64,000 nt of DNA from NCBI RefSeq assembly GCF_001187785.1, contig NZ_CP012154.1:1792501-1856500 (forward strand), read 5' to 3'. A model generated the notes under the pieces. That model saw nothing but the letters and a program-made list of their open reading frames with translations, searched no databases and was not told the origin of the DNA. The position numbers were made by a program, and so were the translations under genes. Shown here piece after piece: positions 1-64,000 of this stretch. Numbering within the stretch: position 1 is the first letter of the stretch; the number at the start of each line of letters is the position of its first letter. The stretch comes from Wenzhouxiangella marina. GTDB taxonomy: Bacteria; Pseudomonadota; Gammaproteobacteria; Xanthomonadales; Wenzhouxiangellaceae.

Positions 1-556
1 CGCCCATGCCGATGACGCCCACCTTGTGGCCAGTTCCGATACCGAAGTGGCGCAGCGGTGAGTAGGTGGTGATGCCGGCGCAGAGCAGGGGAGCCGCAGC
101 GGCCGGATCCAGTGCATCCGGGACGTGCAGTACGAAGCGGTCGCTGACCACGATGTGTTCGGAATAGCCGCCGTAGGTCCGGGTGCCGTCGTGGCGATCC
201 TCGCCGTTGTAGGTCACCGTGGGGCCTTGCTCGCAGTACTGCTCCAGGCCTTCGTCGCAGGAAGCGCATTCACGACAGCTGTCGACCAGGCAGCCGACAC
301 CGACCCGGTCGCCGGCCTTGAAGCCCGTCACTTCCGAGCCGACGGCGGTCACGGTGCCGATGATCTCGTGGCCGGGCACGACCGGGTAGAGCGTGCCACC
401 CCAGTCGTTCTCGACGAAATGGATGTCCGTGTGGCAGATGCCGCAGTAGTCGATATCGATGGCGACATCGTCAGGACGCAGCTCGCGGCGGGGGATCGGC
501 ATCGGGGCGACACCCGAGCTTTCTGACTGGGCGGCATAGGCGCGGACTTCGGGCAT
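1..556 (-). CDS. Zinc-dependent alcohol dehydrogenase (YahK/cinnamyl-alcohol type), C-terminus beyond window
   Basis: Medium-chain NAD(P)-dependent alcohol/aldehyde dehydrogenase; the first 185 residues are visible and the rest lies before base 1. Starting at the ATG at 556 (AGGAG eight bases upstream), the protein begins MPEVRAYAAQ. Catalytic zinc ligands are Cys38 and His63 (CGICHTD, then PGHE) and Cys149. The structural-zinc cysteines are Cys94, 97, 100 and 108. The Rossmann glycine motif starts near residue 172 and is cut by the window edge. The family oxidises or reduces primary alcohols and aldehydes with NADP(H); the true substrate is unknown. It is transcribed alone, away from the lipase-like gene that ends 62 bases upstream on the same strand, and has its own candidate -10 box. 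Family call is firm, substrate is not. Confidence 0.9.
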   Translation of the reverse strand, partial: MPEVRAYAAQSESSGVAPMPIPRRELRPDDVAIDIDYCGICHTDIHFVENDWGGTLYPVVPGHEIIGTVTAVGSEVTGFKAGDRVGVGCLVDSCRECASCDEGLEQYCEQGPTVTYNGEDRHDGTRTYGGYSEHIVVSDRFVLHVPDALDPAAAAPLLCAGITTYSPLRHFGIGTGHKVGVIGMG

Positions 557-584
557 GGTGGGACTCCTGATGATTGACGAAAAC

Positions 585-613
585 AGTATAGGGTGTGAAC
601 GGTGAATTGCCTT
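585..613 (-). promoter_or_regulatory. Candidate promoter of the alcohol dehydrogenase gene
   Basis: Read on the minus strand there is a TATACT -10 box at 590-585, about 29 bases before the ATG at 556. The -35 position (613-608, AAGGCA) is poor. The short distance to a good ribosome binding site supports it; the weak -35 does not. Confidence 0.35.
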
Positions 614-618
614 CAGCG

Positions 619-1623
619 CTAATCGAGCAGCGATTCAATTTGCGCGAGGGTCCAGGCGATGCCGGGTGGTCGACCGTCATACATCGGGCCACTGACCAGC
701 AGACCGCGATGGCTCGCCTGCACCAGGTCCGGTGAGGGTGACCCAGGAAAGGCCAGTGAGGCGACGGGGACCACGCCGTCGCCGAGACCCTCTCCGCTCT
801 CGCGCAGCCAGGCGGCGAAGCCGTCCGCCCAGCCGCTGTGGCCGGTGGCCTCGTCCAGGTTGGCCAGGCTGGCCTGCAGTTGTTCCGGCGGCGGGGTGAG
901 GCGGCCGCCGAGAATCGCCAAGGGGATCGTTTGGGGCCAGCTTCTTCGGTTCAGTTCGCGCAGGAAGTGGCTGTCGGGGCGCAGATCGATCTTGGCTGCG
1001 CCGGTACCATCGCGCAGACCGGCAAACAGGGCGAAGTCGCCTTGCTCATCATCGCCCAGACGGTCTCGCAGCTCCAGCCAGACGCGGAGCCGAGCCCAGT
1101 CGGAGCCCTGGTTCGGGGTGCCCAGCATCAACACACCGGCCAACTGCGGGCCAGCCGACCAGCTCGGTCCTGAACGGGTGACGAAGTCGCGGATGACCAG
1201 GCCGCCCATGCTGTGCCCGAGGAGCACGACGGGGCGATTGGCCGGCAGCGCCTCCCAGTGCATCGCCAGTAGATCGGCGCTTTCGGAGACCGCCTGGTCA
1301 TTGGGGTAGCGAAACTCGATGGCCTCGTAACCCTCGGAGGTCAGGGCGGGAATGAGTTCAACGAACAGGCCGCCGGGCTCGTCGAGCCCATGCAGCAGTA
1401 CGACCCGGGCGCGTGGCTCATCAGGGGACGGCCGCGGATGGAATCCGACCTCGCTTTCGAGGGGTTGCATGGCTTCGGGAAACCAGCTTTGCAACTGCGC
1501 CTGGGCCTGGCTTCTGAGCCAGTGTTCCTGCTGTGGCTGCGATTCGGCCCAGAGCACCCAGAAGCTGCTAGCCAGCAGGCCGATGGCCAGGAACAGCAGC
1601 AGGCGTCGGCGCCAGCGCTTCAA
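619..1623 (-). CDS. Membrane-anchored or exported alpha/beta-hydrolase (lipase/esterase-like)
   Basis: 334-residue alpha/beta-hydrolase. An N-terminal basic stretch and a hydrophobic segment (residues about 8-25) predict a signal anchor or signal peptide, so the enzyme probably acts in the periplasm. The oxyanion-hole HG lies near residue 78, the nucleophile elbow is GHSMGG at 136-141 (Ser138), and late Asp (GDGVVP) and His (ASHRG) residues complete a plausible triad. The start is a TTG that overlaps the TGA of the upstream mtfA by four bases (TTGA), indicating translational coupling. PGAP1-like esterases and triacylglycerol lipases share this layout; substrate unknown. Confidence 0.75.
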   Translation of the reverse strand: MKRWRRRLLLFLAIGLLASSFWVLWAESQPQQEHWLRSQAQAQLQSWFPEAMQPLESEVGFHPRPSPDEPRARVVLLHGLDEPGGLFVELIPALTSEGYEAIEFRYPNDQAVSESADLLAMHWEALPANRPVVLLGHSMGGLVIRDFVTRSGPSWSAGPQLAGVLMLGTPNQGSDWARLRVWLELRDRLGDDEQGDFALFAGLRDGTGAAKIDLRPDSHFLRELNRRSWPQTIPLAILGGRLTPPPEQLQASLANLDEATGHSGWADGFAAWLRESGEGLGDGVVPVASLAFPGSPSPDLVQASHRGLLVSGPMYDGRPPGIAWTLAQIESLLD

Positions 1624-2441
1624 GCGACCGGCTCGCGCCAGTGAATCGGATCGAGGCCGTAGCAGTGGCGCATCAGGGCGTAGAGTTCCGGGTGATGCTC
1701 GTGGAGATGGCCCGGTTCTTCGAAGAAGGTCTCGGTCAGAACGGCGAAGAACTCGGCGGGATTGGTGGCGCCGTAGGGATCGATCACGGTTGGCAGATGC
1801 CGGTCGACCCGGGAGACGTGATCTTCGAATTCACGCTGCATGACTCGCGCCCAACGCGCGGCTTCCGGCCCGCTGCCGAACAGCGGGGCCCCGTCGACCT
1901 GACCATCCATGTCATCGAGCTTGTGGGCAAATTCATGGAGCACGACGTTGTGCCCGTCGCGGACATCGAAGGTGCCGTGCAACACCGAGTCCCAGGCCAG
2001 CACCACCGGTCCTCGATGCCAGGACTCGCCGAGGCGATGGTCCTGTTCGATCGATGCGATCACCCCGTCGTAGCTTTCCTGGTCGACGATGAAGGTGCTC
2101 GGGTAGACGTAGATCGACGAGAAATTGGCGTAGAACTGGCCCTTGCGGTTGAGCAGCAGCATGCAGGCATTGCCGGCGATGGTCACTCGGACTTCGTCGT
2201 CGATCTCCTGGCCCTGAAAACCCTGGAAGTCCATGTCGGCAAGAAACACCTGGACGTGGCCATGCAGGCGCGGCTTAAGTTCCTCGGGCAAGCGTCGGTA
2301 GAGCGGCACATTGCGTTCGAGGATGGCCTTCCAATCGGCCGGCAGTTCGGCCGAGAACAGCCTGGCTCGTCGGTAGTGCTTCCAGCGCAGCCAGCCCAGC
2401 CAGAGAACGAAGGCCAGGGCCGCGAAACCGAGGATCTCCAT
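1620..2441 (-). CDS. mtfA: MtfA-family zinc-dependent peptidase
   Basis: 273-residue M90-type metallopeptidase. In Escherichia coli MtfA binds the glucose-PTS repressor Mlc and has aminopeptidase activity. The zinc motif HEFAH sits at 169-173. An N-terminal hydrophobic stretch (residues 3-20) may anchor the protein. The ATG at 2441 is chosen because the TGA of the upstream acyl-CoA synthetase ends at 2443, giving a TGACATG junction; an upstream in-frame Met would lie inside that gene. The downstream hydrolase overlaps by four bases, so the three genes look like one operon. No Mlc or PTS gene is visible here, so the regulatory role is not supported by context. Confidence 0.88.
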   Translation of the reverse strand: MEILGFAALAFVLWLGWLRWKHYRRARLFSAELPADWKAILERNVPLYRRLPEELKPRLHGHVQVFLADMDFQGFQGQEIDDEVRVTIAGNACMLLLNRKGQFYANFSSIYVYPSTFIVDQESYDGVIASIEQDHRLGESWHRGPVVLAWDSVLHGTFDVRDGHNVVLHEFAHKLDDMDGQVDGAPLFGSGPEAARWARVMQREFEDHVSRVDRHLPTVIDPYGATNPAEFFAVLTETFFEEPGHLHEHHPELYALMRHCYGLDPIHWREPVA

Positions 2442-2442
2442 G

Positions 2443-4083
2443 TCAGAGATCCTGCTCGAAGACCACCGGTGATTTCGAACGGTCGAGCAGGGCGCCATAG
2501 CGGGCTTCGATGGCCTGGCGCTTGAGCTTGAGCGTCGGGGTGAGCATCCCGTTTTCCGGTTCCCAGCTGTCCTTGATGACGATCAACTGGCCCAGGCGCT
2601 CGTGCGGTTCGAGCTCCAGGTTGACGGCTCGGCGCGTGGCCTCCAGTTCGGCTTCGAGGAAGGCCCGGTCGCTCGGGGCGGTCTCGGCGAGCTGGATCAG
2701 CGCGGACGGCTGACTCAGGTTGGTGCCGAGGACGCAGGCCAGCTCGATGTGGTCGTTTCTGGCCAGCAGGCTCTCGATCGGCACGGGCGCGATGTATTTC
2801 CCCTTGGTGGTCTTGAACTGTTCCTTGACCCGACCGGTGATGTGCACCCAGCCTTCGTCGTCGACGGACGCCTGGTCACCGGTATGGAAGAAGCCGTCGT
2901 CCGTCATGGCCTCGGCGGTCGCCTCGTCCGCCTTGTAATAGCCCTGCATCAGGCAGGGGCATCGGATCAGCAATTCCTGCGCGTCGCTGACGTCGAGTTC
3001 GACACCAGGCAGCGCCTGGCCGATCGTTCCGTACTTCGGCGTCTTTCCGGCCGGCAGGGAGGTGCCGTAGGCGAAGGTCTCGGTCATGCCCCAGCCTTCG
3101 TGGATGGGCACGTCCAGCGCGTCCCACCATTCCAGCAGGGACACCGCGATCGGCGCGCTGCCGCTGGCGAACCAGCGGGCCTGATCGAGGCCCAGTCCGC
3201 GCTTGATCTTGCGCTTGACCAGGCCGCCGATCAGCGGCAGGCCGAGCAGCCGGTCCAGCTTGCGCTGGGGCAGCTTTTCCAGCACGCCGATCTGGAATTT
3301 CTTCCACAGGCGCGGCACGGAACCGAACAGGGTCGGTCGCGCGTGGGCCAGATCTTCCATGAAGGTCTCGATGGATTCGACGAAATACAGGGTGCTTTCG
3401 GAATAGAAACTGCTGGCCTCGACGTAGGCGCGCTCGGTGCAGTGCGAGAGCGGCAGGTAGGAGAGCACGCGATCGCCGGGCTGGACGCCGAGGGCGGCGG
3501 GCAGATTCTGGCCGACCCAGGAGAAATTGCCATGGCTGTGCATTGCCCCCTTCGGCGCTCCGGTGCTCCCGGAGGTGTAGAGCAGGGTGGCCAGGTCGGC
3601 GTCGTCCCGGGCCTGGAGCTGGAAGCGGCCGGCGTCGGCCTCGCGAAGCACGCTTTCCCACTGCAGTTCACCGACGGCCTCGTCGTAGGGCATGGCCAGG
3701 GTCCGCAGGCCCTTCGGCAGCTCACGAAGTTGTTCTTCCGGATCATCGATCTTGCCCACGATCAGCAAGCTGGCTTCGCTGTGCTCGAGGATCTGCTGGA
3801 TCGTTCGTGCATTGGCGGTCGGATAGACCGGCACGCTGACCAGCCCCGCCAGGATGATCGCCAGATCCGCCAGCACCCAGTGGGCGCAGTTGCGGGAAAT
3901 GATGCCGACTCGATCGCCCGGCTCCAGGCCGAGATCGGCCAGGGCGACGGCCATTTGTCGAGCCTCCTGGACCGCCTGGGACCAGGTCCACTGGCGCCAG
4001 CTCCGATTCACCGGCTGGCATAGGTAGGGCTGGCCAGGGCTCGCTTGGGCCCGGTGCAGAATCTGTGCCTGGATGCTTCGCAT
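2443..4083 (-). CDS. Long-chain acyl-CoA synthetase (AMP-binding)
   Basis: 546-residue adenylate-forming enzyme that activates a fatty acid to acyl-AMP and then acyl-CoA. The AMP-binding P-loop motif (LLYTSGSTGAPKG) lies at about 167-179. A later GWGMTETFAYG stretch and an HTGD/GRVKEQFKT region match the adenine-binding, hinge and C-terminal motifs of the FAA1/FadD group. The start ATG at 4083 leaves about 100 bases to the divergent DUF1801 gene. First gene of an apparent operon with mtfA and the lipase-like gene, which would fit uptake and activation of fatty acids released outside the cytoplasm (inference). Chain-length preference cannot be read from sequence. Confidence 0.9.
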   Translation of the reverse strand: MRSIQAQILHRAQASPGQPYLCQPVNRSWRQWTWSQAVQEARQMAVALADLGLEPGDRVGIISRNCAHWVLADLAIILAGLVSVPVYPTANARTIQQILEHSEASLLIVGKIDDPEEQLRELPKGLRTLAMPYDEAVGELQWESVLREADAGRFQLQARDDADLATLLYTSGSTGAPKGAMHSHGNFSWVGQNLPAALGVQPGDRVLSYLPLSHCTERAYVEASSFYSESTLYFVESIETFMEDLAHARPTLFGSVPRLWKKFQIGVLEKLPQRKLDRLLGLPLIGGLVKRKIKRGLGLDQARWFASGSAPIAVSLLEWWDALDVPIHEGWGMTETFAYGTSLPAGKTPKYGTIGQALPGVELDVSDAQELLIRCPCLMQGYYKADEATAEAMTDDGFFHTGDQASVDDEGWVHITGRVKEQFKTTKGKYIAPVPIESLLARNDHIELACVLGTNLSQPSALIQLAETAPSDRAFLEAELEATRRAVNLELEPHERLGQLIVIKDSWEPENGMLTPTLKLKRQAIEARYGALLDRSKSPVVFEQDL

Positions 4084-4185
4084 GCTGGCGGTCCTTGGGA
4101 TCAGCCCCTAAATTAGCATGCAGGCAGGGAGTTGGTGCCTTCACACGCTACACTTGGCTCAGGTGATGCCTGCAAGGACCGTCGC

Positions 4186-4605
4186 ATGAGCCAGAACAAG
4201 ACTCGGGCGAGCGAGGCCGATGTGCTGGCCTGCGTCGATGCCCTGGACGACCCCGTGCAGCGGGAGGACAGTCGGAATCTGATCGAACGGATGCAGCGCT
4301 TCAGCGGCCAGCCCCCGGTGCTCTGGGGAGATCGCATCATTGGCTTCGGGCGATACCGCTACCGCTATTCCAGTGGAAGGGAGGGCGAGTGGCCGCGAAT
4401 CGGCTTCGCGCCGCGCAAGGGCCAGCTGGTGCTCTACCTGATGGACGGTTTCGAGGATCAAGCCGATCTGCTGGATCGACTGGGCAAGGTTCGAACCGGC
4501 AAGAGCTGTCTGTACATCAAACGCCTGGAGCAGATCGATCTGGAGGTTCTCGATGCCATGAACGAGCGCTCGCTGGACGTGATGCAGTCACGCTATCCTG
4601 AATGA
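4186..4605 (+). CDS. DUF1801 (YdhG-like) protein
   Basis: 139-residue cytoplasmic protein of the DUF1801 family, recognised from the patterns LWGDRIIGFGRY, RIGFAPRKGQLVLYL and LGKVRTGKSCLYIKRL. Its biochemical function is not established. The ATG at 4186 has an AAGGA about eight bases upstream; longer in-frame starts lack one. Its TGA overlaps by four bases an in-frame ATG at 4602 of the next gene, although I prefer a later start for that gene. Confidence 0.8.
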   Translation: MSQNKTRASEADVLACVDALDDPVQREDSRNLIERMQRFSGQPPVLWGDRIIGFGRYRYRYSSGREGEWPRIGFAPRKGQLVLYLMDGFEDQADLLDRLGKVRTGKSCLYIKRLEQIDLEVLDAMNERSLDVMQSRYPE

Positions 4606-4625
4606 AGTCTCTGCGAGGTTATTCC

Positions 4626-5945
4626 ATGCACAAGTCAATCACTGCCTGCCTCGGCGTTCTGCTGCTCGCGTCGATTTCCGCTTCGTCCGTTCTCGCGCTG
4701 GATGCCGCCGAGTTGGCCGAGGAAGTCAACGCGGACGTGATCGAGTGGCGACGCGATATCCATCAGAATCCGGAACTGGGGAATCGAGAGTTCCGGACCC
4801 AGGCGCTGGTCGCCGAGCACATGGAATCGCTGGGCCTGGAGGTGCGCACCGATCTCGGTCATACGGGCGTCGTGGGCATTCTCCGCGGTGGTCGGCCGGG
4901 TCCGCGGATCGCCCTGCGAGCGGACATGGACGCGCTGCCGGTGACCGAACAGGTCGATCTGCCGTTCGCGTCGACCGTGACCACGGAGTTTCGAGGCCAG
5001 ACCACGGGCGTGATGCACGCCTGTGGTCATGACGCGCACACGGCCATCCTGATGGGCGTGGCTCAGGCCCTGGCCAGCCGCAGGAGCGAGCTGTCGGGCG
5101 AGGTGATGTTCATCTTCCAGCCCGCCGAGGAAGGGCCGCCCGAGGGCGAAGAAGGCGGTGCCTCGCTGATGATCGAGCAGGGTCTGTTCGAGGATTTCCT
5201 GCCCGAAGCGGTGTTCGGGCTGCACGTGATCGCGGGCATCCCCTCCAACGTCATCGCGCTGCGCTCCGGGCCCTTCATGGCCGCGGCGGACAGCTTCCGC
5301 ATCGTGGTTCGAGGCCGGCAGACGCACGGCTCGCGGCCCTGGGGCGGCGTCGACCCGATCGTCGCCGCGGCGGATATCGTCTCCACCGCGCAGACCGTGG
5401 TCAGTCGCAAGTCGGATCTGACACGAGCGCCCGTGGTCGTCAGCTTCGGTGCGATCCAGGGCGGCATTCGTCAGAACATCATCCCGGACCAGGTTGAGTT
5501 GATCGGCACCATCAGGACCTTCGAAGAGGACATGCGTGCCCGGGTCTTCGAGGAGCTCGAACGTATCGCCCGGCAGGTGGCCGCTGCCCATGGGGCCGAG
5601 GTCGACACGGAGATTCCCTGGATGAGCGGCTATCCCGTCACCCGCAACGATCCTGCGCTGACCGCGCGCATGTGGCCTACCCTGGAGCGTGTGGCCGAGG
5701 GTCGCGTGATCGAGATCCCGGCGATCACGGGTGCGGAGGATTTCTCCGAGTACGGCAAGCACGCACCGGCGATGTTCATCTTCGTCGGGGCGACACCGCC
5801 CGACCAGGATCCGACGAACGTGCCCAGCAATCATTCGCCCCTGTTCTTCCTGGACGAGGACGCCCTGCTGCTGGGGACCCGGGCCTTGCTCGGCCTGAGT
5901 CTCGACTATCTGCAGCCGCCCGAGCCAGCCGATTCCGCACCGTAA
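4626..5945 (+). CDS. Secreted M20-family amidohydrolase (hippurate/N-acyl-amino-acid hydrolase type)
   Basis: 439-residue metallopeptidase-fold hydrolase that removes acyl groups from N-acyl amino acids or related amides. A signal peptide (MHKSITACLGVLLLASISAS, cleavage near residue 24) argues for the ATG at 4626, which also has GAGG eight bases upstream; an ATG at 4602 is possible but would put eight extra residues before the signal. Metal-site motifs are HACGHDAHTA (131-140) and PAEEG (166-170), with a late TGAEDFSEYG. The lid/dimerisation insert is present and the length is usual. It is one of several exported hydrolases in the window. The JmjC-type gene starts 26 bases downstream and is probably cotranscribed. 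Confidence 0.9.
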   Translation: MHKSITACLGVLLLASISASSVLALDAAELAEEVNADVIEWRRDIHQNPELGNREFRTQALVAEHMESLGLEVRTDLGHTGVVGILRGGRPGPRIALRADMDALPVTEQVDLPFASTVTTEFRGQTTGVMHACGHDAHTAILMGVAQALASRRSELSGEVMFIFQPAEEGPPEGEEGGASLMIEQGLFEDFLPEAVFGLHVIAGIPSNVIALRSGPFMAAADSFRIVVRGRQTHGSRPWGGVDPIVAAADIVSTAQTVVSRKSDLTRAPVVVSFGAIQGGIRQNIIPDQVELIGTIRTFEEDMRARVFEELERIARQVAAAHGAEVDTEIPWMSGYPVTRNDPALTARMWPTLERVAEGRVIEIPAITGAEDFSEYGKHAPAMFIFVGATPPDQDPTNVPSNHSPLFFLDEDALLLGTRALLGLSLDYLQPPEPADSAP

Positions 5946-5971
5946 GGCCTCGTGAAAGGAGTGGCCGTTTG

Positions 5972-6838
5972 ATGGAATTGACGAACGTCGAGCGTCGCTC
6001 AGCCCTTACGGCCGCTGCCTTCCAGGCCGAGTTCAAGCAACCGGAGCGCCCGGTGGTGCTCAGCGACCTGACCCGCGACTGGCCGGCGCGCGAGAAGTGG
6101 GGCCCGGGTTATCTGCGCGCCATTGCCGGCGATCGCGTGGTGCCGCTCTATGACAGTCAGCCCTCGAGGGGCCGCAAGCATCAGCATGCACCTGCCGCCC
6201 GCCTCAGTCTGTCGGAGTACATCGCTCGCCTGGAGCGGGGCGAAAACGATCTGCGCCTGTTCTTCTTCAATTTCCTGAAGGAGATTCCCGCGCTCACGGA
6301 GGATTTCAGCTACCCGGAACTGGGCCTGAAGTTCTTTCGCAGGTTGCCCGTGCTGTTCATGGGCGGGAAGGGCGCCCGTGTTCAGCTGCACTTCGATATC
6401 GATCTCGCCGACATCCTGCTCTGCCACTTCGGCGGACCGAAGCGGGTCGTGCTCTTTGCCCCCGATCAGACCCCTTGCCTGTACCGCGTCCCGTTTTCCT
6501 TCAGCGCCCTGTTCGATGCCGGTATCGATCCACCGGACTACGAGCGCTTTCCTGCCCTGCGTCACGCCAGGGGGCAGGAGGCGCTTCTCGAACACGGCGA
6601 TGCGCTCTACATCCCGCCGGGCTATTGGCATTACATTCGCTACGAGGACATCGGCTTTTCGATGTCCCTGCGCGCCTTCCCGCGTCGGCCGGGCAATCTG
6701 GCGAAGATGATCTACAACCTGGCCGTATTGCGCAGCATCGAGGGCCTGATGCGCAGATTCATCGGCCAGGGCTGGAACGATCGAAATGAGCGCCTGGCCG
6801 TTGAACGCACGCACCGTGCCCTGGGCCTGCCTGGTTAG
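5972..6838 (+). CDS. Cupin-like JmjC-domain protein (Fe(II)/2-oxoglutarate hydroxylase-like)
   Basis: 288-residue cupin_8/JmjC-type protein. The metal-binding triad is complete: His140 and Asp142 (QLHFD) and His220 (IPPGYWH). Factor-inhibiting-HIF-like enzymes with this layout hydroxylate protein or ribosomal side chains using Fe(II), O2 and 2-oxoglutarate; the substrate here is unknown. ATG at 5972 is preceded by AAAGGAG at 5955-5961. No signal peptide, so it should be cytosolic even though its neighbour is exported. Confidence 0.82.
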   Translation: MELTNVERRSALTAAAFQAEFKQPERPVVLSDLTRDWPAREKWGPGYLRAIAGDRVVPLYDSQPSRGRKHQHAPAARLSLSEYIARLERGENDLRLFFFNFLKEIPALTEDFSYPELGLKFFRRLPVLFMGGKGARVQLHFDIDLADILLCHFGGPKRVVLFAPDQTPCLYRVPFSFSALFDAGIDPPDYERFPALRHARGQEALLEHGDALYIPPGYWHYIRYEDIGFSMSLRAFPRRPGNLAKMIYNLAVLRSIEGLMRRFIGQGWNDRNERLAVERTHRALGLPG

Positions 6839-6931
6839 CGCTTCTCGATCGCGTCGCCAGGCGATGGCACGCAAGGTCCGGGATTTCCGTTCAACCACAC
6901 AGGCCTTTCCTTGCTTTCAGGAGCACCTCAC

Positions 6932-9037
6932 ATGTCCTTTTGTCGTGTACTGCGACTGCCGTTCGCGGACTTTCATCTGCTATTCGGTCTGGCGCTCGTC
7001 TCGTCGCTCGTTTCGGAAGCCGCCGGAGTCACCCGGACCTGGCCGGGTGCTGCGCCTTGCAATGGCACGCTGCAAGCCTGCATCGATGCCTCGGCCAACG
7101 ACGATACGGTACTGGTCGCCAGCAATGGCCCGATCGATGAGACGCTGACGATCAACAAGCGTCTGAATCTGCACCGAGCACCAGGCTTTCTGCCAAGGTT
7201 CTCCGAAGGTCGCTCGATCACGACAGGACCATCGGCCTGGCGTCTGAGCATCGACGGCCTGCGCTTTACCGGCGGCAGTATCCTGGCCAATCCGGCGGGC
7301 CCGGCGGAGATCGAATTCATCAACAATGTCTTCGAAGCAGGCGCTCAGGGCGGCGGACGAATCCAGATCCTGAACAACAACGTGAACCATTCGCTGTCGC
7401 TTCGGATCGAGAACAATCGACTGCTCGATCAGCGACGCACGGACGGCTTTCCCGTCCTCCGGGTGCTCAGTGCGGGCCTGACCACCGGCCGGATCGCTTT
7501 CAACCACATCGAGGCCCCCGAAGTGCTGTCGGGTCGGGGCATCGACCTGGATCTGGGGCCCAGCCTCAGCAGCAGCGTGGCGGTCTTCAACAATCGGATC
7601 CTCGGGGGCTTCGAAGAGGCCGCGATCCATCTGGGCTCCGATGAAGCCCTGATCACCGGCAGCTTCAGCAGTCTTGTCGTGCGTGCCATCGGCAATGTCC
7701 TCAGCTGCCCGGGACGGAACATCGGTGAGACCGTCGGGATTCGCTTCGCCACCCGCTTCGCCGCGACCTATACCGTGCAGTTCCTGAACAACACGGTGGT
7801 CGGTTGTTCCGACACCGGCCTCCTCGTGGATTCCGTTGTGGTCGGGAGCGATGTCAGCGGGGTGCTGAGCCAGAATCTCATGGCCGGCAACCTCTATCCG
7901 GCGATCGTCAGCGGCAACTACTCGGCCGACTTCCAGTTCGATCGCAATCTCGTCCATGACAACGGCTTCGTCGGGCTGCCACCGTCAGCGACCAACACGA
8001 TCACCGCGGACCCCCTGCTGTTCTCGCCCGAAATGCCGCGCCCGGGTGCCGGCTCTCCGGCCATCGATGCCGCCAACGCGGCCCTCCTGCAGCTGGTGCT
8101 CGCCCAGGCCGGGCTGCCCCAGGTCGATGCGGACGGCCGTCGGCGAACGATCGGACCCGGACAGTTCGGCCTGGACATCGGCGCCTTCGAGTTCGGTGAC
8201 CGGATTTCCCAGGCAAGCAAGAGCACACCCCCGGGGAACAACCTGATCGAACTCGACCTGCCGGGCGAACCCGGAGCCAGGCCGCAGGTGAGCAAGGTCT
8301 TCAATCCTTCACCCGGGAACAGCGTGGAGAACGCACTGCCGATGGCCGTCTTCGAGCTGGGGGACTGGTTCGCCTACGCCATGGGCGGCACCACTCCTCA
8401 GTCGGCAACGCTGAATCTCTTCGTGCCCGGGGTGCAGAGTGGCTTCGGATCCAACTACCTGCATGTCACGACGGCCGCCAACTCGACAGGCCCCGAGACA
8501 CGTTTGAGCCAGACCTTCCTCAACGGTCGGGGTCCGGATCAGGCCGTGGTCCTGGCCACCGCCGCCTGGCAGGGTGGCACCGAAAACGCTCGCTTCACTG
8601 GCGTGACCTATGTCTGTGATCCGCTCGGCGCGCCGGGCTCACAGTGCTGGGCCGTGACCAATCTTGGGATCGGTGAGGCGATGCCCGAGGGTGTGGGCTT
8701 TCACGTCTATGCACAGGATCCCAGCCCGAATGCCTTTCGCCACCGGGTCGGCCAGAGCGGCTTGAACAATACGCGTCTCGATTATCACCCCATTCTCGGC
8801 AACGATCCCTTGCGTTGCGCCCGGCCTCAGGCCGCGGTCTTCCTGCCCAATTCGGGGCAGGCGGTCAATGCCGCCTGGGACTTCGAACACGATGGGGTGC
8901 GTAGCTGGACGATCTTCAGCTATGGCGGTCCGTTTCCGGCCAGTGCCGAGTTCAATGTCTTCGTCGATCAGCGCGCCTTCGAAGAGTGCGTTCTCAGCCG
9001 TCAGGATTCCCTGTTCGCGGATCGCTTCGAGGGTTGA
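6932..9037 (+). CDS. Secreted parallel beta-helix protein with F-x-D-R-F-E tail
   Basis: 701-residue exported protein of unknown function. A hydrophobic leader covers about the first 33 residues. The N-terminal half is rich in short repeated turns with Asn ladders (LNNNVNHS, IENNRLLD, VFNNRILGG, FLNNTVVG), typical of a pectin-lyase-like right-handed beta-helix. It ends in a GAGSPAIDAAN...DIGAFEFGD segment common in choice-of-anchor beta-helix proteins, followed by a beta-rich C-terminal domain of about 270 residues. The last residues are DSLFADRFEG, the tail shared with three other exported proteins here. ATG at 6932 has AGGAG eight bases upstream; a TTG at 6911 is less likely. No catalytic residues could be assigned. 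Confidence 0.75.
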   Translation: MSFCRVLRLPFADFHLLFGLALVSSLVSEAAGVTRTWPGAAPCNGTLQACIDASANDDTVLVASNGPIDETLTINKRLNLHRAPGFLPRFSEGRSITTGPSAWRLSIDGLRFTGGSILANPAGPAEIEFINNVFEAGAQGGGRIQILNNNVNHSLSLRIENNRLLDQRRTDGFPVLRVLSAGLTTGRIAFNHIEAPEVLSGRGIDLDLGPSLSSSVAVFNNRILGGFEEAAIHLGSDEALITGSFSSLVVRAIGNVLSCPGRNIGETVGIRFATRFAATYTVQFLNNTVVGCSDTGLLVDSVVVGSDVSGVLSQNLMAGNLYPAIVSGNYSADFQFDRNLVHDNGFVGLPPSATNTITADPLLFSPEMPRPGAGSPAIDAANAALLQLVLAQAGLPQVDADGRRRTIGPGQFGLDIGAFEFGDRISQASKSTPPGNNLIELDLPGEPGARPQVSKVFNPSPGNSVENALPMAVFELGDWFAYAMGGTTPQSATLNLFVPGVQSGFGSNYLHVTTAANSTGPETRLSQTFLNGRGPDQAVVLATAAWQGGTENARFTGVTYVCDPLGAPGSQCWAVTNLGIGEAMPEGVGFHVYAQDPSPNAFRHRVGQSGLNNTRLDYHPILGNDPLRCARPQAAVFLPNSGQAVNAAWDFEHDGVRSWTIFSYGGPFPASAEFNVFVDQRAFEECVLSRQDSLFADRFEG

Positions 9038-9050
9038 AACGGGGCCGGTC

Positions 9051-9078
9051 TGTCGGGACGGGCCGGCTCCGATATACT
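9051..9078 (+). promoter_or_regulatory. Candidate promoter of the GtrB-like glycosyltransferase
   Basis: TATACT at 9073-9078 with a weak TGTCGG 16 bases upstream, about 31 bases before the ATG at 9110. Only the -10 box is convincing. Confidence 0.3.
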
Positions 9079-9109
9079 CCGGCCTGTCCCTGGAATCGAG
9101 CCAGACCGC

Positions 9110-10129
9110 ATGAGCGCCCCTTCGACGCCGGAACTGAGCCTGATCATCCCCTGCTTCAACGAAGCGGAGGGCATTGCCGGACTGGCCGCCGCCCTGGAGC
9201 CGGTGCTGGCCTCCCTCGATGCCGATGGGGTCGAGCTGGTACTGGTCGATGACGGCAGCAACGACAGCACGCACGCCGAACTACTGGCCTGGCGGGCACG
9301 TAATCCAGCCGTGCATCCGGTTCGGCTGGCGCGCAACTTCGGCAAGGAGGCCGCCATGACCTGCGGGCTCCATCTGGCCCGCGGCCGAGCGGTGGTGATC
9401 CTCGATGCGGATCTTCAGGATCCGCCGGAGTTGATTCCGCAGATGCTAGAGCGCTGGCGCGCGGGCGCCGATGTGGTGTTGGCCCATCGCAGCCTGCGCC
9501 CGGAGGACGGCTGGTTCAAGCGCGTCAGTGCCGCGGCCTTCTACCGCCTGATGGATGTGCTGGCCCATAACCAGGTACCCGCCAACGTCGGCGATTTCCG
9601 TTTGATGGATCGACGCGTGGTCGACGCGCTGCTGCATCTGCCGGAAAAGACCCGCTTCATGAAGGGGCTGATGAACTACGTCGGTTTCAAGGTCGAAACC
9701 ATCGACTACATTCGTCCGGCGCGCTACACGGGCAGCAGCCGCTGGAGCGTCTGGCGGCTATGGAACCTGGCGCTGGAAGGCATCACTTCCTTTTCGACCG
9801 CCCCGTTGCGAGCCTGGGGCTATCTCGGCGTGGTCTTCGCCCTGATCGCGCTGGCCTATGCCAGCTGGATCGTGCTGCGCACCCTGATCTGGGGCGTGGA
9901 CGTGCCGGGCTACGCCTCACTGGCCACCCTGATCCTGTTCTTCAGCGGCCTGCAGATGTTCTCGATCGGCATCCTCGGCGAGTACCTCGCCCGCATCTTC
10001 ATCGAGACGAAGAATCGACCGCTCTACGTCGTCGAGCAACTCGACGGCTTCGAGCCCGAGTGGATCGAGGCGCAGGCGGAACGCGTCGTCGGCAATATCG
10101 TCCTGCCAAGGCAGGCCAGGAAGTCATGA
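9110..10129 (+). CDS. Polyprenyl-phosphate glycosyltransferase, GT2 family (GtrB/DPM1-like)
   Basis: 339-residue membrane glycosyltransferase that moves a sugar from a nucleotide donor to a polyprenyl phosphate on the cytoplasmic face. The GT2 core has LIIPCFNEAEG (11-21), LVDDGSNDST (45-54) and the catalytic-site LDADLQDPP (98-106). Two C-terminal membrane helices lie at about 235-260 and 268-292, ending in the family-typical GILGEYLARI. Neighbouring arsenosugar-type genes also include glycosyltransferases, but this one belongs to the general GtrB class and may serve cell-envelope glycosylation. Confidence 0.9.
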   Translation: MSAPSTPELSLIIPCFNEAEGIAGLAAALEPVLASLDADGVELVLVDDGSNDSTHAELLAWRARNPAVHPVRLARNFGKEAAMTCGLHLARGRAVVILDADLQDPPELIPQMLERWRAGADVVLAHRSLRPEDGWFKRVSAAAFYRLMDVLAHNQVPANVGDFRLMDRRVVDALLHLPEKTRFMKGLMNYVGFKVETIDYIRPARYTGSSRWSVWRLWNLALEGITSFSTAPLRAWGYLGVVFALIALAYASWIVLRTLIWGVDVPGYASLATLILFFSGLQMFSIGILGEYLARIFIETKNRPLYVVEQLDGFEPEWIEAQAERVVGNIVLPRQARKS

Positions 10130-10179
10130 AATCGGCGCTACGGACGTCCCGGCATCATGGCGCAGGAGAAATGGCGCTT

Positions 10180-10327
10180 AACCACGAAGGTCACGAAGGA
10201 CACGAAGAACACGAAAGACAACAGGAAAGGGGGTGGCTACGAGTCGCTTGAACCCTCATCTCAGCGAAGCCAACCCAAACAAGACTTTCAATGGTTTTCT
10301 TCGTGCCCTTCGTGTCCTTCGTGGTTC
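10180..10327. repeat. ACGAAG-type inverted repeat, copy 1
   Basis: The left arm (10180-10220) is a 9-base tandem of ACGAAGGNC-like units (four copies). The right arm (10294-10327) is its inverted counterpart, ending CCTTCGTGGTT. The arms are about 73 bases apart and could pair through most of their length. The element fills much of the gap between two convergent genes (ends 10129 and 10371). Frames through it encode Thr-Lys-x or His-Glu-Gly repeats that are not credible proteins. Copies 2 and 3 are at 52699 and 63174. Confidence 0.8.
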
Positions 10328-10370
10328 CCAATCCGACTCTGCCTCTTACTCGGTACCTGGTTCGAGTGGA

Positions 10371-11325
<955 letters not shown>

Positions 11326-11333
<8 letters not shown>

Positions 11334-12156
11334 CTCGAGGAGTGTCCTTTGAGGGTCGCTTGCTGGAACGGAACGGGTTGAGTAGCAGGGCCGTGAGACG
11401 CTGATCCTCGGGCCGCCGGAATTCCTTCAGCCCGATGATCATCCGGCGCTCGTCGTCGCGCGGCTCGGAACGATAGCTCATGAACAGGCGATCCCACAAC
11501 GAGAGATGGAAGCCATAGTTGGAGTCGGTTTCCGGCTGCCAGCTGGAATGATGAATGCGATGCATCGATGGAGTCACGAACAGCCAGCGCAGGCGACGAT
11601 CCAGTGAACGAGGCAGAGCAACGTCGGTATGGGTGAAGAGCGCCCCGGCCGCCAGCAGCATCTCGAAGACGAGCACGGCCACCGGGTGTGGACCCAGCAT
11701 CCAGATCAGCCCCAGCTTGTAGCCCATGGACAGGGCGATCTCGAGCGGATGGAAACGCACGCCCGTGGTCACGTCGAAGCCGGTGTCGGCATGGTGGACG
11801 CGGTGCAGGCGCCACAGCCAGGGGATGGCATGCATCCAGCGATGCTGCCAGTAGATGGCCAGGTCCAGGATCAGTACCGCAGCGGGAATCGAGAGCCAGA
11901 GTGGCCAGTCAAGTCGAGCAAACAGCCCTCCGTTCTGCCCATGAATCACGACGGCCAGGCCGACCGCGAGCATCGGAAAGAGCACACGCAACATCAGCGT
12001 ATCGATAACGGCAAGCGCGGCATTCGTCGACTGTCTGGCGGCCCATTGCCCGTCGCCCCGCGCCGGCCAGGCACGTTGTGCGAGGAGCAGCAGGGCCAGC
12101 AGCAGCGCAAAGACGCTCAGGCGCAAGGCGGGTTCGTGCTGCAGCATCCAGTCCAT
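11326..12156 (-). CDS. Sterol desaturase / fatty acid hydroxylase family membrane protein
   Basis: 276-residue di-iron membrane oxygenase. Its histidine boxes are HRWMH (105-109), HRVHH (118-122) and HRIHH (199-203), with further His in FHPLE and FTHTD. Four or so hydrophobic segments surround them. The family introduces double bonds or hydroxyl groups into lipids, or cleaves ether lipids in the alkylglycerol monooxygenase branch; the substrate cannot be told. It is upstream of and overlaps arsS by eight bases, an association worth noting because arsenosugars also occur as lipids. Confidence 0.87.
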
Positions 12157-12340
12157 GGCGGCATGCTACCAGTTGCAGGATCAGTCGAGCCTGAAGATGC
12201 GGCTCGTGTCCTGTTCCTCGCACTCGAGGCTGAGCGGACTCGGGCCCGGGCTTGCCTGCGCTATGCTGAGGCAACCACCGGCGTCGCCAATCATGACTCG
12301 ATGCTGCCGGGAAATCCGACGACCAGGGAGAACAGATTCG

Positions 12341-12502
12341 ATGAAGACGACATTTCGGTGTGCATTGGCGCTGGTGCTTTGCTTCGGATCGCATTCCATG
12401 GCGCAGGCTCAGACCGGGGTTCCGCATCGCGGTGGTGGATCTCGACGCCGTGGTGGCCAAATGACGAATCGGCTCGCGCGGAGTGCGTTGGATGCATCGT
12501 AG
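12341..12502 (+). pseudogene. Signal-peptide ORF, possible truncated OmpH/Skp-like remnant
   Basis: A convincing ribosome binding site (AGGGAG at 12325-12330) and ATG lead into MKTTFRCALALVLCFGSHSM followed by AQAQTG, a textbook signal peptide. The frame then gives a short arginine- and glycine-rich tail (53 residues in all), stopping at 12502 and overlapping the permease start. Dropping one G near 12417-12420 shifts the reading to FRIAVVDLDAVVAK and a TGA at 12462-12464. That resembles the start of mature OmpH/Skp chaperones (KIAVVDL pattern). Most likely a decayed, truncated gene; a small secreted cationic peptide is the alternative. The rest of the 12157-12491 gap shows nothing clear. Confidence 0.4.
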
Positions 12503-13790
12503 CGGTAGTCAGGTCTCTTTCTGGTCCGCGGTGTCGATGGGCATCGGGGCGATGGTCGGCGCCGGTATCTTCGCGCTGCTCGGACAGGCCGGAGCGATGG
12601 CAGGCAGCGCGGTCTGGATTTCCTTTCTCATCGGCGGCGTGGTGGCCCTGCTCAGCGGCTACTCCATCGGCCGCCTGGGAGCACGCTACCCGTCGGCGGG
12701 CGGGGTGGTGGAGTATCTGGTCCAGGCCTTCGGGGTCGGCCGTTTCTCCGGCACGATGAGTGTGATGATGTACATCGGCTCTCTCGTCGCGGTCTCTCTG
12801 GTGGCTCGGACATTCGGTAGCTACGCCCACGCCATGCTCCCAGGAAACACGCCGAGCTGGCTGACCGAGCTGTTCGCCGTGGCGATCGTGCTGCTCTTCA
12901 TGATGATCAACCTCGATGGCGCACGCGCCATGGCGCGGATCGAGAACCTGGTCGTGCTCGTGAAGATGCTGGTGCTGGTCGGTTTCGCCATCATCGGCCT
13001 GATCTTCGTGGATCTCGGCCGTCTCGCACCGAGCACGTATCCACCCGAGTCGATGATCTTCTATAGCGTCGCGGTGACCTTCTTCGCCTACGAAGGCTTC
13101 CGCATCGTCAGCAATGCCGCCGAGGACATGGAAGCGCCCGAGCGGACCCTGCCTCGGGCGATCATGACGGCGATCGGGCTGGTCATGGCCGTCTATGTGG
13201 CCATCGCCATTGCCGTGTTCGGGAATCTGCCCCCCGAACGAGTGCTCGAGGCCCAGGACTTTGCACTCGCCGAGGCAGCGCGGCCCATTCTCGGAAATCT
13301 GGGGTTCCAGATCGTCGCGGTGGCCGCCTTGTTCGCGACCGCTTCCGCGATCAACGCCAGCCTCTACTCGGTGACCAATGTGACCTATCGTCTGGCGACC
13401 CTGGGCGAGTTGCCGCGTGCCTTCGGCAAGCCGATCCGCCACAGCCGGGAGGGGCTGGTCGTGAGCTCCGCTCTGATCATCCTGCTGGCGAGCTTCTTCG
13501 ACCTGTCGCAGATCGCAGCGATCGGGGCCCTGTCGATGCTGATCATTCATCTGACCGTCCATCTGGGTCATCTGCGCTTGCTGCGCGAGACCAGAGCCAT
13601 GCCGGCGATGATCGTGGTGGCCATCCTGGCCAATGCGGCAACCATCGGCCTGGGCGTCTACCACCTGGCCAGGAGCGCTCCATGGTTATTGCTATGGATC
13701 GCCATGTTCTTTCTGACGGCCTTCGTGACCGAAGTGCTGCTGCACCGGCTGGCCGGTCGTGAAATCAACACGCGATGCCCTGAATCCTGA
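12492..13790 (+). CDS. APC-family amino acid permease
   Basis: 432-residue inner-membrane transporter of the amino acid-polyamine-organocation superfamily with about twelve hydrophobic helices. The N-terminal GIGAMVGAGIFALLG matches the unwound first helix that binds substrate in this family. ATG at 12492 is preferred over a GTG at 12483 because GGAG lies eight bases before it. It overlaps the short signal-peptide ORF by 11 bases. Stops five bases before the convergent TIGR04282-type gene. Substrate unknown. Confidence 0.85.
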   Translation: MHRSGSQVSFWSAVSMGIGAMVGAGIFALLGQAGAMAGSAVWISFLIGGVVALLSGYSIGRLGARYPSAGGVVEYLVQAFGVGRFSGTMSVMMYIGSLVAVSLVARTFGSYAHAMLPGNTPSWLTELFAVAIVLLFMMINLDGARAMARIENLVVLVKMLVLVGFAIIGLIFVDLGRLAPSTYPPESMIFYSVAVTFFAYEGFRIVSNAAEDMEAPERTLPRAIMTAIGLVMAVYVAIAIAVFGNLPPERVLEAQDFALAEAARPILGNLGFQIVAVAALFATASAINASLYSVTNVTYRLATLGELPRAFGKPIRHSREGLVVSSALIILLASFFDLSQIAAIGALSMLIIHLTVHLGHLRLLRETRAMPAMIVVAILANAATIGLGVYHLARSAPWLLLWIAMFFLTAFVTEVLLHRLAGREINTRCPES

Positions 13791-13794
13791 GGCG

Positions 13795-14460
13795 TCAGGT
13801 TCTCGGGAGCCAGGACCGCAATCGATCCGCGAGGGCCCTCTGGACTTCGGTCGGGGCCTCCAAAGACTCCAGTTCGGCCAGCACCCTTGGCTGGTCTTCG
13901 ATCCGATCCAGATCCGTTCTTTGCGGCAGTCTCAACCAGTCCCCGTGGGCATCCATCCGCGACCGGAATGCTTTTCCGGTGCTGGAACAGCCGTAGTCCA
14001 CATTCACCCAATCGGCTTCAGGCAAGGTTTGATTGGCCCCGAAAGTCCAGAACCCGCCGTCGCTGGCGGGACCCAGTACGAGTCGCGGAGCCTCGTTTTC
14101 GAGCCAGGCTGCCGCCTCTCGCAGCCAGGTCGGATCCCATTGCACCGTATCGGCGCCGAGGAGCAGGGCGGCGCCGTGTTCTTCGACGAGCTTGTGGTGG
14201 ATGCGATGCATTCGCGAGCCCAGGCCGCCCTGGCCCTGGGGCAGGGTGGGAAGGCTCGACCAGAACGGATGGTCGAGAGCCTGGTCTTCGGCAACGGCAA
14301 AATAGACGGGACCGATCTCGGCAGTCTGCGCCAGTTCAGCCACTGACTGCGCGGCTGCGCAATGCCATTCTTCGGCGCGTGCGCGACCGATGCCTGCCGC
14401 GAGGCGGGTCTTGACCGGTGACAGGCCGGGCGTCTTGACGAAGATGGCGATCGCGGTCAT
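13795..14460 (-). CDS. TIGR04282-type (DUF2064) arsenosugar-associated glycosyltransferase
   Basis: 221-residue nucleotidyl/glycosyltransferase-fold protein. It starts MTAIAIFVKTPGLSPVKTRL, the diagnostic start of the DUF2064 family (compare the cofactor guanylyltransferases). Further family motifs are LLLGADTVQWDP and LGPASDGGFWTFG. The family was named from its co-occurrence with ArsS-type radical SAM proteins. Here arsS lies about 2.5 kb away on the same strand, separated by the plus-strand permease. Reaction not demonstrated. Confidence 0.85.
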   Translation of the reverse strand: MTAIAIFVKTPGLSPVKTRLAAGIGRARAEEWHCAAAQSVAELAQTAEIGPVYFAVAEDQALDHPFWSSLPTLPQGQGGLGSRMHRIHHKLVEEHGAALLLGADTVQWDPTWLREAAAWLENEAPRLVLGPASDGGFWTFGANQTLPEADWVNVDYGCSSTGKAFRSRMDAHGDWLRLPQRTDLDRIEDQPRVLAELESLEAPTEVQRALADRLRSWLPRT

Positions 14461-14564
14461 GGCTGGAGCAGTCTAATGCAGAATCCTGACTCGAGTTGCG
14501 AAGCCTTCGCACCGCAAGGCGGCGTCGACTGCTACCTTCCGGGCTTCTTTGCGGGTCCGAATCG

Positions 14565-14930
14565 ATGTCTGTTGCCAAGGCTCCAGGACTGCCGCCCGCG
14601 GGTCGTTTTGCGCTTGCCGCCGCATTGTGCTCGAGCCTGGGGCAAACCTCCTTCATCGGTCTGTTCGGCGCCGAGTTCCGCGCGGCCTTCGATCTGAGCC
14701 AGTCCGCGCTGGGCGCGCTGTACGGTGCGGCACAACTCGGAATGATTCGCGGCGTCTATGCGGCGCTGATGGTCCTGAGCACGGCCGCTGGTCCGGTGGG
14801 CCTGGGCCTGTTGTTTGACTGGCAAGTGTCTCTCCTGGCCATGGCGCTGGTCTACCTGGCTTATGCCCTTTTCATGCCGCTGTGGATGGTGCCCGGTATT
14901 CGAGCTTCAGCTATCTTTAAGCCATGCTAG
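14565..14930 (+). pseudogene. MFS transporter remnant with a large internal deletion
   Basis: The 121-residue frame joins two ends of a major facilitator protein. Residues 1-56 give the first helix region (AAALCSSLGQTSFIGLFGAE and the following SQSALGALYGAAQ). The rest, LGMIRGVYAALMVLSTAAGP then a last-helix segment ALVYLAYALFMPLW, belongs to helices 10-12 of the same family. The join is near 14730-14745. Full-length relatives are about 400 residues, so roughly 250 residues of helices 2-9 are missing without loss of frame. Nonfunctional as a transporter. Confidence 0.7.
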
Positions 14931-14974
14931 GATACGCGCCGCAAGGGGCGAATCAGTAAGCAGGGAGAAAGTGG

Positions 14975-16312
14975 ATGCGCGTTTGCTTCGGGGCCCTGGT
15001 CGCCCTTGTGCTTGTCTGTCCGATCGGGGCCGAGGCTCAGGTCACCCGTTACCTCATCGTCGGTGATAGCTGGGCCGAGGAGCAGTGGGAAGACGGCTCT
15101 CACGAGCGTGTCTTCGTCGATCTCGGGCTCAGCGATATCGGGGTCAGCGGTGAGTTGACGACCACCAGCGGATCGACGGCGGCCGATTGGGTAATGCCGA
15201 GCAACCTCGAGCGCATCGACGCCGCCTTTGCCGCCCATCCGCACATCGATACGGTGCAACTCACCGTGGGTGGCAACGACTTTCTCGACGCCTGGAACAC
15301 CGGCTTCGATCAAGGCCAGTTCGATCAGCTGATCGGCTGGATCAGCCAGGACGTGCAGATCATCTCCGACTACATTCTGGCCCAGCGGCCGGACGTGGAG
15401 ATCATCTACAGCCTTTACGACTATCCGAATTTCGAAGACACGCGCAACGGTCTGATCTGGACCTTTGCCTGCAGCGGTCTGTGGAACGACCTTGGCAACC
15501 CGAATCCTCTGGAGCTGAACACGGCGGCCGTGGCCGTGATCGATGCGGTCGATGCCCTGGCCGATGCCGACCCCAGGATCTCGCACGTGCGCCACCTCGG
15601 CCAGGCGCAGAACTTCTTCGGGCTGCCCGGGCAGCCGCCGGGCAGCATCCCGGCCCCAGGCAATATCAATCTCCCCAGTCCGCTGGATGCCATGCGGACC
15701 CGGTTCATCGGCGGAGGCCACGATTGCTTTCACTTCAACGCGGATGCCTACGACGTGCTGATCGCCAACCTGGTCGCGGGCTATGTCGATGGGCGATTTC
15801 TGCCGGGCCTGAGCATGAGTTTCGATGCGCTGGTCGCCGAATACGACGGCAGCCCGAAGGCGGTCTCCGTGTCGACCAGCCCGGCCGCCAGCGCACTGGT
15901 CATCTCCTACGATGGCCTGTTGCAAGCGCCGACTGCGGTCGGAAGCTATGGGGTCATCGTCACCGCCCCGGGCTGGGCCAGCGCGATCGAAGGGGTGTTC
16001 GAGATCGTGCCGGGCAGTCAGACCATCGATTTCGATCCGCCCTCGGCGCTCTTCGTCGATACAGCGCCGCTGGACTTGAGCGCGGCGGCGAGCTCGGGCC
16101 TGCCGGTCGAACTGGTGCTGCTGTCCGGGCCCGCGACGCTGGTCGGAAACACCCTGACCCTCGACGGTCAGACCGGGACGCTTGTTCTCGAGGCGCGTCA
16201 GCCTGGTGATGGCAACTGGCAGGCGGCCGAGACCCAGAGCCGCCAGATCCTGGTGCTGCCACGCGAGGACGCGCTGTTCGAGGACCGCTTCGAGGTGCTG
16301 CCTCAGCCCTGA
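14975..16312 (+). CDS. Secreted SGNH-hydrolase-like protein with beta domains and F-x-D-R-F-E tail
   Basis: 445-residue exported protein. The signal peptide ends near AEAQ (residue 22). An SGNH/GDSL-like domain follows: GDSW at 30-33 (nucleophile Ser32), GGND at 99-102 and a late GGGHDCFHFN with Asp and His about five residues apart. The second half holds two Ig-like/MBG-type beta domains (VAEYDGSPKAV..., then SQTIDFDPPSALFVDTAP). It ends DALFEDRFEVLPQP, the tail shared with three other exported proteins. Likely an extracellular esterase or glycan deacetylase; substrate unknown. RBS GGGAG lies upstream of the ATG at 14975. Confidence 0.8.
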   Translation: MRVCFGALVALVLVCPIGAEAQVTRYLIVGDSWAEEQWEDGSHERVFVDLGLSDIGVSGELTTTSGSTAADWVMPSNLERIDAAFAAHPHIDTVQLTVGGNDFLDAWNTGFDQGQFDQLIGWISQDVQIISDYILAQRPDVEIIYSLYDYPNFEDTRNGLIWTFACSGLWNDLGNPNPLELNTAAVAVIDAVDALADADPRISHVRHLGQAQNFFGLPGQPPGSIPAPGNINLPSPLDAMRTRFIGGGHDCFHFNADAYDVLIANLVAGYVDGRFLPGLSMSFDALVAEYDGSPKAVSVSTSPAASALVISYDGLLQAPTAVGSYGVIVTAPGWASAIEGVFEIVPGSQTIDFDPPSALFVDTAPLDLSAAASSGLPVELVLLSGPATLVGNTLTLDGQTGTLVLEARQPGDGNWQAAETQSRQILVLPREDALFEDRFEVLPQP

Positions 16313-18196
<1,884 letters not shown>

Positions 18197-18241
18197 GCGG
18201 CGGGAGCGTAGCAGAGAAGGCCCATGAAGGGTACGTTCCAT

Positions 18242-20869
18242 TCAACGCGCCGCGGACGGGCTGGCCCATTCGAGTCGCAGGGAGCGGGTGATCCATTTTT
18301 CGATTTCGACCAGCACCGCCAGGGCCGCGCAGACCGCAAGAATCGGCAGCCATTGCGCGAGGCTCAGTGCTGCGGTGCCGAACAGGACCTGGAAGGGAGG
18401 TGCGTAGCTGAGAGCCAGCTGCAGCGCGACGAGCACGGCCGTCATCCACCAGACCCAGGGATTGCTGACCAGAACGGAAGGTGAGAAGGCGAAGTCCTGC
18501 CATCGCCGGCAGTTGAACAGGTAGACCAGTTCACCGATCACCAGCACATTGATGGCGACGGTCCGGGCGATGGCTTCGCTGCCCGTGCTGGCCAGGGCCT
18601 GGCCGTGCAGCCAGAACACCGCCCAGGTCAGCAGCAGACCGACCCAGAGGATGCGGAAGATCACGAAGCGGCCAAGCAGGGGCTGCTCCGGGGCGCGCGG
18701 CGGGCGCCGCATGACGTCGCGCTCCAGGGTCTCGAAGGCCAGCGAGAGCTCCAGGGTCACGGTCGTGACCAGATTGACCCAGAGAATCTGCACCGGCGTG
18801 ATGGGCAGGGCGCTGCCGGCCAGCACGGCCAGAAGTATGACCAGGGTCTCGGCGACGTTCGTGGGCAGGATGAACAGCAGGGCCTTGCGGATGTTGTCGT
18901 AGACCCCACGCCCTTCCTCGACGCCGGCTTCCAGCGTTGCGAAGTTGTCGTCGGCGAGGACCATGTCGGCGGCCTGACGGGCCGCTTCCGTCCCCTTGAT
19001 GCCCATGGCCACGCCGACGTCGGCGCGCTTGAGTGCCGGCGCATCGTTGGCGCCATCGCCGGTCATGGCCACGACCTGACCGCCGGCTTGCAGGGCCTTG
19101 ACCAGGCGCAGCTTGTGCTCCGGCGTGGCACGGGCCACGATCCGGATACTGGACGCCCGGGCCTCGAGCTCGGCGTCCTCCATGCGGTCGAGTTCGCGGC
19201 CGTTCAGGACCAGGTCTTCCTTGCCGGCCAGGCCAAGTTCCGTGGCGACGGCGCGAGCGGTTTCAGCGTGGTCGCCGGTGATCATCTTGAGCTCGATCCC
19301 GGCTTGCTGGCAGGATCGGACCGCGCCCCTGGCTTCGGCGCGGGGAGCATCGGCAAAGCCGACCAGACCGAGCATGCCGAGACCGCGCAGGTCATCCTCG
19401 GCGTCGATCGACGAGGAAGGCTCGGTCATGCGGCCCTCGGCGATGGCGAGTACGCGCAGGCCCTTGGCGGTCATCGCCTCGAGCTGTCGATGCCAGTGGG
19501 CCGGGTCGAGGCGCTCGCTGGCGCCATCGTTGATCTGGGCGCTGGCTCGGGCCAGCAGAGCCTCGGGCGCGCCCTTGACCACCAGTTGCCGACCGTGTCG
19601 TGTCGCCATCAGGCGCAATTCGGGTGAAAAGGGCAGGACGCCGTCGCGGGGGCGTGCGTTGCGCAGCGCACTCGGATCCAGGCCCATCGCTCGAGCAAAA
19701 TCCAGCAGGGCCTTCTCGATCGGATCGCCTCCGTGATCGACGCCGGCATCGTTGCAGAGGCTGGCCGCTTCAGCGAGTGCAAGCGACCCCGACAAGCCGG
19801 GGTCGGGAGGCCGAGCGCTGAGCCCGGCCAGGGCAAGCTCCCGCACGGCCAGCTCGTTCCGGGTCAGGGTGCCGGTCTTGTCGGAGCAGATCACGTTCAC
19901 CGAGCCCAGGGTTTCGACGGCGGGCAGATGCCGGATGATGGCCTTGCGCTTGCCCATCTTGCGCACGCCCACTGCCAGGGTGATGGTGATGATCGCGGGC
20001 AGGCCTTCCGGGATGGCAGCGACGATCAGTGCGATGGCCGCCAGCAGGCCCTCACCCCAGGCCTGACCGTGCAGGCCGACCGAGATACCCAGCATCACGA
20101 TCGCCAGCAGCAGGGTCAGCACCGTCAGCCGACGACCGAACTGGTTGATGCGCTTCAGCAGGGGCGTGGAAAGATCCTCCACTTCGGCCAGGAGATGACT
20201 GATGCGACCGAGTTCGGTGTTGGCGCCGGTGACGGCGACCCAGGCCGAAGCCGTCCCCCGGGTGATCAGGCTGCCGCTGTAGAGCATGCTGCTCCGCTCG
20301 GCCAGCTCGGCGTCGGATCGATCGGGACCGACCGCCTTGTCGATGGGCATGGATTCGCCGGTCAGGGCGGCCTGGTCGACCTGCAGGGTGTGGCTTTCGA
20401 CCAGGCGAAGGTCGGCGGGCACCCGGTCGCCGGCTTCGAGACGGACCAGGTCACCCCGCACCAGCTCCTCGGCTGGCAGGCGCTGCCATCGGCCGTCTCT
20501 TCGAACCAGGGCAGTGCGCGCGAGCATTCGACCGATGGCGGCCATGGCCCGCTCGGCCTTGTGTTCCTGGATCATGCCGATCAGGGCGTTGAGCAGGACC
20601 ACCGCGGCGATCACGGCCGCGTCGACCGCATGGCCCATGAGGCCCGAGGCCAGCGCGGAGAGCAGCAGAATATAGATCAGGACATTGCGGAACTGGTCGA
20701 GGAAACGAAGCAGCCAGGCGCGGCGGGGAGCCGCCGGCAGGGCGTTCGGCCCGTCGATCTCGAGGCGCTTCCGGGCCTCTGTCGACGCGAGCCCCCGCTC
20801 GCTGGTGTCCAGCGCGCGCCGTGCGCGCTCGATCGTCATTGCGTGCCAGTGATGGGAGGGTGACGCCAT
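18242..20869 (-). CDS. Cation-transporting P-type ATPase (P2 class)
   Basis: 875-residue inner-membrane ATPase. Actuator-domain TGES is at 170-173, PEGLP in helix 4 at 287-291, the phosphorylated DKTGTLT at 330-336, and the hinge [12 protein letters not shown] lies further on. PEGLP is the mark of P2-type calcium/sodium/potassium pumps and rules out the heavy-metal CPx type; there are no N-terminal metal-binding domains. An N-terminal [13 protein letters not shown] helix is typical of this group. Exact ion unknown. Ends 45 bases before the Uup start on the same strand, so cotranscription is possible. Confidence 0.9.
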
Positions 20870-20969
20870 GGTCGCGACAGCGGGCTGGCCGGGAAACGAG
20901 GCTCATGCTACTCGAATCCCTGGGCCAGCGTTTCGAGCTTCTACGGAACGAGCGCCTGAGGCCTTCTGT

Positions 20970-21935
20970 CTAATCCACGGGGCAATCGATTTCGCACTGA
21001 GAGTTCATGTGAGCACGGTTGCAGCTTATCGAGCAGGCAGCGCTGCCGGTCACTTCTCCGGCGACCGGAACGCCCAGACGACGGGCGAGCCGCGCGAGTG
21101 CCGCGATGGTTGCGGCCTGACCCCGGTGACTGTAGCCGGAAAACTGGCCGGGGGACTGTGGCACGCCCAGCAAGTTCTTGCCCTGCGTGCTGGATGGATC
21201 GACCTCGAGGAAGAACAGCATGTTGCGCTCCAGGAGCTCGATGCGGACATCCTCTACCCGGGCCCGCAGGCGAGTGTCGTCGGCAAATCCGACCCTGATG
21301 GGTGGAAAGGAACTCGCATCGAGCGCCAGGGCCAGAAAGGCGCGGTCGGACAGGCCGTGCAGGTCCTGGCGGGCCGCGTCGCCGAGCTCGTTCAGGTGCG
21401 TGGCGAGGACATTGCTCAGGGCAATCCGGAGGAGGCCGGACTCGGAATCCTCCGGGCCGACCAGATCGATGGCCGAGGCGAGTTCCAGACCCGGGACCGA
21501 GACGAAGTCGAGACCCTCGCCGGCGCGGTGTGCCAGTGCGATCGCGGCATCGAGGCCTCGCTGGATCTCCTCGAAGTCCTCGGCGCGGCCGCTCTGTCGA
21601 GTCGCGGTCGCTCGATGGAGTCCCGCGAAGGCCCGGGGCGTCTCCCGGGTCATCGGACGGCCGGTGCGCGTCAGATCTTCATCGATCCAGCGTGCGACGG
21701 AGTACAGGCGGACCTCCCGAGAGCGAGGATTGAGGAGGTAGACCGCATCGTCGCCGACCAGTGTTGGAAAGCGAGCCAGCGAGGCATTTTCGGCCGCGTA
21801 CTGGAATGCGGCGTCGGAATAGCACTCGGCGCAGACCTGGAGCCGGGGCCCTGAGTCGGCTGCGAGCGGCTGGGCCTGCAGGCCCAGGAGGAACAGCAGT
21901 GCCAGGGCGGCGAAGCGCGTTGGTGGTCTGTGCAT
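20970..21935 (-). CDS. Uncharacterised secreted protein with paired cysteines at both ends
   Basis: 321 residues. A signal peptide ends near AAD (residue 27). I do not recognise the family. Directly after the signal is CAEC (Cys35, Cys38). The last 21 residues hold four cysteines (301, 305, 314, 318) as two C-x3-C pairs, CSISC and CEIDC. The middle is helical and charged, with no transmembrane segment. ATG at 21935 has GGGAG eight bases upstream. Same strand as, and 83 bases downstream of, the S41 peptidase stop. The cysteines suggest metal binding or disulfide crosslinks in the envelope; nothing more can be said. Confidence 0.65.
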   Translation of the reverse strand: MHRPPTRFAALALLFLLGLQAQPLAADSGPRLQVCAECYSDAAFQYAAENASLARFPTLVGDDAVYLLNPRSREVRLYSVARWIDEDLTRTGRPMTRETPRAFAGLHRATATRQSGRAEDFEEIQRGLDAAIALAHRAGEGLDFVSVPGLELASAIDLVGPEDSESGLLRIALSNVLATHLNELGDAARQDLHGLSDRAFLALALDASSFPPIRVGFADDTRLRARVEDVRIELLERNMLFFLEVDPSSTQGKNLLGVPQSPGQFSGYSHRGQAATIAALARLARRLGVPVAGEVTGSAACSISCNRAHMNSQCEIDCPVD

Positions 21936-22018
21936 GGATGGCTCCCGATTGCTGATTGTCGATATAGGGATAAAGCTTAGCATGTCTACAGACTCTGTCA
22001 TTCAACACGGTGCCGGCA

Positions 22019-23461
22019 TCAGTCCGCCTGCCCGCAGGCGATGCGCAACGCGGATTGCAGTACGGGATCGTCCGCGCTTTCGATCAGCGGCGTTGCGATC
22101 CGCTGGTCCGGCTGGACCCCCAGACGTCGTTCGTCGCCGTTGGGCCGCACGATTCGCGCTTTGGGGAATCCGACGCGCAGGCCGCTGTGTCGCAGGGTGA
22201 AATGCTCCATGGCCCCCAGGGTGGTGGCCAGATCGGCCGTGGGCTCGCCAAGGATGGTTCCGAATCCGTAATCCTGGATGATCATGGCTGTCGTGACGGC
22301 GTTCGAATAGGAATGTCTGTTGACCAGGACGAACACCTCGCCATCGAAGCCTTCGCCGTCCCGAGGTGGGGTGAAGGGACGCTCGAACTCGAACACGGCG
22401 CCGTCGTCGTGCTTCTCGTAGGCCTCGGCGTAGGCCAGACTCGTCTCGTTCGGATGTTCACCCTCCAGGCGGCGGGCATTGGCCGCACGAGCGGCAGGAC
22501 TGTTGCGGACTTCGAAGCGTGAATAGAAGCGGAAGGGCTCGTCGGCGATCCAGGCGAGCAGATGGTCGCTGAAGGAGGCGTCACCGCCCGGGTTGTTGCG
22601 AAGATCGATCACCAGGCGTTCGGCGCCCTGCTCGATGAAGTCGGCAAAGGCCTCGTCGATGAAGGACCTGAAGGCGCTCGTGTCCCACATCTCGCCGTCC
22701 GGGTTGTAGAACGGGCCCGGGCGCAGATAAGCGGTCCGGCAGCTCTGCATGCCCGCGTCTCGACGGCTCCAGCTCAGGCGCAGGCGATCCGGATCCGCTG
22801 CCGCTTCACGCGAGTCCAGCGGGCGGCTTTCGATCTCGACCTCGATCGATTCACCCTGGCGTTCGATCTTCATGGGCACACTGGACAGGCTGCCCAGGCG
22901 TTGCCAGGCCACGCGGGGAAAATCGAGCTCGATCAGGGTATTGGCCAGGTAAGCGTTGTCGGCCGACAGTTCCTCGTGCAGTGCGGCTCGGAATTCGCTG
23001 ATCGAGCGTCCGTCGATCTCAACCATTCGATCTCCGACCCGCAGGGCCTCGCCCCCCGGGTAGGTTTCGCTGATGTAGAACTCGCCGTCCTGGACACGGA
23101 TGTCGAAAGGCAGCAGGCCGCCACCGGCGTTGATGTGCTGGACGAAGGCGAGGCCGGCGTCCTCGACCCGGGCGTGCGCGACATTCCCGAAGGCCACCCA
23201 GCGCTGGAAGATCAGCGCCGCCTGCTCGCGTGGCATCGCCTGGGCAAGTTCCGGCAGGAGTGTCCGGAAGTGTCGATCGAGCTCGGCTCGGGAGCGATCG
23301 GCAAAGGCGTCGATATGGCTGGCGTAGAGCTCGCTTCTGAGCTGCTCGAAGTCCGCGCGAAGCTCGTCGGGGCCGAGCAGGTTTTCGCGGGTGTCAGCGA
23401 CGACCAGGCTGGTCAGCAAGCAGAGGAGCAGGGCAGTGATTCGTGGCATCATGCAATCCAT
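22019..23461 (-). CDS. Secreted S41-family peptidase
   Basis: 480-residue exported serine protease of the C-terminal-processing/tricorn-core type. The signal peptide ends near VVA (residue 22). A PDZ-like segment (GGEALRVGDRMVEIDGRS) and an IDLRNNPGGDASFSDHL strand precede the nucleophile region VNRHSYSNAV, which matches the S41 fold order. The start is uncertain: ATG at 23461 or 23452, neither with an obvious ribosome binding site. It faces the wHTH-TPR regulator across 80 bases. Substrate unknown. Confidence 0.85.
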   Translation of the reverse strand: MDCMMPRITALLLCLLTSLVVADTRENLLGPDELRADFEQLRSELYASHIDAFADRSRAELDRHFRTLLPELAQAMPREQAALIFQRWVAFGNVAHARVEDAGLAFVQHINAGGGLLPFDIRVQDGEFYISETYPGGEALRVGDRMVEIDGRSISEFRAALHEELSADNAYLANTLIELDFPRVAWQRLGSLSSVPMKIERQGESIEVEIESRPLDSREAAADPDRLRLSWSRRDAGMQSCRTAYLRPGPFYNPDGEMWDTSAFRSFIDEAFADFIEQGAERLVIDLRNNPGGDASFSDHLLAWIADEPFRFYSRFEVRNSPAARAANARRLEGEHPNETSLAYAEAYEKHDDGAVFEFERPFTPPRDGEGFDGEVFVLVNRHSYSNAVTTAMIIQDYGFGTILGEPTADLATTLGAMEHFTLRHSGLRVGFPKARIVRPNGDERRLGVQPDQRIATPLIESADDPVLQSALRIACGQAD

Positions 23462-23541
23462 GTGGTGTGGGTTCGACGACAGCTTCCATCGCGATGGCGT
23501 TTCCCACCATGGTGCCTGGCTCCCTTTTGCCTGACCTTTCC

Positions 23542-24792
23542 ATGACCCTCGAGAATATTCAACCGTCTCAGTCCTTTACGATCGGCGTCTGGCGAGTGCA
23601 TCCGGCCAGCGGAGCGCTGGAGCGTGACGGCGAGGAGCGTCGCCTGGAGCCCAAGGTCATGCAATTGCTCTGCCTGCTGGCCGAGCACGCGCCCGAAGTG
23701 GTCGGTCGCGAGACGGTGCTCGAGGCGCTTTGGCCGACTCAGGTCGTTGGCGAGGACGCCCTGGCGCGCTGTTTGCTGAAACTGCGCCGAGCGCTCGACG
23801 ATGATGCACGCGATCCGCGCTACATCGAAACCCTGCCGCGGCGAGGTTATCGCTTGCTGGTTCCGGTGGAGGCGGTCGAAGCTGAAATGCGGACGGCGCG
23901 GCCGTCGTCACCGCGCAGATTCCTGCCTCTGGCTGCCGCGGGGATCGCGCTGCTGTTCTTCGCCACGGCCTGGCTGTATCTGGCCTGGCCCGATGGCATG
24001 GACGAGGGGCCTTTGCTTGCGCGGGCGCATGACCATTACTACCGATTCAACCGGGTCGACAACGAGCGGGCCCATTTGCTCTACCAGCGGCTGCTCGAAG
24101 CCGAGCCCGATCGATCCGAAGCGCTGGCGGGGCTGGCGAACACACTGATCCAGCGCCTGATCCGCTGGCCGGAGACGGGCGGGCCGGTGCCCGAGGTCGA
24201 GCGCAGCGTTGCCGCCGCCCTCGATAGCGGACGGCTCGAACTGCCCTGGGCACGGGCGACCCTGGCGCAGGCCGAGTTGCTGGTCGAGTCCGCCGTGCGC
24301 GAGGACCCGGAGAGCGGCTTTGCCTGGAAGGCCCATGGCCTGGTCCATGCCCTGAACAGGCGACTGGACGAGGCGCAGGCAAGCTATCGGCGGGCCCTGG
24401 ATGTGGACCCGGACAACTGGGAGGCTGCCGCCAATCTTGGCGAGCTGTATCTGATCGCTGGCGAGGACGCGCTGGCCGTGGCGGCCTTCGAGCGAGCCTA
24501 TGGCCTGATGGACGCCGGCTACAGCGATCGCGCCCAGCGTATCGGCCCCTGGCAGCCCGAGGTCGGTATCCTGATCGGCGCCCTGCATCGTCGCCTGGGC
24601 GCCGACAGCGAGGCCGAACGCTGGTATCGCCGCGTGCTCGAAAGCACCCCCTTGCACGCCGAGGCCACCGTGGCGCTCGCCGAGGCCCGTGCCGCCGCCG
24701 GCGACGAAGACGAAGCCGAGTCCCTGTGCCGCGAGCTGATCAGTCGCATCGGCCCGCTGGACGATTGTCAGCCCTACCTGCCCGAACGCTGA
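23542..24792 (+). CDS. ToxR/CadC-like membrane regulator: winged helix, one TM helix, TPR
   Basis: 416-residue one-component regulator. The N-terminal OmpR/PhoB-type winged helix (about 10-105) includes RRLEPKVMQLLCLLAEHAPE, VVGEDALARCLLKLRRAL and YIETLPRRGYRL. One membrane helix (about 130-148, LPLAAAGIALLFFATAW) follows. The C-terminal half is a set of tetratricopeptide repeats (for example AQASYRRALDVDPDNWEAAA). The TPR part would lie in the periplasm. The ATG at 23542 is chosen because upstream residues are not part of the domain and lie in the divergent intergenic region. Divergent from the S41 peptidase, a likely target (inference). Confidence 0.85.
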   Translation: MTLENIQPSQSFTIGVWRVHPASGALERDGEERRLEPKVMQLLCLLAEHAPEVVGRETVLEALWPTQVVGEDALARCLLKLRRALDDDARDPRYIETLPRRGYRLLVPVEAVEAEMRTARPSSPRRFLPLAAAGIALLFFATAWLYLAWPDGMDEGPLLARAHDHYYRFNRVDNERAHLLYQRLLEAEPDRSEALAGLANTLIQRLIRWPETGGPVPEVERSVAAALDSGRLELPWARATLAQAELLVESAVREDPESGFAWKAHGLVHALNRRLDEAQASYRRALDVDPDNWEAAANLGELYLIAGEDALAVAAFERAYGLMDAGYSDRAQRIGPWQPEVGILIGALHRRLGADSEAERWYRRVLESTPLHAEATVALAEARAAAGDEDEAESLCRELISRIGPLDDCQPYLPER

Positions 24793-24825
24793 GCCCGCCC
24801 GGGGTCGGCCCGGTCGCCGATGGCT

Positions 24826-25518
24826 TCAGGGGCTTCCGGCGGGTGGCCCCAGTACCCGAGTGAGGAATTCCGCCCATTCTGCCGAGCCGGCCAGGCCCAG
24901 GATCACGGGTACGGCGGCCAGCATCAGGCCGAAACCGATCCAGCTTGCCGGGTGGACGCGGCGATGGACCAGGAAATCATGCAGCACCGGGGCGATCTGG
25001 TAGGCGAGGATCAGGGGCACGGCCATGACGGGGTCAGCGTCGAACAGCTCGGGAATGCGTCCGAAGGCGGGCCCGGTCATCGCCAGGGTGGCGTAGAGCA
25101 TCAGGCGCTTGTGGGCCGCGGGTGCACGACGGTAGATCAGCGCGGCGCTGTACAGGCCGATGAACAGGAGGAGATTGACCAGGTTGGCGGCCGGGATCAG
25201 AGGAAAGCCGATTCGCTGCCAGTTGAGCAGTGAAATCTGCACGCCCAGCGCCAGCATCACGACGACCAGCACTGGACTCCATCGCCCGAGGCTCCGGTGG
25301 AGGTGCCGGTGGCCCCGATCGATCAGGGTCGGTTGAATCGCGAACAGCGCGAACCAGGCCAGCATGCTCAAGGCGTGCAGGTGATGCAGTGGCGTGATCG
25401 GTGGTAGATCAGCGGTGTCGAACACGGCTTTGGCACCGAAGCAGATCACGACGGTGATCAGAATCAGCCAGGCAAAGTGACGGAAGAAGGGTTCGGACGG
25501 CTGGACGGCTGGGTTCAT
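24826..25518 (-). CDS. Multi-pass membrane protein of unknown function
   Basis: 230 residues with about six or seven hydrophobic helices. The pattern HLHALSMLAWFALFAIQP, then HRHLHRSLGRWSPVL, places several histidines at helix ends, which could bind a metal or heme, but no family was assigned. ATG at 25518 has GGGAG about ten bases upstream; an ATG at 25545 is weaker. Convergent with the regulator gene; 34 bases separate their stops. Confidence 0.6.
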   Translation of the reverse strand: MNPAVQPSEPFFRHFAWLILITVVICFGAKAVFDTADLPPITPLHHLHALSMLAWFALFAIQPTLIDRGHRHLHRSLGRWSPVLVVVMLALGVQISLLNWQRIGFPLIPAANLVNLLLFIGLYSAALIYRRAPAAHKRLMLYATLAMTGPAFGRIPELFDADPVMAVPLILAYQIAPVLHDFLVHRRVHPASWIGFGLMLAAVPVILGLAGSAEWAEFLTRVLGPPAGSP

Positions 25519-25686
25519 GGCTGGATACTCCCGGAAGGATGGCAAGCGCCGGTGCTCGCATCGACGCCCATTGTGCGCCGACGCCGCCGCGATGCCCAGC
25601 GGATTCGGAAACCGCTCGGCCGTTCCCTGTTCGGACGTCCTTCCTGATCGCCGTCGGCCCCCGGTGTTCGTCTCCGGTGCAGCCGC

Positions 25687-28600
25687 TCAATTCGGGCGCG
25701 ACGGATCCTTTGGTTTGAGTCGATCAAGGAGCTCCCGGGCCATGGCCAGGCGCTCTTCCAGGGTTTCGAACTCGCCCTTGACCCGCAGCTTGTCGTTGGC
25801 CGGCAGTTCGAAGGTGTGGGATTCCTTCTGGATCATCTTCAACAGCTCGCCGATGTCGATGTCCGGTTTGGTCACGAATTCGACTCGCCCGCCCGCCGGG
25901 CCGACTTCCAGGCGCTTCATGCCCAGGGCACGCGCTTCCAGACGAAGCTCCGCGGTCGTGAACAGGTGCTTGACCTCGGGTGGCAGCAGGCCGAAGCGGT
26001 CGATCATTTCGACGGCCAGTTCGTTGAGCTTGTCCTCGGTATTGGCCTGGGTGATGCGCTTGTAGAGGACCAGGCGCTGGTGCACGTCGGGCAGGTAGTC
26101 CGGGGGAATCATCGCCGTGGCGTGCAGATCGACTTCGCTGGTCAGGGACAGGGGTTCGTCGAGGTCCGGTTCGAGGCCGGCCTTGAGCGCCTCGACGGCG
26201 CGATTGAGCAGGTCGGAGTAGAGGGAGAAACCGATCGCCTCGATCTGGCCGGACTGGTCCTCACCCAGCAGCTCGCCGGCGCCGCGGATCTCCAGGTCAT
26301 GGGTGGCCAGGGTGAAGCCCGCACCGAGTTCTTCGAGGGTCTGGATCGCTTCCAGGCGCTTGCGCGCATCGCGGGTCAGGGCCTGCTTCGGCGGCGTGAT
26401 CAGGTAGGCATAGGCCAGGTGATGCGAACGCCCCACACGGCCGCGGAGCTGGTGCAGCTGGGCCAGTCCGAACTTGTCGGCGCGGTTGATGATGATGGTG
26501 TTGGCCGTGGGCACATCGATGCCGTTCTCGACGATGGTGGAGCAGACCAGCAGGTTGATGCGTCGGGCATAGAAGTCGCGCATCGTGCGCTCCATTTCGC
26601 CGGGCGCCATCTGGCCGTGGGCCATGCCGATGCGGGCGCGGGGGAAGAGATCCTGCAGGTCCTCCACCATGCGCGCCATGTTCTTGACCTCGTTGTGCAG
26701 GAAGTAGACCTGGCCACCGCGCTGGAATTCACGGTTGACGGCGTCCTTGATGGTGGCCGTGTCCCACTGCGAGACGAAGGTCCGCACGGCCAGGCGCTTG
26801 GCCGGGGGCGTGGCGATGATCGACAGCTCGCGCAGGCCCGTCATGGCCATGTTGAGCGTGCGTGGAATCGGCGTGGCCGTGAGGGTCAGCAGATCGACCT
26901 CGGCGCGCAGGGCCTTGAGGCGCTCCTTCTGGCGCACCCCGAAGCGCTGTTCCTCGTCGATGATGACGAGCCCCAGGTCCTTGAAGGCGATGTCCTTGGA
27001 GAGCAGGCGATGGGTGCCGATGACCACGTCGATCGTGCCGTCGGCCAGGCCGGCCACGGTCTGCGTCGTCTTGCCGCCGGTGCGGGAAAGCAGGGCGACG
27101 TTGATCGGCCAGTCGGCAAAGCGATCGGCGAAGTTCCGGAAGTGCTGTTCGGCCAGCAGGGTGGTCGGGGCCAGCATGGCGACCTGGCGGCCGGATTCGG
27201 CCACGGCAAAGGCGGCCCGCAGGGCGACCTCGGTCTTGCCGAAGCCGACGTCGCCGCAGACCACGCGGTCCATCGGCTGGTCCGAGGCCAGATCGGCGAG
27301 CACGGCCTCGATGGCCTGGAGCTGGTCGTCGGTTTCCTCGTATTCGAAGCCGGCAGCGAAGCGGGCCTGCATGCCGCGATCGAGGTCGTAAGCGTGGCCC
27401 TGGCGGGCCGCGCGCCGGGCCTGCAGATTGAGCAGCTCCGCGGCCACGTCGCGGACCTTTTCGGCGGCCTTGCGGCGGGTCTTTCGCCATTGATCCGAGC
27501 CCAGCCGATTCAGGGCCACCTGTTCCGGGTCGGCGCCGGTGTAGCGGCTGACCAGGTGCAGATCCGTGACCGGAACGTAGAGCTTGTCGCCGCCCTCGTA
27601 CTCCAGGGTCAGGTACTCGGCGGTCGAATCCGAAACCTCCAGGACTTCCAGGCCGAGGTAGCGGCCGATGCCGTGCTCCAGGTGCACGACCAGGGCGCCG
27701 GCCTGGAGGTCGGCCAGGGACTTGACCATGCTCTCCGGATCCTGGCCGCTGCGCCGCTCGCGCTGGCGGGTGCGGGTATGGCCGGGGAAGAGCTCGGACT
27801 CGGTCAGGATCGTCCATTCTCGATCAGGCAGGACGCAGCCGCCGGACACCGGCAGCACGGTCAGGGCCAGGCGGTCCTCGCCGCTGGAGAAGGCGTTCCA
27901 GGACTCGACCAGCTTCGGCCGCACGCCCGCGCCCTTGAGGGCTTCGTTGATCAGTTCCCGTCGACCGGCCGTGTCGGCGGCGAGCAGGATTCGGCCGGGC
28001 AGGGTGCGGAGCTTTTCGATCGCGGCCTCGGCGCCGTGATCGAGATCGATCGACGGGGCGGGCTGGATCGTCGCCTTGGCCGGCGCCCGTCGGGTCACGC
28101 GCACGCTGGCGTCGCCGCGCAGTTGCTCTAGCAGTTCCCGGGCCGGAAAGTAGACTTCGTCGGGATCGAGCACGGGGCGCTCGCGATCGCCGCCACGCTG
28201 TTCATGGCGGGCCTGGACCTGCTCGCTGAACTCCGTGGCCGCTTCCTCGATCCCCGGCAGCAGCACCAGGCGATGCTCGCGCGGCAGGTAGTCGATCAGC
28301 GAGGCGGTGTCTTCGTAGAACAGCGGCAGGTACTGCTCGAGTCCCTGACCGTGAATGCCTTCGCCCACCTCGACGTAGGGAACGGCCTTGCGCAGATCGA
28401 CGTCGAAGCGCATCCGGAAACGGCGCCGGAAGTCCTGGCGGGCGTCCTCGTCGAAGGGGTATTCGCGGGCCGGGAGCATGTCGATGCGCTCGAGCTTCTC
28501 CGTCGAGCGCTGCGATTCCGCGTCGAACAGGCGGATCGATTCGACCTCCTCGTCGAACAGTTCGATGCGATAGGGCTGGGGGCGGCCCATCGGCCAGAGG

Positions 28601-29115
28601 TCGAGGACGGCTCCTCGCACCGCGAACTGCCCGGGTTGCCAGACCTGGTCGGAAGCGGCGTAGCCGGCGTCGTTCAGCAGGGCTCGGAAGCGCCCCGGAT
28701 CGAGGGTTTCGCCGACCGACAGCTTCAGGCTCTGACCCTGGATCCAGGCCGGTGGCGCCAGGCGCTGGATCAGGGCGGCCATCGGCGCGATCACGATGCC
28801 CTCGCGCATCGCCGGCAGACGAGACAACAGCTCCAGACGCCGCGAGATCAGGTCCGGGTGCGGGGAGTAGAGATCGTAGGGCAGGATCTCCCAGTCGGGA
28901 AACAGCTCCACGGGTGGTGCGTCGAGCTGGCGAAGGTCCTGTCGCAGCTGTCGAGCCGAGTAGCCATCGGCCGCCGCCACCAGTAGAGGGCCGCCCTGGC
29001 GACGCGCCAGGGTCGCCAGGGCCAGGGCGAGCCCCAGGCCGCTCAGTTCCGGCCAGTCGACGGTCGTGCCCGCCTCGAGACGCGGCGGATTCAGAACGGA
29101 GAACGGCTGGGACAT
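25687..29115 (-). CDS. mfd: Transcription-repair coupling factor Mfd
   Basis: 1142-residue ATP-dependent translocase that removes stalled RNA polymerase from DNA lesions and recruits UvrA. Order: UvrB-like N-terminal domain, RNA-polymerase interaction domain (AGALVVHLEHGIGRYLGL), superfamily 2 helicase motor with Walker A GDVGFGKTEVALR and the DEEQ box in IIDEEQRFGVRQKERL, then the C-terminal TRCF domain (LTSEVDLHATAMIPPDYLPD). Length is typical. ATG at 29115 with a candidate TACAAT -10 about 35 bases upstream. Confidence 0.97.
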   Translation of the reverse strand: MSQPFSVLNPPRLEAGTTVDWPELSGLGLALALATLARRQGGPLLVAAADGYSARQLRQDLRQLDAPPVELFPDWEILPYDLYSPHPDLISRRLELLSRLPAMREGIVIAPMAALIQRLAPPAWIQGQSLKLSVGETLDPGRFRALLNDAGYAASDQVWQPGQFAVRGAVLDLWPMGRPQPYRIELFDEEVESIRLFDAESQRSTEKLERIDMLPAREYPFDEDARQDFRRRFRMRFDVDLRKAVPYVEVGEGIHGQGLEQYLPLFYEDTASLIDYLPREHRLVLLPGIEEAATEFSEQVQARHEQRGGDRERPVLDPDEVYFPARELLEQLRGDASVRVTRRAPAKATIQPAPSIDLDHGAEAAIEKLRTLPGRILLAADTAGRRELINEALKGAGVRPKLVESWNAFSSGEDRLALTVLPVSGGCVLPDREWTILTESELFPGHTRTRQRERRSGQDPESMVKSLADLQAGALVVHLEHGIGRYLGLEVLEVSDSTAEYLTLEYEGGDKLYVPVTDLHLVSRYTGADPEQVALNRLGSDQWRKTRRKAAEKVRDVAAELLNLQARRAARQGHAYDLDRGMQARFAAGFEYEETDDQLQAIEAVLADLASDQPMDRVVCGDVGFGKTEVALRAAFAVAESGRQVAMLAPTTLLAEQHFRNFADRFADWPINVALLSRTGGKTTQTVAGLADGTIDVVIGTHRLLSKDIAFKDLGLVIIDEEQRFGVRQKERLKALRAEVDLLTLTATPIPRTLNMAMTGLRELSIIATPPAKRLAVRTFVSQWDTATIKDAVNREFQRGGQVYFLHNEVKNMARMVEDLQDLFPRARIGMAHGQMAPGEMERTMRDFYARRINLLVCSTIVENGIDVPTANTIIINRADKFGLAQLHQLRGRVGRSHHLAYAYLITPPKQALTRDARKRLEAIQTLEELGAGFTLATHDLEIRGAGELLGEDQSGQIEAIGFSLYSDLLNRAVEALKAGLEPDLDEPLSLTSEVDLHATAMIPPDYLPDVHQRLVLYKRITQANTEDKLNELAVEMIDRFGLLPPEVKHLFTTAELRLEARALGMKRLEVGPAGGRVEFVTKPDIDIGELLKMIQKESHTFELPANDKLRVKGEFETLEERLAMARELLDRLKPKDPSRPN

Positions 29116-29149
29116 GGCGCGGTCGGGTCGGAGGCGAAAAAGGGCGCGT

Positions 29150-29178
29150 ATTGTAGCAATCGAATCCGCGCGACTCTG
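29150..29178 (-). promoter_or_regulatory. Candidate promoter of mfd
   Basis: Minus-strand TACAAT at 29155-29150 leads into a T-rich stretch and the ATG at 29115. The -35 position is not a good match. It lies in the 73-base gap after the TIGR04283-type gene. Confidence 0.35.
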
Positions 29179-29188
29179 TCGATGTGGA

Positions 29189-29884
29189 TCAGCGCCGTGA
29201 CCGGCCGTCGGCTGGCTGTACCAACGCCCTTGCTCGGGCGTTTCGAATCAGGTGGAACGCCGCGATCTGATGCTCGATCGTGGTTCTCAGCCAGCCTCGA
29301 TCACGATAGCGACGGGCGCTGCTGCGCATCCGGCCGCGCAGTGCGTGCAGTCGGACGCCTGCGTGCCGGGCACGCACCAGAAAATCCAGGTCTTCCCCGC
29401 GCGCCAGGTCTTCACGGAAGCCACCGAGTGCCTGGAAATCCCCGCGCCGGATCAGAACACCCTGATCGCCGTAGGGCAGGCCCAGCAGCCTGGAGCGAAG
29501 GTTGGCGCCGAGGGCATTCAGCGCGCTCAGGCGCGGACCGTCGGGGTCGAAGCGCAAGGGATGGTAGGCGAGGATCCGCGCGTCGTTCGCCAGCGCCTCC
29601 GCGACGGCATCGATGGCGTGCTGGTCCGGCAGGGAATCGGCGTGGACGAACCACAGCCAGCGGCCGCTGGCCGCGGCGGCACCTCGGTTGAGCTGGCGAC
29701 CCCGACCGACATCGCCTTCGACCGTGGTCCATGGCGCGGGGACCTGAACGCCGTGGCCCCGCGAGGCCGAGACGATCCGCTCCCAGGCCTCGGGCAGGCG
29801 CCTTGCTGTGCGGATCAGTCGCGGCGCCTCGGTTTCCGCAGGACCCAAGGGGATGATGAGGGAGAGTTCAGACGGCTCGACCAT
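29189..29884 (-). CDS. TIGR04283-type arsenosugar-associated glycosyltransferase, divergent
   Basis: 231-residue GT2-fold protein. The start LSLIIPL, the central GRGRQLNRGAAAASGRWLWF, the HADS motif and GDQGVLIRRGDFQALGGF match the TIGR04283 family, a frequent partner of ArsS and TIGR04282 proteins. The usual donor-site motif VDGGS-x-DGT after the first strand is not seen; the region reads RIVSASRGHGVQVPAP instead, so the donor site may have changed or activity may be lost. Lies between the slyD terminator and mfd on the minus strand. Confidence 0.75.
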   Translation of the reverse strand: MVEPSELSLIIPLGPAETEAPRLIRTARRLPEAWERIVSASRGHGVQVPAPWTTVEGDVGRGRQLNRGAAAASGRWLWFVHADSLPDQHAIDAVAEALANDARILAYHPLRFDPDGPRLSALNALGANLRSRLLGLPYGDQGVLIRRGDFQALGGFREDLARGEDLDFLVRARHAGVRLHALRGRMRSSARRYRDRGWLRTTIEHQIAAFHLIRNARARALVQPADGRSRR

Positions 29885-29909
29885 CCGGCCAGTCTAATGG
29901 AGCCCAATG

Positions 29910-29935
29910 AAAAACGGCGGCCGAGGGGCCGCCGT
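29910..29935 (-). terminator. Rho-independent terminator after slyD
   Basis: Nine-base-pair GC stem (29914-29922 with 29927-29935), GAGG/CCTC tetraloop and, on the minus strand, a run of five T directly after the stem. Begins 27 bases past the slyD stop. Confidence 0.85.
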
Positions 29936-29961
29936 CTTGTTCTCGAGGCTTGACGAGCGGG

Positions 29962-30429
29962 TCAGGCGGCCTGGGCGACGCCCTGGCTGATCTCTTCCTC
30001 GGTGGCCGGGCGGACGCTCTTGATCTCGACCTTGAAGTTCAGGACCTTGCCGGCGAGCATGTGGTTACCGTCGATGGTGACGGTGTCTTCCTTCACCTCA
30101 CGTACCAGCACGGTCATCGGACCGGCGTTGGACTCGGCGCGGAAACTCATGCCCGGCTCGACCTTCGCCTGACCGTCGAAGGCGGACCTGGGTACGTCCT
30201 GGACCAGCTCCTGGCGGTACTGGCCATAGCCTTCCTCCGGCGGCACCTGGACGTCCAGCTCGGCGCCGGCTTCCTTGCCTTCCATGGCCTTCTCCAGGCC
30301 CGGGATGATGTTGTTGTGGCCGTGCAGGTAGACGAGCGGCTCGCGGCCTTCGGAGGTGTCGATGACCTGGCCGTCGTCACCGGTCAGGGTGTATTCGATG
30401 GCGACGACGCTGTTGTTTGAAATCTGCAT
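29962..30429 (-). CDS. slyD: FKBP-type peptidyl-prolyl isomerase, SlyD-like
   Basis: 155-residue cytosolic prolyl isomerase and chaperone. FKBP core LEYTLTG-type start (VAIEYTLTGDDG), EPLVYLHGHNNIIPGLEKAM (flap and active-site edge), insert-in-flap domain EEGYGQYRQELVQDVPRSAF, and DGNHMLAGKVLNFKVEI. The histidine- and cysteine-rich metal-binding tail of E. coli SlyD is absent, so it is closer to short-tailed SlyD/FkpB forms. Followed by a clear terminator; the RuBisCO-like gene ends 84 bases upstream on the same strand. Confidence 0.9.
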   Translation of the reverse strand: MQISNNSVVAIEYTLTGDDGQVIDTSEGREPLVYLHGHNNIIPGLEKAMEGKEAGAELDVQVPPEEGYGQYRQELVQDVPRSAFDGQAKVEPGMSFRAESNAGPMTVLVREVKEDTVTIDGNHMLAGKVLNFKVEIKSVRPATEEEISQGVAQAA

Positions 30430-30513
30430 TGGAATCCTTGGTTTCGAGTGAACTCAGCCGCCCACCGTAACACGACGGGGATATCCCTGCAGGCCGACGG
30501 CCGAAAACGAGGA

Positions 30514-31623
30514 TCAATCCATGGCTTCGAGTCGAGCGATGGTGTCGCGGGTGACGGCTTCGAGCCGACTGCGCGCCCGGAGCAGGTCGCCGCCGACCAC
30601 GATGGCGCAGTTGCCGCCCAGGGCGGCGGCCGCTTCCGGTGCTCGGTCAAGGGTCTTGCCGCCGCCGCTGCAGGGCAGGGTGGCCGCGTGTCGGCCCAGT
30701 GCGCCGGTGAGGGCCTCGACGATGGCGGATTCCGAGCCGGGCTCGCCGAGGCTGATGCGACCGCCCGAGCCCGGGAAGATGCTCAGGTCGGCGCCGGCCA
30801 GTCGCGGCAGAGTGCCGAAGATCAGGCTCGAGTCGATGCCATTTTCGGGTGCTTCCGTGTAGACACCGGCGCCGGCAGGGTGTGCCAGCCACATCAGCTC
30901 GAATTCACGCGCCGCCGTGGCGGCGCTTTCCAGTCCCATGACCCACGGGCAGAGCACCACGCCGGGCAGGCCCAGTTCCTTGACGACGGCGAGCTGTCGC
31001 CGGAGCCAATCGCCGCTGCCCGCGACATGGGGCAGGTAGAGGCAGGCCTTGCCGCTGTGCTGCTGCGCGTCCTGTACCGCCGCTGCGCAGGCCGAGACAC
31101 GCGCCTGGAAGGCCTCGATCGAGCGTTCGACCAGGTTCTGATCGTCCTTGAGCAGATCGCCACCGCCGCGGGCGAAGCGGCCGGCCAGTTGGGCCAGGAT
31201 CTCCGGTCGGCTACCCCGGGGCTTGAGAACGGTCAACAGCAGGGGGCGGCTGGGCACGCCCAGCTGCGCTCGAATCTCCGGGATGCCGCCGATCGGTCCG
31301 GGCAGCTCCTCGATCACAGACCGCGGCAAATCAACAGCCTGGAGACGGATTCTCGGGTAGAAGGTGACGTTGCCATGCAAGAGCTGCAGCAGCTGGCCCA
31401 TCTGCGCGCTGGCCAGTGCTTCCGGATAGCCGATCCTCAGCAGCCAGCGGTCCTCGTCGACGGGAGCGACGCCGAGCACCCGGCCGAGCAAGGAGGCCCG
31501 GATGTCGTCGGGGATCAGTTCGTCGAGGATCTCCAGGCTCTGTTCGCGAGCGATGTTCTCGGCCAGCTCGGCCGGGTCGCGGTCCGGGCGGGTGGCCAGG
31601 TAGGTCGCTTCGATCAGGGACAT
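30514..31623 (-). CDS. RuBisCO-like protein (form IV)
   Basis: 369-residue TIM-barrel protein of the RuBisCO large-chain superfamily. Landmarks in order: TVLKPRG at 131-137 (Lys134 equals catalytic Lys175 of plant RuBisCO), [10 protein letters not shown] at 153-162 (Lys159-Asp160-Asp161 equals the carbamylated Lys201 and metal Asp203, but Glu204 is Gln162), His248 (AHPAGAG, equals His294), SIFPGSGGR where the usual HxGTVVGK loop-6 segment should be, SGGG at 319-322 and VVGG at 342-345. Missing loop-6 Lys and His327 rule out carboxylase activity. Form IV members act as enolases or isomerases in methionine salvage or sugar-acid pathways. ATG at 31623 is favoured over a start inside trpS. No mtn genes are nearby. 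Confidence 0.85.
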
Positions 31624-31631
31624 GGGGCTAC

Positions 31632-31659
31632 GTTTCCAGCGCGGCAGAGTGGCTACAAT
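31632..31659 (+). promoter_or_regulatory. Candidate promoter of trpS
   Basis: TACAAT at 31654-31659 with a weak GTTTCC 16 bases upstream, in the 95-base gap between the divergent RuBisCO-like gene and trpS. The start codon is 60 bases downstream. Confidence 0.35.
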
Positions 31660-31718
31660 ATCCGTTTCAGGCCCGGCCTGACCATCGACAAGCGCAATTC
31701 TCAAGGCGGAAGCAAGCA

Positions 31719-32729
31719 ATGACGAGCAAGCAGCGAGTGCTGACCGGCATCACCACCACCGGGACCCCTCATCTGGGCAACTATGTCGGAGCGATCAAGC
31801 CGGCCATCGCGGCCAGCCGGGACGAGGATATCGATTCCTTCTACTTCCTGGCCGACTACCATGCCCTGGTCAAGTGCGAGGACCCGGAGCGGGTGCAGCG
31901 TTCGACCCTGGAGATCGCGGCCACCTGGCTGGCCCTGGGCCTGGATACTGAGCGTTCGGTCTTCTATCGTCAGTCCGACGTGCCCGAGATCCCCGAGCTG
32001 ACCTGGCTGCTGACCTGTTCCACGGCCAAGGGCCTGATGAACCGGGCGCATGCCTACAAGGCCGCCGTCGATGCCAACACGGCCAGCGGCGAGGACCCGG
32101 ACTACGGCATCACCATGGGCCTGTTCTGCTATCCGGTCCTGATGGCGGCCGACATTCTCATGTTCAACGCCCAGCGCGTGCCCGTCGGCAAGGATCAGAT
32201 CCAGCACCTGGAGATGGCCCGCGACATCGCCCAGCGTTTCAATCATCGCTATGGCGAACATTTCGTGCTGCCCGAGGCCGAGACCGACGAGCATGTGGCC
32301 ACGCTTCCGGGCACGGACGGGCGCAAGATGTCGAAGAGCTACGACAACACCATCCCCCTCTGGCTGCCCGAGAAGAAACTGCGCAAGGCGATCATGAAGA
32401 TCAAGACCAACTCGCAGGAGCCGGGTGAGCCCAAGGATCCGGACGAGGCCTCGGTCTACGCCGTCTACGCCGCATTCGCCAGTGCCGAGCAGCGCGCGTC
32501 GATGCGCCAGGCCTTCGCCGACGGCATCGCCTGGGGCGAGGTCAAGCAGCAGTTGTTCGAACTGATCAACGCCGAGCTGGAGGGTCCACGTGAGCGCTAC
32601 GAGGCCCTGATCAACAACCCCGAACGGGTCGAGAAGGAGCTGGCGGTGGGCGCGGAGAAGGCACGCGCTCTCAGTGGGCCGTTCATCGCCGAGCTGCGCG
32701 AGGCCGTCGGCATCCGACGCCTGGCATGA
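31719..32729 (+). CDS. trpS: Tryptophan-tRNA ligase
   Basis: 336-residue class I synthetase that charges tRNA-Trp. The HIGH-type motif is [10 protein letters not shown] (12-21, Thr-Pro-His-Leu-Gly form) and KMSKS is at 203-207; [18 protein letters not shown] forms the tryptophan pocket. ATG at 31719 has AAGGCGGA a few bases upstream. The stop overlaps the next start by four bases (ATGA), so the FAH gene is translationally coupled. Confidence 0.97.
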
Positions 32730-33403
32730 GTGCGGATCTGCGCTGGACACCGCCCGAGGTGCTCGATCAGGACGGTCGAGCCTACGCCCTTCGGCATGTC
32801 TGGTGCGTGGGCCGCAACTATGCCGAGCACGCTCGTGAGATGGGCGTCGATCCATCGCGCAGCACCCCGGTGTTCTTTTCCAAGCCCGCGCAGGCCGTGA
32901 TCCAGTCCGGTATCGTGACCTATCCCGAGCGCACGGAAGACCTGCATCACGAAGTGGAACTGGTGGTCCTTCTGGCCCGCGGTGGGCGAAGCCTCGCGGC
33001 GGCGGATTGGCCCGAGCGCATCTGGGGATACGCCGTCGGGGTCGATCTGACCCGGCGCGATCTGCAGGCGAAGTTCAAGCAGGCCGGGCAGCCCTGGGAA
33101 TTGAGCAAGGGCTTCGACGAATCCGCGCCCGTCGGATCGATCGTGCCGGCCGAACGCTGGCAGCCTCGAAGCGACTGCATGATCCGTCTCAGCGTCAACG
33201 GCGAGTCGCGTCAGCACGCACGCCTGGGCGAAATGATCTGGTCCGTGGCCGAACTCCTCGAGCGCTTGTCCCATGAGGTCCAGCTGAATTCGGGTGATGT
33301 GGTATTCACGGGCACGCCGGCCGGCGTCGCTTCACTGCAGCGCGGGGATCGGGTTCAGGCCGAGATCGAAGGGCTTCCGGTTCTCGAATTCGACGTCACA
33401 TGA
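32726..33403 (+). CDS. Fumarylacetoacetate hydrolase family protein (FAHD1/YcgM-like)
   Basis: 225-residue cytosolic enzyme. Motifs: [14 protein letters not shown] near the start, the metal-site pattern [10 protein letters not shown] (Glu-x-Glu), [14 protein letters not shown] and [15 protein letters not shown] near the end. FAHD1/YcgM-like members act as oxaloacetate decarboxylase/tautomerase or acylpyruvase. Overlaps trpS by four bases. Confidence 0.88.
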
Positions 33404-33433
33404 ATCCTGAAGAAGCCTCTATAACTTATTGAA

Positions 33434-33730
33434 ATGATGATTTTCGACATTTTCATCATGACACCGGTTGCGGCGTTTCTGGTCTGGCTCTACCGCTATT
33501 CCGCGCCGCCGGGTCGGAGTGCCGCTCAGCGCCGGGTGGACACCCTGATCCTGCTCGTCGCCTTGCTGGGCGGAACGACTCTGCTGCTGTACCTGCACGC
33601 CACACTCGGGCCCGAATTCGAAGGCCTGGCGCGAAATATCACCGCTGTCGTCAGCGCCTACCTGTTCATGATCGCGGTCTTCGGCCTGGGCTGGGGGCTG
33701 CGGCACCGCTTCCGCGCGCCGAGCTTTTAG
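33434..33730 (+). CDS. Small membrane protein of unknown function
   Basis: 98 residues with three hydrophobic helices (about 3-20, 38-56 and 68-87) joined by short basic loops (YRYSAPPGRSAAQRR). No family recognised. Start ATG at 33434 or 33437; no clear ribosome binding site. It lies 30 bases after the FAH gene and is convergent with the TraB gene, with 19 bases between stops. Confidence 0.55.
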   Translation: MMIFDIFIMTPVAAFLVWLYRYSAPPGRSAAQRRVDTLILLVALLGGTTLLLYLHATLGPEFEGLARNITAVVSAYLFMIAVFGLGWGLRHRFRAPSF

Positions 33731-33749
33731 CGCGGAAAGGACTGGGGTC

Positions 33750-34961
33750 CTACATCAACTGCTGCACCATCCGGAAGCCCGCCACCCAGGTTCCGATGGC
33801 CGAGCCCAGGTTGGACAGGAAGAAGACCACGAAGACGTGGCTGACGCGGTTGCGGAACCAGCCGCCGATGCTGGTCACGTCGTCGCGCAGCTTTTCGAAA
33901 TCGCCCACTCGGGGCTTGCGTAGCCAGGCTTCCACCGCGCCGCTGACCATGCCGGCCCCGACCGTGGGGTTGAGGGAGGTCAGTGGGGCGGCAATCAGCG
34001 CCGTCAGAATCGTGAGTGGATGGGCTCGGGCGAGCAGGGCGCCCAGGGCGGACAGGCCGCCGTTGATCACCACCCAGGTGGCGATCAGGGACCAACCCAG
34101 TTCCGGTGAGCGGCTGAAGCCGATCGCGAAACCGGTCACGACGGCGACCAGGATCACCCAGGGAAGGATCTTGAAGAGCTTCGATGGCGGCGGCATCTGC
34201 TCGAGCTCACCGACCGTGACATCGGCCGGTGGCGCCTGTTCATCGGCCAGGGCCTTCGATGTGCCGGCCAGATGCCCGGCGCCCAGAACGGCCAACACGC
34301 GCCGGTGCTTGCCATCGGCGTTTTCCTGACGCAGCCGGGCGGCCATGTAGCGGTCGCGCTCGGCGATCAGGACTTCAAAGAGTTCGGGCGAGGCCTCGGA
34401 AAACTCGCTGAAGGTCTGGGTCAGCAGGTCGCCTTCCTTGAGTTTCTCGACGTCTTCTTCACTGATCTCCTCGCGCGAGAACAGGGAGAACACCAGGCCA
34501 TTGACCATCACCCAGCGCTTCCACCAGCCCAGGCGGCGGCTGGCTCGCCGCAGCGTGGTGCCGATCTCCCGATCGATCAACTGAACCGGCAGGCCGTGGC
34601 GCTTCGCGGCCTCCATCGCGGCCTTCATTTCGGCACCGGGCTCGATGCCGAATTGCTCGGCGATGCGGCGCTGGTAGGCCGACAGGGCCAGCGAGGCCAT
34701 CATCATCCCGGCCTTGCCCTCTCGCAGCACCTGGAACAGGTTGAGATTGCGCCAGCGATTCTGGTCGCTGAGCGCCTGGTGCCGGGACGGACAGAGCTCG
34801 ATCGCCACGGCATCGTAGTGGCCGCTGTCGAGCAGGCGCTCGACCGCTTCGGCGCTGGTCCGTGAGACGTGCGCCGTGCCGAGCAGGGCGTAGTCGACGC
34901 CGTCGCGCTGGACGTGCTCGACGGGTTCGTCGGCAAAGAGTTCGCGGTGCTCGGGGCTCAT
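33750..34961 (-). CDS. TraB-domain membrane protein
   Basis: 403-residue TraB/PrgY family protein. The N-terminal domain has GTAHVSRTSAEAV (28-40), IELCPSRHQAL and VLGAGHLAG, the conserved Gly-x-x-His and Glu residues of the TIKI/GumN-like metalloprotease fold. The C-terminal part has about four membrane helices (LFKILPWVILVAVVTGFAIG and later). In Enterococcus such proteins shut down pheromone signalling; in other bacteria the role is unknown. Divergent from the amidoligase operon across 170 bases. Confidence 0.85.
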   Translation of the reverse strand: MSPEHRELFADEPVEHVQRDGVDYALLGTAHVSRTSAEAVERLLDSGHYDAVAIELCPSRHQALSDQNRWRNLNLFQVLREGKAGMMMASLALSAYQRRIAEQFGIEPGAEMKAAMEAAKRHGLPVQLIDREIGTTLRRASRRLGWWKRWVMVNGLVFSLFSREEISEEDVEKLKEGDLLTQTFSEFSEASPELFEVLIAERDRYMAARLRQENADGKHRRVLAVLGAGHLAGTSKALADEQAPPADVTVGELEQMPPPSKLFKILPWVILVAVVTGFAIGFSRSPELGWSLIATWVVINGGLSALGALLARAHPLTILTALIAAPLTSLNPTVGAGMVSGAVEAWLRKPRVGDFEKLRDDVTSIGGWFRNRVSHVFVVFFLSNLGSAIGTWVAGFRMVQQLM

Positions 34962-35041
34962 CTCGATCCGGGTCTGTCAAGTGGCGCGACAGTGTAGCAA
35001 GGCGGGCGTTTCGGCTGGCGAATGTGTTGGCCTACAAAATT

Positions 35042-35070
35042 TTCTACAGGCGCCAAATTCGGCGCATACT
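35042..35070 (+). promoter_or_regulatory. Candidate promoter of the amidoligase operon
   Basis: TTCTAC at 35042-35047, 17-base spacer, CATACT at 35065-35070, within an unusually A+T-rich patch of the divergent intergenic region. About 60 bases before the ATG at 35132. Confidence 0.3.
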
Positions 35071-35131
35071 ACGCGCGTCCGGAGCTGCGGCAGTGGGCTG
35101 CAGCACGGGCGAGGAGGATGCCAAGCGCACC

Positions 35132-35857
35132 ATGAGTGCCAATTCTGCGGGCCCAGCACGGCCGCAAGCCATACCGATCGAAGCGCAGCCCGACTCCACG
35201 ACCTGCGGGCCGACCTGCCTGCACGCGCTCTACCGTCATTACGGGGTCGAGCTTCCTCTGGAGCAGATCATCGACGAGATCCAGCGCCTGGATCATGGCG
35301 GCACTCTCGATGTCTTCCTCGCCAACCATGCCCTGGCCCGGGGCTTCCAGGCTCGACTGTACACCTACAATCTGCAGGTCTTCGATCCGACCTGGTTCGC
35401 CGCTGACGAGGTCGATCTGGCCGACAAGCTGGCTGCCCAGTGTCGCCTGAAGCGAAGGGAACGACTGAAGACCGCCACCACCGGCTACCTGGAGTATCTG
35501 GCAGGCGGGGGGACGATACTTTTCGAGGATCTGAGCCGACGCCTGCTCAGAACGCTGCTGGAACGAGGCGAACCGATCCTGACCGGTCTGAGCGCGACGT
35601 ATCTGTATCGCTCCGCGCGCGAATTCGGCCCCGATGATGCCGATGACGACCTGCGCGGTGAGCCGGTCGGACATTTCGTCCTGCTCACCGGCTATGACCG
35701 GCATCGCCGGCAGGTCCTGATCAGCGATCCGACGCATCCCAATCCGCGTGGGACACGTCACTACCGCGTCCACATCGATCGCGTCATCGGCGCGATCCTG
35801 CTGGGTGCGCTGACCTACGATGCCAACCTGTTGATCCTCACACCATGCGCCAACTAG
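35132..35857 (+). CDS. C39-like cysteine peptidase domain protein
   Basis: 241-residue papain-fold protein of the C39-like group. The nucleophile region is DSTTCGPTCLHALYRHYG (21-38, Cys25), the histidine is in VGHFVLLTGYD (His181), and the aspartate in ISDPTHPNP (Asp199). All three residues of the triad are therefore present in the right order. C39 enzymes cleave after double-glycine-type leaders of exported peptides; free-standing versions such as this also act as ligases or hydrolases of isopeptide bonds. No signal peptide or ABC exporter domain. GAGGAGG lies 14 bases before the ATG, rather far; an in-frame GTG at 35093 is an alternative. The ATP-grasp gene overlaps its end by 13 bases. 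Confidence 0.82.
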   Translation: MSANSAGPARPQAIPIEAQPDSTTCGPTCLHALYRHYGVELPLEQIIDEIQRLDHGGTLDVFLANHALARGFQARLYTYNLQVFDPTWFAADEVDLADKLAAQCRLKRRERLKTATTGYLEYLAGGGTILFEDLSRRLLRTLLERGEPILTGLSATYLYRSAREFGPDDADDDLRGEPVGHFVLLTGYDRHRRQVLISDPTHPNPRGTRHYRVHIDRVIGAILLGALTYDANLLILTPCAN

Positions 35858-37308
35858 TCGTCGTCAGCCGCCTGGAAGACTGGCCGCTGGATCTGCCTGG
35901 AGTGGAAACGCTCACCGCCCGGGATTATCTGACCGATCCGAGCTGGTCGAAGCTCCGCTCGGCACGGGTCTACAACCTGTGCCGCAGCTACCGCTACCAG
36001 GCCAATGGCTACTATGTCTCCCTGCTGGCCTCGGCCCGAGGGCACAAGCCGCTGCCGTCGATCGGTACCGTCCAGGACCTGCGCAGCCCCGACGTCATCC
36101 GCCTGGGCTCGGGCGAACTCAGCCGTCTGATCGAGCACAGTCTCAAGCCGATCCAGTCCGAGCACTTCGTGTTGAGCCTGTACTTCGGCCGCAATCTGGC
36201 ACGCCGCCATGACGCCCTGGCCCGTGCCTTGTTCAATCTGTTTCCGGCACCGCTGCTGCGCGCCGAGTTCCAGCGCCTAGCCGAGGGCTGGGTGCTGCGT
36301 CGCCTGGCGCCGATGGCCTTTGCCGAGGTGCCCGAGGCACACCGTGATTTTCTCATCGAGGCGGCCCAGCGCTATTTCTCGGGGCAGCGACCACGCAGCG
36401 CGGCTCGTCGCGCCGGGCGCTTCGACCTGGCCATGCTGGTCAACCCCCGGGAATCGGACCCGCCGTCGGATGAAGCCGCCCTGAAGCGCTTCGAGCAGGC
36501 GGGTGAAGCCCTGGGCTTCAACGTCGAGCGCATCGGCCCGGACGAGATCGGCCGCCTGGCGGAATTCGATGCCCTGTTCATTCGCGAAACCACGGCCGTG
36601 AATCACCACACCTTCCGCTTTGCCCGGCGCGCCGCCGCCGAAGGTCTGGTGGTCGTGGACGATCCGGAGTCGATCCTCAAATGCACCAACAAGGTCTATC
36701 TGGCCGAGCTGCTGCAGCGCCACGAGATCGCGGCGCCGAAAACGATGCTGGTCCACAAGGACAATGCCGATCGGATCGAGCGGGAGCTGGGCCTGCCCGT
36801 GGTGCTCAAGCAGCCGGACAGCGCATTTTCCCTGGGGGTGGTCAAGGTCCACGAGGCCGAGGAGCTCAAGGTCCGCGTGGCCGAGCTGCTCAAGCACTCC
36901 GATCTGATCGTCGCACAGGAGTACCTGCCCACGCCCTTCGATTGGCGCGTCGGGGTGATGGATGGACGGGCGCTCTACGTCTGCCGATACCACATGGCCC
37001 GCGGCCACTGGCAGATCATCCACCGGGAAGGCGAGGGCAAGCGCGAAGGCGCCGCGGACTCGCTCAGCGTGGGCGAGGCGCCAGAAGCCGTGGTGCAGAC
37101 TGCGGTCCGGGCGGCAGGTCTGATCGGCCAGGGTCTGTATGGCGTCGACCTGAAGGAGGTCGACGGACGGGTTCTGGTGATCGAGATCAACGACAACCCG
37201 TCGATCGACGCCGGTGTGGAGGATGCCGTGCTGAAACGCGCGCTCTACCGCGAGATTCTCGGTGTGATCTACAAGCGCGTCACCCAGAGAAAGCTCGGTT
37301 CGGACTGA
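35845..37308 (+). CDS. RimK-like ATP-grasp ligase with RLAN N-terminal domain
   Basis: 487-residue ligase. Residues 1-160 are the RLAN (RimK-like ATP-grasp N-terminal) domain, with its YNLCRSYRYQANGYYVSL signature at 43-60. The ATP-grasp module (about 195-480) has VVLKQPDSAFSLGVV (Lys322 and the Gly-rich loop), AQEYLPTPFDWRVGVMDG, and the metal-binding Asp435, Glu447 and Asn449 in DLKEVDGRVLVIEINDNP. Such enzymes activate a carboxylate as acyl phosphate and join it to an amine, often adding Glu. Because of the domain architecture and neighbours it is not the ribosomal S6 modifier. Second gene of a four-gene operon; substrate unknown. Confidence 0.9.
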   Translation: MRQLVVVSRLEDWPLDLPGVETLTARDYLTDPSWSKLRSARVYNLCRSYRYQANGYYVSLLASARGHKPLPSIGTVQDLRSPDVIRLGSGELSRLIEHSLKPIQSEHFVLSLYFGRNLARRHDALARALFNLFPAPLLRAEFQRLAEGWVLRRLAPMAFAEVPEAHRDFLIEAAQRYFSGQRPRSAARRAGRFDLAMLVNPRESDPPSDEAALKRFEQAGEALGFNVERIGPDEIGRLAEFDALFIRETTAVNHHTFRFARRAAAEGLVVVDDPESILKCTNKVYLAELLQRHEIAAPKTMLVHKDNADRIERELGLPVVLKQPDSAFSLGVVKVHEAEELKVRVAELLKHSDLIVAQEYLPTPFDWRVGVMDGRALYVCRYHMARGHWQIIHREGEGKREGAADSLSVGEAPEAVVQTAVRAAGLIGQGLYGVDLKEVDGRVLVIEINDNPSIDAGVEDAVLKRALYREILGVIYKRVTQRKLGSD

Positions 37309-37367
37309 TCCGCGCACTTTCGACATCGCCCTGTCCAGACGCTTCTTCTTCGCCTAGAGACTCTCTC

Positions 37368-38615
37368 ATGCCGACACTCAGCACCCCGGATCAAATCGTC
37401 CATCTGCACGCTTTTGCAGGTTACGGCATCGAACTCGAGTACATGATCGTCGATCGAGAGACTCTGAGCGTCCGGCCGCTGGCAGAAACCCTGCTCGTCG
37501 ACGCCGACGGTCAGGTGGTCAACGAGGTCGATCACGGCGCCCTGGCCTGGTCGAACGAGCTGGTCGCTCACGTCGTCGAACTGAAGACCAACGGACCGGC
37601 GCCGACACTGGTCGGCCTGGCGGAGCGCTTCCACGGCGACCTGATCCGGATCAATGAGCGACTGGCGGAAGAAGGCGCGCAGCTGCTGCCCACGGCCATG
37701 CATCCCTTGTTCGATCCAAGCCGGGAAACGCGACTCTGGCCCTACGGTCAGACCGAGATCTACCAGACCTACGATCGGATCTTCGGCTGCAGGGGGCACG
37801 GCTGGTCGAACCTGCAGTCCATGCACATCAATCTGCCCTTCGCCGACGATGAGGAATTCCGACGTCTGCACGCCGCCATTCGCGTGGTGCTCCCCTTGAT
37901 CCCGGCACTGGCGGCTTCTTCGCCCTACGAAGAAGGCAGAGCTTCGGCCTGGCTGGATGGACGCCTTCGCTACTATCGGGACAATCAGCGTCGGGTGCCG
38001 AGCATTTCGGGACCCGTGGTTCCGGAGCCGGTGGGGGGCATTGCCGACTATCACCAGCGCATCCTCAAACCCATGTATCAGGCCATTGCGCCACTGGACC
38101 CGGACGAAGTGCTGCGGGACGACTGGCTCAATTCTCGGGGTGCGATTGCCCGCTTCGAGCGCCAGACGATCGAGATTCGGACCATCGATCTGCAGGAGTG
38201 TCCGCGGGCCGATCTGGCCATCGCCGAAGTCGTGACCGCCCTGGTGCGAGCCTTCTACGAGGAGCGCCTGGCCTCCTTCGAGGCCCAGCAAGCCACGCCG
38301 ACGGGGGTGCTTGCCGCCCTGATGTGGCAGGCAGCTGCGCAGGGCAGTGCAACCGCCCTGGGGGCGGCGAGTCTGCAACGCCTCTACGGAATCGATCACA
38401 GTGGCTCCCTGCAGTCGGTCTGGCTGGAGCTGCTGTCTCGCCTGGACGGTCTGTCCGAGACCGCGGCTCGGACGATCGAGATGCTGCTCGTAAGAGGCCC
38501 CCTGGCGGCGGCCCTTCGCACCCGCCTGGGCGAGGCGCCGGAGCGCGCGGCGATCGTGGAGACCTACCAGGAGCTGGCTCGATGCCTGCGCGACCAACGT
38601 CTGTTCATGCCCTGA
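37368..38615 (+). CDS. GCS2-type carboxylate-amine ligase (YbdK-like)
   Basis: 415-residue glutamate-cysteine ligase family 2 protein. The start GIELEYM (20-26) carries the two metal-binding Glu residues, ELKTNGP is at 71-77, the substrate-loop His153 is in SMHINLPF, and IEIRTIDLQECP is at 268-279. GCS2 proteins form a peptide bond to the gamma or alpha carboxylate of Glu or to another amino acid. Paired with an ATP-grasp ligase, a peptide-building role is more likely than glutathione synthesis. ATG at 37368, 59 bases after the ATP-grasp stop; the next gene overlaps its end by 34 bases. Confidence 0.88.
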   Translation: MPTLSTPDQIVHLHAFAGYGIELEYMIVDRETLSVRPLAETLLVDADGQVVNEVDHGALAWSNELVAHVVELKTNGPAPTLVGLAERFHGDLIRINERLAEEGAQLLPTAMHPLFDPSRETRLWPYGQTEIYQTYDRIFGCRGHGWSNLQSMHINLPFADDEEFRRLHAAIRVVLPLIPALAASSPYEEGRASAWLDGRLRYYRDNQRRVPSISGPVVPEPVGGIADYHQRILKPMYQAIAPLDPDEVLRDDWLNSRGAIARFERQTIEIRTIDLQECPRADLAIAEVVTALVRAFYEERLASFEAQQATPTGVLAALMWQAAAQGSATALGAASLQRLYGIDHSGSLQSVWLELLSRLDGLSETAARTIEMLLVRGPLAAALRTRLGEAPERAAIVETYQELARCLRDQRLFMP

Positions 38616-39277
38616 TCACCGCGGAGCATGCCAGTCGAGCGGTGCCGGACGACTGGCAGGACGTGCTTCCGCTGACCGATCCGATGTTGGACAGCCACCG
38701 CGCCTGGGATCCCGGGACCGCCGCCTTCGCCGAAGGCCTTGCCGAACGTCTCGGTGCGCCCCTGCTGGAGGGGCGAGTCAGTCGGCTGCTGGTGGATCTG
38801 AACCGCTCCGAGGGCCATCCAGCGCTGTTCAGTGACTACACTCGAGGTCTGGATGCGGAGCGCAAGCAGATGCTCCTCCATCGTTATCATCGGCCGCACT
38901 GGCGCGCCTTTCGCGAGGCCATCGAAGCGCGGGCACGCTGCCGCCATCTGGCCTGTCACAGTTTCGCGCCGGTGTTGAACGGGCGCGTTCGAAGCACGGA
39001 CGTCGCGCTGCTCTTCGACCCGCGACGGCCCGCCGAAGCGCGGTGGAGTCGCGACCTGATCCTCCGATTGCGACAGGCCTTCCCCGATTGGCGAGTGCAT
39101 GCCAACCAGCCCTATCGGGGTACCTCGAACGGACTGGGTCAGCAGCACCGATTCATGTTTACGGAGGACCGCCTGCTGACCGTCGAACTGGAGATCAACC
39201 AGGCCCGGATCGCCGGGGAGGCCTGGCCGGAGCAGCAGGCACGCATGGTCGAAATCCTGGCCGACTCGATGCGTTGA
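38582..39277 (+). CDS. N-formylglutamate amidohydrolase family protein
   Basis: 231-residue zinc amidohydrolase-like protein. Conserved features: ITAEHASRAVP (His16), SRLLVDLNRSEGHP, LACHSFAPVLNG, and RGTSNGLGQQHRF with a final VELEINQ. In histidine degradation HutG-type members cleave N-formylglutamate, but no hut gene is near. In this operon it more likely hydrolyses or trims a glutamyl product of the two ligases. Start ATG at 38582 lies inside the GCS2 gene (34-base overlap), showing tight coupling. Confidence 0.87.
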   Translation: MPARPTSVHALITAEHASRAVPDDWQDVLPLTDPMLDSHRAWDPGTAAFAEGLAERLGAPLLEGRVSRLLVDLNRSEGHPALFSDYTRGLDAERKQMLLHRYHRPHWRAFREAIEARARCRHLACHSFAPVLNGRVRSTDVALLFDPRRPAEARWSRDLILRLRQAFPDWRVHANQPYRGTSNGLGQQHRFMFTEDRLLTVELEINQARIAGEAWPEQQARMVEILADSMR

Positions 39278-39463
39278 TCCGACCGCCCGCGACCGGCTTC
39301 GGGGAGTCATCCTCAGGGGGCGCCAAGCCCCTGAATGTGTTATCATTTCGCGCTTGTTTTGGCGTCTTTCCAAAGGCTCGGCGCATGGCATTTTCGCGCC
39401 GAAAAAATGCTTTTGAAACAGACGCTTGATAACGCAACCTGACAAGACCTAGGAAGTTCCCGA
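39278..39463 (+). promoter_or_regulatory. gyrA leader region
   Basis: 186 bases between the amidohydrolase stop and gyrA. Contains a possible hairpin CAGGGG/CCCCTG near 39314-39332, a TATCAT box at 39341-39346 without a good -35, and downstream an imperfect stem made by GCATTTT and AAAATGC. The ribosome binding site is AGGAAG at 39451-39456. No open frame of interest. Confidence 0.35.
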
Positions 39464-42049
39464 ATGGCCGAACTGGCACGCGAAGTACTGCAGGTCAACC
39501 TCGAAGACGAAATGCGGCAGAGTTACCTCGATTACGCGATGAGCGTGATCGTGGGTCGAGCCCTGCCGGACGTGCGCGACGGGCTCAAGCCGGTGCACCG
39601 TCGCGTGCTCTATGCGATGCACGAACTGGGCAACGACTACAACAAGGCCTACAAGAAATCGGCCCGCGTGGTCGGTGACGTCATCGGTAAGTACCATCCG
39701 CACGGCGACACGGCCGTCTACGACACGATCGTGCGCATGGCTCAGCCCTTTTCGCTGCGCTACATGCTCGTCGACGGGCAGGGGAACTTCGGCTCGGTGG
39801 ACGGCGATTCGCCGGCGGCCATGCGTTACACGGAGGTGCGCATGGCGCGCCTGGCGCACGAGATCCTGGCCGACATCGACAAGGAAACGGTCAATTTCGT
39901 GCCCAACTACGACGAGTCGGAGCACGAGCCGACCGTCATGCCGACCCGGGTGCCGAACCTGCTGGTCAACGGTTCGGCGGGGATCGCCGTCGGCATGGCC
40001 ACGAACATTCCGCCGCATAATCTGAATGAGGTCGTCAGCGCCTTGCTGGCGATGATCGACGACCCCGAGCTCGACATCGACGGCATCATGGAATTCCTGC
40101 CGGGGCCGGATTTCCCGACGGCTGCCATCATCAACGGCGCCGACGGCATCGACCAGGCCTATCGCACGGGCCGTGGCCGCATTTACCTGCGCGCACGCTC
40201 GCACGTCGAAACCGATGACGACACGGGCCGTTCGCGCATCGTGGTCACGGAGCTGCCCTTCCAGGTCAACAAGGCGCGCCTGCTCGAGAAGATCGCCGAG
40301 CTGGTCAAGCTGAAGAAGCTCGAAGGCATTTCCGAGCTGCGGGACGAGTCCGACAAGGACGGCATGCGCATGGTCATCGAGATCAAGCGCGGCGAGGTCC
40401 CCGAGGTGCTGCTGAACAATCTGTATCAGCAGACCCAGCTGCAGACCGTGTTCGGGATCAACATGGTGGCGCTGGTGGACAACCAGCCGAAGGTCCTAAA
40501 TATCAGAGAGATCCTGCAGGCCTTCCTGTCGCATCGCCGCGAAGTGGTCACCCGCCGGACCCTGTTCGAGCTGCGCAAGGCGCGTGATCGTGCTCACATC
40601 CTCGAAGGCCTGACCGTTGCCCTGGCCAACCTGGACGAGGTCATCGAGCTGATCAAGCAGTCGCCGACGCCGGCGCAGGCCCGCGAGGCCCTGCAGGGAC
40701 GGCGCTGGGACGCGGGTCTGGTCAAGGCCCTGCTGGGCCAGGCGGGCTCCGAGCTGTCCCGTCCGGAAGCACTGCTGCCCGAATACGGCCTGCACGAGGA
40801 CGGCGATTACCAGCTCTCCCCGGCCCAGGCCCAGGCGATCCTCGATCTGCGTCTGCAGAAGCTGACCGGTCTGGAGCAGGAAAAGCTGGCCGAGGAATAT
40901 CAGGAAATTCTCGGCCAGATCAAGGAACTGATGCGCATCCTCTCCGAGCCGGACGCCCTGATGCAGGTCATCCGTGACGAGCTCGAAGCGCTCAAGGACC
41001 AGTACGGGGACGAGCGCCGCTCGGAGATCGTTCGCGACCATCTGAATCTGACCATGGAAGACCTGATCACGCCCGAAGACGTGGTCGTGACCCTGTCCCA
41101 TGCCGGCTACGCCAAGTACCAGCCCCTGGACCGCTATCGGGCCCAGAAGCGCGGCGGGCGAGGCCGCTCGGCGACGAAGACCAAGGACGAGGATTTCGTC
41201 GAACGCTTCTGGGTCACCAACACCCACGACACCCTGCTGGTCTTCACCAGCGCGGGCAAGGTCTACAAGACCAAGGTCTACGAGCTGCCGCAGGCCGGCC
41301 ACAACAGCCGCGGGCGACCGATGGTCAATCTGCTCCCGCTGGATGAGGGTGAGCGGATCAACGCCGTGCTGCCGACGCGCGAATTCCCCGAGGACTGGTT
41401 CGTGTTCTTCGCCACGCGCGCCGGCCGGGTCAAGAAGACGCCGCTGTCCGATTTCGCCAATATCCGGGCCAACGGCATCTGGGCCGTGCTGCTCGAGGAA
41501 GGTGATGAACTGGTCGACGTGGCCTTCACCGATGGCAAGCGCGACATTCTGCTGTTCTCCTCGGCGGGCAAGACGATTCGCTTCCACGAAGACGACGTTC
41601 GCCCGATGGGTCGCCAGACCCGCGGCGTGGTCGGCATCCGCCTCAAGGATGATCAGCAGGTCGTCTCGATGCTGGTCACGAACGACGCCGATGACGAAGG
41701 CGAGGGCGATGTGCTGCTGGCCACGGCCAATGGCTACGGCAAGCGTACGGCCCTGCAGGAGTTCCCGGTCTACAAGCGCAGCGGACAGGGCGTGATCGGC
41801 ATCCAGGTGTCCGAGCGCAACGGTGCTCTGGTGGCGGCCCTGTCGGTCAATGACGACGACGATGTCATGCTGACCTCCAACGCCGGCACCCTGGTCCGGA
41901 CTTCGGCGCACGAGATCTCCCGCCTCGGCCGCAACACCCAGGGCGTGACCCTGATCCGCCTCGGCAAGGACGAGCAGGTCATCGGCATGGCCCGCGTCGC
42001 CGCCTCGGAAGACGACGAAGAAGAGGGCGACATCGCCGAGGACGAATGA
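39464..42049 (+). CDS. gyrA: DNA gyrase subunit A
   Basis: 861-residue type II topoisomerase subunit that cuts and rejoins DNA. Start [20 protein letters not shown] and [20 protein letters not shown] are typical. The active-site tyrosine lies in [10 protein letters not shown]. The quinolone-determining region [19 protein letters not shown] has Thr at the position of E. coli Ser83 and Asp at 87, the wild-type state in, for example, Pseudomonas. The C-terminal half has the GyrA-box-containing beta-pinwheel (QKRGGRGRS) and the protein ends in an acidic tail ([13 protein letters not shown]). Good AGGAAG ribosome binding site. Confidence 0.98.
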
Positions 42050-42074
42050 TCCTCGGCGGTCGCCAATCGCCTTG

Positions 42075-42122
42075 GCGGAGATTTCTGCGACATGGTCCGT
42101 CGGGGATATGACCCCGACCTAC
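42075..42122 (-). repeat. GTAG-headed palindromic repeat, copy 1
   Basis: Minus-strand orientation. GTAG (42122-42119) then stem GTCGGGG/CCCCGAC around a six-base loop (core 42099-42122), followed by the flanking block that includes CATGTCGCAG-like sequence. Confidence 0.75.
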
Positions 42123-42145
42123 ACGTGGCCCGATCGAAGCTCGCC

Positions 42146-42205
42146 GTAGGTCGGCCCCACGTGGCCGACGGTCCATGTCGCAGGGATCTCCGTCAATCCG
42201 ACAAC
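42146..42205 (+). repeat. GTAG-headed palindromic repeat, copy 2
   Basis: GTAG, stem GTCGGCC/GGCCGAC, loop CCACGT (core 42146-42169), then the conserved flank CCATGTCGCAGG and ATCTCCGTCAATCC. Confidence 0.8.
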
Positions 42206-42245
42206 GAGAGGGTGGATTGCCCTTCAGAAACCCGTCACATGATAC

Positions 42246-42305
42246 GTAGGTCGGCCCCACGTGGCCGACGGACCATGTCGCAGGCATCTCCGTCAATCCG
42301 ACAAA
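42246..42305 (+). repeat. GTAG-headed palindromic repeat, copy 3
   Basis: Same core as copy 2 (42246-42269) and near-identical flank; the similarity to copy 7 continues past the flank to about 42340 (CAGGAACCCGACGC). Confidence 0.8.
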
Positions 42306-42328
42306 GAGATGATGAGTCCCCCGCCAGG

Positions 42329-42462
42329 AACCCGACGCACGCATGCCGCAGGCACCGCCGGCAACTCGATGATGAACACCGCAGTCCATCGAATCCCGAC
42401 AACACCCAAAAGCATCGCTTGTAGGATGGGGAGCGACGACGGCGGCATGCGTGCGTCGGGTT
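42329..42462. repeat. Perfect 21-base inverted repeat around 92 bases
   Basis: The arm at 42329-42349 (starts AACCCGACGCACGC) is repeated exactly in reverse complement at 42442-42462. The interior has no gene. Near 53117-53134 a related sequence has the two arms joined directly as an 18-base palindrome. Confidence 0.7.
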
Positions 42463-42498
42463 TTCCATGGCAGTTGCGGCATTGCGCCGTGGGGTTCG

Positions 42499-42545
42499 TG
42501 GAGATTACGGATGCATGGACCGTCGGGCGCGTGGGCCCGACCTAC
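42499..42545 (-). repeat. GTAG-headed palindromic repeat, copy 4
   Basis: Minus orientation; stem GTCGGGC/GCCCGAC, loop CCACGC (core 42522-42545). One stem pair is swapped relative to copies 2 and 3, with its partner changed too. Confidence 0.75.
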
Positions 42546-42584
42546 GCGAGCTAGCGGGGACATAGGCTTACCGCTCATCGTCGC

Positions 42585-42704
42585 GTTGACGGAGAAGGCT
42601 GCGACATGGACCGTCGGGCGCACGCGCGGTCGGTCTACGCCGCGGCGCTTCTGGCCTTTGGCCAACCGCACCGCGCCTTCAACCTGCGCTGGCGCGACCT
42701 ACGC
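42585..42704 (-). repeat. GTAG-headed palindromic repeat, copy 5 (degenerate, extended)
   Basis: Core at 42613-42638 has lost perfect pairing. It shares a longer downstream block (GCCGCGGCGCTTCTGGCC and CCAACCGCACCG) with copy 6 at 52.8 kb. Confidence 0.65.
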
Positions 42705-42826
42705 GATGCCAAACCCGGGTGGGAGCTGGAAGCGAGAATACCGCAGGTCGGGCGCTGATCGAGCTATGACCATGGCGATAGCGTCAGGGGCACCCGAGAG
42801 GCCGGGTGCCCGTTCACATCGAAGAT

Positions 42827-45280
42827 CTATTGCTCGAAGCGATCCTCGAACAGCGGGTCGGCGCTGCGGGTGGCGGTGACTTCGATCACGGCCAGGGGGA
42901 GCAGCGGGTCGTCCGTGCTGAGGCAGAGCAGGGCCTGGGCGTTGTCGCCGGGCATCAGGCTGCCATCGACTTCGATCTGGATAGGCAACGACTGACCCGC
43001 CGGCAGGCTGCCCGAGCTCGGGCTGATGCTGAGCCAGGCCACGCCCTGCGGGTCGACGCAGATCGGTGGCGCCTGCTTGTGCAGGGTGACCGTCACGTTC
43101 GACCAGGTCATGGCGTCGTTGTAGGTGTGCAGGAACTCGAAGGTCCAGTTGCCATCGTCGGCCACGCCTTCGGGGCCGAAGGGGAGCTCGTCGATGTGCG
43201 TACTGCTGTAGCTGCCGTCGCTATTGGATCCTGAGCCATCGAAGTCCCAGGGCGGGTTGCCCGTCTGGAAGCCGCCGACCGCATAGCTGCTGCCACCGGG
43301 TGCGGTGATCGTGAGCTGGAGATCGGAGGCCCAGGTCTGGTTGTTGCTGACTCCTGTGACGTCCCCGGAGAAGCTGAAGCCCACCACCGAGCCGACCGTG
43401 CTCACGCCTGCAGGCAGCACCTCGCTGTAGCTGCCATTACCCTGGATCACGAAATCGCTCAGGCTCAAGGTCTCGTCGAGCGCCGGATCGTAGCCTGACC
43501 CGCGCTGAGCGGGCAGGTCGCTGGCGATCGACCAGGCCAGGGCTCGGGAGGACCCGGAATTACTCAATTCGATCTGACCGAGACCCATACCCTGGCCGGG
43601 CACGGTGACCAGGAGCTGTCCGGGTGCCACGCTGGCCAGCTGCTCCTGGATCCAGACGGCTTCGAGCACGCCGGCCTGACCCGACGCGTCGGTGGCTTGA
43701 ACGAACAGCAGGCGAGGCTGGCTGAGGTCCAGTCCCGGGATCGAAAGATCGCCGCTGAAGCTGACCGACGTCCCGCTGCCGTCCAGATTCAGGCTGTAGG
43801 TGGTTCCGGCGAGTGCCGGCGGCAGGTCCAGGCTGGCGGTCACGCTGCTGATGCTGGTGATCGGGTCGTTTGCCGGGCCTTCGCTGACGCCTCCGCGAGC
43901 GTAGCGCGTGTCATCGGCCAGGCCCTGGATGAGGAGCTGGCCCTGGCTGGCGTCGAAGACCGCTGTCAGATTCACCACGTCCGGCCCCGAGGGCGCGGCG
44001 TAGGGCCGTGCGGCGGCCTTGGCGTTGTAGATCAGAGAGGCCAGGATGTCGGCCCAGATGTCATTCTCGAAGCTCGAGCAGCTTTGCTGGAAACTGGTGC
44101 CGATTTCGTAGGTATAGGCGGCCACGCCGAGCATGCCATGGGCGTAGTCCGGCATCGTGCCGCCCGAGGAGTAGAGAATGTCGCGGCCGACCTGATAGTC
44201 GGTAAAGAAGCCCATCTTGCGGCCCAGCCAGGCGAGTTGCTCATGATTGGCCGCATGGTTGCTGGTGCCGCCGCCCCGACCTTCCCAGGGAAACAGGATC
44301 AGTTCGCTGTAGCTGTGCAGGGACAGGAAGATGCCTTCGGCGGTATCCGGGATCAGCGCATCGAAACCGGGATCGGCCGCGTTGTCGCGATAATCGGTGA
44401 ACACCGTATCGAGATAGTCCTGGACGGCCTGAGTCTCGGGCTCGGAGCCGGCGCCGGGTCCCCGATAGGTCTCCGAGCACGAGTTGGTGTCGGAGAACTG
44501 GCCCCAGTAAACATTGCTGTTGCGGTTCAGATCCACGCCCACGGTGCCGCTGGGGCAGGCATTGGTGTTGGCGTTCTTGCGCCAGAAGGACTCGCCGCCC
44601 TCGACTTCTCGACGGCCATCCGGGTTGTGTTGGGCAATGATATGGATTTCGCGATGGTCGAGCAGCCAGGTGGCCGTGGCATCGTTGCCATAGCCATTGA
44701 CCAGCCACTCGGCAAAGCGGGTGGCGGACTCGGCCGTGGTCAGTTCACGAGCGTGCTGGGCGGCCATGATGACCAGCGGTGCCTGTGGATGCGGGCTGGA
44801 CTGATTGCCGATGACGAGCACGTTGATGTCATCACCGCCGGGCTGGCCATTGGCCTTGCGCCAGGTGTCACCGATGTCCTCCCAGCGCGCCAGGTTCGGA
44901 TGAGCGCTGGCCAGGCCCGAGAGGGCGGCATTCGTTTCGTCGACGGTCCGATAGCAGGGAAAGCCCGGAACGCCACCGACGCCGCTGATTCGCCAGGCCT
45001 CGCGGTCGATGTCACGGAAGCGGATCAGGGCATCGGTCTTTTCCCGATCGATCTCGACACGGTAGCCGAGCGCCTGCACTTCGGCCAGGCCGCGTTGGGT
45101 GACGTAGAGATTGACATAGCCCTCGCGCCAGTTGATCCCCCAGAAGTCACCCAGGTAGCGAAGCCGGTTGTAGTCGGCCCGCGGCACATCGTAGATCTTG
45201 ATGACCGTGGACTCGTTGGCCTGCAGCATCGAGCTCAGGGCCAGAACAAGGACGAGTGAAGCGATTCGAAGCATCGACAT
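42827..45280 (-). CDS. Secreted M14 zinc carboxypeptidase with proprotein-convertase-type P domain
   Basis: 817-residue exported metallocarboxypeptidase. Signal peptide ends near ANES (residue 21). The zinc site is HARE (His176, Glu179) plus the later His in SLHSYSE; substrate-binding NRNSN and catalytic Glu in YEIGTSF are present. After the enzyme come Ig-like segments, then a P-domain-like region (ASDLQLTITAPGG, WSNVTVTLHKQ) and a last beta domain beginning WLSISPSSGSL. It ends DPLFEDRFEQ. The final roughly 270 residues resemble those of the upstream S8 protease. Same strand, 73 bases downstream of that gene, so probably one operon for extracellular protein digestion. Confidence 0.9.
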   Translation of the reverse strand: MSMLRIASLVLVLALSSMLQANESTVIKIYDVPRADYNRLRYLGDFWGINWREGYVNLYVTQRGLAEVQALGYRVEIDREKTDALIRFRDIDREAWRISGVGGVPGFPCYRTVDETNAALSGLASAHPNLARWEDIGDTWRKANGQPGGDDINVLVIGNQSSPHPQAPLVIMAAQHARELTTAESATRFAEWLVNGYGNDATATWLLDHREIHIIAQHNPDGRREVEGGESFWRKNANTNACPSGTVGVDLNRNSNVYWGQFSDTNSCSETYRGPGAGSEPETQAVQDYLDTVFTDYRDNAADPGFDALIPDTAEGIFLSLHSYSELILFPWEGRGGGTSNHAANHEQLAWLGRKMGFFTDYQVGRDILYSSGGTMPDYAHGMLGVAAYTYEIGTSFQQSCSSFENDIWADILASLIYNAKAAARPYAAPSGPDVVNLTAVFDASQGQLLIQGLADDTRYARGGVSEGPANDPITSISSVTASLDLPPALAGTTYSLNLDGSGTSVSFSGDLSIPGLDLSQPRLLFVQATDASGQAGVLEAVWIQEQLASVAPGQLLVTVPGQGMGLGQIELSNSGSSRALAWSIASDLPAQRGSGYDPALDETLSLSDFVIQGNGSYSEVLPAGVSTVGSVVGFSFSGDVTGVSNNQTWASDLQLTITAPGGSSYAVGGFQTGNPPWDFDGSGSNSDGSYSSTHIDELPFGPEGVADDGNWTFEFLHTYNDAMTWSNVTVTLHKQAPPICVDPQGVAWLSISPSSGSLPAGQSLPIQIEVDGSLMPGDNAQALLCLSTDDPLLPLAVIEVTATRSADPLFEDRFEQ

Positions 45281-45353
45281 GGCAAATCCGGTTTGATCAG
45301 GGAGCGAGGGGACCCGGCCGAATCAACGACCGGGCCCCTCAGATGATCGAGCC

Positions 45354-48300
45354 TCAGGGAAGCAGCTCGAAGCGGTCCTCGAACACATCGTCCGTGTTCT
45401 CGGTGACCGTCAGATCGACCGGGATCGCCGTCATGTCGGCGTTCGGGTCGTTGCTGCTGACGCAGAGGTAGGCGGTGTAGCTGCCCGGCAACATGCCGCT
45501 GGCATCGACATCGACGCTGACCTGCTGGGTCTGTCCCTGTCCGACGCTTCCGGACTCGGGGGTGACCGACAGCCAGGACACGGCGTTCAGGGGGTCGACG
45601 CAGTAGGGCAGCGGTTCCTTGAGCAGCGTGACGGTCACGTTGCTCCAGTTCATGGTGCCGGCGCTGGCGCTGACCCAACCGTGGCGGAAGGTCAGGGTCC
45701 AGTCGCCTTCGTCGGTGGTGCCGGGATCGAAGGCGGCGGCATGGACGCTCGAATAGGTGCCGTCGTTGGCCGAGGCGCTGCCCTGGAAGTCCCAGGCATT
45801 GACTTCATTGCTGAAACCGCCGACATCGAAGATGTCGCCCTCGGGGCTGGTGATGACCATGCGCATGTCCGAGGCCCAGTCGCTGTTCCCGGTGATGCCG
45901 GAGACCGTGCCCTCGAAGGCGAAACCGAGCACCGTGCCCTGGGTCAGCACGCCGGCCGGGATGGTGAACTCTTCGACGTTGCCGCCACCGGCGTCACCCG
46001 TCAGGGAGAAGCTGCCGACGTTCAGCACCTCGTCCAGTGCCGGATCGATCACGCCGCGCGGTGCCAGGCCGGCCAGCTGATCGGTGGCCACGCTCCAGGT
46101 GAGGTTGCCGGTGCCGACATTGCCGATTTCGAGCGGGCTGCTGGCGGAATCACCGGAGGCCACGGTCATCCCGAACTGGCTGGCCGAGTAACTGGCCACG
46201 GGCTCGAGGCGGGTCGTGAAGGTGCGCGTCGGTGAGTAATTGGCATCGCCGCAGTTGTTGAGACCGGCGACGCGCCAGCTGTACTCGGTGCCCGTGTCGA
46301 GCTCGACGGGGATCTGGAAGCTGGTGCCGTTGACCTCCGTGTCGACGATCGCGGCCGGGATGCCGGTCGGGAAGACGACGAGCTGGTAGCTGGAGACGCC
46401 GGGAATCGGGTCCCAGCTCAAGGTCGGCTGCAGTTGGAGGTCTGTGGCGCCATCGATCGGTGCGATCTGGTTCGGTGCAGTGGCCAGGGGCTCGTCGATC
46501 ACGATCGCCAGGTCCAGGCTCTGCTGGTCAAAGCCGTCATCGCCGTTCAGCGGGATGCTGCCGATGAAGGGGCTGGCCGAATCGTCGATGGTGACGGTCC
46601 AGGTCGAGACCCCCGGTGCGCTGACCGAGGCCGGGCTGAAGCCACTGGAGATGCCGCCCGGCAGGAGGCCGCTGGTCGACAGATCGACCGTGCCGCTGTA
46701 AGCGCCCAGGGTGCCGACATTGACGGTGAGCGGGAAGCTGATGTCATTGCCGGGTTCGGGGACGCAGGCGCCGATCGGCCCGCCCTGCAGGTCCAGGGTG
46801 AAGGTCGGGTCCCCGACGATGCAGTTGTAGCAGACCAGGGCGAAATCCTGGCTCGGTGCGCCCGGGTTGTAGGGGTTGAGCGCATCGCCGGCGAGGTTGG
46901 CCGCCGTGACCGTGACGTTAACGGCACCGCCGTGCTGGGCCGGGCTCAGGAAGACGCCTTCCAGGTTGTTGCGATCGTCGGCGCTGCCACCGGTGGCCGA
47001 CCAGCCGTCCGCGCCGATGACGTTGCCGAGGAAGGTGCTGCCGCCGGTCTCGACGCTCAGGTCCAGATCGTTCACCCAGGCCGGCGTGGACCCCGCCAGC
47101 CCGGCACCCGGGGCGTCAGTCCAGGCCAGCATGATGCGGATCGGTTCGGCCGGATTGACGGCGTTCAGACCGATCATGTAGGCATCACCGGTGCTGTCGA
47201 AGACGGTTTCCTGGTCGCTCATGAAGACTTCGAGGCCGTGGTTCATGACCAGCTCGAGGTCGATGCGGCCGTAGCCCTGGAAACGGTCCGGACGATGGCC
47301 CATGGTGACGCCATCGGCGTTCGGTTCCCCTTCGAGGTTCTGGGCCGCCGCGGTGAACACCGCCTTGGTCAGGGCCGGAGAGGGTGGGTTGCCGGTCTCG
47401 GCGATGTACTTCTGGGACCAGATCGCCACGGCGCCCGAAACGATGGGGGAGGCCATCGAGGTGCCGCAGAAGTTCGCGGAATGGGATGTGTTGGAGGAAT
47501 TGGTGGTGCTGTCCGTGTTGCAGCCCGGCGCCACGATGTCCGGTCGCCGGCGGCCGTCGCAGGCCGGGCCATGGGCCGAGTTCGTGGAAATACGGAAGAT
47601 GTTGCTCAGCTGAGTGCCGTTGGTGGCCTGCAGCGCGGTCGAACCGACGGCGAACAGGTTCTTCGCTTCGTCGGGCGAGGCCAGGGAGCTCGGCGCACAG
47701 GCGCCGCCGCCATCACCGCCGCCGTTCATGATCGACCAGACCGGGAGGATGGTCTGGTATCCGGGCGTGTCCGGGTCGGCGTCACGAACGATGAAATCGA
47801 TCTGCTGGGTCGGAATGTCGTAGCCCTGTGGGGTGGTCGTCGGCCCCCAGGAGTTGTTGGTCAGGAGGGCGCCGCTGCGGGCCGAGTCCTGATAGATGCT
47901 GAGCATGCCGTCGGCGACCATGCCGCCGGGGCCGGCTCCGAGGAAGGGGCCATACTCCTGCGTCACGATGCTTGCACCGGGGGCGACGCCCTGGCCACGC
48001 AGGAAGCCGTTGAGCAGGGTGCCGGTCGCGCCGGTGCCTGCAATGGCACCGGCCACGTGCGTGCCATGAGAATCCGATCCGGATGTGGTGCAACTGCCAT
48101 TCGTGCCATCGCAGCTGACGATGCGATCGGCCAGGTCGACGTGGGTGGTCAGCACGCGACCGTCGACGACACCGACGATGATGCCCGTGCCATCGAAGCC
48201 CGTGTCGCCGAGCCAGGTCGCATAGCCGGGAAAGACCGTTTCCGAGCCATCGTAGTTGCCGACGACACTCTGGTTCGACATTTCCCCTCGCGGGCCGGCC

Positions 48301-49073
48301 TCGGGGCGGATGTACTGGATGGTGTAGACGCCCGGCCACTGGGCCAGTTCGTTGTAGCGGTCGCCGGGCAGATCGTCGATCTGGACGACGACGAAGTGCC
48401 GCCCCATCGGGGTGATGGCGCTGACCGAGCCGAGTTCACGCAGGCGAGCGATTCGATCGTCCAGGTCACCGTGGGCGCTGATCAGCATCATGGTCGGACG
48501 CGCCTCGTTGCTGAAGCTTCTCAGATGCGGCTGCACCTTCCAGCCGGCTTCCATCGGCTGTGACCAGCGGATGGCGGCATGCTCGTTGATGGTGCGCAGC
48601 TTGTCGGCGGAGGCCCAGACGAAATAGCTGAACGGATGCAGCGGTTGGACGATTTCGATGCCGTTCTGCCGGAGGCTCTCCAGCCACTCGGGACGGATCG
48701 GGCCCTTGAACTGGATGAAATGGAAGTCGCCAGCAGGATTCGCGGCCGGGAGGGTCATGCGGCTGCCTCGCTCGACCGGGTCGAAGTTTTCCTCTCCCAG
48801 AGTCACGAGAAAGGGATTCTCGGACACTTCGATGCGATGCCCGCGGCGCTCGAGTTCGGCAATGCTTGCCTCGTCCAGCTGGCCGAACACGATCGAGCCG
48901 TAGTCTTCGAGCTGACTGCTCTGGCGCAGTTGATCGAGCAGCAGGTCGCTGCCGGTCGGGTGGATTCGGACCCAGGGATCCTGAGCGAATACGGTGGCGG
49001 TCAGCAGGCCGAGGGCCAGCCCGCCAAGCAGGCGAAGCGCGCGATGGCGCGGAGCGATCGTCTTGTCAGTCAT
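45354..49073 (-). CDS. Secreted S8 subtilisin-like protease, multidomain
   Basis: 1239-residue exported serine protease. Signal peptide ends near VFAQ (residue 31). A propeptide-like region precedes the catalytic domain. The triad is Asp304 (in VGVVDGRV, where most subtilases have DTG), His336 (SHGTHVAG) and Ser539 (CGTSMASP). A fibronectin-III-like domain (GATDLQLQPTLSWDPIPGVS) and a P-domain (ASDMRMVITSPEGD, WSNVTVTLLKE) follow, then a final WLSVTPESGS domain and the end DDVFEDRFELLP. ATG at 49073 fits the signal peptide; a longer frame upstream does not. Divergent from the tricorn-like gene. Confidence 0.92.
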   Translation of the reverse strand: MTDKTIAPRHRALRLLGGLALGLLTATVFAQDPWVRIHPTGSDLLLDQLRQSSQLEDYGSIVFGQLDEASIAELERRGHRIEVSENPFLVTLGEENFDPVERGSRMTLPAANPAGDFHFIQFKGPIRPEWLESLRQNGIEIVQPLHPFSYFVWASADKLRTINEHAAIRWSQPMEAGWKVQPHLRSFSNEARPTMMLISAHGDLDDRIARLRELGSVSAITPMGRHFVVVQIDDLPGDRYNELAQWPGVYTIQYIRPEAGPRGEMSNQSVVGNYDGSETVFPGYATWLGDTGFDGTGIIVGVVDGRVLTTHVDLADRIVSCDGTNGSCTTSGSDSHGTHVAGAIAGTGATGTLLNGFLRGQGVAPGASIVTQEYGPFLGAGPGGMVADGMLSIYQDSARSGALLTNNSWGPTTTPQGYDIPTQQIDFIVRDADPDTPGYQTILPVWSIMNGGGDGGGACAPSSLASPDEAKNLFAVGSTALQATNGTQLSNIFRISTNSAHGPACDGRRRPDIVAPGCNTDSTTNSSNTSHSANFCGTSMASPIVSGAVAIWSQKYIAETGNPPSPALTKAVFTAAAQNLEGEPNADGVTMGHRPDRFQGYGRIDLELVMNHGLEVFMSDQETVFDSTGDAYMIGLNAVNPAEPIRIMLAWTDAPGAGLAGSTPAWVNDLDLSVETGGSTFLGNVIGADGWSATGGSADDRNNLEGVFLSPAQHGGAVNVTVTAANLAGDALNPYNPGAPSQDFALVCYNCIVGDPTFTLDLQGGPIGACVPEPGNDISFPLTVNVGTLGAYSGTVDLSTSGLLPGGISSGFSPASVSAPGVSTWTVTIDDSASPFIGSIPLNGDDGFDQQSLDLAIVIDEPLATAPNQIAPIDGATDLQLQPTLSWDPIPGVSSYQLVVFPTGIPAAIVDTEVNGTSFQIPVELDTGTEYSWRVAGLNNCGDANYSPTRTFTTRLEPVASYSASQFGMTVASGDSASSPLEIGNVGTGNLTWSVATDQLAGLAPRGVIDPALDEVLNVGSFSLTGDAGGGNVEEFTIPAGVLTQGTVLGFAFEGTVSGITGNSDWASDMRMVITSPEGDIFDVGGFSNEVNAWDFQGSASANDGTYSSVHAAAFDPGTTDEGDWTLTFRHGWVSASAGTMNWSNVTVTLLKEPLPYCVDPLNAVSWLSVTPESGSVGQGQTQQVSVDVDASGMLPGSYTAYLCVSSNDPNADMTAIPVDLTVTENTDDVFEDRFELLP

Positions 49074-49380
49074 GGATTGTTCGAGTTCCGTCGTGGTTAC
49101 CGTTGCAGCGCCCGGACGCCGATGACGAACCTCCACAACAACGGCCAGGCCGTTCCCCAATGCCGGAGGCGGGCGCCTGTCTGGCCCTCCGGCAGGTTCA
49201 TCGCTGGCCCGAGTGGCGAGCCGACCCCGATATTAACCGATGGGTTTCTGCGATGCACCTCTCACTTTCCTCCACGGCCATGACTTCTGGCCCGCAACAC
49301 TTGACGGTGCCTGACTTAAACTCACGGGGTTTGCCGCCACCGCAGCGGTGGTTCGTGTTCATGAGATCGAGAGGTTCGAC
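49074..49380. promoter_or_regulatory. Divergent intergenic region between two protease genes
   Basis: 307 bases with no convincing gene. It must hold promoters for both the S8 and the tricorn-like gene. On the plus strand there is TTGACG near 49300 but without a well-spaced -10. A GC hairpin CCACCG-CAG-CGGTGG at 49337-49351 lies 29 bases before the tricorn start. Confidence 0.45.
49337..49351 (+). other. Leader hairpin of the tricorn-like gene
   Basis: Perfect six-base-pair stem with a three-base loop. No T run follows, so it is not an intrinsic terminator. It could stabilise the mRNA or hinder initiation; position is the only evidence. Confidence 0.4.
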
Positions 49381-52300
49381 ATGCTTCAGTCCCAGTTTCT
49401 TCCGCGCCTGCTGGCCCTGACGGCCCTGCTGCTCGCAGCGTCGAGTGCAGCGGCCAATACCAAGCTGCTGCGCTTTCCCGATGTGCACGGCGATCGCGTC
49501 GTGTTCAGCTATGGCGGCGACCTGTGGGGCGCTCCGGTCCAGGGCGGGACCGCCTATCGCCTGACCAGCCACCCGGGCCTGGAGCTGTTCGCCAAGTTCT
49601 CCCCCGATGGCCGATGGATCGCCTTCACCGGTCAGTACGGTGGTGACGAGCAGGTCTACGTCATGCCCGCCAGCGGTGGCGAACCGCGTCAGCTGACCTG
49701 GTATCCGGCCACCGGTCCGCTGCCGGCGCGCTGGGGCTATGACCACCAGGTCTACGGCTGGACGCCGGATGGCTCGGCCGTGCTGTTCCGCTCCCAGCGC
49801 GATGCCTGGGGTTCCAGCTCGTCGACCCTCTACACCGTGCCCGTCGACGGCGGCCTGCCCGAAGCCATGCCGATGCCCGTGTCCGGTGCGGGCACCTTCA
49901 CCGAGGATGGCTCGGCCGTGTTCTACTCGCCGCTGTTCCGGGACTTCCGCACCTGGAAGCGCTACGAAGGTGGCTGGGCGCAAGATCTGTGGCTGTTCGA
50001 TCTCGAGGCAGGTCAGGCCCGCCAGCTGACCGATCACCCCCGCACCGACCGCGATCCGATGTGGATCGATGGCCAGGGTTATTTCGTGTCGGATCGGGAC
50101 GGCAAGCTCAACCTGTACCGCGTCGACCCCGACGGCGGCGCGGTCGAGCAGTTGACCCGGCATTCCGAGTGGGACGTGCGCTGGGCCAGCTCGGACGAGC
50201 GCTCACGCATCATCTACGAGCTGGACGGCGAGCTGCGTCTCTACAACGTGCAGGACGGCAGTGACACGGCCATCGAGATCACGGTGCCGGACGATGGCGT
50301 CAACACTCGGCCGCGCTGGGTCGACGTGAGCGACCAGATCAATGGCGCGCATCTGAGCCCGACGGGCCAGCGCGTGCTGTTCGAAGCCCGCGGCAATCTG
50401 TTCAATGCTCCGGTCGGCGAGGGCGTGACCCGCAGCCTGACCGGGCGCTCGACCGCGCACGATCGCGAGGCGGCCTGGTTCCCGGACGGACAATCCATCG
50501 TCTTCGTCTCCGACATCAGCGGCGAAGAAGAACTCTACGTCGTCCCGGCCGATGGCAGCGAAGCGCCGCGCGCGCTGACTTCGGGTCACGAAACCCGGTT
50601 CTATCAGCCGATCGTTTCCCCGGATGGCGAGCACATCGCGGTCTCGGACAAGGAGGGTCGCATCTTCATCCTGCCCGCAGACGGGGACGGCGAGATGGTC
50701 GAGGTCGGCCGCGATCCGGGCTGGCGTAACCGCGACTACGTCTGGGCGCCGGCCGGCGACGTGCTTGCCTTCAGCCAGACCCAGGAATCGGGCATGCGGG
50801 CGATCTACCTGCACACCCTGAGCGATGGCGAGACCCGTCGGATCTCCGACGGCATGTTCTCCGAGTACCGACCGGCCTTCTCGCCGGACGGCCAGTACCT
50901 GTATTACCTGGGGGATCGCGAGTTCGCCCCGCAGATCTCGTCCATCGAATGGAACTTCGCCACCAACCGGACCACCGGCATCTTCGCCTTTGCGCTGAGC
51001 AGCGACGCGCCCAATCCCTTTGCACCGGAGGACGCCGAGGAACCCGGTGTGGTCGCCAACGGCAATGACAACGGCAACGGCGACGATGAAGAGAACGGTG
51101 ACTCGGAGGCCACGCACATCGACTTCGACGGCCTGGCCCAACGCCTGATCCGGCTGCCGGTCGATGCGGGCAACTACTGGAGTCTGTCGGTCGTCGAGGG
51201 CGGCGTCCTGTTCATGGAAGGCAGTGCCTTCTACTATGGCCGCGCGCCGGAATCGCAGCCGAAGCTGCGCTTTTTCAAGTTCGAGGATCAGGAGGTCGTG
51301 GACTTCCCCAACGGTCGCCAGTTCACGGACCTCAGCCTGGACGGCAAGCGCCTGCTCGCCCGCCAGGGCAGCAACTGGCAGGTCCTGGACGTGGCCAAGG
51401 AAGGCCGAGATCCCGAAGCCGTCGCCACCAACGGCCTGCGCACGCGAATCGATCCGGTGGCCGAATGGGCCACCGCCTTCGACGAGGTCTGGCGCCGCTT
51501 CCGTGACTACTTCTATGTCCCGAACATGCACGGCTACGACTGGGAGGCCCTGCGTGAGCAGTACCGCCCCCTGCTGGCCCACGTGGCCCACCGTTCGGAC
51601 CTGAACTACGTCATGGGTGAGATGATCGGCGAACTGAACATCTCCCACGCTTATGTCTCCGGCGGCGATGAAGGCCTGCCGGAGCGGCATCCCGTCGCGC
51701 TGCTGGGCGCGCGCTTCGAAGCCGATCGGGGCCGATACCGTATCAGTCGCATCCTGGAGGGACAGAACGACGAGCCGCGCTACCGCTCGCCGTTGACCGA
51801 AGCCGGAGTGAATATCGCCGTGGGCGACTACCTCATCGCGATCAATGGCCATGAAATCAGCGCCGAGGAGAACATCTACCAGCGTCTGATGCTGCCGCCG
51901 GGCGAGCCCGTGGCCCTGACCGTGTCGGAGCGCAGGGACGGTCGTGACGCCCGCACCGTGATGGTCAACCCGATCAACGACGAGACCTCGCTGTTCTATC
52001 TGGCCTGGGTGCTCGACAATCACCGCTACGTGAGCGAAGCCACCGACGGACGAGTCGGGTACCTGCACATCCCGGACATGGGCCCGGACGGCATTCGCGA
52101 GTTCATCAAGTGGTACTACGGCCAGATCCGCAAGCAGGGCCTGGTCATCGACGTGCGTTCCAACGGTGGCGGCAACGTGTCGCAGATGCTGATCGAGCGC
52201 CTGTCACGCCGGCCGCTGGCCCTGGGCTATGCCCGCACCAACCCGTACCCGAGCACCTATCCGAACGAGGCCTTCAACGGTCATCTCGTGGCCCTGCTGG

Positions 52301-52656
52301 ACGAGAACTCGGCTTCCGATGGAGATATCTTCCCCTGGCAGTTCCGCAACGCCGGTCTCGGGCCGCTGATTGGTCAGAAGAGCTGGGGTGGCGTGGTCGG
52401 TATCACCAGCCATGGCCCGCTGATCGACGGTGGTTCGGTGAATGTGCCCGAGTTCGGCTTCTCCGACGTCAACGGCAACTGGGTGGTCGAAGGCGAGGGC
52501 GTCACCCCCGATATCGAAGTCGAGAACGACCCGGCCAGCGTCATCGCCGGTCGCGACCCGCAGCTCGAGCGGGCGATCCAGGAAGTCATGCAGAAGATCG
52601 AGAGCGATCCGCCGCGCTTCCCGGCCCGCCCGGCGCCGCCGGTCAAGACGGACTGA
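49381..52656 (+). CDS. Tricorn-like S41 protease
   Basis: 1091-residue exported protease. A signal peptide ends near AAAN (residue 25). Two beta-propeller-type regions follow, built from repeats such as FSPDGRWIAFTGQY, VSPDGEHIAVSDKEG and FSPDGQYLYYLGDREF. A low-complexity Asn/Gly/acidic stretch (about 554-575, NGNDNGNGDDEENGD) separates them from the C-terminal half. Then come a tricorn C1 segment, a PDZ domain (ALTVSERRDG region) and the S41 core with DENSASDGD (Ser977 or Ser979). Archaeal tricorn degrades peptides from the proteasome; bacterial homologues with signal peptides are periplasmic or extracellular. ATG at 49381 with AGAGG upstream. Confidence 0.9.
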   Translation: MLQSQFLPRLLALTALLLAASSAAANTKLLRFPDVHGDRVVFSYGGDLWGAPVQGGTAYRLTSHPGLELFAKFSPDGRWIAFTGQYGGDEQVYVMPASGGEPRQLTWYPATGPLPARWGYDHQVYGWTPDGSAVLFRSQRDAWGSSSSTLYTVPVDGGLPEAMPMPVSGAGTFTEDGSAVFYSPLFRDFRTWKRYEGGWAQDLWLFDLEAGQARQLTDHPRTDRDPMWIDGQGYFVSDRDGKLNLYRVDPDGGAVEQLTRHSEWDVRWASSDERSRIIYELDGELRLYNVQDGSDTAIEITVPDDGVNTRPRWVDVSDQINGAHLSPTGQRVLFEARGNLFNAPVGEGVTRSLTGRSTAHDREAAWFPDGQSIVFVSDISGEEELYVVPADGSEAPRALTSGHETRFYQPIVSPDGEHIAVSDKEGRIFILPADGDGEMVEVGRDPGWRNRDYVWAPAGDVLAFSQTQESGMRAIYLHTLSDGETRRISDGMFSEYRPAFSPDGQYLYYLGDREFAPQISSIEWNFATNRTTGIFAFALSSDAPNPFAPEDAEEPGVVANGNDNGNGDDEENGDSEATHIDFDGLAQRLIRLPVDAGNYWSLSVVEGGVLFMEGSAFYYGRAPESQPKLRFFKFEDQEVVDFPNGRQFTDLSLDGKRLLARQGSNWQVLDVAKEGRDPEAVATNGLRTRIDPVAEWATAFDEVWRRFRDYFYVPNMHGYDWEALREQYRPLLAHVAHRSDLNYVMGEMIGELNISHAYVSGGDEGLPERHPVALLGARFEADRGRYRISRILEGQNDEPRYRSPLTEAGVNIAVGDYLIAINGHEISAEENIYQRLMLPPGEPVALTVSERRDGRDARTVMVNPINDETSLFYLAWVLDNHRYVSEATDGRVGYLHIPDMGPDGIREFIKWYYGQIRKQGLVIDVRSNGGGNVSQMLIERLSRRPLALGYARTNPYPSTYPNEAFNGHLVALLDENSASDGDIFPWQFRNAGLGPLIGQKSWGGVVGITSHGPLIDGGSVNVPEFGFSDVNGNWVVEGEGVTPDIEVENDPASVIAGRDPQLERAIQEVMQKIESDPPRFPARPAPPVKTD

Positions 52657-52698
52657 TCCACGGATCGAAGGTTTCGATCAGTCCGCTTGACGGATTGG

Positions 52699-52758
52699 AA
52701 CCACGAAGATCACGAAGGGCACGAAGAAGCGAACTGCTTTTTCGTGCCCTTCGTGTTT
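52699..52758. repeat. ACGAAG-type inverted repeat, copy 2
   Basis: Left arm 52699-52729 (AACCACGAAG start, 9-base units) and inverted right arm 52738-52758, with a loop of only eight bases; this is the tightest hairpin of the three copies. It lies 42 bases after the tricorn stop and could end or stabilise that transcript. Confidence 0.8.
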
Positions 52759-52822
52759 TCTGGAGCCAGGAAATGTGAATACCGATCGAGGGAGACGGCG
52801 GCTCCAACACCCCGTCGTATTA

Positions 52823-52938
52823 ATGGCGACGCCCGCGAAATGGACCGTCGGGCGCGTGGGCCCGACCTACGCCGCGGCGCTTCTGGCCTGCCGCCAACCG
52901 CACCGAGCCTCCGACCTGCGCTGGCCTGACCTGCGCGG
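52823..52938 (-). repeat. GTAG-headed palindromic repeat, copy 6 (extended)
   Basis: Minus orientation; core 52847-52870 with stem GTCGGGC/GCCCGAC, loop CCACGC, plus the long block shared with copy 5. Confidence 0.75.
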
Positions 52939-53032
52939 GGTTTCGATTATTCGCGGTGATGCTTGGAGGCAACCCGGCCCATCGGACGTCCGCGTGAATC
53001 CCGAGATCGCACCTACCGAACCGCAGCCCTGC

Positions 53033-53130
53033 GTAGGTCGGCCCCACGCGGCCGACGGACCATGTTGCAGATATCTCCGTCAATTCGACGGTGAGATGGT
53101 GAATCCCCCATCAGGAACCCGACGCGCGTC
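53033..53130 (+). repeat. GTAG-headed palindromic repeat, copy 7 (extended)
   Basis: Core 53033-53056, stem GTCGGCC/GGCCGAC, loop CCACGC. The flank CCATGTTGCAG and TCTCCGTCAATTC matches copies 2 and 3. It ends at a palindrome (53117-53134) just before the gcvP stop. Confidence 0.78.
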
Positions 53131-53149
53131 GGGTCCCCGCCGTTTCCCC

Positions 53150-56059
<2,910 letters not shown>

Positions 56060-56091
56060 GGTCGGTCTCGTGGTCTCGTGGTCGCGTGGGA

Positions 56092-56964
56092 TCAGAGGTA
56101 GTGGTCGATCAACAGGAAGGCGAACAGGGCCATCAGATAGATCACCGAGTAGTTGAACATCTGCATGGCGAGTTGCTCGCTCTTCGGCCGGAGCATGGCC
56201 AGGGCGTAGCCCATGAAGCCGATATTGAGCACGATGGAGCCGGCCAGATAGACCGCTCCGCTCATGCCGGTCAGGTAGGGCAGCAGGGTGACCAGCACGA
56301 GGATGATGGAATAGAACAGGATCTGCAGTCGGGTAAACTCGACGCCGTGGGTCACCGGCAGCATCGGCACGTCGGCGGCTTCGTAGTCATGCCGGCGATA
56401 GATGGCCAGGGCCCAGAAATGCGGCGGCGTCCAGACGAACACGATCAGGAACAGGATCAGCGCATGCGCATGGATTTCGCCGGTCACGGCCGTCCAGCCG
56501 AGGATCGGTGGGGCGGCTCCGGCGGCACCACCGATCACGATGTTCTGCGGCGTGGCGTGCTTGAGATAGGCCGTGTAGATCACCGCGTAGCCGATCAGGC
56601 TGGCAAAGGTCAGCACCGCGGTCAGGACGTTGATGAAGGCGACCAGCAGTACCATCGACGCCACGGCCAGAGCGATGGCGAAGGCCAGCACCTGGCGCTC
56701 GTCCAGCTCGCCCCTGGGCAGCGGCCGGTTCCGGGTACGGGCCATGATCCGATCGGCCCGGGCATCGAGCAGATGGTTGATCGCGGCGGCACTGGCGGCC
56801 GCGAGGCCGATACCGAGATTGCCGATCAGCAGTGCATCGAGCGGAATCATGCCGGGCACGGACAGGGCCATGCCGACCAGGGCCGTGAACACGATCAGCG
56901 CCACCACGCGCAGCTTGCACAGCGCGAGGAAGTGGCCGAAACGCTGCGGCCAGGTGGCACTCAT
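56092..56964 (-). CDS. cyoE: Protoheme IX farnesyltransferase
   Basis: 290-residue UbiA-family membrane enzyme that makes heme O from heme B and farnesyl diphosphate. The prenyl-diphosphate motif [19 protein letters not shown] (about 63-81) has the N/D-x3-D pattern, and a second Asp region is [15 protein letters not shown]. About eight helices. ATG at 56964 overlaps ctaA by four bases. Works just before CtaA. Confidence 0.95.
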
Positions 56965-57962
56965 CGGTGACGCTCGACCGGGCGCGAAGTGTGGAACAGG
57001 ATCGACACCATGGTGGCGAGCAGTAGCGCCGCCACGCCGTTATGCGCCACGGCCACGGCCAGCGGGAGCCCCGCAAGGATGTTGGCCAGGCCCAGGCTGA
57101 TCTGAGTGACCAGCAGGGCCCCGAGGACACCGGCCCAACGGCCCATGCCCTCGGTGCGGGTCAGCAGCCACAGCAGCCAGCCGAACACGGCGATGACGAC
57201 GAGCGCGCCAATGCGGTGGGCGACGTGGATCGCCATCCGTGAGGGCTGGTCGAGTACGCCACCCTCGTAGTCGACGCCGATGCCGCGCCAGATCGTGAAG
57301 CCCTCGGAATAGTTCTGCTCGGGCCACCACTGACCCATGCAGGTCGGGAAGTCCGGGCAGGCCAGGGCCGCGTAGTTGGTGCTGACCCAGCCGCCCAGCA
57401 TGATCTGCATGATCAGCACGACCAGGGCGATGGTGACGGGTGCCCGAAGCCGCCGTTGGGGCAGGGTGGTCTGGACGGTCTTCGGCCGAGTTCGCCAGTA
57501 CAACCAGCTGAGCAGGGTGAAGGTGAGCAGGCCACCGATCAGGTGCGAGAGCACGATGGCGGGTTTGAGCAGCAGGGTGACGGTCCACATGCCGAGGGCA
57601 GCCTGGAAGATGATCAGTCCGAGCAATGCGAAGGGCAGGGCGACCGGCTGTCCGGGTTCGCGCCGGCGACGCCAGGCGAAGATGGCGATGGCCAGAATCA
57701 GCAGGCCGAGGGCACCCGCGAAGTAGCGGTGGACCATTTCGCGAACGGCCTTGCCGGTTTCGACCGGGCGATGGGCCCAGCGCTCGTTGGCTTCGGCGAT
57801 CGATTGCTCGGTCTTCGGCCAGGTCAGTTCGCCATAGCAACCCGGCCAGTCCGGGCAACCGAGACCGGCATCGGTCAGGCGCACCCAGGCGCCAAGGACG
57901 ATCACGATCAGGGTCAGGCAAAGGGCGATCAGGACGAGTCGGTGGTAGGCACGTGCGCTCAT
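56961..57962 (-). CDS. ctaA: Heme A synthase (CtaA/COX15 type 2)
   Basis: 333-residue membrane oxidase that converts heme O to heme A. Conserved pieces: [18 protein letters not shown] (28-45) with its Cys pair, [14 protein letters not shown] with a second Cys pair, and heme-ligand His in [28 protein letters not shown] and AHNGVAALL. Alpha/gammaproteobacterial length. Seven bases after the SCO-like gene and overlapping cyoE by four. Confidence 0.95.
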
Positions 57963-57969
57963 GGTCGAA

Positions 57970-58542
57970 TCAGTCTCGCTGGGTCCAGGTCAGCAGGCGA
58001 TGGAGATCCCGTCGAATACCGTTCGGGTCGGCCTCGCCGGGGTAACGCATCATTATATTCCCCATGGGGTCGATGATGTAGCGAAGGGGGGCCGATTCGC
58101 TGCCAGGGAAGGCCTCGATCAATTCGGCGCCGGCCGCACCGTCGATGATCCGGAACTGCTCGGACAGAGCCAGGATTTCCGCGCGCCGGACCTCGTCGAT
58201 CGGCTCGGCGCTGATCAGCAAAAGGCCGACTTCGGGGACGTGGCGGTCCTGAGCCATCCGGGTCTGACGCAACCAGTAGAGGTCCTCCATGCAGGCCTGA
58301 TCGCAGGCGCTGCGGCGAACATGCGTCAGCTGCCAGAGATCGAGCAGATCGTCGCGGGCCACGACGGTCCCGTCGCTGCTCGTCCAGTCGTTCTCGGGCA
58401 GGGGCACGACGGGATCGACGAATTCGCCATGGTTGCGCGTGCCGCCGGGCTCCCAGTCGACCCAGCGGCTGTTGAGCAGGACGGCAATCACCACGGGAAG
58501 GGTGAACATGCCGAAGACGAGAAGAATGATCTTTCGATTCAT
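57970..58542 (-). CDS. SCO/SenC-like membrane-anchored thioredoxin-fold protein
   Basis: 190 residues with an N-terminal anchor helix (about 3-22) and a thioredoxin-fold domain in the periplasm. The redox/metal motif is CDQAC (C-x3-C spacing as in Sco1). The downstream position where Sco1 has a copper-ligand His after Asp (the DH of the IDH pattern) reads IIDPMGNI, with proline instead. It may therefore act as a thiol reductase for the oxidase copper site rather than a classic copper chaperone. Located between SURF1 and CtaA as in pseudomonad-type cox clusters. Confidence 0.75.
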   Translation of the reverse strand: MNRKIILLVFGMFTLPVVIAVLLNSRWVDWEPGGTRNHGEFVDPVVPLPENDWTSSDGTVVARDDLLDLWQLTHVRRSACDQACMEDLYWLRQTRMAQDRHVPEVGLLLISAEPIDEVRRAEILALSEQFRIIDGAAGAELIEAFPGSESAPLRYIIDPMGNIMMRYPGEADPNGIRRDLHRLLTWTQRD

Positions 58543-58593
58543 GATGCTAGGGTCCGGTGGCGAATCAATGGGCTTCCAGGGTTTGCCTCGGGA

Positions 58594-59340
58594 TCATCGG
58601 GATCCGGAAGCGCGCCTTGAATGAATCAGCTTGCGAAGGCTCAGGCCGAGCCAGAGCACGAGGATGGCGGCGGAAATGGCGGCCCACTGGAAGGCGTAGC
58701 CGCGGTGCTTCTCGGGCCCCATGTTGACACGAGGCCAGGGGTCGCCGCTCAGATGCGCCGGATCGCTCGGATCGAGCAGCAGAATACGATCCGACAGCTC
58801 GTCGCCGAAGACCTCGCGGACCCGATCCAGGTCCAGATAGGTGACCAGGGCGGGCCAGTCCTCGGGATCGAGGACGCGGGCCTCACCCAGGCGGAATCCG
58901 ACCCTTGGTGGAGGTGCGACCCGGCCTTCGATGGTGACACGGTCCAGCGGCGTCTGGAATTCCGGGAAGGACCCTGCGTTCCGCTGCCAGGGCTGCCAGC
59001 CCCGGTTGACCAGGAAGGGAGGCGCGCCATCGTCCGGCTGAAACAGGCTGAACACGTGCACGCCTGGAAAATTGTTTCGAATCTGATTGTCCAATAACAG
59101 GTGTCGCTGCGGATCGAAACGGCCCTGGGCCCGGATGCTGCTCAGGCGGGGCAGCTCTGCGGGATCCCGCCCATCGAGTTCGCTGACGCCCGCTCGCTCC
59201 CATTCCGCCAGTAGTTGCGCTTTCTCCTCGGCACGGTCGAGCTGCCAGAACGCCAGACGGACCGTCAGGCTCAGCATGAGGATCGCGGCCAGATGCGGGA
59301 TCACGGCGCGTAGGACGGAAAGGACTTTCGGGGTGCTCAC
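58594..59340 (-). CDS. SURF1-family oxidase assembly protein
   Basis: 248-residue protein with one membrane helix at each end (about 12-27 and 221-239) and a periplasmic domain between. Family patterns: LAFWQLDRAEEKAQLLAEW, LLLDNQIRNNFPGVHVF, FLVNRGWQPW and the late MGPEKHRGYAFQW. SURF1 helps insert heme A into cytochrome c oxidase. Start is GTG at 59340. First gene of the SURF1-SCO-ctaA-cyoE run and divergent from the DUF2909 gene. Confidence 0.92.
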   Translation of the reverse strand: MSTPKVLSVLRAVIPHLAAILMLSLTVRLAFWQLDRAEEKAQLLAEWERAGVSELDGRDPAELPRLSSIRAQGRFDPQRHLLLDNQIRNNFPGVHVFSLFQPDDGAPPFLVNRGWQPWQRNAGSFPEFQTPLDRVTIEGRVAPPPRVGFRLGEARVLDPEDWPALVTYLDLDRVREVFGDELSDRILLLDPSDPAHLSGDPWPRVNMGPEKHRGYAFQWAAISAAILVLWLGLSLRKLIHSRRASGSR

Positions 59341-59356
59341 TGGAGACCTTTATAAT
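59328..59356 (+). promoter_or_regulatory. Candidate promoter of DUF2909 gene, possibly bidirectional
   Basis: A perfect TATAAT at 59351-59356 lies 30 bases before the TTG start at 59386. No good -35. The near-palindromic TTTATAAT also reads TATAAA on the minus strand, where it would start a nearly leaderless SURF1 message. Confidence 0.45.
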
Positions 59357-59385
59357 GGGCGGCCGTCAACTTCAGGTCGTCAGCC

Positions 59386-59622
59386 TTGCTCAGCAAAGTC
59401 ATCATCATCGGAATCTTTCTTGCCATCCTCTACACGCTGGCGTCGAGCTTCTATTTTCTGGTCAACGATCAGGGCGAGGGCGATCGAGCCGTGCGACGGC
59501 TCAGCTGGCGAGTGGCATTGAGTCTGCTGTTGCTGGGTCTGCTATGGGGCGGCTTCAAGCTGGGCATCATCGAGCCGCAAGGCGTCAATCCCGTCCGCTA
59601 CGAGCAAGCCAGCGGCGACTGA
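59386..59622 (+). CDS. DUF2909 twin-helix membrane protein
   Basis: 78 residues, two membrane helices (about 4-25 and 42-58) with the family pattern KVIIIGIFLAILYTLASSFY then VRRLSWRVALSLLLLGLLW. In pseudomonads the homologue sits between coxC and SURF1. Function unknown, presumably oxidase assembly. The start is TTG; no upstream ATG exists in frame. Terminated by the hairpin that overlaps its stop codon. Confidence 0.85.
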   Translation: MLSKVIIIGIFLAILYTLASSFYFLVNDQGEGDRAVRRLSWRVALSLLLLGLLWGGFKLGIIEPQGVNPVRYEQASGD

Positions 59623-59644
59623 AGCAGTCGCCGCCCTTCCTGTT
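59612..59644 (+). terminator. Hairpin between convergent genes
   Basis: Ten-base-pair perfect stem GCGGCGACTG/CAGTCGCCGC with AAG loop. The DUF2909 stop codon (59620-59622) is inside the stem. A pyrimidine-rich CCTTCCTGTT follows on the plus strand. May serve both convergent genes; the T tract is weak. Confidence 0.6.
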
Positions 59645-59651
59645 CGATCGT

Positions 59652-60137
59652 TCAGAGCTGATCGAGGACGTATTCGGCGCTGGAAACCCGGAACTCGCCG
59701 GGCGCATCGACCATCAGCGACTCGACGATCCCATCGCGCAGAATCATCGCGAAGCGCTGTGAGCGCTCGCCCATTCCGAAGGCGCTGGCATCCATCTCCA
59801 GGCCAAGGGCGCGAGTGAAGTCTCCGTTGCCGTCGGCGACCATTTCGACGCTGTCACCCACGTCCTTCTGCTGGGCCCAGGCCTCGAGCACGAAGATATC
59901 GTTGACGGCGAGGCAGACCACACGATCCACGCCACGCGACTTCAGGCTGGCCGCCTGCTCGACGAAGCCGGGCAGGTGGCGGGCCGAGCAGGTCGGGGTG
60001 AAAGCGCCCGGGACCGCGAACAGCACGACCCGGCCATGGCCGAGCAGCTCGTTCGCGCTGATGGTTTCGGGACCTTCCTTGCCCATCACGGTCAAGGAGG
60101 CCTCCGGCAGGCGCTGCCCCGTGGCGATCATGTTCAT
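59652..60137 (-). CDS. Peroxiredoxin, Prx5/AhpC-TSA type
   Basis: 161-residue thiol peroxidase. Peroxidatic Cys50 in PGAFTPTCS (43-51) and a second Cys75 in VVCLAV, as in the bacterial and plant type II Prx5 family, which reduces hydroperoxides using glutaredoxin or thioredoxin. Start MNM or an ATG two codons later. Its start overlaps the stop of the response regulator by one base (TGATG), so the two are cotranslated. Confidence 0.92.
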   Translation of the reverse strand: MNMIATGQRLPEASLTVMGKEGPETISANELLGHGRVVLFAVPGAFTPTCSARHLPGFVEQAASLKSRGVDRVVCLAVNDIFVLEAWAQQKDVGDSVEMVADGNGDFTRALGLEMDASAFGMGERSQRFAMILRDGIVESLMVDAPGEFRVSSAEYVLDQL

Positions 60138-60502
60138 CAGGCGTTGAGGGCCTTGTTCATGGCGTCGAGCAGGACACCCTTGTCGACAGGCTTGGTGATG
60201 TAGGCCGAGGCGCCCTGGCGCATGCCCCAGATCCGGTCGGTCTCCTGGTCCTTGGTGGTGACGAAGATCACCGGTACATGGGCCGTGGCCTTGTCCTTGG
60301 AAATCTTGCGCGTGGCCTGAAAACCGTTCAGACCCGGCATCACGACGTCCATCAGGATCAGATCCGGGACTTCCGCGATGGCTTTTTCCACCCCTTCTTC
60401 GCCATTTTCGGCAGTGATGACTTCGTGCCCAGCGCCTTCAACGATCTTGGTGAGAGCGAACAGCTGGGATTCGGAATCGTCAACAATCAAGACTTTGGCC
60501 AT
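60137..60502 (-). CDS. Single-domain response regulator, PilH-like
   Basis: 121-residue CheY-type receiver with acidic pocket Asp8-Asp9, phospho-acceptor Asp52 (LILMDVVMPG), Thr82 and Lys104. The ARKISKDKATAHVPVIFVTT-like stretch and ITKPVDKGVLL are typical of PilH of the twitching-motility (Chp) system. No pil or chp gene is in the window, so the partner kinase is elsewhere. No output domain. First gene of the pair with the peroxiredoxin. Confidence 0.82.
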   Translation of the reverse strand: MAKVLIVDDSESQLFALTKIVEGAGHEVITAENGEEGVEKAIAEVPDLILMDVVMPGLNGFQATRKISKDKATAHVPVIFVTTKDQETDRIWGMRQGASAYITKPVDKGVLLDAMNKALNA

Positions 60503-60585
60503 GTTGCACCCTTTTTTGGAGTTGTTGCGAATGATTGATCTTGCCGGATCATCATACTCTATTCGGTTGGCGTACGTCGCCCACC

Positions 60586-61590
60586 TCAGCCCAGCCTGAC
60601 CGTGATTCGGCCCCGACCGCCACCTTCGAGTAAACGTCCGAAGCGCTCCGGCAGGCCCTCCAGATCGACGGGTTCGTCGGCAATGCTGTCCAGGTGCCGA
60701 GGCTTCCAGTCGCTGGCCAGCTTCTGCCAGAGCTGTTCTCTGATCGAGTAGGGGCAGGCGGCGGAGTTGATACCGAGCAGGCCGATGCCGCGAATGATGA
60801 AGGGCATCACCGTGGTGTGCAGGCCGATGCCACTGGCCATGCCGCAGGAGGCGATGTTGCCCCAGGGCTTGATCACCCGGGTCAGACCGGAGAGCGTGTC
60901 ACCACCGACATTGTCCAGCGCGCCGGCGAATTGCGCCGAGGCCAGCGGGCTCTCGGGCCAGTGAAGATCATGGCGGGAGATGCACTGCTCGGCACCGAGC
61001 GCATGCAACCAGTCGAACTCCTCGACCTTGCCGCTGATGGCGGTGACCGAATAGCCGGCCCGTGAGTACATGTCGACGGCCAGCGATCCCACGCCACCGG
61101 TCGCTCCGGTCACGCAGATCGAACCCATTTCCGGGGTCTGACCATTCGCTTCCATTCGATACAGGCCCAGAGCCGCGGTGAATCCGGCGGTGCCCAGGAC
61201 CATCGCCTCCTGCAGGCTCAGGCCTTCGGGCAGGGGGACCAGCCACTTCGAATCCACCCGGGCATACTCCGCATAGCCGCCGTCGCGGGTCTCGGACAGA
61301 CCGCAGCCGGTCATCAGGACCTCATCGCCTTCCTTGAAGCGGTCAGAGCGACTCTCGGCCACGGTGCCGGCCAGATCGATGCCCCCGTTGAGCGGAAATC
61401 GCCGCAGGATCTTGCCCTGACCCGTTCCGGCGAGCGCGTCCTTGTAGTTGATGCTCGACCAGGCCACGCGAACCACCACGTCGCCGTCGTTCTGGTCTTC
61501 GATCGACTGCTCGACCACGCTCGAACGATAGCCGTCCTCGTCGTCGAAGATGCGAAACGCCTTGAAGGAGGAAGGAATGTTGCTGGACAT
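60586..61590 (-). CDS. YhdH/AcuI-type NADPH-dependent quinone/acryloyl-CoA reductase
   Basis: 334-residue zinc-free medium-chain reductase. N-terminal pattern SSINYKDALAGTGQGKI, cofactor motif VTGATGGVGSLAVDM, and LTRVIKPWGNIASCGMASG match the YhdH/AcuI group, which reduces acryloyl-CoA to propionyl-CoA. Start ATG at 61590 with GGGAG upstream. Follows the lpd gene on the same strand after 90 bases. Confidence 0.9.
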   Translation of the reverse strand: MSSNIPSSFKAFRIFDDEDGYRSSVVEQSIEDQNDGDVVVRVAWSSINYKDALAGTGQGKILRRFPLNGGIDLAGTVAESRSDRFKEGDEVLMTGCGLSETRDGGYAEYARVDSKWLVPLPEGLSLQEAMVLGTAGFTAALGLYRMEANGQTPEMGSICVTGATGGVGSLAVDMYSRAGYSVTAISGKVEEFDWLHALGAEQCISRHDLHWPESPLASAQFAGALDNVGGDTLSGLTRVIKPWGNIASCGMASGIGLHTTVMPFIIRGIGLLGINSAACPYSIREQLWQKLASDWKPRHLDSIADEPVDLEGLPERFGRLLEGGGRGRITVRLG

Positions 61591-61680
61591 GATCTGCTCC
61601 CGTGGGGTCGATCTGGCTTGGCTGGTGCCTGCTCCGAGTCGGGCCGGGGCCATCGTGGGCCCCGGGCCTTCGAATGCGCC

Positions 61681-63108
61681 TCAGTTGGCCTTGTGGATGG
61701 CGCGCTTGTCGACGGCCAGCGCCGCTTCGTGCACGGCCTCGGACAGGGTGGGGTGGGCATGGACGATGCGGGCGAGGTCCTCGGCGCAGCCGTGGAATTC
61801 CATCGCCACGACGCACTCGGCGATCAGTTCGGAGGCATTCGGCCCGATGATCTGGACGCCCAGCAGAGTGTCATCTTCCTCGTCGGCCAGCACCTTGACG
61901 TGGCCCGCCGCGTGGCCCATGGCCAGACCACGGCCAGTGGCCGCGAACGGGAAGCTGCCGGCCTTGTAGGCGATGCCCTCGTCCTTGAGTTGGCGCTCGG
62001 TCTTTCCGACCCAGGCGATTTCCGGGTCCGTGTAGATCACCCAGGGGATGGTCTCGAAATTGATGTGCCCATGGCCCGTGGCGATCTTCTCGACCACGGC
62101 GATGCCTTCCTCCGAGGCCTTGTGCGCCAGCATCGGGCCGCGCACGATGTCACCGATGGCCCAGACGTTCTCGACGGAGGTGCGGCAGTCGTCATCGACG
62201 TCGATCTGGCCCCGATCGGTCAGCTTGATGCCGGCATCCTCGGCCAGCAGGCCTTCCGTGGCAGCTCGGCGGCCAACCGCGACCAGTAGGCGATCGAAGG
62301 TTTCCGAGTGCTCGCCCTGGGCGTCTTGGTAGGAGACGACGACCTGGCCGTCCTTCACCGTCGCCGAGGACACGCGCGCGCCGAGGCGGATGTCCAGACC
62401 CTGCTTCTTGAATTCACGAGCCGCGGCGCGGACCACGTCGGTGTCGAGGACGCCGAGCAGTTCGTCCATGGCCTCGAGCAGCACCACTTCCGAACCGAGG
62501 CGAGACCAGACGCTGCCCATTTCCAGGCCGATCACACCGGCGCCGATGACGCCGAAGCGCTTCGGTACCTGGTCGAATTCCAGCACACCTTCGTTGTCGA
62601 CGATGTACTCGCCGTCGATCTCGACGTTGGGAATGGTGAACGGCACGGAGCCGGCGGCCAGCATCACGTGCTTGCCCTCGGCGGTCCAGGTCTCGCCTTC
62701 GTGCGGGCTGACCTCGACCACGCGATTGGCCAGCAGCTTGCCCCAGCCATTGGCGAATTCGATCTTGTTGGCCTTGAACAGCTGCATCAGGCCGCTGTTG
62801 AGCTGCTTGACGACCTTGCGCTTGCGCTCGATCATCTTCGCCACGTCCATCCTGACGTCGGAAACACTGATGCCGTGCTCGGTGTAGTCGTGCTGGATGT
62901 GGTGGAAGTGCTTGGACGAATCGAGCAGGGCCTTGGAGGGCACGCAGCCCACGTTCAGACAGGTGCCGCCCGGCGCGGGCTTGCCGTCGCTGCCCTGGCG
63001 GTCGTCGATCAGCAGGGTCTTCAGATCGAGCTGCGCGGCGCGGATGGCCGCAGCATAGCCACCCGGGCCGCCGCCAATCACGATCAGATCAAATTGCTTG
63101 TCAGCCAT
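61681..63108 (-). CDS. lpdA: Dihydrolipoyl dehydrogenase (E3)
   Basis: 475-residue FAD disulfide oxidoreductase that reoxidises the lipoyl arm of 2-oxoacid dehydrogenases and GcvH. FAD motif GGGPGGYAAAIRA (12-24), redox pair Cys50 and Cys55 in GGTCLNVGCVPSK, NAD-binding GVIGAGVIGLEMGSVW, and active-site His-Glu in HAHPTLSEAVHE. Complete. It lies downstream of sucB on the same strand, with ACGAAG repeat copy 3 between them. Confidence 0.97.
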   Translation of the reverse strand: MADKQFDLIVIGGGPGGYAAAIRAAQLDLKTLLIDDRQGSDGKPAPGGTCLNVGCVPSKALLDSSKHFHHIQHDYTEHGISVSDVRMDVAKMIERKRKVVKQLNSGLMQLFKANKIEFANGWGKLLANRVVEVSPHEGETWTAEGKHVMLAAGSVPFTIPNVEIDGEYIVDNEGVLEFDQVPKRFGVIGAGVIGLEMGSVWSRLGSEVVLLEAMDELLGVLDTDVVRAAAREFKKQGLDIRLGARVSSATVKDGQVVVSYQDAQGEHSETFDRLLVAVGRRAATEGLLAEDAGIKLTDRGQIDVDDDCRTSVENVWAIGDIVRGPMLAHKASEEGIAVVEKIATGHGHINFETIPWVIYTDPEIAWVGKTERQLKDEGIAYKAGSFPFAATGRGLAMGHAAGHVKVLADEEDDTLLGVQIIGPNASELIAECVVAMEFHGCAEDLARIVHAHPTLSEAVHEAALAVDKRAIHKAN

Positions 63109-63173
63109 GTCGATTCCTTCTCGATTTCTGTTCCGCGACTCGAAATATCGAGCCTGCGGCTTGTGATTTGCTG

Positions 63174-63248
63174 AACCACGAAGGGCACGAAGTTCACGAA
63201 GAAAACCCTGTTTTTGCTTCCTTCGTGTTCTTCGTGCCCTTCGTGGTT
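63174..63248. repeat. ACGAAG-type inverted repeat, copy 3
   Basis: Left arm 63174-63203 and inverted right arm 63220-63248, loop about 16 bases with a T run. It sits in the 180-base gap between sucB and lpdA, inside what should be an operon. Confidence 0.8.
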
Positions 63249-63288
63249 ACATCGGTTCTTGCCGAAACGCCAGAATCAGCGCTCTTCC

Positions 63289-64000
63289 TCAGAGTCCTAG
63301 CAGCAGGCGGGACGGGTCTTCCAGGGCGTCCTTGACCGCCACCAGGAACTGCACGGCGTCCTTGCCGTCGATGATCCGGTGGTCGTAGGACAGGGCGATG
63401 TACATCATCGGACGAATCACCACTTCGCCGTTTTCGGCGATCGGGCGTTCCTTGATCGTGTGCATCCCCAGAATCGCGCTCTGCGGCATGTTGAGCAGCG
63501 GCGTCGAGATCAGCGAGCCGAACACGCCACCATTGGTGATCGTGAAGGTACCGCCCTGCAGGTCCTCGAGCTGGATCGTGCCCTTGCGTGCCTGAGTGGC
63601 GTAGTCGGCAATGGCAGCCTCGATCTCCGCCAGACTCATGCTCTCGGCGTTGCGCAGGATCGGCACCAGCAGGCCGCGGTCGGTGGACACGGCGATGCCG
63701 ACGTCCTGGTAACCGTGGTAGATGATCTCGTCACCATCGACGGAGGCGTTGACCACCGGGTGCTTCTGCAGGGCTTCGCAGCAGGCCTTGACGAAGAAGG
63801 ACATGAAACCGAGCTTGACGCCGTGCTTCTGGGCGAACTCGTCCTTGTAGCGGGCGCGGATGTCCATCACGGCCTGCAGATTGACCTCGTTGAAGGAAGT
63901 CAGGATGGCCGCCGTGTTCTGGGCCTCCTTCATCCGCTCGGCGATCCGCGAGCGTAGGCGCGACATCTTGACGCGCTCCTCCGGACGAGCGCCGCCGCCG
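63289..64000 (-). CDS. sucB: Dihydrolipoamide succinyltransferase (E2), C-terminal part
   Basis: The last 236 residues are visible; the N-terminal lipoyl and subunit-binding domains lie past 64000. The part begins [11 protein letters not shown], the Ala/Gly/Pro-type linker followed by [20 protein letters not shown], the classic start of the catalytic domain. Active-site His and Asp are in DHRIIDGKD. The [20 protein letters not shown] stretch is typical for the 2-oxoglutarate rather than pyruvate complex. Followed by lpdA. Confidence 0.93.

Follow-up and report, generated by a model that had tools for sequence, protein, structure and literature searches.

In the window (the whole 64,000-nucleotide stretch of Wenzhouxiangella marina DNA analysed here), four co-directional open reading frames with overlaps of 13 and 34 bases and one 59-base gap encode a C39-like peptidase, an RLAN-ATP-grasp protein, a GCS2 protein and an FGase protein (Table 1). 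Their coordinates and Pfam matches agree with the four-gene unit, overlaps and gap that a sequence-only reading of this DNA had described. The Pfam scan identified the operon neighbours as TraB and gyrA. Rfam at gathering score gave no RNA element in the window and 4 further loci, and PADLOC returned 0 families for the four operon proteins at E up to 0.01, hence no match to anti-phage defence.

Table 1. Genes of the operon, with positions in the window
Gene	Position	Strand	Evidence
C39-like peptidase	35132-35857	+	ORF; Pfam Peptidase_C39_2 43.9 bits (cut-off 24)
RLAN-ATP-grasp	35845-37308	+	ORF; Pfam RLAN 160.8 bits (cut-off 25) and RimK 37.5 (21)
GCS2	37368-38615	+	ORF; Pfam GCS2 94.1 bits (cut-off 21)
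FGase	38582-39277	+	ORF; Pfam FGase 82.1 bits (cut-off 28.9)

Catalytic roles of the residues named below, in all four proteins, were taken from alignment to known members and from family knowledge. The first gene product is predicted to be a C39-like papain-fold cysteine peptidase with the putative catalytic set Q19/C25/H181/D199. Q19 and C25 are kept in 43/43 rows reaching them (the other 8 of 51 have gaps at these positions), and H181 and D199 in 51/51. The protein is stand-alone (241 aa, no ABC-transporter fusion in the ORF list and Pfam matches) and shows no signal peptide by eye. Its AlphaFold2 model (pLDDT 93.9) matched C39 peptidase domains and the phytochelatin synthase Alr0975, which have in common with it the papain-like fold and the Cys/His/Asp residues, but at identities of at most 16% among the best 50 fold matches listed; the C39 leader peptidases differ further by their transporter fusion. 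With the phytochelatin synthase, a TM of 0.40-0.48 on the query and 9-13% identity indicate likeness at the fold level only.

The second protein carries an RLAN domain (residues 25-172) fused to an ATP-grasp of the RimK/ArgX/LysX class. The RLAN score above the curated cut-off, the ATP-grasp fusion and the retained catalytic residues place it in the RLAN-ATP-grasp family (PF14401); K283, K322, R368, D435, E447 and N449 are kept in 64/64 aligned rows. With the AlphaFold2 model (pLDDT 88.4), the leading Foldseek matches were RimK (5zct), LysX (3vpd) and ArgX (3vpc/3vpb), and the best 50 of 1133 matches to the full protein were all ATP-grasp ligases. In structure, RimK, LysX and ArgX thus share its ATP-grasp subclass (TM 0.77-0.84 on most targets), whereas the operon ligase has the extra N-terminal RLAN domain and falls below the cut-offs of rimK_fam (65.1 vs 143.4) and PRK10446 (30.8 vs 331).

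On sequence grounds, the third protein is a GCS2-family carboxylate-amine ligase, a distant paralogue of glutamate-cysteine ligase. E64, E71, H112, R257, R265, E269, D274 and E277 are kept in 56/56 aligned rows, and E22 and E24 in 52/52 and 54/54 non-gapped rows respectively. It stays under every NCBIfam cut-off matched, with 65.1 vs 176.4 for the YbdK subfamily and 24 vs 249.05 for TIGR02048. The last gene is likewise assigned to a putative N-formylglutamate amidohydrolase-like hydrolase that is not HutG (TIGR02017, 15 vs a cut-off of 278.75), with R68, N74, R75, H122, H126, E202 and E204 kept in 33/33 aligned rows. The earlier statement that the catalytic residues are present was thus correct, nearly all of these positions being invariant in the family alignments.

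We examined gene order in 80 loci of the genome_contigs collection, the best 80 of at least 563 confirmed matches picked by RLAN similarity and not a random sample; the models used for searching derive from the window proteins together with the same 80 loci. Partners were counted from six-frame HMM matches, as a codon-weighted gene caller overlooks or truncates certain genes, FGase among them. The order C39 peptidase, RLAN-ATP-grasp, GCS2, FGase is widespread: all four genes occur in 43/80 loci, and the loci carrying them span at least 11 named phyla. GCS2 lies directly downstream of RLAN in 69 loci (absent in 9, contig end in 2) and C39 directly upstream in 67, the 13 others being absent by rule and including one artefact of a frame-split RLAN (L053). 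Both flank RLAN in 65 loci. FGase is found within 2.2 kb in 46, is absent in 25 with room for the gene and meets a contig end in 9, and RLAN stands alone in 7 loci with room on both sides. The four-gene arrangement is far from chance, and this co-occurrence elsewhere supports the view, proposed for the window, that a pair of amidoligases and a pair of amide hydrolases form one functional unit.

Among 101 relatives, RLAN was found in 38 genomes, and all genomes with operon-type GCS2 (20/20) or C39 (21/21) fall within these. A strong operon-type FGase accompanies GCS2 in 19 of the 20. In the taxonomic family of the window, three RLAN genomes are without GCS2 (G008, G015 and G028), all ending at a contig edge. 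The operon genes are thus mostly inherited and lost together, with few exceptions: G019, a single-contig genome, lacks C39, as does G022 judging by its matching TraB-RLAN arrangement; GCS2 is missing at locus L006; and FGase stands alone in G039. Since C39 is dispensed with in G019 and G022 and GCS2 in L006, no RLAN partner is strictly required.

Outside the four genes, TraB had been put forward as the nearest candidate partner. It adjoins the operon in just 8 loci, which belong to the window's genus or bear the name Wenzhouxiangella (L003, L005, L097-L101, L110), and stays at the site in G020, a genome without the operon. We therefore rejected it as a partner and regard it as a neighbour of this lineage. 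Among the 25 families listed of 217 found in 116 flanking proteins, none recurred in more than 4 (Na/Ca exchanger 4, MFS_1 3). ABC-transporter ATPases form a cluster in 9 loci, 2-8 kb off and in mixed orientation, which we judged to be background, leaving a small probability of a transporter link. In a rough small-ORF test near 70 loci, with two sequences judged per cluster, the largest cluster (31 loci) resembles a chance chain and the next (8 loci) consists of FGase gene ends, so that this test gave no convincing recurrent small precursor ORF.

The RLAN-ATP-grasp tree splits into a GCS2-linked and a GNAT-linked clade with support 100/100. Partners are exclusive to each clade, and two near-fixed differences in RLAN separate them; 50 positions reach at least 97% in both clades. 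In 249 genomes drawn from the phylum, RLAN was present in 54 and operon-type GCS2, scored on at most 7 candidates per genome, in one, the window's own. In 20 RLAN loci picked from this draw, GNAT adjoins RLAN in 19 and a DUF3335 peptidase, another C39-like peptidase to which GNAT of this clade is often fused, in 15. Related to the operon C39 by hhalign (probability 97.3, E 1.7e-11), a C39-superfamily peptidase adjoins RLAN in 15 of 25 GNAT-clade loci; within 3 kb of RLAN, the same 25 loci carry no operon-type FGase, C39 or GCS2. Conversely, GNAT was beside RLAN in 0/80 loci (L002-L081) and 0/5 (L107-L111). In contrast to the operon, GNAT replaces GCS2 in the sister clade and is often divergent rather than co-directional. 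The link of RLAN with GCS2 that the sequence-only reading had cited thus holds in the window's clade, but RLAN as such is not chiefly a GCS2 partner. Given exclusive partners on either side of the split, the RLAN ligase is a constant core, GCS2 and FGase standing where others use GNAT.

RimK, ArgX and LysX couple the amine of an acidic amino acid to the carboxylate of a peptide, the FGase family cleaves R-CO-NH-Glu amides, and papain-fold enzymes of the phytochelatin synthase type act on glutathione. It is reasonable to suppose that the ligases build, and the hydrolases remove, a glutamyl peptide. We tentatively favour, with somewhat less than even confidence, a self-contained pathway inside the cell for the synthesis and turnover of a small peptide containing glutamate, glutathione-like in its logic but separate; its product and substrates are ones that we infer. 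GCS2 would couple the carboxylate of a glutamyl group, probably in gamma linkage, to an amine, and the RLAN-ATP-grasp would extend this product, on the analogy with RimK/ArgX/LysX. By its family chemistry FGase would reverse such an amide bond, and the C39 enzyme could trim or recycle the product by hydrolysis or transpeptidation, as phytochelatin synthase-type enzymes do with glutathione. The product is probably retained by the cell, because neither an exporter nor a precursor peptide proved to be conserved alongside the operon. The presence of the full cassette in at least 11 named phyla with nearly invariant active sites implies a broadly useful metabolite or modification. Counting against this pathway are the 25/80 loci without FGase, G019 and G022 without C39, L006 without GCS2, the 7 lone RLAN loci, the solitary FGase of G039 and the purely fold-level likeness of C39 to phytochelatin synthase.

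The RLAN idea and predicted RLAN neighbourhoods reportedly go back to the predicted amidoligase systems of Iyer et al. in 2009, and the operon probably falls within a kind predicted then. A literature search, judged on titles and abstract openings of the papers listed, found none on the four-gene cassette. A wider reading, possible if rather doubtful, takes RLAN-ATP-grasp as the constant core of an undescribed small-peptide pathway in many phyla with two interchangeable chemistries: N-acetyl (GNAT, often with a C39-like peptidase) and gamma-glutamyl (GCS2, FGase, C39), the latter giving a second peptide, glutathione-like, that the cell would produce in addition to glutathione itself. If the ATP-grasp catalyses one and the same step in the two clades, assay of either form would reveal the shared building block, and GCS2 versus GNAT would tell how it is capped.

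The leading structural matches include RimK with RpsF (5zk6) and ArgX with LysW (3vpb), which would suit a tagging of proteins: the RLAN ligase, RimK-like, would attach glutamate, or a dipeptide made by GCS2, at the terminus or on a side chain of a protein, with C39 and FGase as the erasers. Such a scheme, for which PMC12239564 offers a precedent in the known ligase-peptidase pair RimK/RimB of Pseudomonas, seems unlikely, as limited searches found neither a conserved small carrier protein nor any other partner beside the operon, and two ligases of different fold with a small-molecule-type amidohydrolase would better suit a metabolite.

Synthesis of N-acetylglutaminylglutamine amide (NAGGN) uses a GNAT and ATP-grasp pair, as does the sister clade, and several loci are named for salt-loving groups (Wenzhouxiangella, Marivirga, Balneolales). 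The operon could by this logic make a compatible-solute dipeptide, capped by either GCS2 or GNAT. We hold this to be quite improbable: operon-type loci also occur in Nitrosomonas, Thiobacillus and groundwater Planctomycetota, which to our knowledge are not specially halophilic, and no amidotransferase family is among the 25 of 217 flanking families listed. A literature search combining NAGGN with ATP-grasp found nothing.

Ribosomal peptide maturation of a graspetide-like kind, with C39 as leader peptidase, is very improbable: ATP-grasp and C39 families do occur in such clusters, but here C39 lies outside any ABC exporter, no exporter family among those listed exceeds 3/116 flanking proteins (MFS_1), and no small ORF recurred convincingly in the rough test near 70 loci.

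A second glutathione or ribosomal S6 glutamylation system is hardly credible, although GCS2 is a homologue of GshA and the ATP-grasp one of RimK, and glutathione synthesis likewise pairs a GCS2-type ligase (GshA) with an ATP-grasp one (GshB): the operon proteins miss all cut-offs shown, including the GshA-type and GshB ones matched, and add the RLAN domain and two hydrolases. The window genome has, elsewhere, gshA (TIGR01436, 642.8 bits, cut-off 463.15), gshB (TIGR01380, 393.4, cut-off 299.05) and rimK (487.2, cut-off 331), so these housekeeping roles are taken by other genes and the operon was rejected as either pathway.

Eight proteins, mostly from loci without C39 or FGase and including one Nitrosomonas C39 for comparison, showed no pattern; families at such loci are alpha/beta hydrolase, EEP, DUF6962, MFS, GH57/DUF3536 and a DksA-type zinc finger, with one protein of no family. 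Single cases are a PGA_cap neighbour and, in favour of the glutamyl-peptide pathway, at L046 a lone RLAN of the GCS2-linked clade with a gamma-glutamyltranspeptidase 12 bases upstream.

Four + strand ORFs, which the sequence-only reading had placed in one operon, were confirmed at the coordinates listed in the table, together with their overlaps of 13 and 34 bases and the gap of 59 bases. Each product matched its Pfam family above the cut-off, and among the NCBIfam matches listed none passed its cut-off for any of the four proteins (for RLAN, the best 25 of 36 matches). The catalytic residues were likewise present, at positions nearly all invariant in alignments of 51 (C39), 64 (RLAN), 56 (GCS2) and 33 (FGase) rows. 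The surrounding genome is a single contig of 3.68 Mb, and the closest named relatives among the matches listed are Wenzhouxiangella MAGs, with RLAN identity up to 80%.

Coordinates of features in the window and in related loci (L-numbers)
Feature	Coordinates	Strand	Match
C39-like peptidase	window 35132-35857	+	Pfam C39-like peptidase
RLAN-ATP-grasp	window 35845-37308	+	Pfam RLAN and RimK-type ATP-grasp
GCS2	window 37368-38615	+	Pfam GCS2
FGase	window 38582-39277	+	Pfam FGase
RuBisCO-like protein	window 30514-31719	-	RuBisCO_large 59.6 bits vs 30.1
Large protein with zinc carboxypeptidase M14 domain	window 42827-45280	-	142.7 bits
GDPD-like ORF at the operon's site (G020)	L117:582-1355		
FGase without operon partners (G039)	L126:3045-3731		
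Gamma-glutamyltranspeptidase	L046:6321-7985		
PGA_cap protein	L015:6915-7889		

Conservation of the neighbourhood was examined in the best 80 of 563 RLAN matches in genome contigs, thus a sample selected for similarity, with many MAGs and some short contigs; the profile models for the operon genes were built from the window and this same set. GCS2 was immediately downstream of RLAN in 69 of the 80 loci (missing in 9, cut in 2) and C39 immediately upstream in 67 (missing in 13, including L053, where a frame-split RLAN makes the absence spurious). FGase was found within 2.2 kb of RLAN in 46 loci (missing in 25, cut in 9) and about 5 kb downstream in L020 and L044. The co-occurrence expected by the sequence-only reading held in 43/80 of these similarity-chosen loci, which carried the complete four-gene set and came from 11 named phyla (Bacteroidota, Balneolota, Hydrogenedentota, Omnitrophota, Myxococcota, Nitrospirota, Planctomycetota, Pseudomonadota, Spirochaetota, Thermodesulfobacteriota and Verrucomicrobiota); incomplete sets were observed in Auribacterota, Chlamydiota and Uhriibacteriota.

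Among 101 relatives, RLAN was detected in 38, operon-type GCS2 (E ≤1e-30) in 20 and operon-type C39 (E ≤1e-20) in 21, every GCS2 or C39 genome being also an RLAN genome. The 38 comprised 22 members of the family to which the window belongs, G051, and 15 further genomes from the order; each of these 15 carried a divergent GNAT (L082-L096) and none had operon-type GCS2. Three genomes of the window's family (G008, G015 and G028) had RLAN without a GCS2 match; these are contig cuts, in which RLAN, or in G008 the start of GCS2, reaches the contig end. FGase was present at E ≤1e-20 in 45 genomes, with strong matches (E 5.5e-65 or better) in 20, namely 19 of the 20 GCS2 genomes and G039, where it stands alone without RLAN, GCS2 or C39 matches. 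In G010, the GCS2 genome without a strong FGase, 31 bases separate GCS2 from the end of the contig. Operon-type FGase tracks GCS2 rather than RLAN in general, which suggests that its target would be a bond particular to the glutamyl form. G019 (L110; single contig, 99% complete) had no C39 by profile or tblastn, TraB adjoining RLAN; the operon of G022 (L101) has the same arrangement, and L006 misses GCS2. These exceptions count against a strict four-gene unit.

TraB, previously put forward as a candidate partner, did not hold up as one: it was seen next to the operon solely where the locus belongs to the window's genus or bears the name Wenzhouxiangella. In the operon-less genome G020, with none of RLAN, GCS2, C39 or strong FGase, the corresponding site has TraB and gyrA on either side of a GDPD-like ORF. 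The operon is taken as an accessory block at this TraB-gyrA site. TraB was fetched from ten RLAN-less genomes and only the stretch of G020 extended to gyrA within its short flank.

In an even draw of 249 genomes from the window's phylum, 54 carried RLAN. Operon-type GCS2 at E ≤1e-40, with no more than 7 candidates scored in each genome, turned up once, in the genome that holds the window. In 20 hand-picked RLAN loci from 19 of the drawn genomes, GNAT was located within 3 kb of RLAN in 19, 15 of these also having DUF3335, a C39-like peptidase; the remaining locus, L132, had neither. Pfam analysis of ten RLAN neighbours showed GNAT and DUF3335 within a single chain in 7 and GNAT without DUF3335 in 2; the neighbour from L132 had neither domain. 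Search models built from these neighbours detected neither GNAT nor DUF3335 up to 3 kb from RLAN in any of the 80 first-batch loci. DUF3335 is described as often fused to GNAT domains in PMC10318531. A tree of 69 RLAN proteins that excluded lone RLAN loci separated the GCS2-type (44) and GNAT-linked (25, all drawn from the window's phylum) kinds with support 100/100, the bootstrap being not fully settled. A quick tree adding eight lone RLAN loci placed L132 among the GNAT-linked rows and seven within the GCS2 clade, as if their partners had been lost later. Near-fixed differences (at least 90% in one kind, at least 85% in the other) were limited to A174L and S326G, versus 50 positions at 97% or more in both; judged from this conservation, both kinds of ligase probably carry out the same step. 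New and useful here is the swap between GNAT and the GCS2-FGase pair next to an RLAN ligase that hardly changes.

In its AlphaFold2 model (mean pLDDT 88.4), the RLAN protein matched RimK, LysX and ArgX first; D-Ala-D-Ala ligases followed from sixth place on, and the matches span some 300 columns. The sequence match covers residues 236-461. RimK, LysX and ArgX add an acidic amino acid onto a carboxylate. The RLAN domain had no structure match of its own among the best 50 matches listed. The C39 model (pLDDT 93.9) matched, with moderate TM, C39 peptidase domains, the pseudomurein endoisopeptidase PeiR and the phytochelatin synthase Alr0975, the last also in its glutathione acyl-enzyme form. GCS2 is distantly related to plant-type GshA (28% over 180 residues against the gshA of the same genome), and FGase matched the hypothetical protein Atu2144 and an N-formylglutamate amidohydrolase. 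These structural and sequence kin, with the FGase-GCS2 association, point to a putative glutathione-like synthesis and turnover pathway. RimK and RimB are described as an opposed pair of ligase and peptidase in PMC12239564. The four-enzyme pathway is real, widespread and uncharacterised, and its folds are ordinary. Judging by titles and abstract openings, no paper on this operon was found among those listed from the library searched. RLAN was reportedly defined in Iyer et al. 2009, which may already describe this neighbourhood.

The proteins that flank RLAN in the GCS2 clade, 116 with lone loci counted, matched 217 Pfam families, none in more than 4 proteins. The commonest, a Na/Ca exchanger, is near the operon in four loci (L062, L064, L067 and L107), and 9 loci have an ABC-transporter ATPase cluster at a distance of 2-8 kb, its orientation being mixed. 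Within the window, the RuBisCO-like protein is possibly of form IV type. Beside lone RLAN of the GCS2 clade, a gamma-glutamyltranspeptidase gene is located 12 bases upstream (L046) and a capsule/poly-glutamate type gene 108 bases upstream (L015); these glutamate-related neighbours are single cases and suggestive only.
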